Counted from the stretch's first letter, positions 1 through 58,978 are shown. The stretch is 58,978 nt of DNA from an uncultured Bacilli bacterium (GCA_947581765.1 CANPVU010000007.1:1-58978), one strand, 5' to 3'. The notes: generated by a model from the letters alone, not told the origin. Translations and numbers: made by a program.

Positions 1-9
1 AAGTAAAGA

Positions 10-33
10 AAAAACGGGTTAAAAATTCCCGTT
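10..33 (-). terminator. Intrinsic terminator downstream of the 83..853 gene
   Basis: AACGGG-AATTTTTAA-CCCGTT stem followed by TTTTTTC on the minus strand. Confidence 0.6.
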
Positions 34-82
34 AATGTTTAGTTTTTTTTGAGACATTTTCAAAAGTTATTGACAGTATTTT

Positions 83-853
83 TTATTTTGCTTTCTTATT
101 TTTTAAAATAATATTTAAATATTCATCTTTAGATAGTGAATCTTTACCATACTGACTATACATCGTAGAAAAGTAATCTTCAAACATGTCATCATCACAT
201 CTAATATATCCTTTTTCAAGTAATTCAACAGCACCTCCATGATTACGGTATAAAATACGTGCTCCAACTTCACATGTATCTATATGAGATGCACTCTTTA
301 AAAATCTATTTTTAAAGTTTTGTCCTACTAAAAAGAATTGTTGGTATGTTAAGTCAATTAAATAGTACAAACTATCAATTTTAACTATACTAATATTATG
401 ATCCTTTGGTATATTAAATGTATTTTTAATATTTACTGTATAACATAATAATCCTAATCTATCACACATATCTTTAACATATTTAGTAGCATCCAAATCA
501 TATTTTCTAAGTGAGTCAGTAGCAAAGTCTACTGATTCCTTTTTATACAATTGTTTTCTTGCAAAATATGTAATTGTCTTAAGCAAATATTCATCACTAT
601 TTTTTACTTCATTAGGAGCTGTTAAATCTGTTTTAAATGTTACAATAAATCCATGTAAACTATTTTCAAGTCCATGTATACGTGCTAAATCTGTTGTACT
701 TATACTATCTATATTTTCTTCCACGTATCTATATATATCTTTAAAATATTTTTCTACTACATTAAGATATACCTTTGTATTACTACTTTTCTTTAAACTT
801 TTTAAATACTCATTAATAGCTATTTGAGTTTTTTCTATATATTCATTAATCAT
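83..853 (-). CDS. Hypothetical protein; weak transglutaminase/cysteine-protease-fold flavour near ...DHNISIVKIDSLYYLIDLTYQQFF
   Basis: Intact 256 aa ORF with an H...LIDLT pattern; no canonical GxC nucleophile seen. Confidence 0.6.
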   Translation of the reverse strand: MINEYIEKTQIAINEYLKSLKKSSNTKVYLNVVEKYFKDIYRYVEENIDSISTTDLARIHGLENSLHGFIVTFKTDLTAPNEVKNSDEYLLKTITYFARKQLYKKESVDFATDSLRKYDLDATKYVKDMCDRLGLLCYTVNIKNTFNIPKDHNISIVKIDSLYYLIDLTYQQFFLVGQNFKNRFLKSASHIDTCEVGARILYRNHGGAVELLEKGYIRCDDDMFEDYFSTMYSQYGKDSLSKDEYLNIILKNKKAK

Positions 854-862
854 AATCCACCT

Positions 863-2065
863 CTAATTCTTTAAACGATTCCTTTTTGTTTCAACATGTA
901 CTCTTTGAACAATAGCAAGTGATATCGATAACATAAGTGCAAAGCTTCCTCCATAACTTAAAAAAGGTAAAGGAACACCAGTTAATGGTATTAATCCAAA
1001 TAATCCCCCTAAATTTATTACAATATGTGAAAAAATATAAGTTGCAACTCCTAAACATATATATTTTCCTCTAATAGTACTTGCTCTAGATGATAAGATT
1101 AACATTTTAGTTATAATTATCATGTATGCAACAATTATAATACCACCTACAATAAATCCATCTTCTTCAGCTATAATTGAAAATATCATATCTGTATGTG
1201 GTTCTGGTATATATGAATACTTTTGAGTACTCTTTCCTACTCCAACACCAGTTAATCCTCCAAGATTTATTGCTATATAGGCATTACAAACTTGATATCC
1301 ATCATCTACCCTATTTTTTTCTGAGCATGGATTCCAAAAACTAGTAATTCTAGATTTTTGTTCTTCTGTGAATGGATTTTTACCAATCATGAGTAGAACT
1401 ATTAATATAATTATTCCTATCAAAATTGCCCAACAAAACGTTAGAAATTTCTCTTTTGCTGAAATAGGGCTTGAAATAAATATTACTCCAAAAATTGCTA
1501 AATTAATCATTGCAGTACCTAAGTCTTTTTGAAGTACTATCAATCCAGCTGTTGAAACTCCAACTAACACTACCAAAATAATTCCTGCAACATGCTTTAT
1601 TTTCCTATTACTAAAATATTTAACTGATGCCTCTAAAAGTAAAGCCATTGATACGATAAGTATTGGTTTTGCAAATTCTCCTGGTTGAAGTTGAAATCCT
1701 GTATGTGGAATTTTAATCCAGTTATTTGCACCCCTAGTACCAGTACCTTGTATAATCATATACGCATTTAATCCAAAAATAATAATCCATATTGCTTTAA
1801 TGAACAAATAATTATGTTTTCTATATTTTTCAGTAGGAATAAACAGTATAGCTATATATAAAATAGTACATGCCGCTAATATAAACATTTGTCTACCAAA
1901 ATAAAAATAAACTGATTTATCCATATTATTAACAGCCTCTCTAGTAGATGCTGATACAATACTAAATAATCCAAATCCAAATAAAACGATAGATAAAATT
2001 AATGATAACTTATCCATATCACTAATAAACTGTTTAAACTTTTTTATGCCACGTGCTATTACCAT
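863..2065 (-). CDS. FtsW/RodA/SpoVE-family peptidoglycan glycosyltransferase (SEDS)
   Basis: Multi-TM protein with GTGTRGANNWIKI, QPGEFAKPILI and the C-terminal GLIPLTGVPLPFLSYGGS motif. Confidence 0.95.
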   Translation of the reverse strand: MVIARGIKKFKQFISDMDKLSLILSIVLFGFGLFSIVSASTREAVNNMDKSVYFYFGRQMFILAACTILYIAILFIPTEKYRKHNYLFIKAIWIIIFGLNAYMIIQGTGTRGANNWIKIPHTGFQLQPGEFAKPILIVSMALLLEASVKYFSNRKIKHVAGIILVVLVGVSTAGLIVLQKDLGTAMINLAIFGVIFISSPISAKEKFLTFCWAILIGIIILIVLLMIGKNPFTEEQKSRITSFWNPCSEKNRVDDGYQVCNAYIAINLGGLTGVGVGKSTQKYSYIPEPHTDMIFSIIAEEDGFIVGGIIIVAYMIIITKMLILSSRASTIRGKYICLGVATYIFSHIVINLGGLFGLIPLTGVPLPFLSYGGSFALMLSISLAIVQRVHVETKRNRLKN

Positions 2066-2215
2066 ACTATCACCAATTTACTATCCTCTCATATAATATG
2101 ATATCATATTTAAAAGATTTTTTAAATATATTAAATATAATATTTACATAGTCATTTATAATTATCAAAACACCTATAAATTAATATGATATATTGAATA
2201 GTTAGGAGGGATTGT

Positions 2216-2398
2216 ATGTATTACTATGGAGGATATCAAGGATATGGTGGATATCCTGCTGGCGGTGGATGTTGCAATAATAACAATGGATATGGAAATA
2301 ACAATGGATTCGGTGCCGCTATAATATTGGTATTATTCATACTACTTGTTATTGTAATTGGAGCTCGTGCTTTCGATGGTAATAACAATAGAAGATAA
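2216..2398 (+). CDS. Small Gly/Tyr/Asn-rich protein with one C-terminal TM helix, YjcZ/SscA-like
   Basis: 60 aa; GFGAAIILVLFILLVIVIGA resembles the YjcZ-type hydrophobic core; RBS AGGAGGG upstream. Confidence 0.65.
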   Translation: MYYYGGYQGYGGYPAGGGCCNNNNGYGNNNGFGAAIILVLFILLVIVIGARAFDGNNNRR

Positions 2399-2424
2399 AA
2401 ACCTTCAGTGGTTTTTATTTTTTT
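2397..2424 (+). terminator. Intrinsic terminator after the YjcZ-like gene
   Basis: AAAAACC-TTCAGT-GGTTTTT followed by a T-rich tract. Confidence 0.75.
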
Positions 2425-2438
2425 GTGTGATAAATATT

Positions 2439-2885
2439 TTAATCTTTTAATTTATAACCTAATTTTTTTACTTCTAAATTAGCTATACTCGATAATTGCT
2501 TTTTCTTTAATTTATTAATTTCATAAAATTTAGCACCCATGGAGTCATCATTAACCTCATCAATACTTATATTTTCTACTATTTCATTATCATAATCTAA
2601 AACTTTATAAAAGATTCCTATATGATGTAATTTTTCTAATTCATTTTTATGTTCCCATTCAATAAAAATTGAATTAGCATCAAACAACTCATAATTTGTT
2701 ACATTTATTCCTACTTCTTCATTTAATTCTCTAATTAAAGTTTCATCTGGAGTTTCACCAAATTCAATAGTTCCACCCGGTAAATCTAATTTACCATCAT
2801 AAGGTCCACCTACTTTTTTAATTAAAACAATTTCACTGTCTTTAAGTATTAAACCATAAACTCCTAAATGTTTAACTTGTCTCAA
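2439..2885 (-). CDS. NUDIX hydrolase
   Basis: Nudix box GGTIEFGETPDETLIRELNEEVGI. Confidence 0.93.
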   Translation of the reverse strand: MRQVKHLGVYGLILKDSEIVLIKKVGGPYDGKLDLPGGTIEFGETPDETLIRELNEEVGINVTNYELFDANSIFIEWEHKNELEKLHHIGIFYKVLDYDNEIVENISIDEVNDDSMGAKFYEINKLKKKQLSSIANLEVKKLGYKLKD

Positions 2886-3074
2886 AATATCATCTCCTAT
2901 CTATTAAGATGATTATATCACATCAATATTAAAAAATAATATTTAGTTTATACTTTTATAAATAAAATACATAGTAATAACACTATAAGATACAAAGTAA
3001 TATTAGTTTTTATTTTTTATTATATTTGTATAATTTATAAAAAATTGTTATAATAATCACGGAAGTGATTTTGG

Positions 3075-3623
3075 ATGTATAAAAAATTAAATATCTTAGA
3101 AGACTCAGATAAACATTTAAGGATGATTAGTAAGGATGCTAAATTACCTTTAAGTGATGAATATAAAAAAACTATAGAGCATATTATAGATGAATTAACA
3201 TATAGTCAAATTGAAGAATTAGCAAAAAAATATGATTTAAGACCAGGTATGGGACTTGCTTTTCCACAGTTAGGTATTAATGAAAGAATTATAGTTATTG
3301 TCCATGAATATGAAGATGGTAAATTCAATAATTATGTAGTTGTAAATCCAAAAATCGTAAGTGAATCGAGTGAAATGATTGCTGCTGAAGCTGGTGAAGG
3401 CTGCCTTAGTGTAAATAGAGAAGTTGAAGGACATGTAAAAAGACATGCACGTGTTACTGTTGAAGGATTCGATGTAGATGGAAATCCAATTAAATTTAGA
3501 GCACGTGAAGAACTTTCTATAGCATTCCAACATGAAATAGATCACTTGAATGGAATACTATTTTATGATAGAATAGATAAGAATAAACCATTTTATACAG
3601 AAGATGAGTTACGTTTAATATAG
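3075..3623 (+). CDS. def: Peptide deformylase
   Basis: Motifs GMGLAFPQLG, EGCLSV and QHEIDHLNG. Confidence 0.96.
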   Translation: MYKKLNILEDSDKHLRMISKDAKLPLSDEYKKTIEHIIDELTYSQIEELAKKYDLRPGMGLAFPQLGINERIIVIVHEYEDGKFNNYVVVNPKIVSESSEMIAAEAGEGCLSVNREVEGHVKRHARVTVEGFDVDGNPIKFRAREELSIAFQHEIDHLNGILFYDRIDKNKPFYTEDELRLI

Positions 3624-3631
3624 GAGGATAT

Positions 3632-3757
3632 ATGTTAAAAGCATCACTTAAATTCTTTTTATTATTTATAGTTGCATGTATAGGAGCAGTTGCTATATAT
3701 TATTTAATTGTTCCAAATGAGGATAGAATACCAATAAGTGTAGAATTATACAAATAA
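3632..3757 (+). CDS. Small single-TM membrane protein (41 aa), not in the ORF track
   Basis: Translation MLKASLKFFLLFIVACIGAVAIYYLIVPNEDRIPISVELYK; AGGAGG RBS just upstream; directly followed by a terminator. Confidence 0.65.
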   Translation: MLKASLKFFLLFIVACIGAVAIYYLIVPNEDRIPISVELYK

Positions 3758-3779
3758 AAAATGCTAAAGCATTTTTTTA
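3756..3779 (+). terminator. Intrinsic terminator after def and the small membrane ORF
   Basis: AAAAATGC-TAAA-GCATTTTTTT. Confidence 0.75.
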
Positions 3780-4469
3780 TTTGTATTTTAATATATTTAA
3801 AACATATTTATTTTTACTAGTAATCTTTGATATAGAATTAAATTTATATTTACCATATTTTCTAATACTTATTATATCTCCTATATTTAGTGAATATGAT
3901 TTTTTTGTAGTTACAACATAATTAATTGATACAAATTTATTTTTTATAAATTCTTCTGTAGTTTTTCTACTCATATTAGTCAAACTAGATACTATATTAT
4001 CTAATCTAAAACTACTAACTAATATATTAAATTCTTCATATTCATAGTGATAATCACTAATTGTATTAATACTAACTTCTTCTAATTTTACTTTTATTTT
4101 ACCAATATTAGTTAAATTAAATAATAAATACTTTTTTATACTATCTAAGACTATTATATAGCAACAATCACCTACTATTATATCTCCATATTTACATGAT
4201 GCAATATTATGACTAAATAAAGAACCTAATATTTCATTATGTTTTAATTTAGAATTTGTTATTATTTTAAGTAAACTTATTTTAGGATATTCTTTACTAT
4301 ATACTATCTTCTTAGTTTCATCTTCAAATAATACTAAAGTATTATATTTTATATGTCTTTTATTTAAATTAGATATTACATTTTTATATTCATAAGGATC
4401 TAGAAAATCACTGTATTCTCCCCTTACTACTTTTTCTATATTATTTTTAATAAATATATTATTTTCCAT
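3777..4469 (-). CDS. S4-domain RNA-binding protein, YlmH-like
   Basis: RLDNIVSSLTNMSRKTTEEFIKNKFVSINYVVTTKKSYSLNIGDIISIRKYGKYKF fits an S4 domain; C-terminal placement as in YlmH. Confidence 0.8.
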   Translation of the reverse strand: MENNIFIKNNIEKVVRGEYSDFLDPYEYKNVISNLNKRHIKYNTLVLFEDETKKIVYSKEYPKISLLKIITNSKLKHNEILGSLFSHNIASCKYGDIIVGDCCYIIVLDSIKKYLLFNLTNIGKIKVKLEEVSINTISDYHYEYEEFNILVSSFRLDNIVSSLTNMSRKTTEEFIKNKFVSINYVVTTKKSYSLNIGDIISIRKYGKYKFNSISKITSKNKYVLNILKYK

Positions 4470-6057
4470 ACTTTTTCATATATTCTTCATATGTTCCTTC
4501 AAAATCAATATATCCACCATCATCTTTAATATATATAATACGATTAGCAACTGTTTCTATAAGTTGTTGGTCATAACTTGAAAATACAACACACCCTTTA
4601 AAACGTTGTAAACCTTCATTAAGTGCTGATATTGATTCCATATCTAAATGATTAGTTGGTTCATCTAAAAATAACATATTAGAATGTTCCAACATCATTT
4701 TTGATAACATACATCTTACTTTTTCTCCTCCTGATAAAACGTTAACTTTCTTTAAAGTTTCATCCCCACTAAATAGCATTCTTCCTAAAAAACTTCTTAC
4801 AAATGTTTCATCTTTATTATCAGAATATTCTCTTAACCATTCTACCATATTAGAATCTATATCAAAGTATTTATCATTATTTTTAGGATAATATGAACGT
4901 GTAACTGTAACCCCTACTTTAATTTCTCCACTATCAGGTAGAATCTCTCCAGATAAAATTCTAAGCAATGTAGTTTTTGCAAGTTCATTATTTCCTATAA
5001 GTGCTATTTTATCTAAAGGCTTTATATTTAATCTAATATTTTTTAAAACTAAAGCTCCCTCTATTTCTTTAGATACTTTATCTAAAAAAATTGCTTCTTT
5101 ACCTAAATATTTTTCTGGTTCAAAATTAATATATGGATATTTTCTACTACTTGGTTTTATCTCATCTAATTGTATTTTTTCAAGTGATTTTTTTCTACTT
5201 GTTGCTTGTTTAGATTTAGATGCATTCGCACTAAATCTTCTTATAAAGTCTTGTAATTCAGCTATTTTCTCTTCTTTCTTTTTATTTGATTCTTTCATTT
5301 GCTTTTGTATTAATTGACTAGATTGATACCAAAAATCATAATTACCAGCAAATAAAGTTATTTTCTCATAATCTATATCTACCATATAAGTACATATTTT
5401 ATTTAAAAAATGTCTATCATGTGATATTACTATAACAGTATTTTTAAAATCAATTAAAAATTCTTCTAACCACGCTTTACTTTCTAAATCAAGACCATTA
5501 GTTGGTTCATCTAAAAGTAGTATATCTGGTTGTCCAAATAAAGCACGCGCTAACATTACTTTTACTTTATCAGATTCCTTTAAGTCAGACATCATTTTAT
5601 TTTGTAAACTTGTATCTATTCCAAGTCCAGTTAATAATACTGCTGCATCTGCTTCTGCTTGCCATCCATTTTTCTTTAAAAATAAATCTTCTAATATTCC
5701 AGCTCTTATACCATCTTCATTAGTAAAATCAGCTTTCATATATAGTTCATCTTTTTCAACTTTTATATCATATAGTTCCTTATCACCCATTATGACTGTA
5801 TCTATTACACTATATTTATCATAAGCATTATGATTTTGTAAAAGGAATGAAATTCTTTCACCCTTACCCTTAGTAACTTCTCCACTAGTAGAATCTATTT
5901 GTCCACTTAGTATTTTTAAGAAAGTAGATTTTCCTGCTCCATTAGCACCTATTACTCCATAACAGTTATTACCTTCAAACTTTAAATTAACATTTTCAAA
6001 TAGAATTCTTTTTCCATAACGTAGTCCTATATTACTTGCTATTAACATGTTATTCAC
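4459..6057 (-). CDS. ABC-F family ATPase
   Basis: Two ABC domains (GANGAGKST, LLLDEPTNGLDLES; LSGGEKVRC, LFLDEPTNHLDMES) with the ABC-F linker. Confidence 0.95.
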   Translation of the reverse strand: MNNMLIASNIGLRYGKRILFENVNLKFEGNNCYGVIGANGAGKSTFLKILSGQIDSTSGEVTKGKGERISFLLQNHNAYDKYSVIDTVIMGDKELYDIKVEKDELYMKADFTNEDGIRAGILEDLFLKKNGWQAEADAAVLLTGLGIDTSLQNKMMSDLKESDKVKVMLARALFGQPDILLLDEPTNGLDLESKAWLEEFLIDFKNTVIVISHDRHFLNKICTYMVDIDYEKITLFAGNYDFWYQSSQLIQKQMKESNKKKEEKIAELQDFIRRFSANASKSKQATSRKKSLEKIQLDEIKPSSRKYPYINFEPEKYLGKEAIFLDKVSKEIEGALVLKNIRLNIKPLDKIALIGNNELAKTTLLRILSGEILPDSGEIKVGVTVTRSYYPKNNDKYFDIDSNMVEWLREYSDNKDETFVRSFLGRMLFSGDETLKKVNVLSGGEKVRCMLSKMMLEHSNMLFLDEPTNHLDMESISALNEGLQRFKGCVVFSSYDQQLIETVANRIIYIKDDGGYIDFEGTYEEYMKKYGK

Positions 6058-6103
6058 TCCTAACTACTAAATGATAACATACTTTTTATAATCTATCAAC
6101 CAA

Positions 6104-6790
6104 TTAATACTTATTTAATACTTGTAATCTATTTATAACCTTTTTTTCAATTCTTGATATATATGATTGACTTATACCTAATTTTTGTGCTACCTCTTTT
6201 TGAGTTAATTCCTTATGATTATTTAATCCATATCTTAAAGTCATTATTTCTTTATCTCTTTTGTTTAATTTTTTTATTTCATCATATAATAATTTCTTTT
6301 CAGTTTCTCTTTCTAAATCTCTAGTTACAATATCACTATCAGTACCTAGTATGTCTTCTAATCTAAGTTCATTTCCCTCAGCATCATAACTTAGACTATC
6401 TTCAAAACTAACTTCAGTTTTTCTTTTCTTATTTTTTCTTAAATACATAAGTATTTCATTATCTATACATCGAGATGCATATGTAGCAAGTTTAATATTT
6501 TTATCTAGTTTATATGTTTCCACTCCTTTTATAAGTCCAATTGTCCCTATACTAACTAAATCTTCTAACTCTACACCAGTATTTTCATACTTTTTTGCTA
6601 AAAATACTACTAATCTTAAATTATGTTCTATTAACTTATTTCTTGCTTCTTTACTACCATCAGTTACATACATAACTTCTTCTTCTTTTGTAAGTGGTTC
6701 TGGTAATTTATCTAAACTTCCTACAAAGTATACATTCTTAATAAACAACGACCTAATATATCTTATAAATTTTTTTATTAATTTTATCAT
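6104..6790 (-). CDS. sigE: Sporulation sigma factor SigE, with N-terminal pro-sequence
   Basis: NLRLVVFLAKKYENTGVELEDLVSIGTIGLIKGVETY...LATYASRCIDNEILMYLRKNKK; adjacent to spoIIGA. Confidence 0.93.
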   Translation of the reverse strand: MIKLIKKFIRYIRSLFIKNVYFVGSLDKLPEPLTKEEEVMYVTDGSKEARNKLIEHNLRLVVFLAKKYENTGVELEDLVSIGTIGLIKGVETYKLDKNIKLATYASRCIDNEILMYLRKNKKRKTEVSFEDSLSYDAEGNELRLEDILGTDSDIVTRDLERETEKKLLYDEIKKLNKRDKEIMTLRYGLNNHKELTQKEVAQKLGISQSYISRIEKKVINRLQVLNKY

Positions 6791-7563
6791 ATGGCCTCCA
6801 TTAACTTATTATTTAAAAGTACATCAATACCATCAATGTTAAAACTATCCTCACTTATTCCAATATATATATTAAAGAATATATGATTATTAATAATTAC
6901 TTTATCACATTTATATATTTTTAACATCATAATTTTATTTACTACTTTATATGGTATTATTCTATAATCATTTGTATCTATTTTTAATTTATCTTTATTA
7001 ATAAATATTACAGGATTTCCTTTATAAGTAAGTGTATTACCACTATCTATATATCCTGTACATTTAAATATATTTCCATTTATATATATATCTGTAGAAT
7101 AGTAATTATTATATTTGTTTTTCATACTTTTTTGATGCTTAATATATAATATTATAATTATAGGTGATAATATGATAAGTACTATTAAATTTATACTTAA
7201 TCCATTATTAAAAAATATTAATCCTGTATGCTTATAACTATATTCTATATTAAACATATATAATACTCCACCTAAAAATAAACTTACTATATATAATACA
7301 ACTAAATTATTAAATATGTATCTAATATCTAATTTTGGATATGCAACAATAATCATTATAATACTAATTAATAATTTAAGAATAAATAATTCTAAAGAAT
7401 TAATATCAAAAAATAAAAGTAATATACTTAAACTACCTATAAATGAACTTAATGTTATAAATTTAATATTAAGTTTTCTTTTTAATATAATTCCTACAGC
7501 AATTACAAGTATGAAATCAAAAAAGAAATTAAGTATTAAAATAAGATCTAGATATATTTTCAT
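6787..7563 (-). CDS. spoIIGA: Sigma-E processing peptidase SpoIIGA
   Basis: N-terminal MKIYLDLILILNFFFDF, multi-TM, C-terminal aspartyl protease motif YIDSGNTL; start moved to 7563 by the AAAGGTGAT RBS; immediately precedes sigE. Confidence 0.9.
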   Translation of the reverse strand: MKIYLDLILILNFFFDFILVIAVGIILKRKLNIKFITLSSFIGSLSILLLFFDINSLELFILKLLISIIMIIVAYPKLDIRYIFNNLVVLYIVSLFLGGVLYMFNIEYSYKHTGLIFFNNGLSINLIVLIILSPIIIILYIKHQKSMKNKYNNYYSTDIYINGNIFKCTGYIDSGNTLTYKGNPVIFINKDKLKIDTNDYRIIPYKVVNKIMMLKIYKCDKVIINNHIFFNIYIGISEDSFNIDGIDVLLNNKLMEAI

Positions 7564-7583
7564 ATTATCACCTTTATAAGTAT

Positions 7584-7614
7584 AAAAAAACAACATAAAT
7601 AATTATGTCGTTTT
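7584..7614 (-). terminator. Intrinsic terminator between ftsZ and spoIIGA
   Basis: AACGACATAA-TTA-TTTATGTTGTTTTTTT on the minus strand. Confidence 0.7.
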
Positions 7615-7619
7615 AATTC

Positions 7620-8702
7620 CTAAAATCCTCCTCTTTTTCTTAAGAATGTAGGAATACTATCATCATCATCGTCATCATCATCAGAATAAGATGATGTGCT
7701 TCTATTTTCATCCATACTACTTGCATTTGCATAAGAGTGATATAAAGGTTCACTTGGATTATCAAATCCAGTAGCAATTACAGTAACAATAACTTCATCA
7801 TTTAAATTTTCATTAATTACAGCACCAAATATAGTATTCATATCAGTATTAGCACTTGTTCTAATTACTTCTGCTGCTTCTTCTACTTCAAATAATGTTA
7901 AATTACTTCCACCAGTAACATTAATAATTGCATCTGTAGCACCACTTATACTTGTTTCTAAAAGTGGACTTGCAACGGCTTGACGTGCTGCCTCAGTTGC
8001 TCTATTTTCACCTTGTCCAATACCTATACCTATTAATGCAGTACCACGTTTTTCCATAACAGTTTTAACATCAGCAAAATCTAGATTAATTAATCCTGCT
8101 ACTGCAATTAAGTCTGAAATAGATTGAACTCCTCTTCTAAGTACATTATCTACTTCTCTAAATGAATCCATCAAAGGTGTTTTCTTATCTATAATTTCTC
8201 TTAATCGATCATTTGGAATAACAATTAAAGTATCAACATTTTTCTTAAGTTCTTCTAGTCCAGCTACTGCTTGCTCCATTCTTCTTTTTCCTTCAAATGA
8301 GAATGGTTTAGTTACAATACCTACAGTAAGAGCTCCTAGTTCTTGAGCAATTTGTGCAACTACTGGTGCAGCACCTGTTCCAGTTCCACCACCCATTCCA
8401 CAAGTGATAAATACCATATCAGCACCTGATAGTGCATCTTCTATTTCCTTTTTACTTTCCATAGCCGCTTCACGACCAACTTCTGGTTTTGCTCCTGCTC
8501 CTCTACCACCTGTAAGTGCTTCTCCTATTTGAATTTTTGTTGGTGCCTTAGAACAATTTAATACTTGTAAATCAGTATTTGCAACTATAAAGTCAACACC
8601 TTTTACTCCTGAATCTATCATACGATTAACGGCATTGTTTCCACCACCGCCAACACCAATTACTTTAATTTTTGCTATCTGATCCATTTCTAATCCCATC
8701 AT
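7620..8702 (-). CDS. ftsZ: Cell division protein FtsZ
   Basis: [23 protein letters not shown] tubulin signature, C-terminal peptide [12 protein letters not shown]. Confidence 0.99.
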
Positions 8703-8704
8703 AC

Positions 8705-9961
8705 TTATATCCTCCTATTCGCTAAAAAATATTCCATTACGTTTTCTAGCATTTTCTCGCTGCTTATATCTTGATAACTTTTTCTAATACTTGCTAATTT
8801 AGAAGCATCTTCATTATCCACCATCGAATAATCTTTACCCTTAACTTTTAAACTATCAATAAAATAGATAACATTACCAATACATGATGAATATTTATTA
8901 TCACGGATACCAACCACGTTTATATTTCCAATACTAACATCTCTACCAAATACATCACTAGCAATATATTCAATATCTGCCATATTACTAGTACCCCCTG
9001 TTATAATAATATAATCAATTTGCTTACTTGTCAATATATTAATCTCTTTTTTAGCTAAAACAAGTATCTCTTCTAATCTAGATGAAACTACTTCTGATAT
9101 TTCAAATTGATTAATTTTTAATTCATCATCTACATCTGTTTTAATTTCGTACATATCACTAGTACTTGCATTACGCTTATGTGCTAGCGCAAAATTTAGT
9201 TTTAATTTTTCTGATAACATCATATCTGTTTTATACATATAAGAAATATCTTTATTAATATTTTTTCCACCCATATTAATTATAGAATTTTTTATTAATA
9301 CATCTTTGTTATATAATGAAACGTTAGTATTCTCACTTCCTATATTAATAATTGCGCCTATTCCTTCTGATGTCTTTTTATTTTTAAAACAATTCATATC
9401 TCCAATACCAGTAATAGATATATCTACTACTTCTATACCTAGATTTTCAAGAAGTGTTGTAACAGAATAAATATATTTTTTTTGAGTACTAACTAATACA
9501 CCTCTAAATGATAACTTATTACCATTCATATTTATTGGATCTTTTATACCAGATTGTTCATCTACTTTAAAATCAACTGGTATACAAGTTACCATTTCAT
9601 ATCCATCTTCTAATTTACCTTTAATAGATTCATCTATAACATTTTGTATATCATCATATGAAACACAGTTATTTTCACCATTTATTTGCGTTTGAGATTT
9701 TACAACCTCAAATTGAGCAAAATAACTAGGTATTGTAGCTAAAACTTTAGTAATTTTAATACCAATCATATTCTCTACAGATTCTATAGCATTCTTAACA
9801 CTAATCGATGCATCTTCTACATTAGTTATTAATCCTTTTTTTATACCTTTTGATTTATAAGAGGAACAAGCAAGTATATTTAACTTGTTCTGATATAATT
9901 CACAAACTATTATCTTAATGCTATCAGAACCTATATCGAGACTAGTATAAATGTGTTTCAT
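8705..9961 (-). CDS. ftsA: Cell division protein FtsA
   Basis: [12 protein letters not shown]-terminus, [13 protein letters not shown], adjacent to ftsZ; start moved to 9961 by the AGGAG RBS. Confidence 0.93.
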
Positions 9962-9989
9962 ACAATCATCTCCTATAGTGTACATCACA

Positions 9990-10018
9990 ATTATACTATA
10001 AAATAACAAAAATGTAAA
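9990..10018 (-). promoter_or_regulatory. Predicted sigma-A promoter for ftsA-ftsZ
   Basis: TTTACA - 17 nt - TATAAT on the minus strand, upstream of the ftsA RBS. Confidence 0.6.
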
Positions 10019-10036
10019 AAAATTTTTCTTTATATA

Positions 10037-10069
10037 GTAAAAAAAGTTTAGAATTATATCTAAACTTTA
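10037..10069 (-). terminator. Intrinsic terminator overlapping the 3' end of the repeat-protein gene, upstream of ftsA
   Basis: AAAGTTTAGA-TATAAT-TCTAAACTTTTTTT on the minus strand. Confidence 0.65.
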
Positions 10070-11940
10070 TGTTTTTGTTCTTCCTTAATATCCATATTTG
10101 CATACAAAACATTTTTTACATAACCATATATATCATCATCCGTTAAATACTTTATATATTCAGCCATATTATATTTTGCAAATTTTTGTGCAAATGGTTC
10201 TTTAAAAAGACCATAATTTTTTTTATTTTTAAATACATCTAAAAGTAGACATGTTGAATCATAACCAATTATTTCATTAGAATATATTATATATTGATCT
10301 AGTATTTTCTTTAGTTTTGAATAATCTACCGTAATAGATGTTTCTTTTGATGTACTATCTATATTAATATTACTTATATATTCATCTAAATTATTTAATA
10401 CTCTAGTTGCTTTAATAGCAAGATTATTTTCAATAAACTTTGTACGGAAATTGTTCTTACTTGTTATATATTTATACCTTTTTTCAAGTGGAATAGTATC
10501 ATCTAAAAATGCTTTTAATTGACTGTATAAGTATCCTACACTATTATTATTTATCGTCCAAATAATATATTCATCTAATATATCTTTTATACTAAGTAAA
10601 TCATTTATATACTTATCTGATGTATTTTTTATAAGTCTTATATGATTTATATGCATCTGATTTTTTTCAAACTTATCTCTAAAACTTTTAGTTATATATT
10701 TATATTCTATTTCTGTAGAATTAATAAATTCATTTAATTGTATCTTAATACCTGTTACACCATATTTTGAAATTCCTAAAATAATATAAGAATCTAAAAT
10801 ACTTCTTAAATTGAATAACTCATTTACATATGAACTTATATCACTAACTACTCTTTTAATATTAAATATCATATTATTTTCTACAAATTTTTTTCTAAAA
10901 TTATTCTTCTTTGTAATAAGTAAATAACGTTCTTCAGATGAATAATCATCGTTCATAAACTCGCTTAGTTTATCTAAAGTTTCTTTTAAGCCATAATTAT
11001 CAAAACAATATATTATATATTCATCAAGTAATGATTTAATTAAAAATTTGTTAAACTTGCTACTATGTAATTTTTTATATTCTTTCTTTTTCTTACTAAT
11101 GTATGTATCATCACAAAGTAAAGATATTTTATCATATAAATATTCAAATTTTATATCAGGATTTAATTGTAGCATAAATATTTGAAATAATTTATCTATA
11201 TTAAAAATTAATTCTTCTTCATCAGGTTTATATAATTTAGAGAAATGATTTAAAAGTCTTTGATATTCACAACTATTTTTTAAAACATTAAATCCTTTAG
11301 GATTATTAAATATATAATCATACTTTATTATTAAATAATCAACTAATCCTTTAAGTGAAATTTCATCTTTACTTTTATCAATACTCATAAAATATTCGTA
11401 TATTACTCCTGATACAAACAAATTATAATTTAATACATCATCACAAATAACAAGCATATTTTCATCAACTGAAAATGGACTAACAGGATCTAAATTTTTT
11501 ACTATTTTTTTATCACTATTTATATAATCTATTATCTTTTTACAATCTTTAATTTTTTTAGTCTTTATTATAGTACTATCAGGTGCTACAGTAAGTGATA
11601 AATTACATTCACATGGTATATCGTTACTACATATAAAGTTAAATATCTTTCTTAAAGTTTTAACATAGTTTTTCTTATTAGCATTTAAATATATTTTACA
11701 TTTATATTTACTAATAGTTTTACTATCTAGTGAAATAAAGAAAAATATATTATTATTTTCTATTACTATATCTTTTTTATCTTTAAACTCATTTTTTAAT
11801 TGGGTAATTTCTTCATTTAACTGCTCGTTTTTATCAATACCATATTTTGACAATTGATTACATATTTCATCGGATAAAAGTAATTTTTCATCATATAATT
11901 GTTTTAAATATTCATACATTTTATCATCTTGAATTTTCAT
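10060..11940 (-). CDS. Hypothetical protein with four C-terminal internal repeats
   Basis: Intact long ORF; start moved to 11940 by TTGGAGGTTATTATG; repeats of ~60-90 aa with core (S/D/K)(L/I)LDxYII...FxxKFxxNxM. Confidence 0.8.
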   Translation of the reverse strand: MKIQDDKMYEYLKQLYDEKLLLSDEICNQLSKYGIDKNEQLNEEITQLKNEFKDKKDIVIENNNIFFFISLDSKTISKYKCKIYLNANKKNYVKTLRKIFNFICSNDIPCECNLSLTVAPDSTIIKTKKIKDCKKIIDYINSDKKIVKNLDPVSPFSVDENMLVICDDVLNYNLFVSGVIYEYFMSIDKSKDEISLKGLVDYLIIKYDYIFNNPKGFNVLKNSCEYQRLLNHFSKLYKPDEEELIFNIDKLFQIFMLQLNPDIKFEYLYDKISLLCDDTYISKKKKEYKKLHSSKFNKFLIKSLLDEYIIYCFDNYGLKETLDKLSEFMNDDYSSEERYLLITKKNNFRKKFVENNMIFNIKRVVSDISSYVNELFNLRSILDSYIILGISKYGVTGIKIQLNEFINSTEIEYKYITKSFRDKFEKNQMHINHIRLIKNTSDKYINDLLSIKDILDEYIIWTINNNSVGYLYSQLKAFLDDTIPLEKRYKYITSKNNFRTKFIENNLAIKATRVLNNLDEYISNINIDSTSKETSITVDYSKLKKILDQYIIYSNEIIGYDSTCLLLDVFKNKKNYGLFKEPFAQKFAKYNMAEYIKYLTDDDIYGYVKNVLYANMDIKEEQKHKV

Positions 11941-11962
11941 AATAACCTCCAAACTACGTAAG

Positions 11963-12646
11963 TTACTTAAATAGTTCTAAATAATCTCCGCTGTCTAAAT
12001 GAATTATTCCTTTCTTATTATCAAAGCTTTTAATAAATTCAATATAATTTTCTAACTTATCAAAACTATTAAAATTTATATATACATAATTTCCATCTTC
12101 CATAGTTAAAAAAAACAATTCTTCATCAACATCTGATGGATAATATCTTATTTCTGATATTCTATTTATAATATCTTTGTCTAAATTACTTAATTTATTA
12201 AGTAATTTTTTTAAAATTTTATCTGGTGTTTGATTTATTAAAATAGGTACATCATATTCTTTAGTAACTGATGCTCCATTTGATAGTAGGTATGTATTAT
12301 CATACTGATAAAAAACTACCGGTATGTTTTCTTCTACATATATATCTACTTCTTGTCTAAAATTACTATATTTTATTTTAACGTTTTCAATGTAATCACT
12401 ACTATTAAGATTTCTTTTTAAATCACTTGTCTTTACTTCTATTACTTTTGGATAATCACTTAATTTTGCTATATCAATTATTTGTTGATCAGTTAAAAAG
12501 CTATTACCCGTTATATAAATATTTTTAATTTTTAGATTGCATACATAAATTATAGGAAGAGATATAATAAGTCCTAAAAATAACAATAAAATTATGCTTT
12601 TATACTTTATTTTTATTTTTTTACGTCTTCCCTTGCTCTTTTTCAT
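11963..12646 (-). CDS. Cell division protein FtsQ/DivIB (POTRA)
   Basis: Basic N-terminus, one TM, POTRA-like IKNIYITGNSFLTDQQIIDIAKL; between murB and ftsA. Confidence 0.85.
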   Translation of the reverse strand: MKKSKGRRKKIKIKYKSIILLLFLGLIISLPIIYVCNLKIKNIYITGNSFLTDQQIIDIAKLSDYPKVIEVKTSDLKRNLNSSDYIENVKIKYSNFRQEVDIYVEENIPVVFYQYDNTYLLSNGASVTKEYDVPILINQTPDKILKKLLNKLSNLDKDIINRISEIRYYPSDVDEELFFLTMEDGNYVYINFNSFDKLENYIEFIKSFDNKKGIIHLDSGDYLELFK

Positions 12647-12656
12647 AGTATCAATC

Positions 12657-13553
12657 CTATTCTACAAATTCTTGTTCAACTTTTAATTCAATATTATATT
12701 TTTCCTTTATTTTTTGTTTTATTTCATTTATTAAAGCCTTAATATCTTCTCCAGTAGCATTATCATAGTTAATTATAAAATTTGCATGTTTTTCACTAAC
12801 CATTGCCCCACCAATTCTTTTACCCTTATATCCTATTTCTTCTATTAATCTTCCAGCATAATCACCATTTGGATTTCTAAATACAGAACCTGCGGAAGGA
12901 TATTCAAGTGGTTGTGATTCAATTCTACGTTTTCTTCTATCCTCAACTAATTGCATTATACTATCAGCGTCTGATTTATCAAGTATTATTGTTGCAGATA
13001 GACATATATATTCTGGATTTTTTTGAATAAAAGATGTTCTATAATGAAAATCTAAATCATAATTAGTTAACTCTTCTATTTTCAAATCTGGTGTTAATAC
13101 TGTAGCACTTTTTACAATATATCCCATATCACTTTTATATGCACCAGCATTCATAAATACTGCTCCACCAACACTACCTGGTATACCAGTTGCAAATTCT
13201 ATACCTGTATATCCTAATCTAGATAACCTAGTAGCTAACTTAATTAATGGGTAACCAGCACCTACAGTAACTTCATTACCTTCTATTTTAAAAGAATTAA
13301 ATTTATCAAGTTTAATTAGTATAAGATCATAATATCTATTATCAAATACCAAATTTGATCCTCTACCTATTACTTTATATTTAACATTATTTTGCTTTAA
13401 TATTTTTAATAATGTTATTAAACTCTCAACATCATTAGGATAGATTAAAGCACGTGCTGTACCTCCAACATGATATGTTGTATATTTTTTTATATCTGGG
13501 TTTTCTATAACATCCCCAAGATTTAATTTTTTTATTTCATCTACTATATTCAT
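12657..13553 (-). CDS. murB: UDP-N-acetylenolpyruvoylglucosamine reductase
   Basis: TTYHVGGTARAL, GRGSNLVF, GIPGSVGGAVFMNAGAY, YPSAGSVFRNP. Confidence 0.98.
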   Translation of the reverse strand: MNIVDEIKKLNLGDVIENPDIKKYTTYHVGGTARALIYPNDVESLITLLKILKQNNVKYKVIGRGSNLVFDNRYYDLILIKLDKFNSFKIEGNEVTVGAGYPLIKLATRLSRLGYTGIEFATGIPGSVGGAVFMNAGAYKSDMGYIVKSATVLTPDLKIEELTNYDLDFHYRTSFIQKNPEYICLSATIILDKSDADSIMQLVEDRRKRRIESQPLEYPSAGSVFRNPNGDYAGRLIEEIGYKGKRIGGAMVSEKHANFIINYDNATGEDIKALINEIKQKIKEKYNIELKVEQEFVE

Positions 13554-13554
13554 A

Positions 13555-14637
13555 TTATTTTCTTTCTATTATATCTTTTAGAGTTTTATATATTAACTCA
13601 GCACTATTATCTACACCTAATGTCGATAAATTCTTTTTCATTTCTTCTAACTTATTATTATCAAATAATAAGTTTTCCATTTTATCTAATAAAATAGATT
13701 CAGTTAAGTTTTTCTCCTCAATAATGTCTGCAGCATTTACCTTTACCAAATCCATAGCATTTATATATTGATGATTATTTGGAACATATGGACTTGGTAT
13801 TAATATAGATGGAACTTTAAGTGCTATAATCTCACTTAATGTTGATGCTCCTGCTCTAGTAATCATTAAATCTGTATTTTTCATAAGTCCACTCATACCA
13901 TCTATATATGGTAATACTTTAACATTACTTGGAAATTCAGTTTTTATTATATCTTCATAGTCTTTTTTACCCGTTACAAATACTATTTCATAATCATCTC
14001 TAGTTATCTTAGGTAATGATTTTCTTAAAATTTCATTAACAGTGCTTGCTCCAAGAGAACCCATAACTATTAATACTAGTTTTTTATTTTCACTTAATCC
14101 AAGTGAAGATTTACTAATAGGAGTACTAGCTTTAGCACCCTCACTACATGGATTTCCAGTAAATACTACCTTATCACTCGGAAAATCTTTTAAGGTAGAT
14201 TTCATAGATATTCCTATTTTATCTACTTTTTTAGATAAATATATATTAGAAGCACCAGGAACACTATTTTGTTCATGTATAAATGTATGATATCCTAATT
14301 TTTTAGCACTTAAAATAACTGGAACTGTAACATATCCCCCTACTCCAATTACAATATCAGGATTAAAATCTTTAATCAATTTTTTACATTTACTTTTGCT
14401 TTTAAATAGACATTTAATAACTTTAAAGTTTTTAAATAAGTTATGTCTATCAAATCCATATATTTCAATTGATGAAAAAGGTATACCTTTTTGTGGAACT
14501 ATATCTTTTTCCATTCTATTATGTGTACCTATATATAAAAATTCACTATCTGGTTCATGTTCTTTTATTTTATTTAAGATTGCTAAGGCTGGATAAATAT
14601 GTCCACCAGTACCTCCTGCACTTATAATAGCACGCAT
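13555..14637 (-). CDS. murG: UDP-GlcNAc:lipid I GlcNAc transferase MurG
   Basis: AGGTGGHIYPALAI, HEQNSVPGASN, GSLGAST, RAGASTLSEI. Confidence 0.98.
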   Translation of the reverse strand: MRAIISAGGTGGHIYPALAILNKIKEHEPDSEFLYIGTHNRMEKDIVPQKGIPFSSIEIYGFDRHNLFKNFKVIKCLFKSKSKCKKLIKDFNPDIVIGVGGYVTVPVILSAKKLGYHTFIHEQNSVPGASNIYLSKKVDKIGISMKSTLKDFPSDKVVFTGNPCSEGAKASTPISKSSLGLSENKKLVLIVMGSLGASTVNEILRKSLPKITRDDYEIVFVTGKKDYEDIIKTEFPSNVKVLPYIDGMSGLMKNTDLMITRAGASTLSEIIALKVPSILIPSPYVPNNHQYINAMDLVKVNAADIIEEKNLTESILLDKMENLLFDNNKLEEMKKNLSTLGVDNSAELIYKTLKDIIERK

Positions 14638-14728
14638 AAAACCACTTCCTTACCCCATTATACCATAATTATATTCAAACTAAATATAAAATATTAATAT
14701 AAATCATAAAGTGACAAATATATGTAAA

Positions 14729-16336
14729 TTACATAGAAGGAATTAATTTTCCTCCACCTTTTAAATCAATAATTTCACCATTTAATGTCTTATTTTGTTC
14801 TGGATTATAATATAGATTATATCCATTACTATTAATATTATCATAATCTTTATCAGAATTATTTATAACTGATATATAACTATCATTTGTCAATTCTAAA
14901 GTAGAATTTTTATCTATATTAAGTGTTATTTTAACTGCATTATTTTCATTATTTATACTTCCGTTAAACACAGTATCATTAAAACTAAGTTCTAAAACAG
15001 ATTTATTATCTATATTTATATCACCATCTATTTGTTGATTATTACTATTTAATTTTACAAATATACTATTGTTATTACTATTTATAATATTTAAAAATAT
15101 ATCACTACCATATTTAAAATCATCATTAGATATATTTATAACTGCATTATTATTATATATAGTAAATATAGGTGCTTTATTATATACCTTAGATTGTTTT
15201 TTTATCTCTACATTAGAATCTATTACATCTAAATATGCATACTCATCATTTCTTTTTAATTTAAAATTTCTATAAATATAAAAGGCTGAATCATAACTTT
15301 CTTTATTAAATTTATTAGCACTTACTCTAATATCAGAATTAACTATTTTAACATTTCCTACACCTTCTAAATTAAGTACTGATGAATTATTAGCATCCGC
15401 TGTTGAATTAATAAGATTAACTGTACTACTAGTACGTATTATTGGAGAATCTACTGAGTTAGTTCCTATAATAGCATTTTCTATATCTACTTTACCTCCC
15501 CTTAAAGATGATATTGCAGGGCTAGATGAAGAACTAGTTTTAATTCTAACATTAGATGCACTTACATATCCATTTAAAGATGCTACCATGCCACAAGCAT
15601 TACCAGAGGCAGTCTGTATATTAACCATATTAGCACTTATATGTGAATTATCTAATGCACTAAATATTGCATTACTACCAGTATCAAATGTATCTATAGT
15701 CGTATTTGAAATATTAACCTTAGTATCTTTAAGTACTAAAATAGCTGAATTAGTACCATATATTTTTGAACTAAGTAAATTAGTACTATTACCATATTTA
15801 TATATTGTTAAATTAGATAAATAACTATTACTACCATTTTTTAATAAAATAGTATTTTTATCATTATCATTACAAGAATATTTTTTAAAACTATAATTAG
15901 TATCACTAACTATTTCATTACATCCATTTGGAACTATTATATTAGTATTATAATTATTGTAAACTTTTTCCTTATTAACACTTAGCATATATTTATTAAC
16001 AAGATATACTATAACATATACTATAGCTATAGATATTAAAATACTAGCTATTAAATATATAAGTATATGCCAAAAACTAGTAATATGAATTTTAAATACA
16101 ATTTTTAATAAAAACATAATAGATAATATAAATATAACAACAGATAAAAATATAATAGTAATTTCTATATTATTTAACATACCACTTTTTAGTTCAATAT
16201 TCTCCTCGATACTAGTCAATAATAAATTATTGTATGAATCAACACTTTGTTTTTCATATCCTATCGATATAAATATTGCACCTAATGATACAATTATTAA
16301 AAATAGATTAAAAAAAATTCCAAATGTTTTTTTCAT
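14729..16336 (-). CDS. Membrane-anchored protein with a probable extracellular parallel beta-helix
   Basis: N-terminal TM segments, then many short Asn/Ser/Thr-rich beta-strand repeats. Confidence 0.7.
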   Translation of the reverse strand: MKKTFGIFFNLFLIIVSLGAIFISIGYEKQSVDSYNNLLLTSIEENIELKSGMLNNIEITIIFLSVVIFILSIMFLLKIVFKIHITSFWHILIYLIASILISIAIVYVIVYLVNKYMLSVNKEKVYNNYNTNIIVPNGCNEIVSDTNYSFKKYSCNDNDKNTILLKNGSNSYLSNLTIYKYGNSTNLLSSKIYGTNSAILVLKDTKVNISNTTIDTFDTGSNAIFSALDNSHISANMVNIQTASGNACGMVASLNGYVSASNVRIKTSSSSSPAISSLRGGKVDIENAIIGTNSVDSPIIRTSSTVNLINSTADANNSSVLNLEGVGNVKIVNSDIRVSANKFNKESYDSAFYIYRNFKLKRNDEYAYLDVIDSNVEIKKQSKVYNKAPIFTIYNNNAVINISNDDFKYGSDIFLNIINSNNNSIFVKLNSNNQQIDGDINIDNKSVLELSFNDTVFNGSINNENNAVKITLNIDKNSTLELTNDSYISVINNSDKDYDNINSNGYNLYYNPEQNKTLNGEIIDLKGGGKLIPSM

Positions 16337-16382
16337 CCTATCACCTAATTCAATTATATATAATTATTGTGAAAAAATTGTG

Positions 16383-18149
16383 TTAATCATTAGTATATTC
16401 TATTAAAAATTTATGTAAATCAACAGCAACATTACTAGGTAATATCTCTTTTAATTGTTCTATTGTTGCTTGTTTCATATTAGATATTGTACGATATTTT
16501 TTTAATAATTCTTTCTTTCTTTTCGAACCTATACCTTCTACATTATCTAATACACTTGATAAACTTCCTTTACTTCTAATTTGTTTATGATAATTAATAG
16601 TAAATTCATGTACCTCATCTTGCATTCTTTCAAGTAAATAAAATAAGTTACTTCTTCTATCTATATCAAATTCCATACTATCAGTTAAAAGTTTACTAGT
16701 AGCATGTCTATCATCCTTTTTAAGACCTACAACAGGTATAGTAAATCCTAAACTTCTAACTACTTCTTGTGCTACATTTATCTGTCCTAAACCTCCATCT
16801 ACTATAATTAAATCTGGTTTAGTTAAATTATCTTTTAATACTCTAAAGTATCTTCTATATATTACCTCTTTCATAGTAGAATAATCATCATTTTGATCTA
16901 TACTAATTTTATATTTTCTATACTCATTTTTAGCTGGTTTTCCATCTATAAACACAACCATACCAGATACATTATACATACCAAAAAGATGAGCATTATC
17001 AAATATCTCTATTCTATCTAGTTTTTCTAACCCTAATAATACTCTTAAACTTTCATTAGCATTACTAGTCTTTTCCTCATCACGTTTTATAAGTTCAAAA
17101 TTTTCATTAAGTGCTACTTTAGCATTATCACATGCAAGTTGTACTAATTTTTTCTTATCTCCTCTTTCTGGTATTTTTATATTAGCACTTAAATATTTAC
17201 TTAATACATCAACCGATACAATATTTGGTACTAATATCTCTTTTGGTATTAAAATATTGTGATAAAAATTAGAAATATAAGTTGTAAGTACACTATCTAC
17301 TTCATCTATTAAAGGTACTATTTTACTATGTCTTTCTACTATTTTAGCACCCCTTATGAAAAATACTTGTATACTAAGATATCCCTTATCTACATAATAT
17401 CCAAATACATCTCTATCAACATTATCTTTTGTTTCTACTTGTTGATGAGAAAGTGTAATAGTAATATATTCTATTAATTTTTTCATTTCTAATGCTTTTT
17501 CATATTGAAGTGTTTCACTATATTTATTCATCTCATCTTTTATTTTATTAGTTATTAAACTATGATCACCATTTAAAAACTTGATAACTTCATCTTTCAT
17601 GTTATCTATTTGATCTTTATTTACATGATTAGTACAATATCCTAAACATTGACCTATATGATAATAAAGACAAGGTTTATTTTGATATACGTTACATTTT
17701 CTTATAGGATACATTCTATTTAATAAATTAACAACATTACGTGCTGCAGTTACATTAGGATATGGTCCATATAAATGTTTTGTACTTTTTTTTCTAGATA
17801 ATACTCTAACTACTTTAAGTCTAGGTACTTCTTCTGAAGTAAATTCTATATATGGATATGATTTATCATCTTTAAGTAATATATTATATTTTGGATTATA
17901 TTGCTTAATTAGATTATTTTCAAGTATCAAACTTTCTATTTCAGTATTAACTGTTATATATTCAAAATCATCTATTTCACTTACTAATTTTGCAGTTTTT
18001 CCTGTATGTGTTCCTCTAAAATAAGAACTAACTCTATTTTTTAATTTTTTAGCTTTACCTACATATATAATATTACCATCTTTATTCTTCATTAAGTAAC
18101 ATCCAGGTACCATTGGAAGTAATGATAATTTTTCTTTTATTTTATTCAT
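16383..18149 (-). CDS. uvrC: UvrABC system protein C
   Basis: GIY-YIG domain PGCYLMKNKDGNIIYVGKAKKLKNRVSSYF; LIVDGGLGQ; C-terminal helix-hairpin-helix. Confidence 0.98.
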   Translation of the reverse strand: MNKIKEKLSLLPMVPGCYLMKNKDGNIIYVGKAKKLKNRVSSYFRGTHTGKTAKLVSEIDDFEYITVNTEIESLILENNLIKQYNPKYNILLKDDKSYPYIEFTSEEVPRLKVVRVLSRKKSTKHLYGPYPNVTAARNVVNLLNRMYPIRKCNVYQNKPCLYYHIGQCLGYCTNHVNKDQIDNMKDEVIKFLNGDHSLITNKIKDEMNKYSETLQYEKALEMKKLIEYITITLSHQQVETKDNVDRDVFGYYVDKGYLSIQVFFIRGAKIVERHSKIVPLIDEVDSVLTTYISNFYHNILIPKEILVPNIVSVDVLSKYLSANIKIPERGDKKKLVQLACDNAKVALNENFELIKRDEEKTSNANESLRVLLGLEKLDRIEIFDNAHLFGMYNVSGMVVFIDGKPAKNEYRKYKISIDQNDDYSTMKEVIYRRYFRVLKDNLTKPDLIIVDGGLGQINVAQEVVRSLGFTIPVVGLKKDDRHATSKLLTDSMEFDIDRRSNLFYLLERMQDEVHEFTINYHKQIRSKGSLSSVLDNVEGIGSKRKKELLKKYRTISNMKQATIEQLKEILPSNVAVDLHKFLIEYTND

Positions 18150-18217
18150 ATGTATCCCTCGATTTCATTGTAACACAATTTTACTAACAAAAAAAGAAGA
18201 AATTCCTGATATAATGT

Positions 18218-19258
18218 TTAAATATAATCATATTTTTTTAATAATCTATATATTTCATCATTAATGTATTCTCTTCTTTCAATTAACATTTTATTATTTT
18301 CTCTTTTAGGATGTACACTATTAGATAAGAAGATGAATGCTACATCATTTCCTCTATCAATTAGTATATGATTTCCAGTAAAACCAGTATGTATTATAGC
18401 ATCATCACTACATACTTTTTTACATAATTTACTACTTTTACCATATATCCATCCTATAGTTCTTCTTACTCCTTCTTCATTTATAAACAAGGGAGTAAAC
18501 CACATATCTATATAATTTAATTCAATAAATTGTTTTCCTTTATAATATCCATCGTTTAAAACCATTTTAACATAGTTACTAATATCCAAAATAGTACTAA
18601 ATACTCCAGCATGACCAGATATACCATTTAAAAAGTATGTTTTCTCATCATGTGCTTTTCCTTGTAATAATCCCCTTTGCTTAGTAAGTTCTGTTGGAGC
18701 ACACATCTTTATATTAGAAGGATTATAACTAGTATTATACATTTCTAATGGTTCAAAAATTAATTCTTTAGCCAAAATATCAAGTGATTTACCATATAAT
18801 TTTTCTATAATAAATCCAAGTAAAATAAAATTATTATCACAATACAAAACATCAGTTCCAGGTTCAAATTTCAAGTCTATATTATTAATAAACTCATCTT
18901 TTGATTTTAAATTAAATTTATCATATTTTGGAATTATTCCTGATGAATGTGTCAATAAGTGAATAATTTTAACATTATCAAAAGGAAAATCTAAAATATA
19001 ATCTTTAACATAATTATTAAGTTTTAACTTTTCATCACGTATAAGAAAAGAAGCTAATGTATTTGTTACAATTAATTTAGTAAGACTTGCTATATCATAT
19101 AAAGTATCAGTAGTATTTTTTAACTTACTAGGTACTAGTGATTTATATCCAATACTATCTGATATAGTTTCATGTGGTGTTATAATACACCAACAACACC
19201 CAGGAATTATCTTATCCTTAACTAGCTTTTCTAAATATTCATTTATTTCCTCTTTCAT
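18218..19258 (-). CDS. Beta-lactamase-family serine hydrolase (class C/PBP4-like)
   Basis: SxxK (SLTK), LLTHSSGI, YCDNNFILLG, HTGFTG. Confidence 0.92.
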   Translation of the reverse strand: MKEEINEYLEKLVKDKIIPGCCWCIITPHETISDSIGYKSLVPSKLKNTTDTLYDIASLTKLIVTNTLASFLIRDEKLKLNNYVKDYILDFPFDNVKIIHLLTHSSGIIPKYDKFNLKSKDEFINNIDLKFEPGTDVLYCDNNFILLGFIIEKLYGKSLDILAKELIFEPLEMYNTSYNPSNIKMCAPTELTKQRGLLQGKAHDEKTYFLNGISGHAGVFSTILDISNYVKMVLNDGYYKGKQFIELNYIDMWFTPLFINEEGVRRTIGWIYGKSSKLCKKVCSDDAIIHTGFTGNHILIDRGNDVAFIFLSNSVHPKRENNKMLIERREYINDEIYRLLKKYDYI

Positions 19259-19330
19259 AATATCACAATTTTATTTTAACATATATTTGATAAAATAAAA
19301 ATATTAAGATATAATTTAATCGGTGATAAT

Positions 19331-19912
19331 ATGTTATCAATTAATAATGAAACTAAATCTTTAACTATTATTAATAAATCTAAGTTTTATTGTATTATTG
19401 CTCCTTTAAATAACATAGATGATGTAGACATAATACTTAATAGAGTAAAAGAGGAATATAAGGGTGCTACACACTATTGTTTTGCATACATATTTAATCA
19501 AATAAAAAGATTTGATGATGATAAAGAACCAAGTGGTACAGCAGGTATGCCTATATTAAATGTGCTTGAAAGTAATAATCTAAATCACATAATAGCTATT
19601 GTAGTTAGATATTTTGGTGGCATAAAGCTAGGTGCTGGAGGATTAGTTAGAGCATATACAAATAGTGTAACCAAATCTATTGAAGAGGCAAAAATTATTG
19701 AAATAATTAAAGGTATTAAAGTAAAAATATTATTTAATTATACTAATTTAAAAGATATAGATTATATACTAAAAGATATATCTATAGAAGATAAAATATT
19801 TGAAGATAATATAAGTTATATAATTAATTGTAATAAAGAATTTTTAGATAAAATAAAAATATATCTTATAGATTATGAAATATTAGAAGAAGTAATGATT
19901 AAAAAAAGTTAG
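19331..19912 (+). CDS. YigZ/IMPACT-family protein
   Basis: GATHYCFAY, DDKEPSGTAGMPIL, VVRYFGGIKLGAGGLVRAY. Confidence 0.95.
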   Translation: MLSINNETKSLTIINKSKFYCIIAPLNNIDDVDIILNRVKEEYKGATHYCFAYIFNQIKRFDDDKEPSGTAGMPILNVLESNNLNHIIAIVVRYFGGIKLGAGGLVRAYTNSVTKSIEEAKIIEIIKGIKVKILFNYTNLKDIDYILKDISIEDKIFEDNISYIINCNKEFLDKIKIYLIDYEILEEVMIKKS

Positions 19913-19943
19913 AAATATTAATTTTTATTTCTAACTTTTTTAT
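19901..19943. terminator. Bidirectional terminator between convergent genes
   Basis: AAAAAAAGTTAGAAAT...ATTTCTAACTTTTTTA. Confidence 0.8.
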
Positions 19944-20653
19944 CTTTTATTATATATTATTGGATACTTTATTTTAAATTTATCTTCTAATGAAGAAACA
20001 ACTAATTCTCCTAATCCATTCTCTTCACATAATCTTTTTGCTAACTCTATATCATCATAATAGCTAGGTCTAAAAAATCCATAAGAATAATAACCATTAC
20101 GAGCTGCAAAATGATCACAACCACAAAAAGCTATATAAAAGTCTTTTTTATTATTACAAGCTGCATTTATTACATCTACAGTAGCAAAACATGGTAATAT
20201 TGATACTACTAAATCATAATTACTTATATTTAGGGTTGAATTAAACTCTTCCTTTTTTATAACTAAATTTGAATACTTAGATTTATCTATTATTGTACAT
20301 GGGTCATATATAGTAATAGTTCCACTACCTATTTTTATCTGATGTCTAGCTATTATATTAGCAAGTGCTGGTAGTGCTCCAGATGCTACTTCAAGTATGT
20401 TACTACCCAAATTAAATATTTTATTAATATTATTGAAATGTGCAATATACGGATTATCAGAGTCAGGATAAATTTCAAGTTCACTATAAAGTTGCATAAA
20501 CTCTGAATAAATTTCCCTTTTCCCTATTAACTGAAAAAAGTTTTCTTGTATATAATCTTGTAATCCAGGATCATACTTTTCTTTATTTTTTGAAAAAAAA
20601 TCAAAAAACAAATCTTTGATTTCCGTTTTATCTTTCTGTGGCAACCATGACAT
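19940..20653 (-). CDS. SAM-methyltransferase-like protein, paralogue of the next gene
   Basis: NILEVASGALPALANIIARHQIKIGSGTITIYDP resembles motif I; ILPC...FYIAFCGC shared with neighbour. Confidence 0.6.
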   Translation of the reverse strand: MSWLPQKDKTEIKDLFFDFFSKNKEKYDPGLQDYIQENFFQLIGKREIYSEFMQLYSELEIYPDSDNPYIAHFNNINKIFNLGSNILEVASGALPALANIIARHQIKIGSGTITIYDPCTIIDKSKYSNLVIKKEEFNSTLNISNYDLVVSILPCFATVDVINAACNNKKDFYIAFCGCDHFAARNGYYSYGFFRPSYYDDIELAKRLCEENGLGELVVSSLEDKFKIKYPIIYNKR

Positions 20654-20661
20654 AATATCAT

Positions 20662-21447
20662 CTACTTTCTTAAATTATTTTTATATATAAGTATAGGTGA
20701 AACTCTATGATAATTAGGTTCTAATTCTTCTACTAAAAGTTCTCCATTATTATTTTGTTTACAAATTTCTTTTGCCATTAGTATAGATTTTTCATATAAT
20801 CTTTTTGAAGTAAAATAATTTGTTGAATTATCATGTGAAAAGCATCCGCAAAAAGCTATAAAAAAGTTTTTATCTTGTTCTAATAATATTCTAATTAAAT
20901 CATCTGTAATAGTACAAGGTAAAATAGCAGTTACTAAATCATATTTTTCTATACTAACTTCTCTAGTAAATTTTTCCTTATGTAAACACATATTAGGATA
21001 CTTTTCCTTTTTACAAACCAATGCTGGGTCATACATCGTAATAGTTCCAGCATTTAACTTTATTTGCTTTTGTGCAATTCTAATTGCAAACGTAGGAAAC
21101 TCTCCAGATGCTACATCTAGTACATCAACATCTATTTCAAAATGTTCCATTAATTTATCTATATATTGAATATAAGGATCTCTATTTTTAGGATAAATTT
21201 CTAAATAACTATATAGTTGAGCAAAAGTAGTACTTACACCATATCTACCAACACAACTCAAAAAATAATTTTTAATATTTGTAATTGTTCTTGAGTCATA
21301 TAAATCTCCATATTCACTTAAAAAATCTAATAATTTCTTTTTTATTTCTCCTTCAGTAAAATTAGGTACCCATACAGGATAATCTGACTCATACAAATCA
21401 TCAAATGACGATAATATTTCATTTTCTTTTATAATCACATTAATCAC
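20662..21447 (-). CDS. SAM-methyltransferase-like protein, paralogue of the previous gene
   Basis: DVLDVASGEFPTFAIRIAQKQIKLNAGTITMYDP and ILPC...FFIAFCGC shared with neighbour. Confidence 0.6.
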   Translation of the reverse strand: MINVIIKENEILSSFDDLYESDYPVWVPNFTEGEIKKKLLDFLSEYGDLYDSRTITNIKNYFLSCVGRYGVSTTFAQLYSYLEIYPKNRDPYIQYIDKLMEHFEIDVDVLDVASGEFPTFAIRIAQKQIKLNAGTITMYDPALVCKKEKYPNMCLHKEKFTREVSIEKYDLVTAILPCTITDDLIRILLEQDKNFFIAFCGCFSHDNSTNYFTSKRLYEKSILMAKEICKQNNNGELLVEELEPNYHRVSPILIYKNNLRK

Positions 21448-21602
21448 TCTTTTTTACCGAAATATCTTATCATATATAAGTAATATGTGTCAATTACTCA
21501 ATTGCTTTATATTATTCAAACAAAACGATATTAAAACTTGTATCAATAAGTATAAATAAAAAACTTTTGAGGATATATTAGCACATATTGATAAAATATG
21601 CA

Positions 21603-21630
21603 AAATAAAAACAAGGATTATTTTCCTTGT
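21603..21630 (-). terminator. Intrinsic terminator after tsf
   Basis: ACAAGGAAAATAATCCTTGTTTTTATTTT on the minus strand. Confidence 0.8.
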
Positions 21631-22508
21631 ATTTGTTTTGCAACTTCTTCAGCAAAGTTTTCTTCTTTTTTCTCCATACCTTCGCCAACTTCATATCTAA
21701 TAACATCAACAATTTTACCACCGTTATTTTCTACATAAGTTGCAACTGTTTCTCCGTTTTCAGCTTTTACGAATATTTGATTTTCAAGGCATACTTCTTC
21801 ATAATATGCTTTAACTTTACCTGGCATTATTCTTTCTTCAATTACGTTTTCTGGTTTTCCCTCTTTTAGTAATTGTTCTTTAATTATTGCCATTTCTTTT
21901 TCAAGTGTTTCAGTTGGTACATCTGATGACTTAATAAATGATGGTCTCATTGCAGCAGCATGCATAGAAACTTCCTTAGCAACACTTGTATTAGCACCTT
22001 CTAATACAGTTAAAACTGCAATTTTACCATTCATATGAGTATAATCTCCAAATGATTGATTATCTTCTTTTACAACTCTTTTAAATCTTCTTAAACTTAA
22101 TTTTTCACCAATAGTTGCTGTTTTATTAATAATTAAATCATTAACAGTTCCATCATCTGTAGATAGTGCTAAAACATCATCTATAGTTTCAACATCATTT
22201 TTAACAATTAAATCTAATATTGTATCAACCATTGATGTAAATTCTGTATTCTTTGCAACAAAATCTGTTTCTGAATTAATCTCAATAATTGCTGCTGTAT
22301 TTCCATCTATTTTAACAGCTGCTAAACCTTCAGATGCTATTCTATCTGCTTTTTTTGCAGCTTTAGAAATACCATTTTTTCTTAGCCAATCTATTGCTGC
22401 ATCAATATCACCGTTTGTAGCAACTAATGCTTTCTTACAATCACCAAAACCAGCAAGAGTTATTTCTCTTAACTCTTTAATTTGACTCATACTTACTGTA
22501 CTTTCCAT
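21618..22508 (-). CDS. tsf: Elongation factor Ts
   Basis: IKELREITLAGFGDCKKAL, INSETDFVAKN, downstream of rpsB. Confidence 0.98.
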   Translation of the reverse strand: MESTVSMSQIKELREITLAGFGDCKKALVATNGDIDAAIDWLRKNGISKAAKKADRIASEGLAAVKIDGNTAAIIEINSETDFVAKNTEFTSMVDTILDLIVKNDVETIDDVLALSTDDGTVNDLIINKTATIGEKLSLRRFKRVVKEDNQSFGDYTHMNGKIAVLTVLEGANTSVAKEVSMHAAAMRPSFIKSSDVPTETLEKEMAIIKEQLLKEGKPENVIEERIMPGKVKAYYEEVCLENQIFVKAENGETVATYVENNGGKIVDVIRYEVGEGMEKKEENFAEEVAKQIQGK

Positions 22509-22527
22509 ATATATCCTCCTTTTTTAT

Positions 22528-22556
22528 AAAATAAGGATGATTATAAATCATCCTTA
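22528..22556 (-). terminator. rpsB-tsf intergenic hairpin, terminator or attenuator-like
   Basis: AAGGATGATT-TATA-ATCATCCTT followed by ATTTTAT on the minus strand. Confidence 0.5.
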
Positions 22557-22568
22557 GTAGTAACTATT

Positions 22569-23618
22569 TTACTTTAAAGCTTCAAGCAATTCAGCTTTTT
22601 TCATTGTAGAATATCCTTTGATATCCTTAGCTTTAGCTAATTCACGTAATTCTGAAACTGTCTTTTTAGTTAAATCATCTTTAACTTCGGCTTTTTTTGG
22701 TTCAACTATTTCAGTTTGTTGTGTTTCTTTTTCTTCTTGAGCTTTAGGGTTTTCTTTTACTTCTTTTTCTACTTTATTGAATGATTTCTTAAAGTTTTTC
22801 TTATCAAATGGTTTTTTATCAAAAGATTTTTTCTCAAATGGTCTTTTTTCTTCTTTTCTTTTTACTGATTCAACAGCACGTTTCATAATATCGTTACCAT
22901 TTTCATCATTTTTTCCATTACTATAATCTGTAATATGTCCACCATTAGCTTCAATTATTGCATTATTCATAACACCAATAATTAACTTAACAGCACGTAT
23001 TGCATCATCGTTTGCAGGAATAACATAATCAACCATATCTGGATCACAGTTTGTATCAACTATACCAAATACTGGAATATTTAATTTTCTAGCTTCACGA
23101 ATAGCAATCTCTTCTTTACTTGGATCTACGATAAACATAGCTTGTGGTAATTTTTCCATATTACGAATTCCACATAATATTTTATTTAACTTATCGTATT
23201 CTTTCTTTAATCCAACTACTTCTTTTTTTGGTAATAAATCAAAAGTTCCATTTGCTTCCATCTTTTCGATTTCTTCTAATCTTTTAACTCTTTTTCTTAT
23301 AGTCTTAAAGTTAGTTAAAGTTCCACCTAACCATCTTTCTGTTACATAATAAGAATCACTCTTTATAGCTTCTTCTTTAGATGCTTCACTAGCTTGTTTT
23401 CTAGTACCTACAAATATAACTTTACCACCATTTTTTGCTATATCATATAAAGCAGCATATGCTTCTTCTATTTTTTTAGCAGTTTTTTGTAAATCTATAA
23501 TGTATATATCATCTCTTGAAGTAAAAATATACTCTTTCATCTTTGGATTCCATCTTTTAGTCTGATGACCAAAATGTACTCCAGCTTCTAATAATAAATT
23601 CATTGACACTACAGCCAT
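22569..23618 (-). CDS. rpsB: 30S ribosomal protein S2 with a long basic C-terminal extension ending in a SAP/Rho-N-like motif
   Basis: [35 protein letters not shown]; extension ...[30 protein letters not shown]. Confidence 0.98.
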
Positions 23619-23659
23619 TTTATTTCCTCCTTTTCGTTATTACTTCCATTTATTTCATC

Positions 23660-23693
23660 TTTAAACATCACCATATGGCACTAGACATTTAAA
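23660..23693 (-). promoter_or_regulatory. Possible structured 5' leader of rpsB
   Basis: TTTAAATGTCTAGTGCCATATGGTGATGTTTAAA, nested inverted repeats ~42 nt upstream of the rpsB start. Confidence 0.35.
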
Positions 23694-23784
23694 TCCATAA
23701 ATGTGTTTTTTAAAAAAGCCAATAATATTATAACACAATTATTATTTTTTAAAAGACTTTTTTTATAATTTATTTTAATTTATA

Positions 23785-26397
23785 TCACTTAAAATAATAT
23801 ATACTATTTACTTTACCATTACAGCCATTACAACTGTTTGTAATTCCTACATACAAAGTATTATCATATATTTTAAGTCCTTCTGCTTCTTGATCTTTTA
23901 ATTTAGGATCAAACGTATATACATATTGAAGTTGTCCAATATAATTATATACTTCAATATACATCTTAGTACCACCAAAACCACGGTACTGATAATAATA
24001 TCCATCTTTTATAGCATTTCCTTGTCTAGAATAATTTGTACCATCCATTGACTTTGCCTGCATAACAAAAGTATATAACAACACTAACTTTCCATTTACA
24101 AAATCATTTGCTTTATATATTAATACTCTTGTAGAACTTCTTACAGCAACTAAATTATTTTCCCAATCAAATGATATTTCAGGATTAGTATATATATTAC
24201 CATTATCATTTTTTAAAGTAACTGTTTCATAAGATTTATATTTATCATTTTCTTTATTTTTTTTAAATTTTACTTTTTCAAGTGAATTATGATTTCCCCA
24301 ATAAGAACCATTAGAATCAGCTTTTATAAAACCATTAGAATTTGTCCATATATAATTATTTCCATCTATATCAAAAGTTTGACCATGGCCACCATTATTT
24401 ATATGCATATAAGTAATTTTTTTAGAAGATGGATTATATACTTCTGTTTTGGGTATTGCAACAATTATTGTCCTTGTTAAATCTTTTTTTAATTCATTAG
24501 TTAACTTTTTATCTTTTTTAAGTAAACTTTTACTAGGCATTGAAATAAACAAATATTCATTCTTAATACCTTTATTATTAAGTGCAAAATTTTGCATAGC
24601 TCTCATATTAGTTGTACCACTATCATAAACTTTAAAATTAACATAATATCCAGTTAACTTTTTATTTCTTACATCTATTAAATTTTGTTTAGGAACTATT
24701 ACTAATGTCATACTTCTTTTAATACTAGTACCCTTTATTTGTGCAGTTATAGTTACAGTTCCTGCCTTATGTGGTATAACTATACCATTTTGTGTAACAG
24801 AAGCCATATTTTTATCACTACTATACCAAACAATTTGTTTATTAACAGCTTCTTCTGGTAATACTGTAGCATTTAATTTAATATTTTTATCTATTGGAGT
24901 TTGTTCTATAGTTTTATTTAAATAAATTAATTCTGGTAAAATTTCACTGGGTAAAACTGTATATAAAATTCTATCTGTATAACTTCCATCTTTAGAAATT
25001 ATCTGCACATAGAACATACCATGTAATTTAGGATTTATAACTCCATCAGAGGAAACTTCTGCTATAGAATTATCAGAAGAAACTAAGTTATATTCTACAT
25101 TATTACCATCTAAATCAATTAATGAAACATCAATCTTAGTTTTTTCTCCAACTATTAAACTTCTTTTTTCACTTTTTATAATTGAACTTTTAATCTTTTT
25201 TATATCCTTTTTTTCATTAGAAACTTCTACATCTAAAGATGTAGCATATCCACCATCTTTAGTAATTGCTACTATTTTAACACTACCACTTTTTATAGCA
25301 TGTATATTTCCTGCACTACTTACAGTAGCAACACTAGGATCACTACTAGAATATGTAACAACTTTATCAGTTGCATTACTTGGTGTTAATATTGGATTAA
25401 TAAGGTAGTTTTCATTTATATCTAATTTTATTTTTTTAGTTTCTAAATCTATATTAGTAACATTTACTCTTTTCCCATTAACCCTTACAAGTAAAGATGT
25501 AGTAATCTTTGAATCTTTACTACTTGCATATATATTACAAATACCACTACCATTTGCACGCAACATACCATTTTTATCTATAGAAGCAACTTTACTATCA
25601 CTAGTTGACCATACTATATTATCTAATCCTACATCTGATGGAGTAACACTTGCACTAATTTTTCTTAAATCACCTATATATAAATTAAGATGATAAGTAT
25701 TTAATTTAATACTTTCAATTTCCTTTTCCAAAAATTCTGTTTCTTCTTCAAAAGAAGGTTCTTCATCAGTCGTAACATCTACTTGTTCTACTTTCTTCTC
25801 ATCATTATTAACATTAACATTCATACTTGTAGATAAACCTGTAATAGGCTCTTTTACTGTTATAATAGCACTCCCAGTATTTAGTCCAAATACTTCTCCA
25901 TTTGAATTAACTACTGCTATATTCTTATCACTACTTGAATACTCTAATCTACTTTTTACATTAATATCATTATTTAAAATAGGTGATAAATTAAATATAT
26001 CACCTGTTTTAATATTCTTAGAATCTTCTTCTAAGGTTATAGAATATATAGAAAAATCTTTTACATTTAGAAGTATTTGATTTGAAAATAAATTATGTTT
26101 TGATTTTATAATTACCTTAGTTTCACCTAAACTATGCGTAGTTATATTACCATTTAAATCAATAGATGCTATAGAAGGATTTTCAATATACATATTATAA
26201 TCATCTATATTATAACTTCCATTAACATCTATCTTATAGCTACTATCTAATTTTAATTCAATATACTCATCATACAAAGAAAATTGATCTTTATGTGCTA
26301 CAAAATTAAAAATAAGAATAGTTACAATACATAATAAAACTGTAGTAGTATATATACATATTGAATATATAATATTTCTACGCCTTTTATAATTCAT
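23785..26397 (-). CDS. Cell-surface protein: N-terminal TM, multiple BIG_2-type Ig-like domains, C-terminal beta-propeller/helveticin-J-like region
   Basis: Repeated ...VxWSSDxxxAxVxxxGxIxxxxxGxxxIxxxxKDG...; C-terminus GGHGQTFDIDGNNYIWTNSNG...DQEAEGLKIYDNTLYVGI. Confidence 0.85.
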   Translation of the reverse strand: MNYKRRRNIIYSICIYTTTVLLCIVTILIFNFVAHKDQFSLYDEYIELKLDSSYKIDVNGSYNIDDYNMYIENPSIASIDLNGNITTHSLGETKVIIKSKHNLFSNQILLNVKDFSIYSITLEEDSKNIKTGDIFNLSPILNNDINVKSRLEYSSSDKNIAVVNSNGEVFGLNTGSAIITVKEPITGLSTSMNVNVNNDEKKVEQVDVTTDEEPSFEEETEFLEKEIESIKLNTYHLNLYIGDLRKISASVTPSDVGLDNIVWSTSDSKVASIDKNGMLRANGSGICNIYASSKDSKITTSLLVRVNGKRVNVTNIDLETKKIKLDINENYLINPILTPSNATDKVVTYSSSDPSVATVSSAGNIHAIKSGSVKIVAITKDGGYATSLDVEVSNEKKDIKKIKSSIIKSEKRSLIVGEKTKIDVSLIDLDGNNVEYNLVSSDNSIAEVSSDGVINPKLHGMFYVQIISKDGSYTDRILYTVLPSEILPELIYLNKTIEQTPIDKNIKLNATVLPEEAVNKQIVWYSSDKNMASVTQNGIVIPHKAGTVTITAQIKGTSIKRSMTLVIVPKQNLIDVRNKKLTGYYVNFKVYDSGTTNMRAMQNFALNNKGIKNEYLFISMPSKSLLKKDKKLTNELKKDLTRTIIVAIPKTEVYNPSSKKITYMHINNGGHGQTFDIDGNNYIWTNSNGFIKADSNGSYWGNHNSLEKVKFKKNKENDKYKSYETVTLKNDNGNIYTNPEISFDWENNLVAVRSSTRVLIYKANDFVNGKLVLLYTFVMQAKSMDGTNYSRQGNAIKDGYYYQYRGFGGTKMYIEVYNYIGQLQYVYTFDPKLKDQEAEGLKIYDNTLYVGITNSCNGCNGKVNSIYYFK

Positions 26398-26410
26398 ACT
26401 TCTTCCCCTT

Positions 26411-26860
26411 TTATCTTGTTCTATGTATCATATTCTCCTGATCAAATTCCATATTTTTTTGTTCATTAATATATATTTTAAGTGCTAATTCTTTTTCAAT
26501 TAATTCTAATTTTTTATTTAACATATCAATATATTTTTGTTCTAAATACTTACTATACTTATACATTAATATTGATTTATATCTTTTTATATCATTTAAT
26601 ATCTCATTAATTGAACCACCATTATCTCCCTCATCATCTATATAATCTATAATAAATTGTAAATATAATTCTAATTTACGTTTTATTTTTTTCTTTAAAA
26701 TGCTTTCAATAAAAAAGCGATTAATTACAATAATTTTACTTACTACTATTCCCTCATACTTAATATGATTTTTTGGAGTAATATCAAATCCTTCTAAATC
26801 ATTATTATATGTTTTTATTTTATTAAAATTATTTTGAATAGTAATTCTGTAAAATTTCAT
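26411..26860 (-). CDS. Hypothetical protein, helical C-terminus
   Basis: Intact 149 aa ORF between trmD and the Ig-like gene. Confidence 0.6.
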   Translation of the reverse strand: MKFYRITIQNNFNKIKTYNNDLEGFDITPKNHIKYEGIVVSKIIVINRFFIESILKKKIKRKLELYLQFIIDYIDDEGDNGGSINEILNDIKRYKSILMYKYSKYLEQKYIDMLNKKLELIEKELALKIYINEQKNMEFDQENMIHRTR

Positions 26861-26861
26861 A

Positions 26862-27533
26862 TTAATCAGCTCTTTCTAATAAATCCGGTCTTCTTTCCTT
26901 AGTTCTTTTTAATTGCTCATTATGTCTCCATTCATTTATTTTAGCATGATGGCCACTTAATAAAACTTCTGGAACTTTCATACCTCTAAAATCTGCAGGC
27001 CTAGTATATACAGGATAATCTAACAATTCATCTTCAAAAGATTCCTCTGCTTTAGATTCATTATCTATTACTCCATCTAATAGTCTTATTACACTATCAC
27101 ATACTGCCATACTAGGTATTTCCCCACCTGTTAAAATAAAATCCCCTATACTAATTTCAATATCTGCTAAATTACGAATTCTTTCATCAAAGCCTTCATA
27201 ATGTCCACATATAATTATTAAATGTTTTTCTAACTTTAACTCTTTTGCTTTAGCTTGTGAATACTTTTGTCCTTGTGGAGTCATTAATATAACTTTACTT
27301 TCATCTGTTTTAAGTGATAATACAGCATCAAATATTGGTTGAGGCATTAATACCATTCCAGGTCCTCCTCCAAAAGGATAATCATCTACCTTTTGATGAG
27401 GATCTAAAGAATAATCCCTAAAATTATGGATATGAATATCTACATATCCACTTTCTATTGCCCTTTTAATAATTGACTCATTTAAAAATCCATCAAACAT
27501 ACTTGGAAATAAAGTTAAAATATCAATCCTCAT
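26862..27533 (-). CDS. trmD: tRNA (guanine-N1)-methyltransferase
   Basis: [56 protein letters not shown]. Confidence 0.98.
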
Positions 27534-28014
27534 TTAATAATCCTTTCATATATTTAATATCTAATCTTCTATTAGATAAATCTACATTCTCAATAAATTC
27601 ATCAACATTTGGTATCATATGTTTACATCCATTTTGTACAACTAATATCTCATGCGCATTAGTTCTTAAAATACTATCTACATGACCAATATTTTCATTA
27701 TTACAATATACATCTAATCCTATTAAATCTTCATCTAAATATCCATCATATACTAAATCATCACGATTTACATATACTGGTTCACCTTTATAAATAATAA
27801 CATCATCTATATAATCTTTAGTATTAAATGTTACCATATCATATTCTTTATGCTTTCTGTAAGTAGATACTACTTCCTCTTTTTTTTCTTTACCTATATA
27901 AAATTTCATATCTTTCTTAAACACACTATCTTTGAATTTAAATTCACTAATTATTCTAACTTCACCCTTTAATCCATGTGTGTTAACTATATCACCAATA
28001 TATATATAATTCAT
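27523..28014 (-). CDS. rimM: 16S rRNA processing protein RimM
   Basis: [19 protein letters not shown]-barrel-like C-terminus, overlaps trmD. Confidence 0.95.
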
Positions 28015-28021
28015 ACAACAC

Positions 28022-28756
28022 CTACTTACTTAACTCATACATAATAATGCTAGTAGCAACACCAACATTTAAACTCTCACATTCCTTATTCATATTAATA
28101 TGAACATAATTCCTACATTTATCTAAAACTTTATCACTAACACCATTACCTTCATTTCCAACAATAACAGCTAGTTTATCTTTAGATTTTAACTGTTCTA
28201 GGTTATTTCCATTATCAACCTTAGTAGCACATACAAAATATCCCATTTTCTCTAAATATTGTATCTCATCACATATATCTTTTATTACAATATTACAATG
28301 AAATATCATACCCTGACTAGCTCTAATTACTTTACTATTATATAAATCAACAGTATCTGGACTAAGTATTATAGTCTTAAAATTAAATGCAACAGCACTC
28401 CTTATAATCGTACCTAAATTTCCAGGGTCTTGTACACCATCTACAATAAGTATTTTATTTGTATATGATGTTTGTTTAATTTTTGTACAAATACCAATTA
28501 CATTTTGATGACTATCTAACTGTGATATATAATTCATTATCTTATCTGTTACAACTATATTATTTTTACTTATAGGAAAATCATAGTCTTCAAGTATTAT
28601 TAAATTATTTAAATACCCAGAATTATACGCTTCTGTAACTAAGTGTTCACCTTCTACTAAAAATAAATTATCTAAATCTCTATATTTTTTTTGAGTTAAT
28701 TTCTTTATCTGTTTAACTTTAACATTATCTTTAGAACTATAAGTCATAAAAGCCAC
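28022..28756 (-). CDS. SpoU/TrmH-family RNA 2'-O-methyltransferase
   Basis: VDGVQDPGNLGTIIRSA, IVGNEGNGVSD, SLNVGVATSIIMYE. Confidence 0.95.
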   Translation of the reverse strand: MAFMTYSSKDNVKVKQIKKLTQKKYRDLDNLFLVEGEHLVTEAYNSGYLNNLIILEDYDFPISKNNIVVTDKIMNYISQLDSHQNVIGICTKIKQTSYTNKILIVDGVQDPGNLGTIIRSAVAFNFKTIILSPDTVDLYNSKVIRASQGMIFHCNIVIKDICDEIQYLEKMGYFVCATKVDNGNNLEQLKSKDKLAVIVGNEGNGVSDKVLDKCRNYVHINMNKECESLNVGVATSIIMYELSK

Positions 28757-28829
28757 CTAATTCCATTTTAACACAAATATTAAAAAAAATAATATAAAAA
28801 GTTTAAATTTATAATATTTATACAAAAAG

Positions 28830-28854
28830 AAAAATACTTATTTAAAGTATTTAT
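28830..28854 (-). terminator. Intrinsic terminator after obg
   Basis: AAATACTT-TAAAT-AAGTATTTTTCTTTTT on the minus strand. Confidence 0.7.
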
Positions 28855-30125
28855 TCTCTATATTCAAATTCATAATCTAAAATACGAACTGTATCACCAT
28901 TTTTAATACCCATTTCTTTTAATTTATCATCTATTCCTAATTTTCTTAATTTATTTGAAAATCTTAAGAAAGCCTCATCAGTAACAAACCATGTCATTTT
29001 ATAAATTTTTTCTATTTCATCCCCACTAATTACATAAGTTCCATCTTTATCTTTTATAATTTTAAATGGTTGCTCTTGCTTAAATTTATAAAGTACATGA
29101 CTTTCAAACTTCTCATCTTCATATAATGGTTGTTTTTCTATTTTATCTAACATATTCGCTAAAACTATAAGTACCTCATCTAATCCTTCATTATTTATTG
29201 CAGATACTTCATATACAGGTTTATCTACTTTCTTTTTAAATTCTTCTAAATTCTTTTTAGAATCTGGTGCATCCATTTTATTTGCTATTATTATTTGAGG
29301 TTTTTCTATAATTTTTTTATTAAAATTTTCTAACTCTTTATTAATAGTAATATAATCATCATATGGATCTCTACCTTCAAAAGCTGACATATCAATGATA
29401 TGCGCTATTACACGGGTTCTTTCAATATGTTTTAAAAATTTATCTCCAAGTCCCTCACCAAGTGATGCTCCTTTTATTAATCCAGGTAAATCAGCTACTA
29501 CAAATGACCTATTATCTTTTGTTTTAACAACTCCTAAATTTGGTTTTAATGTAGTAAAGTGATATGCAGCTATTTTAGGTTTAGCAGCACTAATTTTACT
29601 TATAATAGTGCTTTTACCTACACTAGGTAATCCAACTAGTCCAACATCTGCTAAAAGTTTTAATTCAACTTTAACTTTTTTCTCTTCTCCCGGCTCCCCA
29701 TTTTCTGCATAATCTGGAGCTTTATTAGTACGTGTTACAAAAGCCATATTACCTCTTCCACCACGTCCACCATATGCAACAGTTACTTTTTCTTTATTTT
29801 TAGTTAAATCAGCTAGGATAAAATTAGTTTCTAAATCAGTTATAACTGTACCAATAGGAACTTTAATAATTAAATCTTCTGCATTAGCACCATTCATAGC
29901 TTTTCCTTGACCATGTGCTCCATTTTTTGCTCTATATTTTTTTTGCATTCTAAGGTCTATTAAAGTATTAAGTCCTTCATCAGCCATAAAAACTATATTT
30001 CCACCATGACCACCATTTCCTCCATATGGGCCACCCATTTCAATATATTTTTCTCGTCTAAAAGCTAAACATCCATTACCGCCATTACCAGCTATCAAAT
30101 CAATTACAACTTCATCTATAAACAT
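28851..30125 (-). CDS. obg: GTPase Obg/CgtA
   Basis: Obg fold GGNGGHGGNIVF, G1 GLPSVGKST, ADLPGLIKGAS, C-terminal OCT domain. Confidence 0.98.
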   Translation of the reverse strand: MFIDEVVIDLIAGNGGNGCLAFRREKYIEMGGPYGGNGGHGGNIVFMADEGLNTLIDLRMQKKYRAKNGAHGQGKAMNGANAEDLIIKVPIGTVITDLETNFILADLTKNKEKVTVAYGGRGGRGNMAFVTRTNKAPDYAENGEPGEEKKVKVELKLLADVGLVGLPSVGKSTIISKISAAKPKIAAYHFTTLKPNLGVVKTKDNRSFVVADLPGLIKGASLGEGLGDKFLKHIERTRVIAHIIDMSAFEGRDPYDDYITINKELENFNKKIIEKPQIIIANKMDAPDSKKNLEEFKKKVDKPVYEVSAINNEGLDEVLIVLANMLDKIEKQPLYEDEKFESHVLYKFKQEQPFKIIKDKDGTYVISGDEIEKIYKMTWFVTDEAFLRFSNKLRKLGIDDKLKEMGIKNGDTVRILDYEFEYRE

Positions 30126-30253
30126 AATATACCTCCTTTGAAAGTCATTGTATTATATCATAAAATATATTTATTTGCTATTATATAGAATATCATAAAA
30201 TACTAAAAGTATTAAAAATAAATAATATTAAAATTACTATAATAATTATATCA

Positions 30254-30278
30254 AAAAAATAGATTAATTATAATCTAT
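30254..30278 (-). terminator. Intrinsic terminator after the response regulator
   Basis: ATAGATTATAATTAATCTATTTTTTT on the minus strand. Confidence 0.7.
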
Positions 30279-30820
30279 TCTAATATACGGCTTATTTTTT
30301 CAAGAATTACTTTATCAGAAAAAGGTTTTTCTATCATATCATATACTTTATAAGTAAATGCTCTATCAATTGTCTCTTTAGTAGTATCACCACTTATTAT
30401 TATTACTGGTATATTATAATTTTTTTCTTTTAAATGTTCAAGAACACCAAAACCATCTACGCCTGGCATCATAAGATCTAGTAAGATTAAATCAATACTA
30501 TTTTCTCCATCTAATACTCTAATAGCATCTTCTCCTCCACCAGATAATATTACATCATACTCAGTTGATACTGTTTTTTGTAAATAATTTCTTATAATAC
30601 TAGAATCATCTACTATTAAAACTTTTTTCTTTGAAGATATTTCTACATTGTCACTAGTATTTTCAACTACTTGTGAATTTAAATCTTCTTTCATTGCTTC
30701 ATTAAATAGTGTATTTATATTTCCCTTTAATATTTTAAGTTGTAGTGCTACTTCTTCACTCGATGTATTTATACTATTATCAAATGTTGCATTTATTTTA
30801 TCTAACAATTCCCTCATCAT
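30275..30820 (-). CDS. Response regulator with a C-terminal receiver domain and no recognised output domain
   Basis: [43 protein letters not shown] at the C-terminus. Confidence 0.9.
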
Positions 30821-33048
30821 AAATCCTCCTTTATATATTGTTTAATGAGTTCCATAATACGATTTGCCTCAATCATTAATGATTCATAATTACTATTTAC
30901 ATAATCTACATCATTTTTTTTACTTGCCATTTCATGATTATAAGATAACTCAGCTAATTTAGTAAATCCTAAATATTTAGAATCACTTTTCATAGCATGT
31001 ACTAATATTGCATAATTAGGCATATCACTGTTATCTTTATATTCTTTTATTTTTTCTAATCGTTCTTTTGACTCTTTAAAGAAGTCTTTTATCGTATCAT
31101 TATAAGTATCCATATCTCCTAATAATTCTAAACTAGATGATATATCTACTCCTGCTTGTTTTAATATATCTAAATCATAATCTTCATCATCATTACTTTT
31201 TGTTTCTATATTTAGATTTGCTTTATCACCTTGTTTTAAATATTTTTTTAATATACTTTCAAGTTCTTCTTTATTTATTGGTTTTGATAAATAATCATTA
31301 AAACCATTTTCTAAATATTTTTCTCTCATACCTGATATAGCATTTGCAGTAAGTGCTACTGTAGGTGTAGAAAATCCTATAATCTTTTTTAAATTTTTAA
31401 GTGCTTCTACACCAGTCATATGTGGCATCATATCATCAAGTAAAATTAGTTCATAATTATTTCCTTGTAATACTTTATCAATACAACCTTTTCCAGAATC
31501 AGATGTATCTATATCTAAATTATAATCCCTTAATAATCTAATTGCAACCTTTAGGTTAATAGGATTATCATCTACAACTAAAATTTTATTATTATTTCCA
31601 ATAAATGGTATTGTATCAATTTTCTCATCTTGTATATCTTCTAATTTTTTAGGTACTATTCTTTGATCTAATGCTACTGTAAATTTAGATCCTTCACCAT
31701 ATTTACTTTGTACTACTATTTTTCCATTCATAAGTTCAATTAACTTTTTCGTAATAGCAAGTCCTAGTCCTGTACCTTCAATTGTAATATTTTTTTCAAG
31801 ATCAAGTCTTTCAAATTTATTAAATAATTTATTAATATTTTCTTCCTTAATTCCAATACCACTATCTTCAACAGAAACAATTAATCTACAAATATCGTTA
31901 TTTTTAACCGAACTAATAGTTAAATTAACATATCCTTGTTTTGTATATTTTACAGCATTAGTAAGTAAGTTTAATATGATTTGCTTAATTCGAACAAAAT
32001 CTCCATATAATACTGGTGGAATTGATTCATCATATTTATAATTAAATTCTAATGGTTTTTCACCTATTCTTGCTTTAGTAAGTGATACTAATTCATCAAA
32101 TACTTTTTTAAAGTTATACTCTGTATTTACTATTTCTAATTTATTTGCTTCAATTTTAGATATATCTAATATTCCATTTACAATTTGTAAAAGGCTTTGT
32201 GAAGCACTTATTATATCTTTTACTTCTTCTTTAGTTTCATTTGATAAGTCTTCTTCCAAAAGTCCTTGACTAAAACCTACTATTGCATTTAATGGAGTAC
32301 GTATTTCATGTGACATATTTGATAAAAATTCAGTTTTAGCATTATTAGCTTTTTCAGCCTGATTTTTTGCTTCACTTAATTCTTGTATCATTTTTAAATC
32401 AGGATTTTCTATAGTAAAGAACATCATGAATGTAACAAAAATAAAAAGTGATGTTATAAGTAGTAATTCTGGAAATAAATACTGAATAATACCTACAAAT
32501 ACACCTAATACTAATATAGCTATTATAGGTATATATTCTTTTTCACCTAATTTTTTTCTATTACAAATTAGGCAAATTATCCAAGATAAAATAAATAATC
32601 CAGCTAAAAGATAAGTAAATTTAGCCCCTATACCATACGTATAAATTCTATCATCATTATTTGATGTATAAAGTGGTAATAATAATATAATAAATATTGA
32701 AATAAATACTATTGGATATAACACTTTTTTTATTTTATTATAAATATCATACCCATCTGATTTTTTATTTCTAGATATAACTATAGTATATATTGTAAAG
32801 AAAAGCATCCATACAATCAAATAGATTAAGTAAAATTTCTGAAGAACTATAAGCATTGGGTTTGTTACATCTATTATTGCAAGATAAGTACTAGATAAAT
32901 CAAATATAATACCAAATATATTTATCAATATTAATCTAGAATAGATTTTATTTTCAATTGAATTTATCTTTTTCTTATTAAAGAAAATAATTAATAATAA
33001 AACAGTATATGCTAAACTAATCATTTGAAAATATAAACTGCTATACAT
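30817..33048 (-). CDS. Hybrid sensor histidine kinase (multi-TM sensor, HisKA, HATPase_c, REC, HPt)
   Basis: [50 protein letters not shown]...[15 protein letters not shown], HPt [13 protein letters not shown]. Confidence 0.96.
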
Positions 33049-33085
33049 ATAACCACCTACTTTACCATAACCATTATACCATGAT

Positions 33086-33111
33086 ATAAAAAAAAAGAAA
33101 ATTATAATTTT
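33086..33111 (-). terminator. Intrinsic terminator after the acyl-ligase gene
   Basis: GAAAATTATAATTTTC followed by nine T residues on the minus strand. Confidence 0.65.
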
Positions 33112-33117
33112 CCTTTT

Positions 33118-35475
33118 TTACATATGTATTTTCTTCTGATAACCACCATTATTTGACTCTTTATATAAAGTTGTAGCTAAGTCTTGTAGTTGTCTTCTAT
33201 TAACTTTATTTAAATTAGTAAGTGGTAATTTATTTTCTTCTGGTTGTATTATCTCATATATTTTCTGATATGTATCTACCTTTGAGTTAACATATTTTAT
33301 TATTTTATCTCTTAACTCAGCAGTTAACTCTGCATTATTTTTTAATGTAACGAATGCTACTGGAACATTCATTTTATATTCATGTGGCATTTTTACAACA
33401 GCACAATCTACTACTTCTGGAATTTCTTTTATAACAGCTTCTATTTCACTGCTATATACGTTAACTCCACTTACTATAATTATATTAGAATTTCTATCTT
33501 CAAAACATATTTCTCCATTTTCTGTCATGTAACATACATCACCAGTATTCAAATATGTTGTTCCAGATAACTTAACTAATGCCTTACTAGTTTCCTCTGA
33601 GTCATTATAATATCCATTCATTACTGTTGGACCACCTACATATAATACTCCAATTTCTCCAACAGGAACTTCCTTTAATGTATCTGGGTCTAATATTTTA
33701 ACGTCATTTAAAGGAAGTGGGAAACCAACACTTTTCTCATACATAGAATTTACACCAGTAAATGCAAGAGCTGCTGTTGCTTCTGTTGAACCTATTCCAG
33801 ACATTATTGGTGATGTAACATTATGTTCTGTTCTAAATTTATTTATTTCATCACGTAATTTTGGTTCTAATGTATCTCCACCAGAAATCCAAACTTTAGC
33901 AAATGATAAATCTGCTTTTTCTAATTTTTTTGAACTAACTACGCTTTTCCATAAAGTTGGAACACCTAATATTAATGTAGGTTTATTTTTTAACATAGAA
34001 GATATAAATATAGATTTATTATATTGTGGATGTAAATCTACTGACATATTTACTGCTAAAGCAGTAATAATACTATCTACTAATCCAAATCCATGGAATA
34101 TAGGTGAAATTGCAAGTAATTCATCACCCTTTTTATAAAATGGTATTGTATCTCTTAATTGAGCAGTATTTCTTATTACGTTTTCATTTGAAATACATGC
34201 AAGTTTAGATTTACCTGTTGTACCACCAGTTCTAAGCAATACTTTAGTCTCATATGGCACATATGGCTCATCACACTCTATACTACCATCATAATCACTA
34301 CCAAATGAAACTTCATCATTCCATTTAATAAATTTGTCTTCATATGAAACTTTAACTATTTTATTTTCTAATCTTTCAATTTCTTTTCTTATTGGTTCAA
34401 TAATAGATAAACATTTTTCTGGTATTAATTTAATAGCAGAATTTAATCGTTTAATAACCATCTTAGTTTTTATCTTTTTAAATTTTTCTTGTGCTATATA
34501 AAGCATCTTTATTCCTAGTGGATGACTTTTTATAGGTGGCATAGAATCTGCTGGTGAAACTACTACTACTTTCTCAACATTAGTACTATCAATAATTTTT
34601 GATACTTCACCATAACACATATCTGCCATAACTAAATATCTTGACTTAGTTTTATCAAGATTTTCAAGTATATCTTCACCTTTTAATAAAGGATGTAACA
34701 TACTAGCTGTAGCACCAATTTTATTTGTAGCTAAAAATGCAATAACAGCTTCTGGAGTATTAGGCATACAAATAGTTACAATATCATTCGATGTTATACC
34801 AGATTTTTTTAATGATTTAGCATATTCATCTACACGTTCAAATAATTCTCTAAAAGTAATTTTAGCTCCAAAATATCTAATAGCAAGTGAATCTAAATTA
34901 CTATAGTTATTTAAATATACATATTCCCAAATAGGCATACTAGGTAATTCAGTAAAATATTGTGCTGCATTATATGATGATTGCCAATTTTTATCTATTG
35001 AAGGTATACCAGATTTTACTGTAATAGGATCTTTTAAACTATTAATAATTTCTTCATTATATCTTAATATATCAGACAATATTTCATTACTATTAGTTGC
35101 TTCATAAAAATTACTAATTGATTTTTGTGACTTTGAATTAGTTATAAATCCAATTCTTGCTTTAGAATAATATCTTCTATTTTCATCATTAATACAATCT
35201 ATACTATTTTCTATAATATAACCAAAATTTTTAATATTTAATATTTTATTTTTATTTGATTGATTGTATAAAAATATATCTGTAACATCATTTTTATCTA
35301 ACGATAAACTTTCTAATATTTGTGCTTTAATTTCTTCATCTGATTCTTCTTTAAACTCAAAATTATTTTCATTAACCATTAAATAGATCTTAAATCCTTT
35401 TTTAGTTAATTCCTTTACTACTTCTTTAAAACTAGTATCCATGCTAAAAGCATTATAATTAATTGCTATATTCAT
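33118..35475 (-). CDS. AMP-dependent acyl-CoA/ACP synthetase with an extra N-terminal domain
   Basis: RTGGTTGKSKLACISNENV, GSTEATAAL, YLNTGDVC, IIIVSGVNVYSSEIE; start moved to 35475 by the GGGGG RBS; ~150 aa precede the ligase core. Confidence 0.93.
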   Translation of the reverse strand: MNIAINYNAFSMDTSFKEVVKELTKKGFKIYLMVNENNFEFKEESDEEIKAQILESLSLDKNDVTDIFLYNQSNKNKILNIKNFGYIIENSIDCINDENRRYYSKARIGFITNSKSQKSISNFYEATNSNEILSDILRYNEEIINSLKDPITVKSGIPSIDKNWQSSYNAAQYFTELPSMPIWEYVYLNNYSNLDSLAIRYFGAKITFRELFERVDEYAKSLKKSGITSNDIVTICMPNTPEAVIAFLATNKIGATASMLHPLLKGEDILENLDKTKSRYLVMADMCYGEVSKIIDSTNVEKVVVVSPADSMPPIKSHPLGIKMLYIAQEKFKKIKTKMVIKRLNSAIKLIPEKCLSIIEPIRKEIERLENKIVKVSYEDKFIKWNDEVSFGSDYDGSIECDEPYVPYETKVLLRTGGTTGKSKLACISNENVIRNTAQLRDTIPFYKKGDELLAISPIFHGFGLVDSIITALAVNMSVDLHPQYNKSIFISSMLKNKPTLILGVPTLWKSVVSSKKLEKADLSFAKVWISGGDTLEPKLRDEINKFRTEHNVTSPIMSGIGSTEATAALAFTGVNSMYEKSVGFPLPLNDVKILDPDTLKEVPVGEIGVLYVGGPTVMNGYYNDSEETSKALVKLSGTTYLNTGDVCYMTENGEICFEDRNSNIIIVSGVNVYSSEIEAVIKEIPEVVDCAVVKMPHEYKMNVPVAFVTLKNNAELTAELRDKIIKYVNSKVDTYQKIYEIIQPEENKLPLTNLNKVNRRQLQDLATTLYKESNNGGYQKKIHM

Positions 35476-35490
35476 ATAACACATCCCCCT

Positions 35491-36852
35491 TTATTTATAT
35501 TTTTTACTTTTTACTTTATCTTCTTTCATACTTTTACGTGTCATAGACTCAATTGTCTTAGCTAAATTTTCATTTGCTTGAGCTAAATCATCGTCTTTTT
35601 TTACAAATTGTACTTCTCCAACTTTTAAATAAGTATGTTTTCCATGATATAAAGACATAGGTAATATTGCAGCACCTGTTTTTTGTGCTAAAGATACTGT
35701 TCCTAACTTAAATGGTAACTGTATTTTTTTCTTACCCTCTTCATCTTTATTTTTTCTAGTTCCTTCTGGAAAAATAAGAGCTATTTTATCATGTACAATT
35801 CTTTTAGCAAGTTCTTCTTCACCGTTTTTTTTGCTTTCAGCATTTTGTCTATCAATAAATACTGCACCTTGAGTAAAATCAAACATTCTACCTCTTATTG
35901 TATGTCTGATAGTAGAAGCTGCAAATCCACAAAACTGACGAGCACCTAATGCTTGACTTATATAGAATTGATCAAAACTATTTAAATGATTACATGCAAT
36001 TATAAATCCATCTTGATATGGAATATTTTCTTGTCCTTTTTTCTTTGAATGAAAGGCAATGAAGAAAGGTATAAATGTAGCATAATATAAAAGTTTAAAT
36101 CTTTTTTTACTTTTCTTAAATGCTTCTTCATTTACTTGTAGATTTTTTATATATGATTTATAACTTGTAAAATATTCTACTTGTTGCTCCTTTGTTAAAC
36201 ATTCTCTTTCTTCTAATTCAAGATAATGAAAAGGTGCTACTGCCTTTTTGTTATTCTTTAACATTTGAATATATTCATAACATTCTTTCCAACTTTCTAC
36301 AGGAATAATATTTTCATGTGATACCTCCGTATTATATGGCGCTCTAAATAATAAGACCTTTACTCCTTGTTCTGCTAAATAAAGAGCCACTTCTGGTTTA
36401 TCTTCAATCATTACATCAACATCTAATTTTAAACATGCCATATATTTATCACGTGGGCTAAAATCTTCTGAACAATATTGAATGCTATCAAAATCTAATC
36501 CATTATTCTTTAAATAATCTTGAAATAACCTACGATAATGTAATCCTAATACACCCTTATCTGTTGTAAACATACGTGCTGTTATTTCATGTAATTGTAC
36601 GCCTTCACTTTTTAAAGCTTTTAATACCTCTTTAGCACCATCACGAAGTGGTGTCTTTTTACAATACTTATCTAATACTTTAAGACCAAATAATATTTTT
36701 TGAAATTTATTTATTCCAAACATTTCCTCAGGTGAATAAGCATCTGGCTTAACTGGTTCCCTCTTAAAAAATTTACGTCCTTCTTCAATATTAAACTTTG
36801 TCATGTCTGTTAATACACCGTCTGCATCTACACCTACTACAAACTTATTCAT
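35491..36852 (-). CDS. Fusion: N-terminal HAD-like domain plus C-terminal PlsC-type acyltransferase
   Basis: HAD motif VGVDADGVLTDMT and IEDKPE; PlsC motifs NHLNSFD (HX4D) and FPEGTRKN. Confidence 0.9.
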   Translation of the reverse strand: MNKFVVGVDADGVLTDMTKFNIEEGRKFFKREPVKPDAYSPEEMFGINKFQKILFGLKVLDKYCKKTPLRDGAKEVLKALKSEGVQLHEITARMFTTDKGVLGLHYRRLFQDYLKNNGLDFDSIQYCSEDFSPRDKYMACLKLDVDVMIEDKPEVALYLAEQGVKVLLFRAPYNTEVSHENIIPVESWKECYEYIQMLKNNKKAVAPFHYLELEERECLTKEQQVEYFTSYKSYIKNLQVNEEAFKKSKKRFKLLYYATFIPFFIAFHSKKKGQENIPYQDGFIIACNHLNSFDQFYISQALGARQFCGFAASTIRHTIRGRMFDFTQGAVFIDRQNAESKKNGEEELAKRIVHDKIALIFPEGTRKNKDEEGKKKIQLPFKLGTVSLAQKTGAAILPMSLYHGKHTYLKVGEVQFVKKDDDLAQANENLAKTIESMTRKSMKEDKVKSKKYK

Positions 36853-36990
36853 ATATACCCCCTTTAAATTATAAAATAAGCAAAGCTATATAATTAATTT
36901 ATAACATTTCGTTAACAAAAAAATATACAAAGCATATTTGGTATATTATCATTTAATATATAAAAAGTCAATTTTAGCTTTGTATATGTA

Positions 36991-37416
36991 TTAGTTATGT
37001 TTATTTAATATTTTAATAGTCTTATCATCCATAATTCCATTATAATATTTATCTAATATATCTTTAAATATTAAACATTGTGGGTTAGCACATAAAAATA
37101 ATGTCATACTAGATCTTAATTTTAAATCATCAGGTTCTGGCATAATAGTGTTGATATCATCAATATCAAGTTCTAATAATGCATTACATATAGTTATTAA
37201 GTTATTAAATAATTGTTCATTTTCTAGATAAGCTCTAGCTTCTTCTATACAACTAATTGAGTATATCTGATTCATATAGCTATCACCAAGACCTGATATT
37301 TGAGGAAATATATACCAAATCCAATGACTCTTTTTTCTACCACTTTTAATTTCAGATAATGCTTTATTAAAATCTATGTTTTGAGCATCAATAAATCTTT
37401 GTAAATCATAATTCAT
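36991..37416 (-). CDS. DUF1810-family protein
   Basis: YDLQRFIDAQ...ALSEIKSGRKKSHWIWYIFPQISGLG; start moved to 37416 by the AGGTGAT RBS. Confidence 0.88.
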   Translation of the reverse strand: MNYDLQRFIDAQNIDFNKALSEIKSGRKKSHWIWYIFPQISGLGDSYMNQIYSISCIEEARAYLENEQLFNNLITICNALLELDIDDINTIMPEPDDLKLRSSMTLFLCANPQCLIFKDILDKYYNGIMDDKTIKILNKHN

Positions 37417-37454
37417 AATATCACCTAAGTAATAGTATTTTAACATACATCCTA

Positions 37455-37494
37455 CAAAAATTAAAGTTATTTCACGATAGAAATAACTTTAATT
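37455..37494 (-). terminator. Long AT-rich intrinsic terminator
   Basis: AATTAAAGTTATTTC / GAAATAACTTTAATT perfect 15-bp inverted repeat, then TTTTTG on the minus strand. Confidence 0.65.
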
Positions 37495-37978
37495 ATTCAT
37501 AACTATTATATATACTTTGTAAACATAATATATGTAATTTTTCATCTTCAATAATTCTTTTTAATATATCTTGTATATATTTATCATCTATTATCTTTAT
37601 ATCAGATTCATATCTTTTTATAGTATTTTCTTCTCTTTTAATATCTACTAACAATAAATCTTTTATATTCATAGTATAATTAACATACTCACTAGTCCAA
37701 GGTATTATAGTATTATTTTTATAAGTACTAAAAAAAGGTTTACCTCCTAATTTAACTATTAATTCTCCTAGTATATCTAAATGCCTCATTTCTACTCTAG
37801 CAATTTGTTTTAATGTACTACTTATATCTTCCTTTATAAGACTTTGATATATATATTCATGAATTGCTGTATCTTCCCCACCACTTCCTGCATAATCATC
37901 TAATAATATTTTAGCATACTCTATATTTTCTTTTTCAACTCTAATAGGTGGATAAGGTTTATTTAGTATACATTCCAT
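37493..37978 (-). CDS. Ferritin-like diiron protein
   Basis: E...EMRHLD and E...EDEKLHI ligand pattern in a four-helix arrangement; start moved to 37978 by the AAAGGA RBS. Confidence 0.75.
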   Translation of the reverse strand: MECILNKPYPPIRVEKENIEYAKILLDDYAGSGGEDTAIHEYIYQSLIKEDISSTLKQIARVEMRHLDILGELIVKLGGKPFFSTYKNNTIIPWTSEYVNYTMNIKDLLLVDIKREENTIKRYESDIKIIDDKYIQDILKRIIEDEKLHILCLQSIYNSYE

Positions 37979-38000
37979 ATTAATCCTTTCTATTATTTTA

Positions 38001-39203
38001 TTATGTTTCATTATCTACTAATTTAGATATTAACATACAACTAGGTATATCTCCTACAGCATTTATACATGTACCTGGAGCATCAACTATCCATCCTATT
38101 GTAGATATTATAGGGAAAGCTATTGCAGGAAATCCATATACTGATACAATTAGTGCCTCACCTATCAATGCACCTCCAGGTATACCTGACATTACTACTC
38201 CACTTAATACTGATACTAAAAGTGCTATTAATATATCTGTAACACCATTGAAATTTCTTCCAAATATTGAAAATAAAAATGCAATTTTTAAAATAGATGC
38301 CATACTAGAACCTTCCATATGTATAGTAGAACCTATTGGTAATACTACCTCACTTACATCTTTTGGTAACTTCATATTATCTGCTGTTGTCATATTACAA
38401 GGAAGAGTAGCTAGTGAAGAACATGTACCAAGTGATGTAATAGTAGACATTAAAATATTTTTATAAAATACTTTAACTCCCTTACCTCTATATGCTATAT
38501 ACGCATATAATGAATAAAATATTATATAGTACAATACTGCTATAATTATATAAACTATAAAGCATTTAGCATAACTACCTAATAATTCTGGACCATAAGT
38601 TCCAACTAAACTTGCAAAGTATGCAGCTAAACCTATTGGTGCATAATACATAATTATATTAATCATTTTTAACATTACTTTACAACCAGCATTTAAAAAA
38701 TCATTAACTATTTTAACTTCATCACCACATAGTCTAACACTAAATCCAAATATACATGAAAAAATAATTAGAGGTAACATATTAACTTTACAAAGCAACA
38801 TAGAAAAATCACTAACAGTTAACATATCTACTATTTTTTGTCCAAGATTTATACTTTCTTTAGTATAATCTAAATCCTTAATAACATTACCTGTAGGATT
38901 AAATAAAAATACTCCAAAAAGCATAAATACAGCTGCTATTAAACTAGTTATAATAAATATAATAAACATATACTTAAATATTTTTCCTAGTCTTTTTAAA
39001 CTACTCATTTTAGCAATACTACTAGATACTGTAAAAAATACAAGGGGTATAACTATTACAAATAACATATTAACAAAGACTTGTCCAAAAGGTTCTAATA
39101 CTTTAGCACCACTTTTAAATATACAGCCAATTATACTACCTAATATAATAGAAATAAATAATATTATTGGAAATTTATAATTTTTATATAATCTATATAA
39201 CAT
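38001..39203 (-). CDS. Dicarboxylate/amino-acid:cation symporter (SDF family)
   Basis: Multi-TM protein; LGTCSSLATLPCNMTTADNMKLPKDVSEVVLPIGSTIHMEGSSM, SGIPGGAL, DAPGTCINAVGD. Confidence 0.95.
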   Translation of the reverse strand: MLYRLYKNYKFPIILFISIILGSIIGCIFKSGAKVLEPFGQVFVNMLFVIVIPLVFFTVSSSIAKMSSLKRLGKIFKYMFIIFIITSLIAAVFMLFGVFLFNPTGNVIKDLDYTKESINLGQKIVDMLTVSDFSMLLCKVNMLPLIIFSCIFGFSVRLCGDEVKIVNDFLNAGCKVMLKMINIIMYYAPIGLAAYFASLVGTYGPELLGSYAKCFIVYIIIAVLYYIIFYSLYAYIAYRGKGVKVFYKNILMSTITSLGTCSSLATLPCNMTTADNMKLPKDVSEVVLPIGSTIHMEGSSMASILKIAFLFSIFGRNFNGVTDILIALLVSVLSGVVMSGIPGGALIGEALIVSVYGFPAIAFPIISTIGWIVDAPGTCINAVGDIPSCMLISKLVDNET

Positions 39204-39232
39204 AAAACCTCCCATTTAATATTATTCTAATA

Positions 39233-39271
39233 AAAAAACAAAATGAATGATTTTATCAAACATTTTGTTTT
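39233..39271 (-). terminator. Intrinsic terminator between the lipoprotein-like pair and the symporter
   Basis: AAAACAAAATG...CATTTTGTTTTTTT on the minus strand. Confidence 0.65.
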
Positions 39272-40047
39272 ACATATTCTATATTTGTTAAATAAAACTT
39301 ATCTACACTAGTATCTTTCTTAAAAGTATACTTATATTTATCTATTATATCTAAATTCTCTACTATATTTTTATCTGTTATATTTATAGGAAGTAAGTTA
39401 TTATGTCTTGTATAACTTGTTTTTTTATCTATATATGTATATGCTGAATAAATATATATGTATATCTCATCACCATTAGATTCACTTTCCATATAATTTA
39501 TTTTTTCAACTGTTGGATTATTCTTTTTTTCATAAATTAAATAGCATTTTAACTTATTATCATAGTAATAAAGTTTATCAACTAAAGTTAAATTTTTGTG
39601 ATTTATAGATAATTCTTTATTTATCAATTTTATTTGATTAGATACATATTCTTCTTTTATTATTTTTCCAGTAAATTTATAACCATTTAATTCTTGTTTT
39701 GCATTTACTTTTTCCGAAGTAATATTTTCTGAAGGCATATTTTTTATAGCATAATATATTTTTAATTCATCAGAAAATTTATCATAAGTTAATCCATTTT
39801 CCATCAAAGATATATCTTGCTTAGTATATGCTGGTGTACTATTAAAATCACTTTTTACTAAATCATATAGTGCATTAATTTCTTCTTGACTATACTTTGG
39901 TTTTTCCTCTTTTTTCACCGGCGTTTTTGGTTCTTCATTAGAATTTAAATCATTATTACTATAATAATATACAAATAAAACAGCACCTAATAAAATCAAT
40001 ATTAATACAATTAATCCAAAATTGCTTTCTTTTTTCTTCTTCTTCAT
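39256..40047 (-). CDS. Single-TM extracytoplasmic hypothetical protein, paralogue of the next gene
   Basis: KKKKK-TM-acidic linker; YTKQDISLMENG...VDKFYLTNIEYV. Confidence 0.65.
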   Translation of the reverse strand: MKKKKKESNFGLIVLILILLGAVLFVYYYSNNDLNSNEEPKTPVKKEEKPKYSQEEINALYDLVKSDFNSTPAYTKQDISLMENGLTYDKFSDELKIYYAIKNMPSENITSEKVNAKQELNGYKFTGKIIKEEYVSNQIKLINKELSINHKNLTLVDKLYYYDNKLKCYLIYEKKNNPTVEKINYMESESNGDEIYIYIYSAYTYIDKKTSYTRHNNLLPINITDKNIVENLDIIDKYKYTFKKDTSVDKFYLTNIEYVKQNV

Positions 40048-40058
40048 ATTAACATCCC

Positions 40059-40895
40059 CTATTTAATAGTAATTGTATCTAAATAATATTTATCATAAAC
40101 TTTATTAAATTGATACTCTATATATTTTAAATTATTAAATTTATCCTTAATATTATTTGAATCTATTACATCAGTTAAACTAATATTATTAAGTGTCCAA
40201 CTTCTAGTTTTATTAGTATCTGTATATGCAATATAATATTTAATAATCAGTTTATTATCAATTTCTTCTTGTTTTATATAATGATACATTGTATAATCTA
40301 AATTTATTTTATTACTATTATCTAGTAAATAGTACCTTTTAGTTTCTTGATTATATACATAAATATTATCGCCATAACTAAATGAAGCATTAGTAATAGA
40401 TATATCTCCAAATACATTTTTAATACTTTCTTGTAAATCACTTTGTAAAATATATTCATTAGAATTACTTGTATATTTTTTTGCTTGACGTGCTGCTACT
40501 GACAATTTAAAGTTTAATGACATATCACTTGCTTTAGCACCACTATTAATTAAATTTATATCTTCTGGTGTAAATATATTATAACTCTCTTTAGTATTAA
40601 ATGTAATATATTTACTTACATCTATATTACTATTTTGATTTGTTACTTCACTTGAATTACTGCTAGTATTACTATCACTAATAATATCCTCTTCCTTATT
40701 TTTATCTTTAGTTATAATTCCATATGCACCATAACCAATTAAAAAAATTCCTAATAAAGTTAATAATACATCTATAAAATTAAATCTTTTAGAAGGTAGT
40801 TTATCTTGATGATTTTTTTTAGGTTTATTATATTTTCCATCATTTAATTTACCATTTACAATAATAGGAACTACATTATTTTTATCATCATTCAT
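40059..40895 (-). CDS. Single-TM extracytoplasmic hypothetical protein, paralogue of the previous gene
   Basis: TM after a basic N-terminus; FTPEDINLINSG...YDKYYLDTITI; start moved to 40895 by the GGAGG RBS. Confidence 0.65.
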   Translation of the reverse strand: MNDDKNNVVPIIVNGKLNDGKYNKPKKNHQDKLPSKRFNFIDVLLTLLGIFLIGYGAYGIITKDKNKEEDIISDSNTSSNSSEVTNQNSNIDVSKYITFNTKESYNIFTPEDINLINSGAKASDMSLNFKLSVAARQAKKYTSNSNEYILQSDLQESIKNVFGDISITNASFSYGDNIYVYNQETKRYYLLDNSNKINLDYTMYHYIKQEEIDNKLIIKYYIAYTDTNKTRSWTLNNISLTDVIDSNNIKDKFNNLKYIEYQFNKVYDKYYLDTITIK

Positions 40896-40976
40896 ATATA
40901 CCTCCATATTTTAATATTATCATAAAATGTAAAAAATGCCAATAGTAAACTATCAGCACTTAATACTTATTTATAA

Positions 40977-42107
40977 CTATTTTTTTAAAGAGGTTAAATT
41001 AGTATAACATTTATCAAAACATTCTTTTAATTTATCTATTTCTTCTAATGTTGTAATATGAGATAAACTTATTCTAATGCTAGATGAAGCATATTCTATA
41101 TTATTTGTTATCTCATAAACTGCATCACTCATTGTACCATTTGATGAACAAGCACTTTTAGTTGATACATATATTTCATATTGTTCTAAAGCATGTAAAA
41201 ATGTTTCTGGTTTTACCCCAATAATACTTATATTTAATATATGTGGTATACAATTATCTAAACTATTTATATGTACCTTATCATAATTACTAAAGAATTT
41301 TTTTAAATCATCATTTATTGTTTTTACATAATTAATATTATCATTTATATGTTCTAAAGAAAGTCTAAGTGATTTTGCTAATGAAACAATGAGTGGTAGT
41401 GATGGAGTTCCACTTCTATATATAGTAGTACTTTTTCCTCCATGTATTAATGGTTCTATATTTAGCTTTTTATTTTTAATTAATGCTCCAACACCTTTTA
41501 TACCATAAAATTTATGTGCTGAAAAACTAAATAAATCTACATCTTTTAAATCTATTATTTCTTTTCCTATTGCTTGCGTCATATCGACATGAAAATAACA
41601 TTTAGGATAATCTCTTAGTAATTTTCCTATTTCTTCTATATTTTCTCTTATACCAAGTTCACTATTTACAGCAGTTACACTAACTAATATAGTATCATCT
41701 GTTATTATTTGCTTTAAATAGTTTATATCAACTAACCCCTTATCATCTAGTTTTGTATAACTAACTTTATATCCTTCTTTTTTTAAAAATTCTAATGGTT
41801 CCTTAATTGATGAGTGTTCTAACTTAGTAGTTATTATATGATTACCTCTATTTTTGTAAGTATATGCTACACCTTTAATTGCTAAATTATTTGATTCACT
41901 TGCACCACTAGTATAAATTACTTCCTTATCACTTACATTTAATAAATTTAAAATTTGATTACTTGATAATTCAATTAAATGTTTAGAATTGACACCAAGT
42001 TTATGTAATGAGTTAGGATTACCAATATAATTTTTACATGCACTATTAAAACTATCTAATACTAAATCATTAACAGGAGTAGTAGCACTATAATCTAAGT
42101 AAACCAT
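40977..42107 (-). CDS. Cysteine desulfurase (NifS/IscS-like)
   Basis: YLDYSATTPV, TSGASESNNLAIKG, HVDMTQAIGK, SFSAHKFYGIKGVGAL, SACSS. Confidence 0.95.
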   Translation of the reverse strand: MVYLDYSATTPVNDLVLDSFNSACKNYIGNPNSLHKLGVNSKHLIELSSNQILNLLNVSDKEVIYTSGASESNNLAIKGVAYTYKNRGNHIITTKLEHSSIKEPLEFLKKEGYKVSYTKLDDKGLVDINYLKQIITDDTILVSVTAVNSELGIRENIEEIGKLLRDYPKCYFHVDMTQAIGKEIIDLKDVDLFSFSAHKFYGIKGVGALIKNKKLNIEPLIHGGKSTTIYRSGTPSLPLIVSLAKSLRLSLEHINDNINYVKTINDDLKKFFSNYDKVHINSLDNCIPHILNISIIGVKPETFLHALEQYEIYVSTKSACSSNGTMSDAVYEITNNIEYASSSIRISLSHITTLEEIDKLKECFDKCYTNLTSLKK

Positions 42108-42202
42108 AAAATCACCTCTTGCAATCTAATGATATCATACAAGTATTTCAACATCAACAATAAATTATCAATTTTTATTTAACACTTACTTTTCTAGTAT
42201 AT

Positions 42203-42230
42203 AAAAAGTAAAAAGATATTTTCTTTTTAC
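42203..42230 (-). terminator. Intrinsic terminator after the 42227..43939 gene
   Basis: AGTAAAAAGAAAATATCTTTTTACTTTTT on the minus strand. Confidence 0.65.
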
Positions 42231-43939
42231 TCTTCTTTTTCTTCTGTTTTACTAGAAGTATCGTCTTCTTTTACTTCATTACTATTTGATTCTTCTTTAT
42301 TATCATTTGAATCACTATTTGAATTACTATTAGACTCGCTATTTGAGTTACTATTAGAATTGCTCTTTGGAGTTTCTTTTGCTTTAACAGTAATTTCACA
42401 AGTAGCTATTAATTTATCATTATCTGCAGATGTTACAGTAATAGTTGCTTTTCCGGCTTTTTTAGCTGTTACAACCCCACCTGTTACACTTACAACATCA
42501 GCATTACTATTTGACCATTGAAAATTTTTATTAGCAGCATTATCTGGCTTTATTGTGACTTTTAATTTTGCTGTTTGGTCTTCTACTAATTCTAATTTAG
42601 ATGGAGAAATTTCTATACTTGTTACTTCTACTGGTTTTACAACTTCTATCTTAACAGAAGCCTTCATTTCATCTTTACCATCTTGAAGTTTAGCTATTAC
42701 AGTTATTCTTGCAGTTCCACTCTTTTTACCTGTTACTTTTCCGTTTTTATCTACAGTAGCAACATTTTCATTATCTGATTTCCATGTTATTTCTTCTACA
42801 GTAGCATTATAAGGCTCTAATTTAGCTTTTAAAGTTGTAGTATCTCCTATATTAATTTTTGTATCTCCTGAGATACTTATTTTTTCTAATTCAACTTCCT
42901 TTACAGTAACCTTAATTTCTTCACTAAAATCTCCATCTTTAGTTTTAACTGTTACTGTTGTTTTTCCTTCTTTTTTACCTCTAATTACTCCTGTTGAACT
43001 AACAGAGGCAATACTTGTATCTTCACTTGTCCATATTAATCCATTATTAGTAGCTTCAGCTGGCTCTACATCAGCAGATATTCTTACTGTATCATCTACA
43101 TATACAGTTACTTCCTTTTTATCAACCTTTAAACCTGTTACTTTAACAATATCATCAGATACAACAACACGGCAAGTTGCAACAAATCCACCTTCATTTG
43201 TAGTTACAGTAATAGTTGCACTACCATTTGAAACAGCTTTAATATTACCATCTTCGTCAACTTTGACTACACTCTCATCGCTACTTTTCCATGTAACTGT
43301 TTTATCTTTAGCGTCACTTGGTTCTACAGTAGCAATTAATTGTGTTTCATCACCCATACGAAGTCCTACTTCTTCCTGATCTAGACTTACACCTTCTACA
43401 TCGGCTGTATTATTATTAGTCCATCTTGCTTCGATGACTAAATCAGATGTAACCTTGGAGTCAAAATCGTATTTTTTTCCATTTAAATACCATCCTTCAA
43501 ACTCATATCCATCTTTAGTTGGATCAGATGGTGGAGTTACCTTTTCATTTTTCTTTACTATTTGATCACTTACCTCAGTTCCTCCATCTACATCAAATTT
43601 AACAGTATATTCACTTTTATTATTACATGCTTTTAATAAAATTAATATTACAGTAACAGCTATTACAACAACAATAGCTATTTTAGCTCCCATAGATAAT
43701 CCTGAGCTATAATCATCCGTTTTTCTTTTCTTAGGCTTTTCATCTTCTGAGTAGTCACTTTCATCAACTACTATATCATCTTCATCATCATATTTACTAG
43801 TATCAACTTCTTTGGTATCTTCATCTACATCGTATGAATCATCATCGTCATATAACTCATCGTCATCATCTTCATATGATTCTTCATCTTCTTCATATTC
43901 TTCTTCTATATCAGTAGATTCATCATTTTTCCTTTTCAT
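42227..43939 (-). CDS. Surface protein: acidic cytoplasmic N-terminus, TM, Listeria-Bacteroides (Flg_new-type) repeat, several BIG_2 domains, Ser/Asn-rich tail
   Basis: YTVKFDVDGGTEVSDQIVKKNEKVTPPSDPTKDGYEFEGWYLNGKKYDF; repeated TVTWKSSDESVVKVDEDGNIKAVSNGSATITVTT units. Confidence 0.9.
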   Translation of the reverse strand: MKRKNDESTDIEEEYEEDEESYEDDDDELYDDDDSYDVDEDTKEVDTSKYDDEDDIVVDESDYSEDEKPKKRKTDDYSSGLSMGAKIAIVVVIAVTVILILLKACNNKSEYTVKFDVDGGTEVSDQIVKKNEKVTPPSDPTKDGYEFEGWYLNGKKYDFDSKVTSDLVIEARWTNNNTADVEGVSLDQEEVGLRMGDETQLIATVEPSDAKDKTVTWKSSDESVVKVDEDGNIKAVSNGSATITVTTNEGGFVATCRVVVSDDIVKVTGLKVDKKEVTVYVDDTVRISADVEPAEATNNGLIWTSEDTSIASVSSTGVIRGKKEGKTTVTVKTKDGDFSEEIKVTVKEVELEKISISGDTKINIGDTTTLKAKLEPYNATVEEITWKSDNENVATVDKNGKVTGKKSGTARITVIAKLQDGKDEMKASVKIEVVKPVEVTSIEISPSKLELVEDQTAKLKVTIKPDNAANKNFQWSNSNADVVSVTGGVVTAKKAGKATITVTSADNDKLIATCEITVKAKETPKSNSNSNSNSESNSNSNSDSNDNKEESNSNEVKEDDTSSKTEEKEE

Positions 43940-44151
43940 ATTCCATCCCTTTCTATAACAAATAATACTGTCAAATTACACTCCTTATTGTTACATCTCA
44001 ATTTTATCAAAGATACTCTAACATGTCAATTTGTGAAGTTACATTTATTTTAGATATTTATTAATTTCTTACATATTTAATATAATCTAGCAATTTATAT
44101 TTCTTAACAATAAAAAAGTACTTAACATTATATTAAATACCTTTAATAAAA

Positions 44152-45396
44152 CTATCTAACTGAATTCATATTAAATGAATCTAAATTTCTTACATATTCT
44201 AAAGCATCATTTTGTGCCTGTAATCCAAATTCATTAACTACATCATCAAGATGTTTTTTAGTATCAAAATCTAATATACTTGTTAATAAATCATTATTTA
44301 TTTTGCTTATATCATCATTAAAATCACTAAAAAACTCTCCAATTGGTACATATTTTAATCCTTTATTATTTTCTGTTTGTAACATATATATTTTTCCATT
44401 AGTTATAACACCTATAGAAGGATTAGTAGGATCAACAATGATTTGATAATCTTTACCTAGTGGAGTTAATATTGTTACCATGTGGTTACCACATAATTTA
44501 GTTATATCAAAACTATTATCACTTTCATTATTAGAATCAACACTATCACTTGGTACTATTTTAGTATCTATATTAGCTAAATCTTCTTTTTTATATTCAT
44601 CAGTCTCTAAATAAACAACTATATTTCTAGCATTATAATCTGGGTTAATAGCGTTCATTTTAGCTGTAAAATCATCTGCTAAATTTCTACAAACTCCAAT
44701 ACCATTTGGATCTTTAAAATCTAATCTACTATATCCTAATATATCAAGTTTAGGTTCTCCATAACCACATATGTCATTCCATGTATCATCTATAACCTTC
44801 ATAATAACTTGTATATCTGTTAAATTAAGCTCGTTAATATGAGAAGCATACTCTTCAATATTTTGATTATATTCTTCTATCTCAACAGCATATTTTTTCG
44901 TATTTTCACTATATAATTCTACTTTATATTGATTAAGTTCAAAATAAATAGCAGGTAGTGACATACTACATATTACAAGTCCACTTAAAACAACTTCCAA
45001 ACCCTTACAAAACTTAAATTTACCTTTATATAATTTAGCCTTAAATTTACTTCCTGTTTCTAACTCAATATCTTTTTGCATCATCCTAGGTAAATATTTA
45101 TTATAAGTATCACTACCATATTTTTGATAAATAGCCTCATAATCACCTTTTTTAAGTAACATTTTAATATCATTTTTCATACTAACTGCTAAATTTTTTA
45201 TAAATAATCTTTCTATAAATCCATATTTATTATATATTTGACCATATCTTTTTTCTTCCATTAAACGTTTTATATCCAACCTCTTATAACTAATAGGCGT
45301 TACAATACTATAAATCTGTCTACCAAAATAATCATATATTTCATCCCATTTTTGATTTTTCAATAAATTTCTTAATAGTTTGATTCTATTATTCAT
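44152..45396 (-). CDS. Membrane protein with three N-terminal IYxKYG-type repeats and a C-terminal transglutaminase-like (Cys-His-Asp) region
   Basis: TM VVLSGLVICSMSLPAIYFEL; GVCRNLADDFTAKMNAINPDYNARNIVV, NHMVTILT, YQIIVDPTNPSIGV. Confidence 0.65.
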   Translation of the reverse strand: MNNRIKLLRNLLKNQKWDEIYDYFGRQIYSIVTPISYKRLDIKRLMEEKRYGQIYNKYGFIERLFIKNLAVSMKNDIKMLLKKGDYEAIYQKYGSDTYNKYLPRMMQKDIELETGSKFKAKLYKGKFKFCKGLEVVLSGLVICSMSLPAIYFELNQYKVELYSENTKKYAVEIEEYNQNIEEYASHINELNLTDIQVIMKVIDDTWNDICGYGEPKLDILGYSRLDFKDPNGIGVCRNLADDFTAKMNAINPDYNARNIVVYLETDEYKKEDLANIDTKIVPSDSVDSNNESDNSFDITKLCGNHMVTILTPLGKDYQIIVDPTNPSIGVITNGKIYMLQTENNKGLKYVPIGEFFSDFNDDISKINNDLLTSILDFDTKKHLDDVVNEFGLQAQNDALEYVRNLDSFNMNSVR

Positions 45397-45482
45397 ATAA
45401 TCACCTAATTTAAATTTATCATTTTACTATATTAAAAGTCAAATTATAAATTTTTTTAGCATATATATTATTGGGTGATATT

Positions 45483-45848
45483 ATGAATTACTTAAAAAAA
45501 ATTAGTACAAGTATTATTATTAGTATAAGTGTATTTATCTGCTTACTTTTAATAACTACATTACTTAGTTATTTAAATATAATAAAGTCTAACTTTATAA
45601 CTGTTACTAATCTTTTAATACCAATAATAAGTTTATTTAGTGGTGGGTGCTACTTAGGAAGTAAATCTACAAAACTAGGATGGTTTGAAGGATTAAAGTT
45701 TGGATTGATTTTTTTAATTATATTTATAATTCTAAATGTATTTATATATAAAAGTTTTATTATTAAATCACTTATCTATTATAGTATATTATTAATTGCA
45801 TCTATATTTGGAAGTATGGTAGGATTATTAAATAGAAAAAAAGCATAA
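45483..45848 (+). CDS. TIGR04086-family (YrzE-like) membrane protein
   Basis: Four TM segments, LLIPIISLFSGGCYLGSKSTKLGWFEGLKFGLIF; near tgt; start moved to 45483 by the GGTGAT RBS. Confidence 0.8.
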   Translation: MNYLKKISTSIIISISVFICLLLITTLLSYLNIIKSNFITVTNLLIPIISLFSGGCYLGSKSTKLGWFEGLKFGLIFLIIFIILNVFIYKSFIIKSLIYYSILLIASIFGSMVGLLNRKKA

Positions 45849-45875
45849 AAAAACTCGTTAAACGAGTTTTTTTGT
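45847..45875. terminator. Bidirectional terminator
   Basis: AAAAAAACTCG-TTAAA-CGAGTTTTTTT. Confidence 0.85.
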
Positions 45876-45905
45876 ATATTATCTAATATTAAATAAAAAT
45901 TTATT

Positions 45906-47892
<1,987 letters not shown>

Positions 47893-47905
47893 CTATATAT
47901 TTATA

Positions 47906-48502
47906 TTAAATTCTATTTTTTATTACTTTTTCTTTTGTTTTTACTTTACAATTTTCATATTCTTCTACAAAATTCAAATGTGCAGTATCAACTATATCCC
48001 ATCCGAAATTAAGTGCTATTTCATATAATTGTTTTAATTGTGTATTTAATTCAATATCTTTTTTTATATTTTTTTCATCAATAGGTATTCCAATACCAAC
48101 TATATCTTTAAGTAGTATTTGATCTTTTACTTGAAATTCATCAAACATATCACTATATCTATCTTCAATATCAGTAAGTAAACTTCTTATAATATTTAAA
48201 GAACTAAATTTAGAAACTTCTTCTAAATAATATGTTTTTATTGCAGGTACTTGATCAGAAATAATAAAACAAAATTTATTATATATATAATTTAGAAATG
48301 AACTATTACAAACTTTATCATTATTTATTTCATAATCACATTCATTTTCATTAATCTTATTACAAATACTTACATAGTCATATCCATTATATCCATAACC
48401 ATATTTATATCCCAAAAGTCTTTTAGACTTAATACCACCTGATTTTATTATGTCAAACATCTTATAAATGTTACGTACACCATGATAATAATATTTACTC
48501 AC
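47906..48502 (-). CDS. Hypothetical protein with ADP-ribosyltransferase-like motif order
   Basis: YYHGV...SGGI..., GYDYVSIC, DEFQVKDQILLKDIVGIGIP. Confidence 0.4.
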   Translation of the reverse strand: MSKYYYHGVRNIYKMFDIIKSGGIKSKRLLGYKYGYGYNGYDYVSICNKINENECDYEINNDKVCNSSFLNYIYNKFCFIISDQVPAIKTYYLEEVSKFSSLNIIRSLLTDIEDRYSDMFDEFQVKDQILLKDIVGIGIPIDEKNIKKDIELNTQLKQLYEIALNFGWDIVDTAHLNFVEEYENCKVKTKEKVIKNRI

Positions 48503-48532
48503 AAAATCACCTAGACAGTATAATATTATATT

Positions 48533-49741
48533 TTATTCGATTTGTAAATGCTTTTTTAAAAGTGGTACAATTTGGTATAAACCAATACTATGAGCCCCTT
48601 TTATATATATTACATCATAATTATTATATTCGATATTATATAAGTAATTAATTAAACTATATACATCATTAAAATGAATATTACTATTTATTACTTTAGA
48701 ATATTTACCTATTGTTATTAAATAATAATTATCTAACTTTTTTATTTCATCATCAATTTTTTTATGTAATATATCACTATAATCTCCTAATTCTAACATA
48801 TCACCCAATATAATTAATTTTCTACTATATTTAGTTAAATTATTAATTCCAGCTAATACTGATTCAAACGAAGCATTATATGAATCATCAATTAGTGTAA
48901 TAGTATTATTACTTAATATATTCATACGAGAATTAACCATTTTAAATTCTTTAGCATACATATATATTTCTTCTAATTCTAAGCCTAAATACTGACATAC
49001 TCTAAATACTAAATTATAATCTATTTGTAAATATGGTATATCACATTTATAATCATAATCATCACTATATACTTTAATTCCATTATAATTTTTTAAATAC
49101 TCATCTTCACCATTTAAAAATAACATTGTATTATATTTTTTTATACTTATTTTTTCCTTATAGATATTTTCTTTACTAAGAAAATTCCCTATATGTGAAG
49201 TACCAATATTAGTTATTAAAGCTATATCAGGTAATACTATATTAGCTAAATAATTTATTTCTCCTGGATGATTAGTACCTAATTCTAATACTAAGTAATC
49301 ATATGTTTCATCTAACTTTAGTATTGTATTTGGTACACCTATATGATTATTTTGACTACCTTCATTTTTTAAAACTTTATATTTTTTTTCTAATATATAG
49401 CTTAATAACTCTTTAGTTGTAGTTTTACCATTACTACCTGTTATAGCTATAACAGGTTTAGTATATATTTTTCTAATATGTTTAGCAATATCACCTAATA
49501 CTTTTACAGTATCATCTACTTTTATAATAGGAATATCTGTATCATAGTAAACATCTACTTGTGTTATTATTAAACATACACCTTTATCTATAGCATCTTT
49601 AATATATTTATATCCACTATTTATACATATAAATATATCATTAGTCTCTAATAACCTACTATCTGTTCTAATATTATTTATTTTTTTATCCTTTATTTCA
49701 TAATGACTTCCAATGATATTAAGTATTTCTGATAAAAACAT
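48533..49741 (-). CDS. murF: UDP-MurNAc-tripeptide--D-Ala-D-Ala ligase
   Basis: DSRLLETNDIFI, AITGSNGKTTTKELLSYIL, NEGSQNNHIGVPNTIL, LELGTNHPGEI, IDDSYNAS. Confidence 0.96.
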   Translation of the reverse strand: MFLSEILNIIGSHYEIKDKKINNIRTDSRLLETNDIFICINSGYKYIKDAIDKGVCLIITQVDVYYDTDIPIIKVDDTVKVLGDIAKHIRKIYTKPVIAITGSNGKTTTKELLSYILEKKYKVLKNEGSQNNHIGVPNTILKLDETYDYLVLELGTNHPGEINYLANIVLPDIALITNIGTSHIGNFLSKENIYKEKISIKKYNTMLFLNGEDEYLKNYNGIKVYSDDYDYKCDIPYLQIDYNLVFRVCQYLGLELEEIYMYAKEFKMVNSRMNILSNNTITLIDDSYNASFESVLAGINNLTKYSRKLIILGDMLELGDYSDILHKKIDDEIKKLDNYYLITIGKYSKVINSNIHFNDVYSLINYLYNIEYNNYDVIYIKGAHSIGLYQIVPLLKKHLQIE

Positions 49742-49762
49742 TTTTCCTCCTTAAAAAAATGA

Positions 49763-49981
49763 CTAGTCCATATACTTAGTCATTTGTTTCATAACCTGAT
49801 TTATTTGTTTTTGGCTTGGTGTTCTTCCCATTTGTGTCATCATTGCTTTTATCATTTGTTCATTGATTGGTGGATTTTTCTTAATCATTTTTTTCATATA
49901 ATTACGTGCAACTAAAAAGCCTATAACTCCACCAATTATTACTCCAACTAATACTTGTAATAAATCTACTAAAAATGCCAT
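49763..49981 (-). CDS. YneF/UPF0154-family small membrane protein
   Basis: [51 protein letters not shown]. Confidence 0.95.
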
Positions 49982-50095
49982 TATATCAGCCCTTTCACAT
50001 AGTTATTTTACTAGATAATGACTAAAATTACAAGACTTACTACATTATATGACATTATTACATTATTTATTAATAGTTTTATATATTGTACTATT

Positions 50096-50109
50096 CAAAC
50101 AAATGTTTG
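50096..50109. promoter_or_regulatory. LexA/SOS-type operator overlapping the lexA -35 element
   Basis: CAAACAAATGTTTG, near-palindrome matching the Bacillus-type CGAACATATGTTCG at 11/14 positions. Confidence 0.75.
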
Positions 50110-50135
50110 ACTTTAAATTAATTATATGGTACTAT
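50107..50135 (+). promoter_or_regulatory. Predicted sigma-A promoter of lexA
   Basis: TTGACT - 17 nt - TACTAT. Confidence 0.6.
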
Positions 50136-50156
50136 TTTATTAGATAAGGAGGAACT

Positions 50157-50774
50157 ATGGAAAAACTAACAAAAAGACAAGAAGATACACTAAAATTTAT
50201 AAAAGAATATATTGTAGCACATGGATATCCACCTACTGTAAGAGAAATTGCAAAAGAATTGGATGTATCTAGTCCAGCTACTGTACAAGCACATTTAGAC
50301 AGTTTAGCAAATAAAGGATACATAAAAAAAGGTTCTAACAAAAATAGAACTATAGAACTAATGGTTGAAAACGAATTTATGCATATTAATGATGATACAA
50401 TAGATGTTCCATTACTTGGTAAAGTTACAGCAGGTTCTCCAATAGAAGCAATAGAAAATCCAGATGAATATTTTAAATTACCTACTTATTTAATACCTAA
50501 AAATAAAGATGTATTTACGTTAGTAGTTAGTGGTGAAAGTATGATTGAAGCTGGAATATTAGATGGAGATATAGTAATTGTACAAAAAGATAAAACTGCT
50601 AGAAACGGTGAAATAGTGGTTGCTATGACAGATGAAAATGAAGTTACACTTAAAAGATTTTATAAAGAAAAAGACCATATAAGATTACAACCAGAAAATA
50701 GTACTATGGAACCTATAATACTAAGTAATGTATCTATATTAGGTAAAGCAATAGGATTATATAGACAAATATAA
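50157..50774 (+). CDS. lexA: LexA repressor
   Basis: LTKRQEDTLKFIKEYIVAHGYPPTVREIAKELDVSSPATVQAHLDSLANKGYI; Ala-Gly cleavage site VTAGSP; SGESM and catalytic-Lys region. Confidence 0.98.
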   Translation: MEKLTKRQEDTLKFIKEYIVAHGYPPTVREIAKELDVSSPATVQAHLDSLANKGYIKKGSNKNRTIELMVENEFMHINDDTIDVPLLGKVTAGSPIEAIENPDEYFKLPTYLIPKNKDVFTLVVSGESMIEAGILDGDIVIVQKDKTARNGEIVVAMTDENEVTLKRFYKEKDHIRLQPENSTMEPIILSNVSILGKAIGLYRQI

Positions 50775-50786
50775 TCCTTTTTATTT

Positions 50787-50816
50787 CAAAAAAAAGATGA
50801 AATTAATCATCTTTTA
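50787..50816 (-). terminator. Intrinsic terminator of the candidate ncRNA; also serves as a weaker lexA terminator on +
   Basis: Minus strand AAAGATGA-TTAATT-TCATCTTTTTTTT. Confidence 0.75.
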
Positions 50817-51038
50817 GTTTGTATTACTTATGACCCTTTTTATTCTAAAACCAAAATCCCCTGTTTATTTATAAGTAATACATATATAGCAAATGACCTT
50901 TAGAAGGGCATATAACTATTTGTATAATATTAGTTTCCCCTTTTTATTATAATAAGATATACTCTAAATAGTTTGAGTAATATATACTTCCCCCATTTAC
51001 TCATATAATAAATAACTAATATTTTCCCCTTCTTGAGT
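50788..51038 (-). ncRNA. Candidate structured non-coding RNA of unknown class
   Basis: Consensus promoter upstream; helices 51027-51033/50902-50908, 51014-51023/50926-50935, 50997-51003/50974-50980, 50872-50881/50821-50830; intrinsic terminator; no ORF. Confidence 0.6.
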
Positions 51039-51043
51039 TTAGT

Positions 51044-51071
51044 ATTATACACTTTTTTTTGTTTTTGTCAA
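51044..51071 (-). promoter_or_regulatory. Sigma-A promoter for the candidate ncRNA
   Basis: Exact TTGACA (51066-51071) - 16 nt - exact TATAAT (51044-51049), minus strand. Confidence 0.8.
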
Positions 51072-51084
51072 ATCGACACAAATT

Positions 51085-51112
51085 ACAAAAAAAAGAAGAA
51101 AATCTTCTTTAT
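51085..51112 (-). terminator. Intrinsic terminator after the 51109..51867 gene
   Basis: AAAGAAGATTTTCTTCTTTTTTTTG on the minus strand. Confidence 0.8.
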
Positions 51113-51867
51113 TTGTTAGAGTTAGAACCACCAAAAATAGATAAACTATTAACATCTATTAAATCATTATTTGCATATTCACTATCAATAGATGTTATAT
51201 TATTAGTACTACTTATAGCTTGCGATCCATTATTAATTTGATTTGCATTAAAACTATTAACATCTATTAAAGGTTTATCATTATCTGAGACAAAATTATT
51301 ATCTGATTCAAACTCAATTGGTTGATTAGCATAAGGATTATACTGAATACTAGTATCCTCACTCATCTTTTGCTCTACAGATTCTTGTGACATCACTGGA
51401 GTATTTGTAATAATACTAGATGCTACTGGTTCACTTGCCTGTAAAAATTCATTACTATATTTAGGTTTACTACCATCATCAACATAAGTAATTAATATTT
51501 CACAAGCTAAATTAATTTCAGATTGAACACTTTGTGATAAAGAATTCATATCTATTGAACCTTTAAAATTATTAAGTTCACTTTCTACTTCTTCTTTAGT
51601 CTTTTTTACATTTGTTTCGATCACTTTAAAAGCTGCATTATAATCCTTTCCTACTTTATATAAAGAATACTTACAATTAAAATTAGTATTAATTATATTT
51701 AAACAAGTAGGTAAATACTTACGTATTTTATCTCTAAATTTATCATTAATATCTTTTATTTTACTTTCTCTTTCTGGAGCATCAGGTAAATATTCATCTT
51801 CTATTTTTTTTAAATCCTCATAAAATTTTTTTACATCATTATTATATAACTTAATATCCGTAAACAT
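51109..51867 (-). CDS. Hypothetical protein: helical N-terminus, Ser/Asn-rich acidic C-terminus
   Basis: Intact 252 aa ORF directly downstream of the nucleotidyltransferase pair. Confidence 0.65.
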   Translation of the reverse strand: MFTDIKLYNNDVKKFYEDLKKIEDEYLPDAPERESKIKDINDKFRDKIRKYLPTCLNIINTNFNCKYSLYKVGKDYNAAFKVIETNVKKTKEEVESELNNFKGSIDMNSLSQSVQSEINLACEILITYVDDGSKPKYSNEFLQASEPVASSIITNTPVMSQESVEQKMSEDTSIQYNPYANQPIEFESDNNFVSDNDKPLIDVNSFNANQINNGSQAISSTNNITSIDSEYANNDLIDVNSLSIFGGSNSNK

Positions 51868-51869
51868 AA

Positions 51870-52763
51870 CTATTTATACAAGTCTACAGGGTAGACTCCC
51901 CTTTCTATTTCTTCTTTAATATATTTTTTTACATCATCTAAATCAGATCTATATGTAATACCTTTCCATACTGCATTATTATCTAATACTTCACACTTAA
52001 TATCATTTTGTTGAAGATGATAGAATACTATATCTGGAATTAAAAATTCATCTTTTTCTAAATTATTAGTATTTCTAATAAACCAATCAAAATCTTCTTC
52101 TAAATATTTGAATACATTTGGATAAAATACAAACATATTCATAGATACTTTACCATCTGAGTTTACAATGAATGGTTCTGCACCTGATAAAGGACGTGCC
52201 ATTATTTGTCCATCAATATTTTCAACATTAGATTCTATTAATTTAACTAACATATTATCCTTTACTTCACAAACTCCTCTTTTAACAGCACCACTTTCAG
52301 TTAAAGTATTAATAACTCTATAACCTATTAATGCATACTTATTGTAATCAGTATTTGATTTAATATATGAAGCTGCAACCTCATATGCTTCTCTTCCATA
52401 AAAATCATCTGCATTAACTATTACAAAAGGTTTATCTACTACATCCTTACAGAATAAAACAGCTTGTCCTGTTCCAAGTGGTTTTTCTCTAGTTTCTGGT
52501 AACTTAACATCAACAGGTACATTCCTATTATCTTGGAATACATACTCTACATCTATTTTACCTTCAATACGTTTACCAACTGTCTGTCTAAATATATCAT
52601 AATTTTCCTCTTTTATTATGAATACAACTTTTTCAAATCCAGCCTCAATAGCATCATATATTGAATAATCTATTATAAACTCCCCATTTGGGCCTACTGG
52701 TTCAATTTGTTTCAATCCTCCAAATCTACTTCCCATCCCTGCTGCCATTATAACTAATATCAT
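51870..52763 (-). CDS. NDP-sugar nucleotidyltransferase-like protein, copy 2
   Basis: MAAGMGSRFGGLKQIEPVGPNGEFIIDYSIYDA, NADDFYGREAY, GITYRSDLDDVKKYI. Confidence 0.88.
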   Translation of the reverse strand: MILVIMAAGMGSRFGGLKQIEPVGPNGEFIIDYSIYDAIEAGFEKVVFIIKEENYDIFRQTVGKRIEGKIDVEYVFQDNRNVPVDVKLPETREKPLGTGQAVLFCKDVVDKPFVIVNADDFYGREAYEVAASYIKSNTDYNKYALIGYRVINTLTESGAVKRGVCEVKDNMLVKLIESNVENIDGQIMARPLSGAEPFIVNSDGKVSMNMFVFYPNVFKYLEEDFDWFIRNTNNLEKDEFLIPDIVFYHLQQNDIKCEVLDNNAVWKGITYRSDLDDVKKYIKEEIERGVYPVDLYK

Positions 52764-52781
52764 TTTACTTCCTCCTATTTT

Positions 52782-53675
52782 CTATTTGTATAAATTTATT
52801 GGATATACTCCATTTTCTATTTCATTAATTATATAATTTTTTAATTCCTCTAAGTCATTTGGATAAGTAATTCCCTTCCAAACTGCATCATTTTCTATTA
52901 CTTCACATGTTATTTCTTTACTATTTATATGATTACATACAACCACAGGTAATAAAAATTCATCATCCATCAAATTTTTAGAACTCCTTATAAATTTATT
53001 AAAATCATCTTCTAAATACTTAAAAATTGAAGGATAAAAAACAAATAAATTCATAGATGTTAAAGTATCAAAACTTACATTAAATGAATTACTTCCATCT
53101 AGTGGACTTGCGATTATATTTCCATCTACAACTTCTATTGATGATTCTACTAATTTTAGTAATTTATTCCCATTTATTTCACATATACCTCTTTTTACAG
53201 TACCATTTTTAGATAATGTGTTACCAACTTTATAACCTATCAATCCATAATTATTAATATCCTTATTTTTGGTAATAAAATTCATTGCTCTAAGATAACC
53301 ATCTCTACTATAAAAATCATCTGCATTAATTAATACGAAAGGTTCTTTTACTATATCCTTACAACATAACACTGCATGTCCTGTTCCAAGCGGTTTTACT
53401 CTATCTTTTGGTATTTCAATATTATCTATATTACTATTATTATCTTGAAAAACATATTGAACTTCTATTTTATTTTCTATTCTTTTCCCTATAGTTTGTC
53501 TAAATAATTCATAGTTTTCTATTTTTATAACAAAAACTACTTTATTAAAACCAGCTTTAATGGCATCATATATTGAATAATCTATAATAAATTCTTTATT
53601 TGGACCTACTGGTTCAATTTGTTTTAATCCACCAAATCTACTTCCTAGCCCTGCTGCCATTATAACTAATGTCAT
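52782..53675 (-). CDS. NDP-sugar nucleotidyltransferase-like protein, copy 1
   Basis: MAAGLGSRFGGLKQIEPVGPNKEFIIDYSIYDA, NADDFYSRDGY, GITYPNDLEELKNYI. Confidence 0.88.
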   Translation of the reverse strand: MTLVIMAAGLGSRFGGLKQIEPVGPNKEFIIDYSIYDAIKAGFNKVVFVIKIENYELFRQTIGKRIENKIEVQYVFQDNNSNIDNIEIPKDRVKPLGTGHAVLCCKDIVKEPFVLINADDFYSRDGYLRAMNFITKNKDINNYGLIGYKVGNTLSKNGTVKRGICEINGNKLLKLVESSIEVVDGNIIASPLDGSNSFNVSFDTLTSMNLFVFYPSIFKYLEDDFNKFIRSSKNLMDDEFLLPVVVCNHINSKEITCEVIENDAVWKGITYPNDLEELKNYIINEIENGVYPINLYK

Positions 53676-54544
53676 TATACTCCTCCTAATACTATTTTTG
53701 GTTTTATTTTAGAACTATCTTTTTGATACTTTGAATAAATGGCTAAAACTAAATCATTTTCATCTAAAAATACAACTGTATCATTACCATAAATATTATC
53801 TATAATTTTACCATTTAATATATCTTTCTTCAAATCATCATTTACCTTAACTTGATAATAATCTTTTAATACATCTTTAATACTAACTATATCATGAATT
53901 GTTATATCATCAATTTTCTTACATCTTTCAACTGATACATTTCCTAATTTAGTTCTTCTTAAACTACTCATAACACCAACAGTATTTAAGCTACGTGCTA
54001 TATCATGTACTAAAGATCTAACATAAGTTCCTTTACTAACGGTTGCTCTAATACTAAAAATCACATGCTCATTTTCTTTTTTTAATGGCGAAATCAATTC
54101 CATATTTTTTATAGTAACTTCTCTTTTAGGTAACTGTACTTTCTCATTATTTCTTGCATATTCATATAACTTCTTACCATTTACCTTAACAGCAGAATAT
54201 ATAGGTACCTCTTGTTCATATGTCCCAACATATTTTTTTAAGGCACTCTTAATTTGTTCTATAGATACATCAACTTTTTCTTCTTTTAATATATTACCTG
54301 TAATATCATATGTATCTGTATCTATTCCTAAAGTAACCTCTGCTTCATATGTCTTTTCATCACAAGAGAGCATATCAACAAGCTTAGTTGCCCTTCCAAC
54401 ACATACAACAAGTACTCCTGTTGCTATTGGATCTAACGTACCTGTATGTCCTACTTTTGGAGTTTCTACTTTTTTTATAATTTCATTTACAACATCTCTA
54501 CTAGTACAATTAGTCTCTTTATCAACAAAAAAAACACCATTCAT
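53675..54544 (-). CDS. truB: tRNA pseudouridine-55 synthase
   Basis: GVFFVDKETNCTSRDVV, KVGHTGTLDPIATGVLVVCVGRATKL, YSAVKVNGKKLYEYAR. Confidence 0.97.
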   Translation of the reverse strand: MNGVFFVDKETNCTSRDVVNEIIKKVETPKVGHTGTLDPIATGVLVVCVGRATKLVDMLSCDEKTYEAEVTLGIDTDTYDITGNILKEEKVDVSIEQIKSALKKYVGTYEQEVPIYSAVKVNGKKLYEYARNNEKVQLPKREVTIKNMELISPLKKENEHVIFSIRATVSKGTYVRSLVHDIARSLNTVGVMSSLRRTKLGNVSVERCKKIDDITIHDIVSIKDVLKDYYQVKVNDDLKKDILNGKIIDNIYGNDTVVFLDENDLVLAIYSKYQKDSSKIKPKIVLGGV

Positions 54545-54633
54545 GAAATCACCACTATTATTATATCACGTATGATATTTAACATAAAGATTTCAAATTT
54601 AATTTTTTAATTTCTATATACTTTATAAATTTG

Positions 54634-54664
54634 AAATAAAAAGCTACCATAATTAGTAGCTTTA
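54634..54664 (-). terminator. Intrinsic terminator after the SPFH gene
   Basis: AAAGCTACTAATTATGGTAGCTTTTTATTT on the minus strand. Confidence 0.8.
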
Positions 54665-54669
54665 TAAAA

Positions 54670-55875
54670 TTAACTTAAAGGTGAACCACACTCTGTACAA
54701 AATTTAGCACCTTCAACTGGTTTAGCACCACATTTTGGACAAACACTAACTTTATCCTCTGGAGCTGGTGTTCCACAATTTGAACAAAATTTACCAGTAA
54801 CAACAGTACCACAGTTTACACAATACTTAACACCATTATTTGATGTTGAAGGTTGTGGATTAGTACTATTTTCATTTTGTGTTGATGCATTTGATACTGG
54901 TGTAGTATTACTATTTTGAGTAGGTGTTGTAAATGCTATAGGAGATTGTCCTCCCATAAGATTATTTGATGCCATATTCATCATACCTAATCCCATAAAT
55001 CCATTAGCTGCACCATTAGAGTTACTTGCTGCATTTTCCATAGCATTTGCAGTAGCATCTACTAAACGACCTGCAGCATTCTCTTGATTACTATAAAATC
55101 TAGAATCAGCAAATTTTTCAATTCTTTCAGCAGACTTATCATCTGGTGTTGGAGTATCAAGAGCAACTGATACAACTTCCATTCCTCTTAAATTTTTCCA
55201 TTTTTCATCAAGAGCATCATTCATATACTCAGCAATTCTTTGTTGTTCCTCTGTAAGATGACTATACTTTATTCCATCACTAGCACATCTACCTATAGCA
55301 CCTGCTATACAAGTTAAAAATTCTGCATCAGCTTGTTCCATAAGAGTACTTTTAGTATATACATCACTAACATTTCCAACAACATTTTTAAAGAATGTAA
55401 TTGGATCTGAAATTTTAAATGTATAACTACCATGATATCTAATTCTAATATCATGATATATTGGATCATCATAAGGAATAGCATTAGCTGATCCAAATTT
55501 ATTATCAAATATTTCCTTTATATTAATATAATAAATTGCTTGTTCCTTTGCTGCTTGACCATTATAAGTAAATCTTTGCCATGCTTCTTTAAATGTCTCT
55601 CCAAATTGACCTGCAAATAATGATGGAGATGTAGAACTATCAAATGTATAAATTCCTGGTTCTGCTGTTGCATCTAATATTTTTCCAGAATCGAATATAA
55701 TAGCTACTTGTCCTTCACTTACTTCAATATTACTGCTATTACTAATTTGATTTGAACCTGTAGTTTTCTTTACCACTAAAGTATTATTATCCATACTATC
55801 GCATTTAATATAATCTTGCCATTGATCGGATAATGTTGTACCAATAGCACTTGTTGCTGATTTAATTAATCCCAT
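54670..55875 (-). CDS. SPFH-domain protein (YdjI-like) with C-terminal zinc ribbons
   Basis: SATSAIGTTLSDQWQDYIKCDSM, VSEGQVAIIFDSGKI; CVNCGTVVTGKFCSNCG and CPKCGAKPVEGAKFCTECG. Confidence 0.9.
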   Translation of the reverse strand: MGLIKSATSAIGTTLSDQWQDYIKCDSMDNNTLVVKKTTGSNQISNSSNIEVSEGQVAIIFDSGKILDATAEPGIYTFDSSTSPSLFAGQFGETFKEAWQRFTYNGQAAKEQAIYYINIKEIFDNKFGSANAIPYDDPIYHDIRIRYHGSYTFKISDPITFFKNVVGNVSDVYTKSTLMEQADAEFLTCIAGAIGRCASDGIKYSHLTEEQQRIAEYMNDALDEKWKNLRGMEVVSVALDTPTPDDKSAERIEKFADSRFYSNQENAAGRLVDATANAMENAASNSNGAANGFMGLGMMNMASNNLMGGQSPIAFTTPTQNSNTTPVSNASTQNENSTNPQPSTSNNGVKYCVNCGTVVTGKFCSNCGTPAPEDKVSVCPKCGAKPVEGAKFCTECGSPLS

Positions 55876-55892
55876 ATTTAATTCCTTCTTTC

Positions 55893-56657
55893 CTAAAATT
55901 CTTCATAGGAACTCATTTCCCATGCTTTTAAATTTACATCTTTATTTGTTATATGTATTCCACTTTTACAATAAGGGCAAAACTCACTGTCAAAACTTTT
56001 TATAGGGCCACCACAGTTTGGACATGTAAGCCCTAATACTTCAAAATCTACAACAGAAGTTTCATCATATACATATACAAACTTACAAGAATATCTTGTT
56101 TGAATATATCTATTACCTTTATGTGTGTTTTTTCCTTTAATAGTTTTCTTATAATGGTATCCAACTGCAGTTTCTACAATTACAGTTGCAACTCCATCTT
56201 TTTTTACATAATCTCTAATACCAAAATTATGAAATTTTATATCATCATAATCATAATTAATTTTACTTGAAATATTATTATTTATTTTATATACTAAACT
56301 ATTTTTAATAAATGGTAACTTATCCAATTTTGATACATCATCGTTAGTCAATGCCTCAAAAATTAATCTTAAACCTTCTTCTGTTTTATTATATATCAAA
56401 TCAATACTAAATTCTGGAAAATCATCATTTATTTTTCCAATTATTACATTTGCCATGTTTGATATTGATTTTGCAGTATTCTTTTGATTGTCATCTACTC
56501 CTTCTGCCATTTTAAGAAAATTAGTAATAGAAATATCATGACAATCAGTACCTCGTAAACTTCTTTTAAATTTAATCCAAATAATAGAGAGAACTATAAA
56601 GAATATTAGAAATATTCCAATTATAGTTCCTAATAAAACTGCTAAAAATACACTCAT
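55893..56657 (-). CDS. Membrane-anchored Tim44-like protein with a C-terminal zinc ribbon
   Basis: N-terminal TM; CPNCGGPIKSFDSEFCPYC; between two other zinc-ribbon genes. Confidence 0.65.
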   Translation of the reverse strand: MSVFLAVLLGTIIGIFLIFFIVLSIIWIKFKRSLRGTDCHDISITNFLKMAEGVDDNQKNTAKSISNMANVIIGKINDDFPEFSIDLIYNKTEEGLRLIFEALTNDDVSKLDKLPFIKNSLVYKINNNISSKINYDYDDIKFHNFGIRDYVKKDGVATVIVETAVGYHYKKTIKGKNTHKGNRYIQTRYSCKFVYVYDETSVVDFEVLGLTCPNCGGPIKSFDSEFCPYCKSGIHITNKDVNLKAWEMSSYEEF

Positions 56658-58978
56658 TATCTTAGTCTAGCTCCACATACAACACAAGTATGTTGACCAG
56701 GTTTTACAACAAAACCACAATTTGGACAAACTCTTGCTCCATTTGGATTTGGTCTTCTACCTTGTTGCACATTTCTATTTCCCATTGGTGGTTGCATATT
56801 ATTTGGCATACCAGGTCTATTTTGTGGATTTGGCCTATTATTTGGATTCATACCTCTACTAGGTCTATTATTTGGATTGAATCCCATAGAATTCATATTT
56901 GAGTTATTTCCTCTATTAGTTGGTCCCATATTTCTATTTGGTGTACGCATATTAGAACCCTGTCTTAATGCTTCACCAGAAGTCGGTCTAAGTGCTCCAT
57001 AGCCACTTCCAAATATTGACATTGGATTAGCCTTAAGAGTTGGATCAGTAGGTTGTTGTACTACTACTGGTTCAGACTTAGGCAAAGTATACTTAGTATC
57101 ATCATTTTTAATAAATCTAGAGGAAGCTGGTCTATTATAATTTACATTATTGAATGCTCTTGTATCTTCATTCTCTCTAAGTATTGAATTACTATTACTA
57201 GCTGGTCCAAATATCTTAGTTCCAACTTGATTATTATATTGCATTCCATTTGGTCTATTTAAATTATTATTTCCTCTATTGACTGGTCCCCTATTAGCTG
57301 GTCCTCTATTCGTATTACCCTGACTTGGACCAATAGGTCTTCCAGGATTATTTCGTTGTACCCTATAATTTCCATTAACAGGTGAATTATTAGGATTTCT
57401 TCTAACATTTTGAGGACCTACATTATTAACTCTACGAACTGGAATAGACCTATTACCAGGATAATTATTATTTTGAATATTAACTGGTCTATTATTTGTT
57501 GATGCATTATTTAATGGACTATTGTTTACTTGTTTATTATCAAAGTTATTTACTGAATCTATAGTACTTCCAACATTTGGAACAACTTTTCCTACTGGAA
57601 GAACATCTGGTTCATCAATACTTATACTAATTAAATCATCATATACAGGTTGTTCTACTTCGTTAGGTACCTCTTCAATTTTTTCACTTTCATTATCTTC
57701 TTCAGTAACTTCATCATTTATATTTAAATTAGCAAACGGATCTTCTGCTATTATAGTACTATCCTCTTCTTCAGTATCATTTACACTATCATCAATTATT
57801 TGATATTGATTTGGCTCAACGTTATATACTTTATTGTAATCAAATGTAAATCCATCGTCAGACTCAATATCAGGTCTATCTAAAGGTTTCTTTATTGGAG
57901 TCTGTTGTTCTTCATCAACTGAAGGCAACTCTGTAACAACCTCTTGGGTCATTGGTTCTTCTACTTCTGATGATTGTTCTACTACTGGCTCTGCTACTGG
58001 TATATCTGTTGGTACATCTACTGTTGGAATTTCTGTTACTGTTGATTCTACAGTTGGTTCTTCTACTTCTGATGGTTGCTCTATCACTGGTTCTGATACT
58101 GGCACATCTGTTGGTACATCTATTGTTGGTATATCTGTTACCGCTGGTTCTGTTATTTCTTGAACTGGAGATATTTCAGTAATAGGTTCTTGTACTATTG
58201 GTTCTTCTACTTGTGTTGGTTGTTCCGTTACTGGTTCAGCTACTGGTATATCTAATGGAACATCTACTGATGGAATATCTGTTACTTGAGATTCCACTGT
58301 TGGTATTTCTAATCCTGTTGGTTGTTCTATCACTGGTTCAGCTACTGGTACATCTGTTGGTACATCTATTGTTGGTATATCTGTTACAGTTGGTTCTGTT
58401 ATTTCTTGAACTGGAGATATTTCAGTAATAGGTTCTTGTACTATTGGTTCTTCTACTTGTGGTGGTTGATCTATCACTGGTTCAACTACTGGTACATCTG
58501 TTGGTACATCTATTGTTGGTATATCTGCTACTGTTGATTCCACTGTTGGTATTTCTAATTCTGTTGGTTGTTCCATTACTGGTTCAGCTACTGGTATATC
58601 TAATGGAACATCTACTGATGGGATATCCGTTACTGTTGATTCGACTGTTGGTATTTCTAATCCAGTTGGTTGTTCTATCACTGGTTCAGCTACTGGTACA
58701 TCTGTTGGTACATCGATTGTTGGAATATCCGTTACTTGAGGTTCTACTGTTGGTATTTCCAATTCTGTTGGTTGTTCTATCACTGGTTCAGATACCGGCA
58801 CATCTGTTGGAACATCTATTGTTGGTATATCTGCTACTGTTGATTCCACAGTTGGTATTTCTAATTCTGTTGGTTGTTCCATTACTGGTTCTGCTACTGG
58901 TATATCTGTTGGAGCATCGATTGTTGGTATATCCGTTACTTGAGGTTCTACTGTTGGTATTTCTAATTCTGTTGGTTG
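56657..58978 (-). CDS. Long Pro/Thr/Val/Glu repeat protein with an Asn/Pro/Arg-rich middle and C-terminal zinc ribbon; 5' end beyond the window
   Basis: CPNCGFVVKPGQHTCVVCG; 34/48-aa tandem repeats; reading frame stays open to the right edge. Confidence 0.85.
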   Translation of the reverse strand, partial: QPTELEIPTVEPQVTDIPTIDAPTDIPVAEPVMEQPTELEIPTVESTVADIPTIDVPTDVPVSEPVIEQPTELEIPTVEPQVTDIPTIDVPTDVPVAEPVIEQPTGLEIPTVESTVTDIPSVDVPLDIPVAEPVMEQPTELEIPTVESTVADIPTIDVPTDVPVVEPVIDQPPQVEEPIVQEPITEISPVQEITEPTVTDIPTIDVPTDVPVAEPVIEQPTGLEIPTVESQVTDIPSVDVPLDIPVAEPVTEQPTQVEEPIVQEPITEISPVQEITEPAVTDIPTIDVPTDVPVSEPVIEQPSEVEEPTVESTVTEIPTVDVPTDIPVAEPVVEQSSEVEEPMTQEVVTELPSVDEEQQTPIKKPLDRPDIESDDGFTFDYNKVYNVEPNQYQIIDDSVNDTEEEDSTIIAEDPFANLNINDEVTEEDNESEKIEEVPNEVEQPVYDDLISISIDEPDVLPVGKVVPNVGSTIDSVNNFDNKQVNNSPLNNASTNNRPVNIQNNNYPGNRSIPVRRVNNVGPQNVRRNPNNSPVNGNYRVQRNNPGRPIGPSQGNTNRGPANRGPVNRGNNNLNRPNGMQYNNQVGTKIFGPASNSNSILRENEDTRAFNNVNYNRPASSRFIKNDDTKYTLPKSEPVVVQQPTDPTLKANPMSIFGSGYGALRPTSGEALRQGSNMRTPNRNMGPTNRGNNSNMNSMGFNPNNRPSRGMNPNNRPNPQNRPGMPNNMQPPMGNRNVQQGRRPNPNGARVCPNCGFVVKPGQHTCVVCGARLR
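57965..58978 (-). repeat. Coding tandem repeats, 102-bp and 144-bp units
   Basis: Units such as EPVIEQPTELEIPTVESTVADIPTIDVPTDVPVA (34 aa) and EPVIDQPPQVEEPIVQEPITEISPVQEITEPTVTDIPTIDVPTDVPVA (48 aa). Confidence 0.9.

What the first reader, a model, noticed from the sequence alone, without database searches (positions are those of the whole stretch)
33118..36852. HAD-PlsC fusion followed by an acyl-ligase with its own N-terminal, possibly degenerate HAD-like domain
The upstream protein joins a HAD-like domain (VGVDADGVLTDMT) to a PlsC acyltransferase (NHLNSFD, FPEGTR). The next gene, 15 bp away by CDS coordinates after start correction, is an AMP-dependent acyl-ligase with ~150 extra N-terminal residues (MNIAINYNAFSMDTSFKEVVKELTKKGFKIYLMVN...) that look HAD-like but lack the catalytic Asp pair. 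E. coli Aas fuses PlsC to an acyl-ACP ligase; here the two activities are split and each carries a HAD-type module. This could be a phospholipid remodelling or acyl-recycling pathway using a paired active/pseudo-HAD.
Basis: partly seen in the sequence, partly recalled or inferred. Interest (0 to 1): 0.75.

Follow-up and report, generated by a model that had tools for sequence, protein, structure and literature searches.

The report
Shuffled lipid cassette with pseudo-phosphatase ligase
In a small-genome bacterium that appears unable to make its own fatty acids, three lipid-handling activities (fatty-acid activation, acyl transfer, phosphate removal) sit next to a membrane sensor, and among its relatives the phosphatase is fused now to one partner, now to the other, here leaving a dead copy of itself on the ligase.

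Summary
On the minus strand, 36852..35491 encodes an NT5C-type HAD phosphatase (catalytic residues intact) fused to PlsC. After 15 bp, 35475..33118 encodes an AMP-forming acyl-ligase whose N-terminal extension is a cap-less, catalytically dead HAD: a profile of it, built without the linker, finds HADs at E down to 1e-11, and no shuffled or unrelated ORF. AlphaFold/Foldseek were inconclusive.

The finding is wider than reported. Same-genus genomes carry an active HAD fused directly to the ligase, with a separate PlsC; one genome has HAD–ligase–PlsC in one 1189-aa ORF; others have plain ligase + HAD-PlsC. Pseudo-HAD ligases fall in three places on the ligase tree. A membrane hybrid histidine kinase follows the cassette in 24 of 25 loci; conversely 43 of 54 such kinases lie within 2.5 kb of a ligase or PlsC gene (about 1.4% expected). 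The genome shows no FASII ketosynthase or PlsX.

Best reading: fatty acid is activated by the ligase, transferred by PlsC to a phosphorylated acceptor, and dephosphorylated by HAD to a neutral lipid, coupled to the sensor. Substrates are inferred. The pseudo-HAD looks relaxed in the window lineage but constrained in another.

The parts
35491..36852 (-). HAD(NT5C-type)-PlsC fusion protein, 453 aa
   Evidence: Pfam PF06941 and PF01553 above cut-off; AAAGGGGG ribosome-binding site before the ATG
36238..36852 (-). active HAD phosphatase domain (residues 1-205; D9, D11, T91, R93, K136, D151 intact)
   Evidence: alignment A1 and catalytic-residue table
35491..36075 (-). PlsC acyltransferase domain (about residues 260-453; NHLNSFD = NHX4D, FPEGTR)
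   Evidence: PF01553 71.7 bits; phmmer hit to PlsC structure 5kym; motif residues invariant or nearly so in A4
35476..35490 (-). 15-bp gap holding AGGGGG, the likely ribosome-binding site of the ligase gene
   Evidence: sequence
33118..35475 (-). AMP-forming acyl-ligase with N-terminal pseudo-HAD, 785 aa
   Evidence: PF00501 207.6 bits, PF13193 48.4 bits
35122..35475 (-). pseudo-HAD domain (about residues 1-118): cap deleted, motif I DxD replaced by NxN, motif II T to V, motif IV D to N
   Evidence: profile-profile and HMM tests, residue table; fold models low confidence
33118..34893 (-). acyl-ligase domain (residues 195-785; TGGTTGKSK, NTGD and C-terminal Lys region present)
30817..33048 (-). 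hybrid histidine kinase: about 220-aa hydrophobic sensor (7TM by eye), HisKA, HATPase, REC, weak Hpt; next gene after the cassette
   Evidence: Pfam; adjacency in relatives
30275..30820 (-). 181-aa protein with C-terminal response-regulator receiver, overlaps the end of the kinase gene by 4 bp
   Evidence: PF00072 82.5 bits; an equivalent Hpt+REC gene follows the kinase in L102

Best explanation
The two genes are the enzymatic core of a conserved lipid cassette: acyl-ligase, PlsC acyltransferase, HAD phosphatase, followed by a membrane hybrid histidine kinase. Proposed working: the ligase activates a scavenged fatty acid (ATP to AMP + PPi) to an acyl thioester; PlsC transfers the acyl group to a phosphorylated acceptor (lysophosphatidate or glycerol phosphate most likely); the attached HAD removes the phosphate, giving a neutral lipid (di- or monoacylglycerol type); the adjacent kinase senses the product or the lipid state it reflects. 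In this genus the phosphatase was probably once fused to the ligase, as it still is in sister species. In the window's branch the cassette has an active HAD on PlsC, and the ligase's own HAD has lost its cap and catalytic residues. Shown here: domain identities, intact versus lost catalytic residues, homology of the extension to HAD, alternative fusions, conserved neighbourhood, absence of FASII/PlsX hits. Inferred: all substrates and products, the kinase ligand, and the direction of domain transfer.
For: Domains. Extension is HAD-derived: hhalign P 3.7e-6; HMM of 5 extensions without linker hits 40+ HADs (best E 1.1e-11), 0 of 1160 shuffles and 0 of 280 other ORFs among hits to E 0.012; over 386 family genomes its hits beyond the ligase extensions are almost all HAD-sized ORFs (compare). 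Residue table. Alternative fusions: HAD-ligase + PlsC in 7 genomes, HAD-ligase-PlsC in 1, pseudo-HAD-ligase + HAD-PlsC in 5, plain ligase + HAD-PlsC in 6, HAD-PlsC with no adjacent ligase in 6. Unfused HAD next to PlsC in G124, and a PlsC-ligase-PlsC-HAD operon in G157. HAD stays with PlsC when no ligase is adjacent, favouring a PlsC-linked substrate. Ligase tree: window+G010 sister to the same-genus HAD-ligases (99/98); pseudo-HAD ligases not one clade (p-AU 0.0002). No PlsX or ketoacyl-synthase hit. Kinase adjacency 24 of 25 loci and the reciprocal 43 of 54. Precedents for acyltransferase plus phosphatase giving dephosphorylated lipid: plant GPAT4 (PMC4112632), GlcABC glucoselipid operon (PMC12299268).
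Against: No activity is shown. NT5C relatives are nucleotidases and a close HAD relative here is fused to nucleoside hydrolase, which suggests a nucleotide substrate. Fold models are weak (pLDDT 56-59). The module loci were found with HAD or ligase queries from this cassette, so 'always an active HAD' is partly selection. Kinase adjacency is not phylogenetically independent, and a low-GC hairpin with a T-run between ligase and kinase (by eye) may separate their transcription. The genome is 87% complete, so absences are provisional.
Confidence: 0.6

Rival explanations
1. The HAD is a 5'-nucleotidase that removes the AMP released by the ligase and so pulls fatty-acid activation forward; its fusion to PlsC only keeps it in the complex.
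For: HAD belongs to NT5C; a related HAD is fused to a nucleoside hydrolase; HAD is fused directly to the AMP-forming ligase in 8 genomes.
Against: HAD stays with PlsC in loci without an adjacent ligase (G027, G160, G180, G342, G197, G130) and lies next to unfused PlsC in G124.
Confidence: 0.15
2. The acceptor is a phosphorylated sugar or polyol rather than glycerol phosphate, and the product is a glycolipid, as in the GlcABC operon of Rouxiella badensis.
For: GlcB (PlsC-like) plus GlcC (HAD) with GlcA make glucose dilipid (PMC12299268); PlsC relatives accept varied acceptors (same paper).
Against: GlcC is a SerB-type HAD, not NT5C, and no GlcA-like acetyltransferase was seen as part of the cassette.
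Confidence: 0.15
3. Aas-like lysophospholipid recycling: the ligase and PlsC re-acylate lysophospholipid, and the HAD domains are structural or regulatory.
For: Same two activities as Aas (PMC4666226); ligase scores to the acyl-ACP:phospholipid O-acyltransferase model NF006386 (155 bits).
Against: 155 bits against a cut-off of 1221; every HAD checked other than the ligase extensions keeps its catalytic set, which a purely structural domain would not need.
Confidence: 0.15
4. The ligase extension is not a HAD but another Rossmann-like domain.
For: No Pfam HAD match; Foldseek returns mixed Rossmann-like folds.
Against: Profile evidence with decoys; co-linear alignment with HAD-ligases of the same genus through the shared linker.
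Confidence: 0.04

Closest known systems
E. [quoted passage not shown]
   Same: PlsC-type acyltransferase and AMP-forming acyl-ligase working as a pair
   Different: Aas is one polypeptide with no HAD (own knowledge and PMC4666226); here the genes are split and a HAD phosphatase is part of the set; score far below the curated cut-off of NF006386
Plant GPAT4/6/8 (sn-2 glycerol-3-phosphate acyltransferase with phosphatase activity; GPAT5/7 without phosphatase activity) (PMC4112632)
   Same: acyl transfer and phosphatase activity in one protein, giving monoacylglycerol; phosphatase activity absent in some members
   Different: plant; no ligase partner or sensor kinase; relationship of the two phosphatase domains not tested here
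Rouxiella badensis GlcABC glucoselipid operon (PMC12299268)
   Same: PlsC-like acyltransferase plus HAD phosphatase make a dephosphorylated acylated lipid
   Different: SerB-type HAD, GNAT-type first acyltransferase, no AMP-ligase, unfused
Xanthomonas Rpf/DSF system (RpfB acyl-CoA ligase, RpfC sensor kinase) (papers listed)
   Same: a fatty acyl-CoA ligase and a membrane sensor kinase belonging to one signalling system
   Different: no PlsC or HAD (own knowledge); RpfF not looked for here; kinase sensor domain relationship not tested

Membership tests
HAD superfamily, NT5C family (HAD domain of HAD-PlsC) | sequence match above curated cut-off | tested here: met
   27.9 bits vs 24.8; HAD of a same-genus HAD-ligase 49 bits
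HAD superfamily, NT5C family (HAD domain of HAD-PlsC) | motifs I DxD, II T/S, III K, IV D | tested here: met
   D9, D11, T91, K136, D151
HAD superfamily, NT5C family (HAD domain of HAD-PlsC) | 5'-nucleotidase activity | not testable with these tools
   needs enzyme assay
HAD superfamily (ligase N-terminal extension) | homology to HAD domains | tested here: met
HAD superfamily (ligase N-terminal extension) | catalytic residues | tested here: not met
   N/N/V/K/N at D9/D11/T91/K136/D151; cap region absent: a pseudo-enzyme at most
HAD superfamily (ligase N-terminal extension) | HAD Rossmannoid fold | tested here: inconclusive
   residues 1-70 predicted beta-alpha-beta-alpha-beta (block pLDDT 67-86), rest poor; Foldseek not significant for HAD
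Aas | PlsC and ligase in one polypeptide | tested here: not met
   two ORFs; a triple HAD-ligase-PlsC ORF exists in G349
Aas | curated score to acyl-ACP:phospholipid O-acyltransferase model | tested here: not met
   155 vs 1221 bits
Aas | acyl-ACP synthetase and lysophospholipid acyltransferase activity | not testable with these tools
   needs assay
PlsC / LPLAT acyltransferase | PF01553 above cut-off with NHX4D and FPEGTR motifs | tested here: met
   71.7 bits; NHLNSFD, FPEGTR
AMP-forming acyl-ligase (ANL superfamily) | AMP-binding and C-terminal domains above cut-off | tested here: met
   207.6 and 48.4 bits
GPAT4/6/8-type bifunctional acyltransferase-phosphatase | phosphatase and acyltransferase domains in one protein | tested here: met
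   HAD-PlsC ORF
GPAT4/6/8-type bifunctional acyltransferase-phosphatase | sn-2 acylation of G3P and release of MAG | not testable with these tools
   needs assay
Rpf/DSF-type signalling system | RpfF synthase present | not tested
   no search made

The most novel reading that the evidence does not exclude
The cassette is a self-contained lipid-signal system: ligase, PlsC and HAD make a neutral acylated signal from scavenged fatty acid and the dedicated membrane hybrid kinase reads it. The active phosphatase has been swapped repeatedly between the two enzymes, with pseudo-HAD remnants on the ligase that in some lineages are kept as a docking domain for the active HAD on PlsC.
Probability: 0.2. 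Interest if true: 0.82.

Novelty: new variant of a known kind. Interest (0 to 1): 0.62.

Why it matters
Fusions in alternative order are among the best genomic evidence that proteins act in one pathway; here HAD, ligase and PlsC occur in many arrangements, including one triple ORF, so a three-step reaction becomes directly testable in one protein. The lineage seems unable to make fatty acids, so this may be one way it builds lipid from scavenged fatty acids, possibly under control of a dedicated family of sensor kinases with unknown ligand. It also gives a case of a catalytic domain degenerating on one partner in cassettes where an active copy sits on the other.

Tried and rejected
AlphaFold of the extension, single sequence, residues 1-176 and 1-125: low confidence, Foldseek inconclusive. 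Relatives from the genome search were not handed to the structure tool because its stated rule names other sources. A two-row alignment of pseudo-HAD with the window HAD was misaligned and not used. The genome-contig scan with the HAD-PlsC protein found one distant PlsC only. A class-wide sampled search found HAD-PlsC fusions only within the same family; outside it only the PlsC half matched. The 372-aa gene between HAD-PlsC and kinase in L103/L105 looked SGNH-like by eye but has no Pfam or PDB match, and the 325-aa gene beside the kinase in G005/G008 resembled a zinc phospholipase C by eye but has no Pfam match; neither idea is used. Long-branch ligases were left out in the second tree because the first warned of long-branch joins.

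Full report
Observation. Both ORFs are real, intact and on the minus strand. The upstream gene (36852..35491) encodes 453 aa: an NT5C-type HAD (PF06941, above cut-off) followed by PlsC (PF01553). It encodes 785 aa; the AMP-binding domain begins near residue 195, preceded by a linker that sister-species HAD-ligases share ('DPIT..KSG..SID'), so the true extension is about 118 residues plus linker.

Is the extension a HAD? No library model matches it. Four lines of evidence say yes. First, same-genus genomes G003, G004, G006, G007, G011 encode an 820-832 aa ligase whose N-terminus is an intact HAD (MNIAFDIDGV...), co-linear with the window's MNIAINYNAF... through the motif II, III and IV regions into the shared linker (NT5C 49 bits in L006). 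Second, profile-profile comparison of active HADs with four extensions gives P = 3.7e-6 over motifs II-IV. Third, an HMM of five extensions without the linker hits stand-alone HADs at E = 1.1e-11 downward, and none of the hits down to E = 0.012 is among 1160 shuffled HADs or 280 unrelated ORFs. Fourth, over 386 family genomes the extension profile's hits beyond the ligase extensions themselves fall almost entirely on HAD-sized ORFs; by my count 29 of 41 are places the HAD profile also hit. The fold models are consistent in strand order (beta-alpha-beta-alpha-beta over the first 70 residues, block pLDDT 67-86) but too weak to decide.

Dead or alive. The HAD catalytic set D, D, T/S, K, D is complete in practically all HADs collected (one, L039, has motif I outside the aligned stretch). 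The five ligase extensions read N-N-V-K-N (window), N-D-S-K-N (G010), R-S-I-I-S (G014), K-C-F-L-R (G021) and N-E-F-K-N (G313), and all lack the roughly 50-residue cap. The nucleophile is gone in every one.

Arrangements. In 25 loci the parts are: HAD-ligase then PlsC (7: G003, G004, G006, G007, G011, G302, G060); HAD-ligase-PlsC in one 1189-aa ORF (1: G349); pseudo-HAD-ligase with HAD-PlsC (5: window, G010, G014, G021 with reversed gene order, G313 also reversed); plain ligase with HAD-PlsC (6: G026, G321, G151, G184, G371, G206); HAD-PlsC with no adjacent ligase (6: G027, G160, G180, G342, G197, G130; some of these contigs end close by). G124 has HAD and PlsC as separate neighbouring genes and G157 a PlsC-ligase-PlsC-HAD operon. 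No locus had two intact HADs; because loci were found with queries from this cassette, 'never zero' cannot be claimed. In a class-wide sample the HAD-PlsC fusion was not seen outside this family.

History. In the ligase tree the window and G010 are sister to the five same-genus HAD-ligases (99/98); G014+G021 and G313 branch elsewhere; holding all pseudo-HAD ligases together is rejected (p-AU 0.0002), as is holding all HAD-ligases together (the test presumes groups named in advance, and G349 is a long branch). The window's HAD-PlsC groups with HAD-PlsC of other genera. The simplest reading, inferred, is that an HAD-PlsC gene joined a cassette whose ligase already carried a HAD, after which the ligase's copy decayed; plain ligases may be the end point, since G313 is sister to them (96/88). 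Constraint differs: dN/dS of the pseudo-HAD is 0.22 between G021 and G188 but about 1.15 between the window and G010, against 0.36 for the latter pair's ligase domains (that pair is at 36% identity in this region, so the figure is rough). The window's own pseudo-HAD may therefore be a decaying remnant, while another lineage keeps one.

Sensor. The next gene is a hybrid histidine kinase (HisKA, HATPase, REC, weak Hpt) with a ~220-aa hydrophobic N-terminus of no Pfam family, then a receiver protein. In 24 of the 25 loci this kinase type follows, in two of them with one gene between. Conversely, of 54 hits to its sensor in 57 relatives, 43 lie within 2.5 kb of a ligase or PlsC hit, which together cover about 1.4% of those genomes; five more have a weakly PlsC-like gene alongside. 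The window's genome has a second ligase-kinase pair on C5 and a ligase with a kinase fragment on C22. Shared ancestry inflates such counts, but the link survives changes of gene order, fusion and partner. A low-GC hairpin with T-run and a TATAAT between ligase and kinase (by eye) may mean separate transcription.

Physiology. The own genome has no hit to PlsX or to ketoacyl synthase, while the control genomes ring; it is 87% complete. It does have a PlsC-ligase-PlsC operon on C10, which probably does bulk acylation (inference). The window cassette would then be a specialised one with a phosphatase step.

Mechanism. Most likely the ligase makes an acyl thioester from scavenged fatty acid, PlsC acylates a phosphorylated acceptor, and the HAD removes the phosphate. 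The HAD's loyalty to PlsC where no ligase is adjacent favours a PlsC product over AMP. Precedents are plant GPAT4 and relatives, which acylate and dephosphorylate to monoacylglycerol and of which GPAT5/7 lack phosphatase activity (PMC4112632), and GlcABC, where a PlsC-like enzyme and a HAD with a third acyltransferase make glucose lipids (PMC12299268). The nucleotidase alternative stays open because NT5C enzymes act on nucleotides (family knowledge) and a close relative here is fused to nucleoside hydrolase.

Novelty. Individual parts are known kinds. A HAD-acyl-ligase fusion, the triple fusion, the repeated pseudo-HAD state and the dedicated kinase were not found in the papers searched, a limited library. 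I class it as a new variant of a known kind.

Noticed in passing
window 30817..33048 (-) and relatives (L150-L156, L162-L169): The membrane sensor domain of this hybrid kinase marks a family that mostly sits beside acyl-ligase or PlsC genes (43 of 54 hits), suggesting a dedicated lipid sensor of unknown ligand.
   Followed up: partly
L095:4021-7590 (G349:C57): Single 1189-aa ORF joining HAD, acyl-ligase and PlsC.
   Followed up: partly
L109:4969-6405; L110-L112 have similar 478-513 aa ORFs whose HADs also match: In L109 a related NT5C-type HAD is fused to an inosine-uridine nucleoside hydrolase (PF01156); the C-terminal parts of L110-L112 were not scanned.
   Followed up: partly
L103:1522-2640 and L105:2917-4035: Conserved 372-aa gene of no known family between HAD-PlsC and the kinase.
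   Followed up: partly
L157:4899-5876 and L158:2863-3840 (G005, G008): Conserved 325-aa gene of no Pfam family directly upstream of the same kinase type in genomes of the same genus where no HAD cassette was seen.
   Followed up: partly
G000:C10:3381-6268 (L129): PlsC-ligase-PlsC operon in the window's genome; G157 (L161) has the same operon with a stand-alone HAD added.
   Followed up: partly
whole own genome G000: No match to PlsX (PF02504) or ketoacyl synthase (PF00109), suggesting no de novo fatty acid synthesis (genome 87% complete).
   Followed up: partly
window 33049..33117 (-): AT-rich hairpin with T-run followed by TATAAT between the ligase stop and the kinase start; may separate their transcription.
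   Followed up: no
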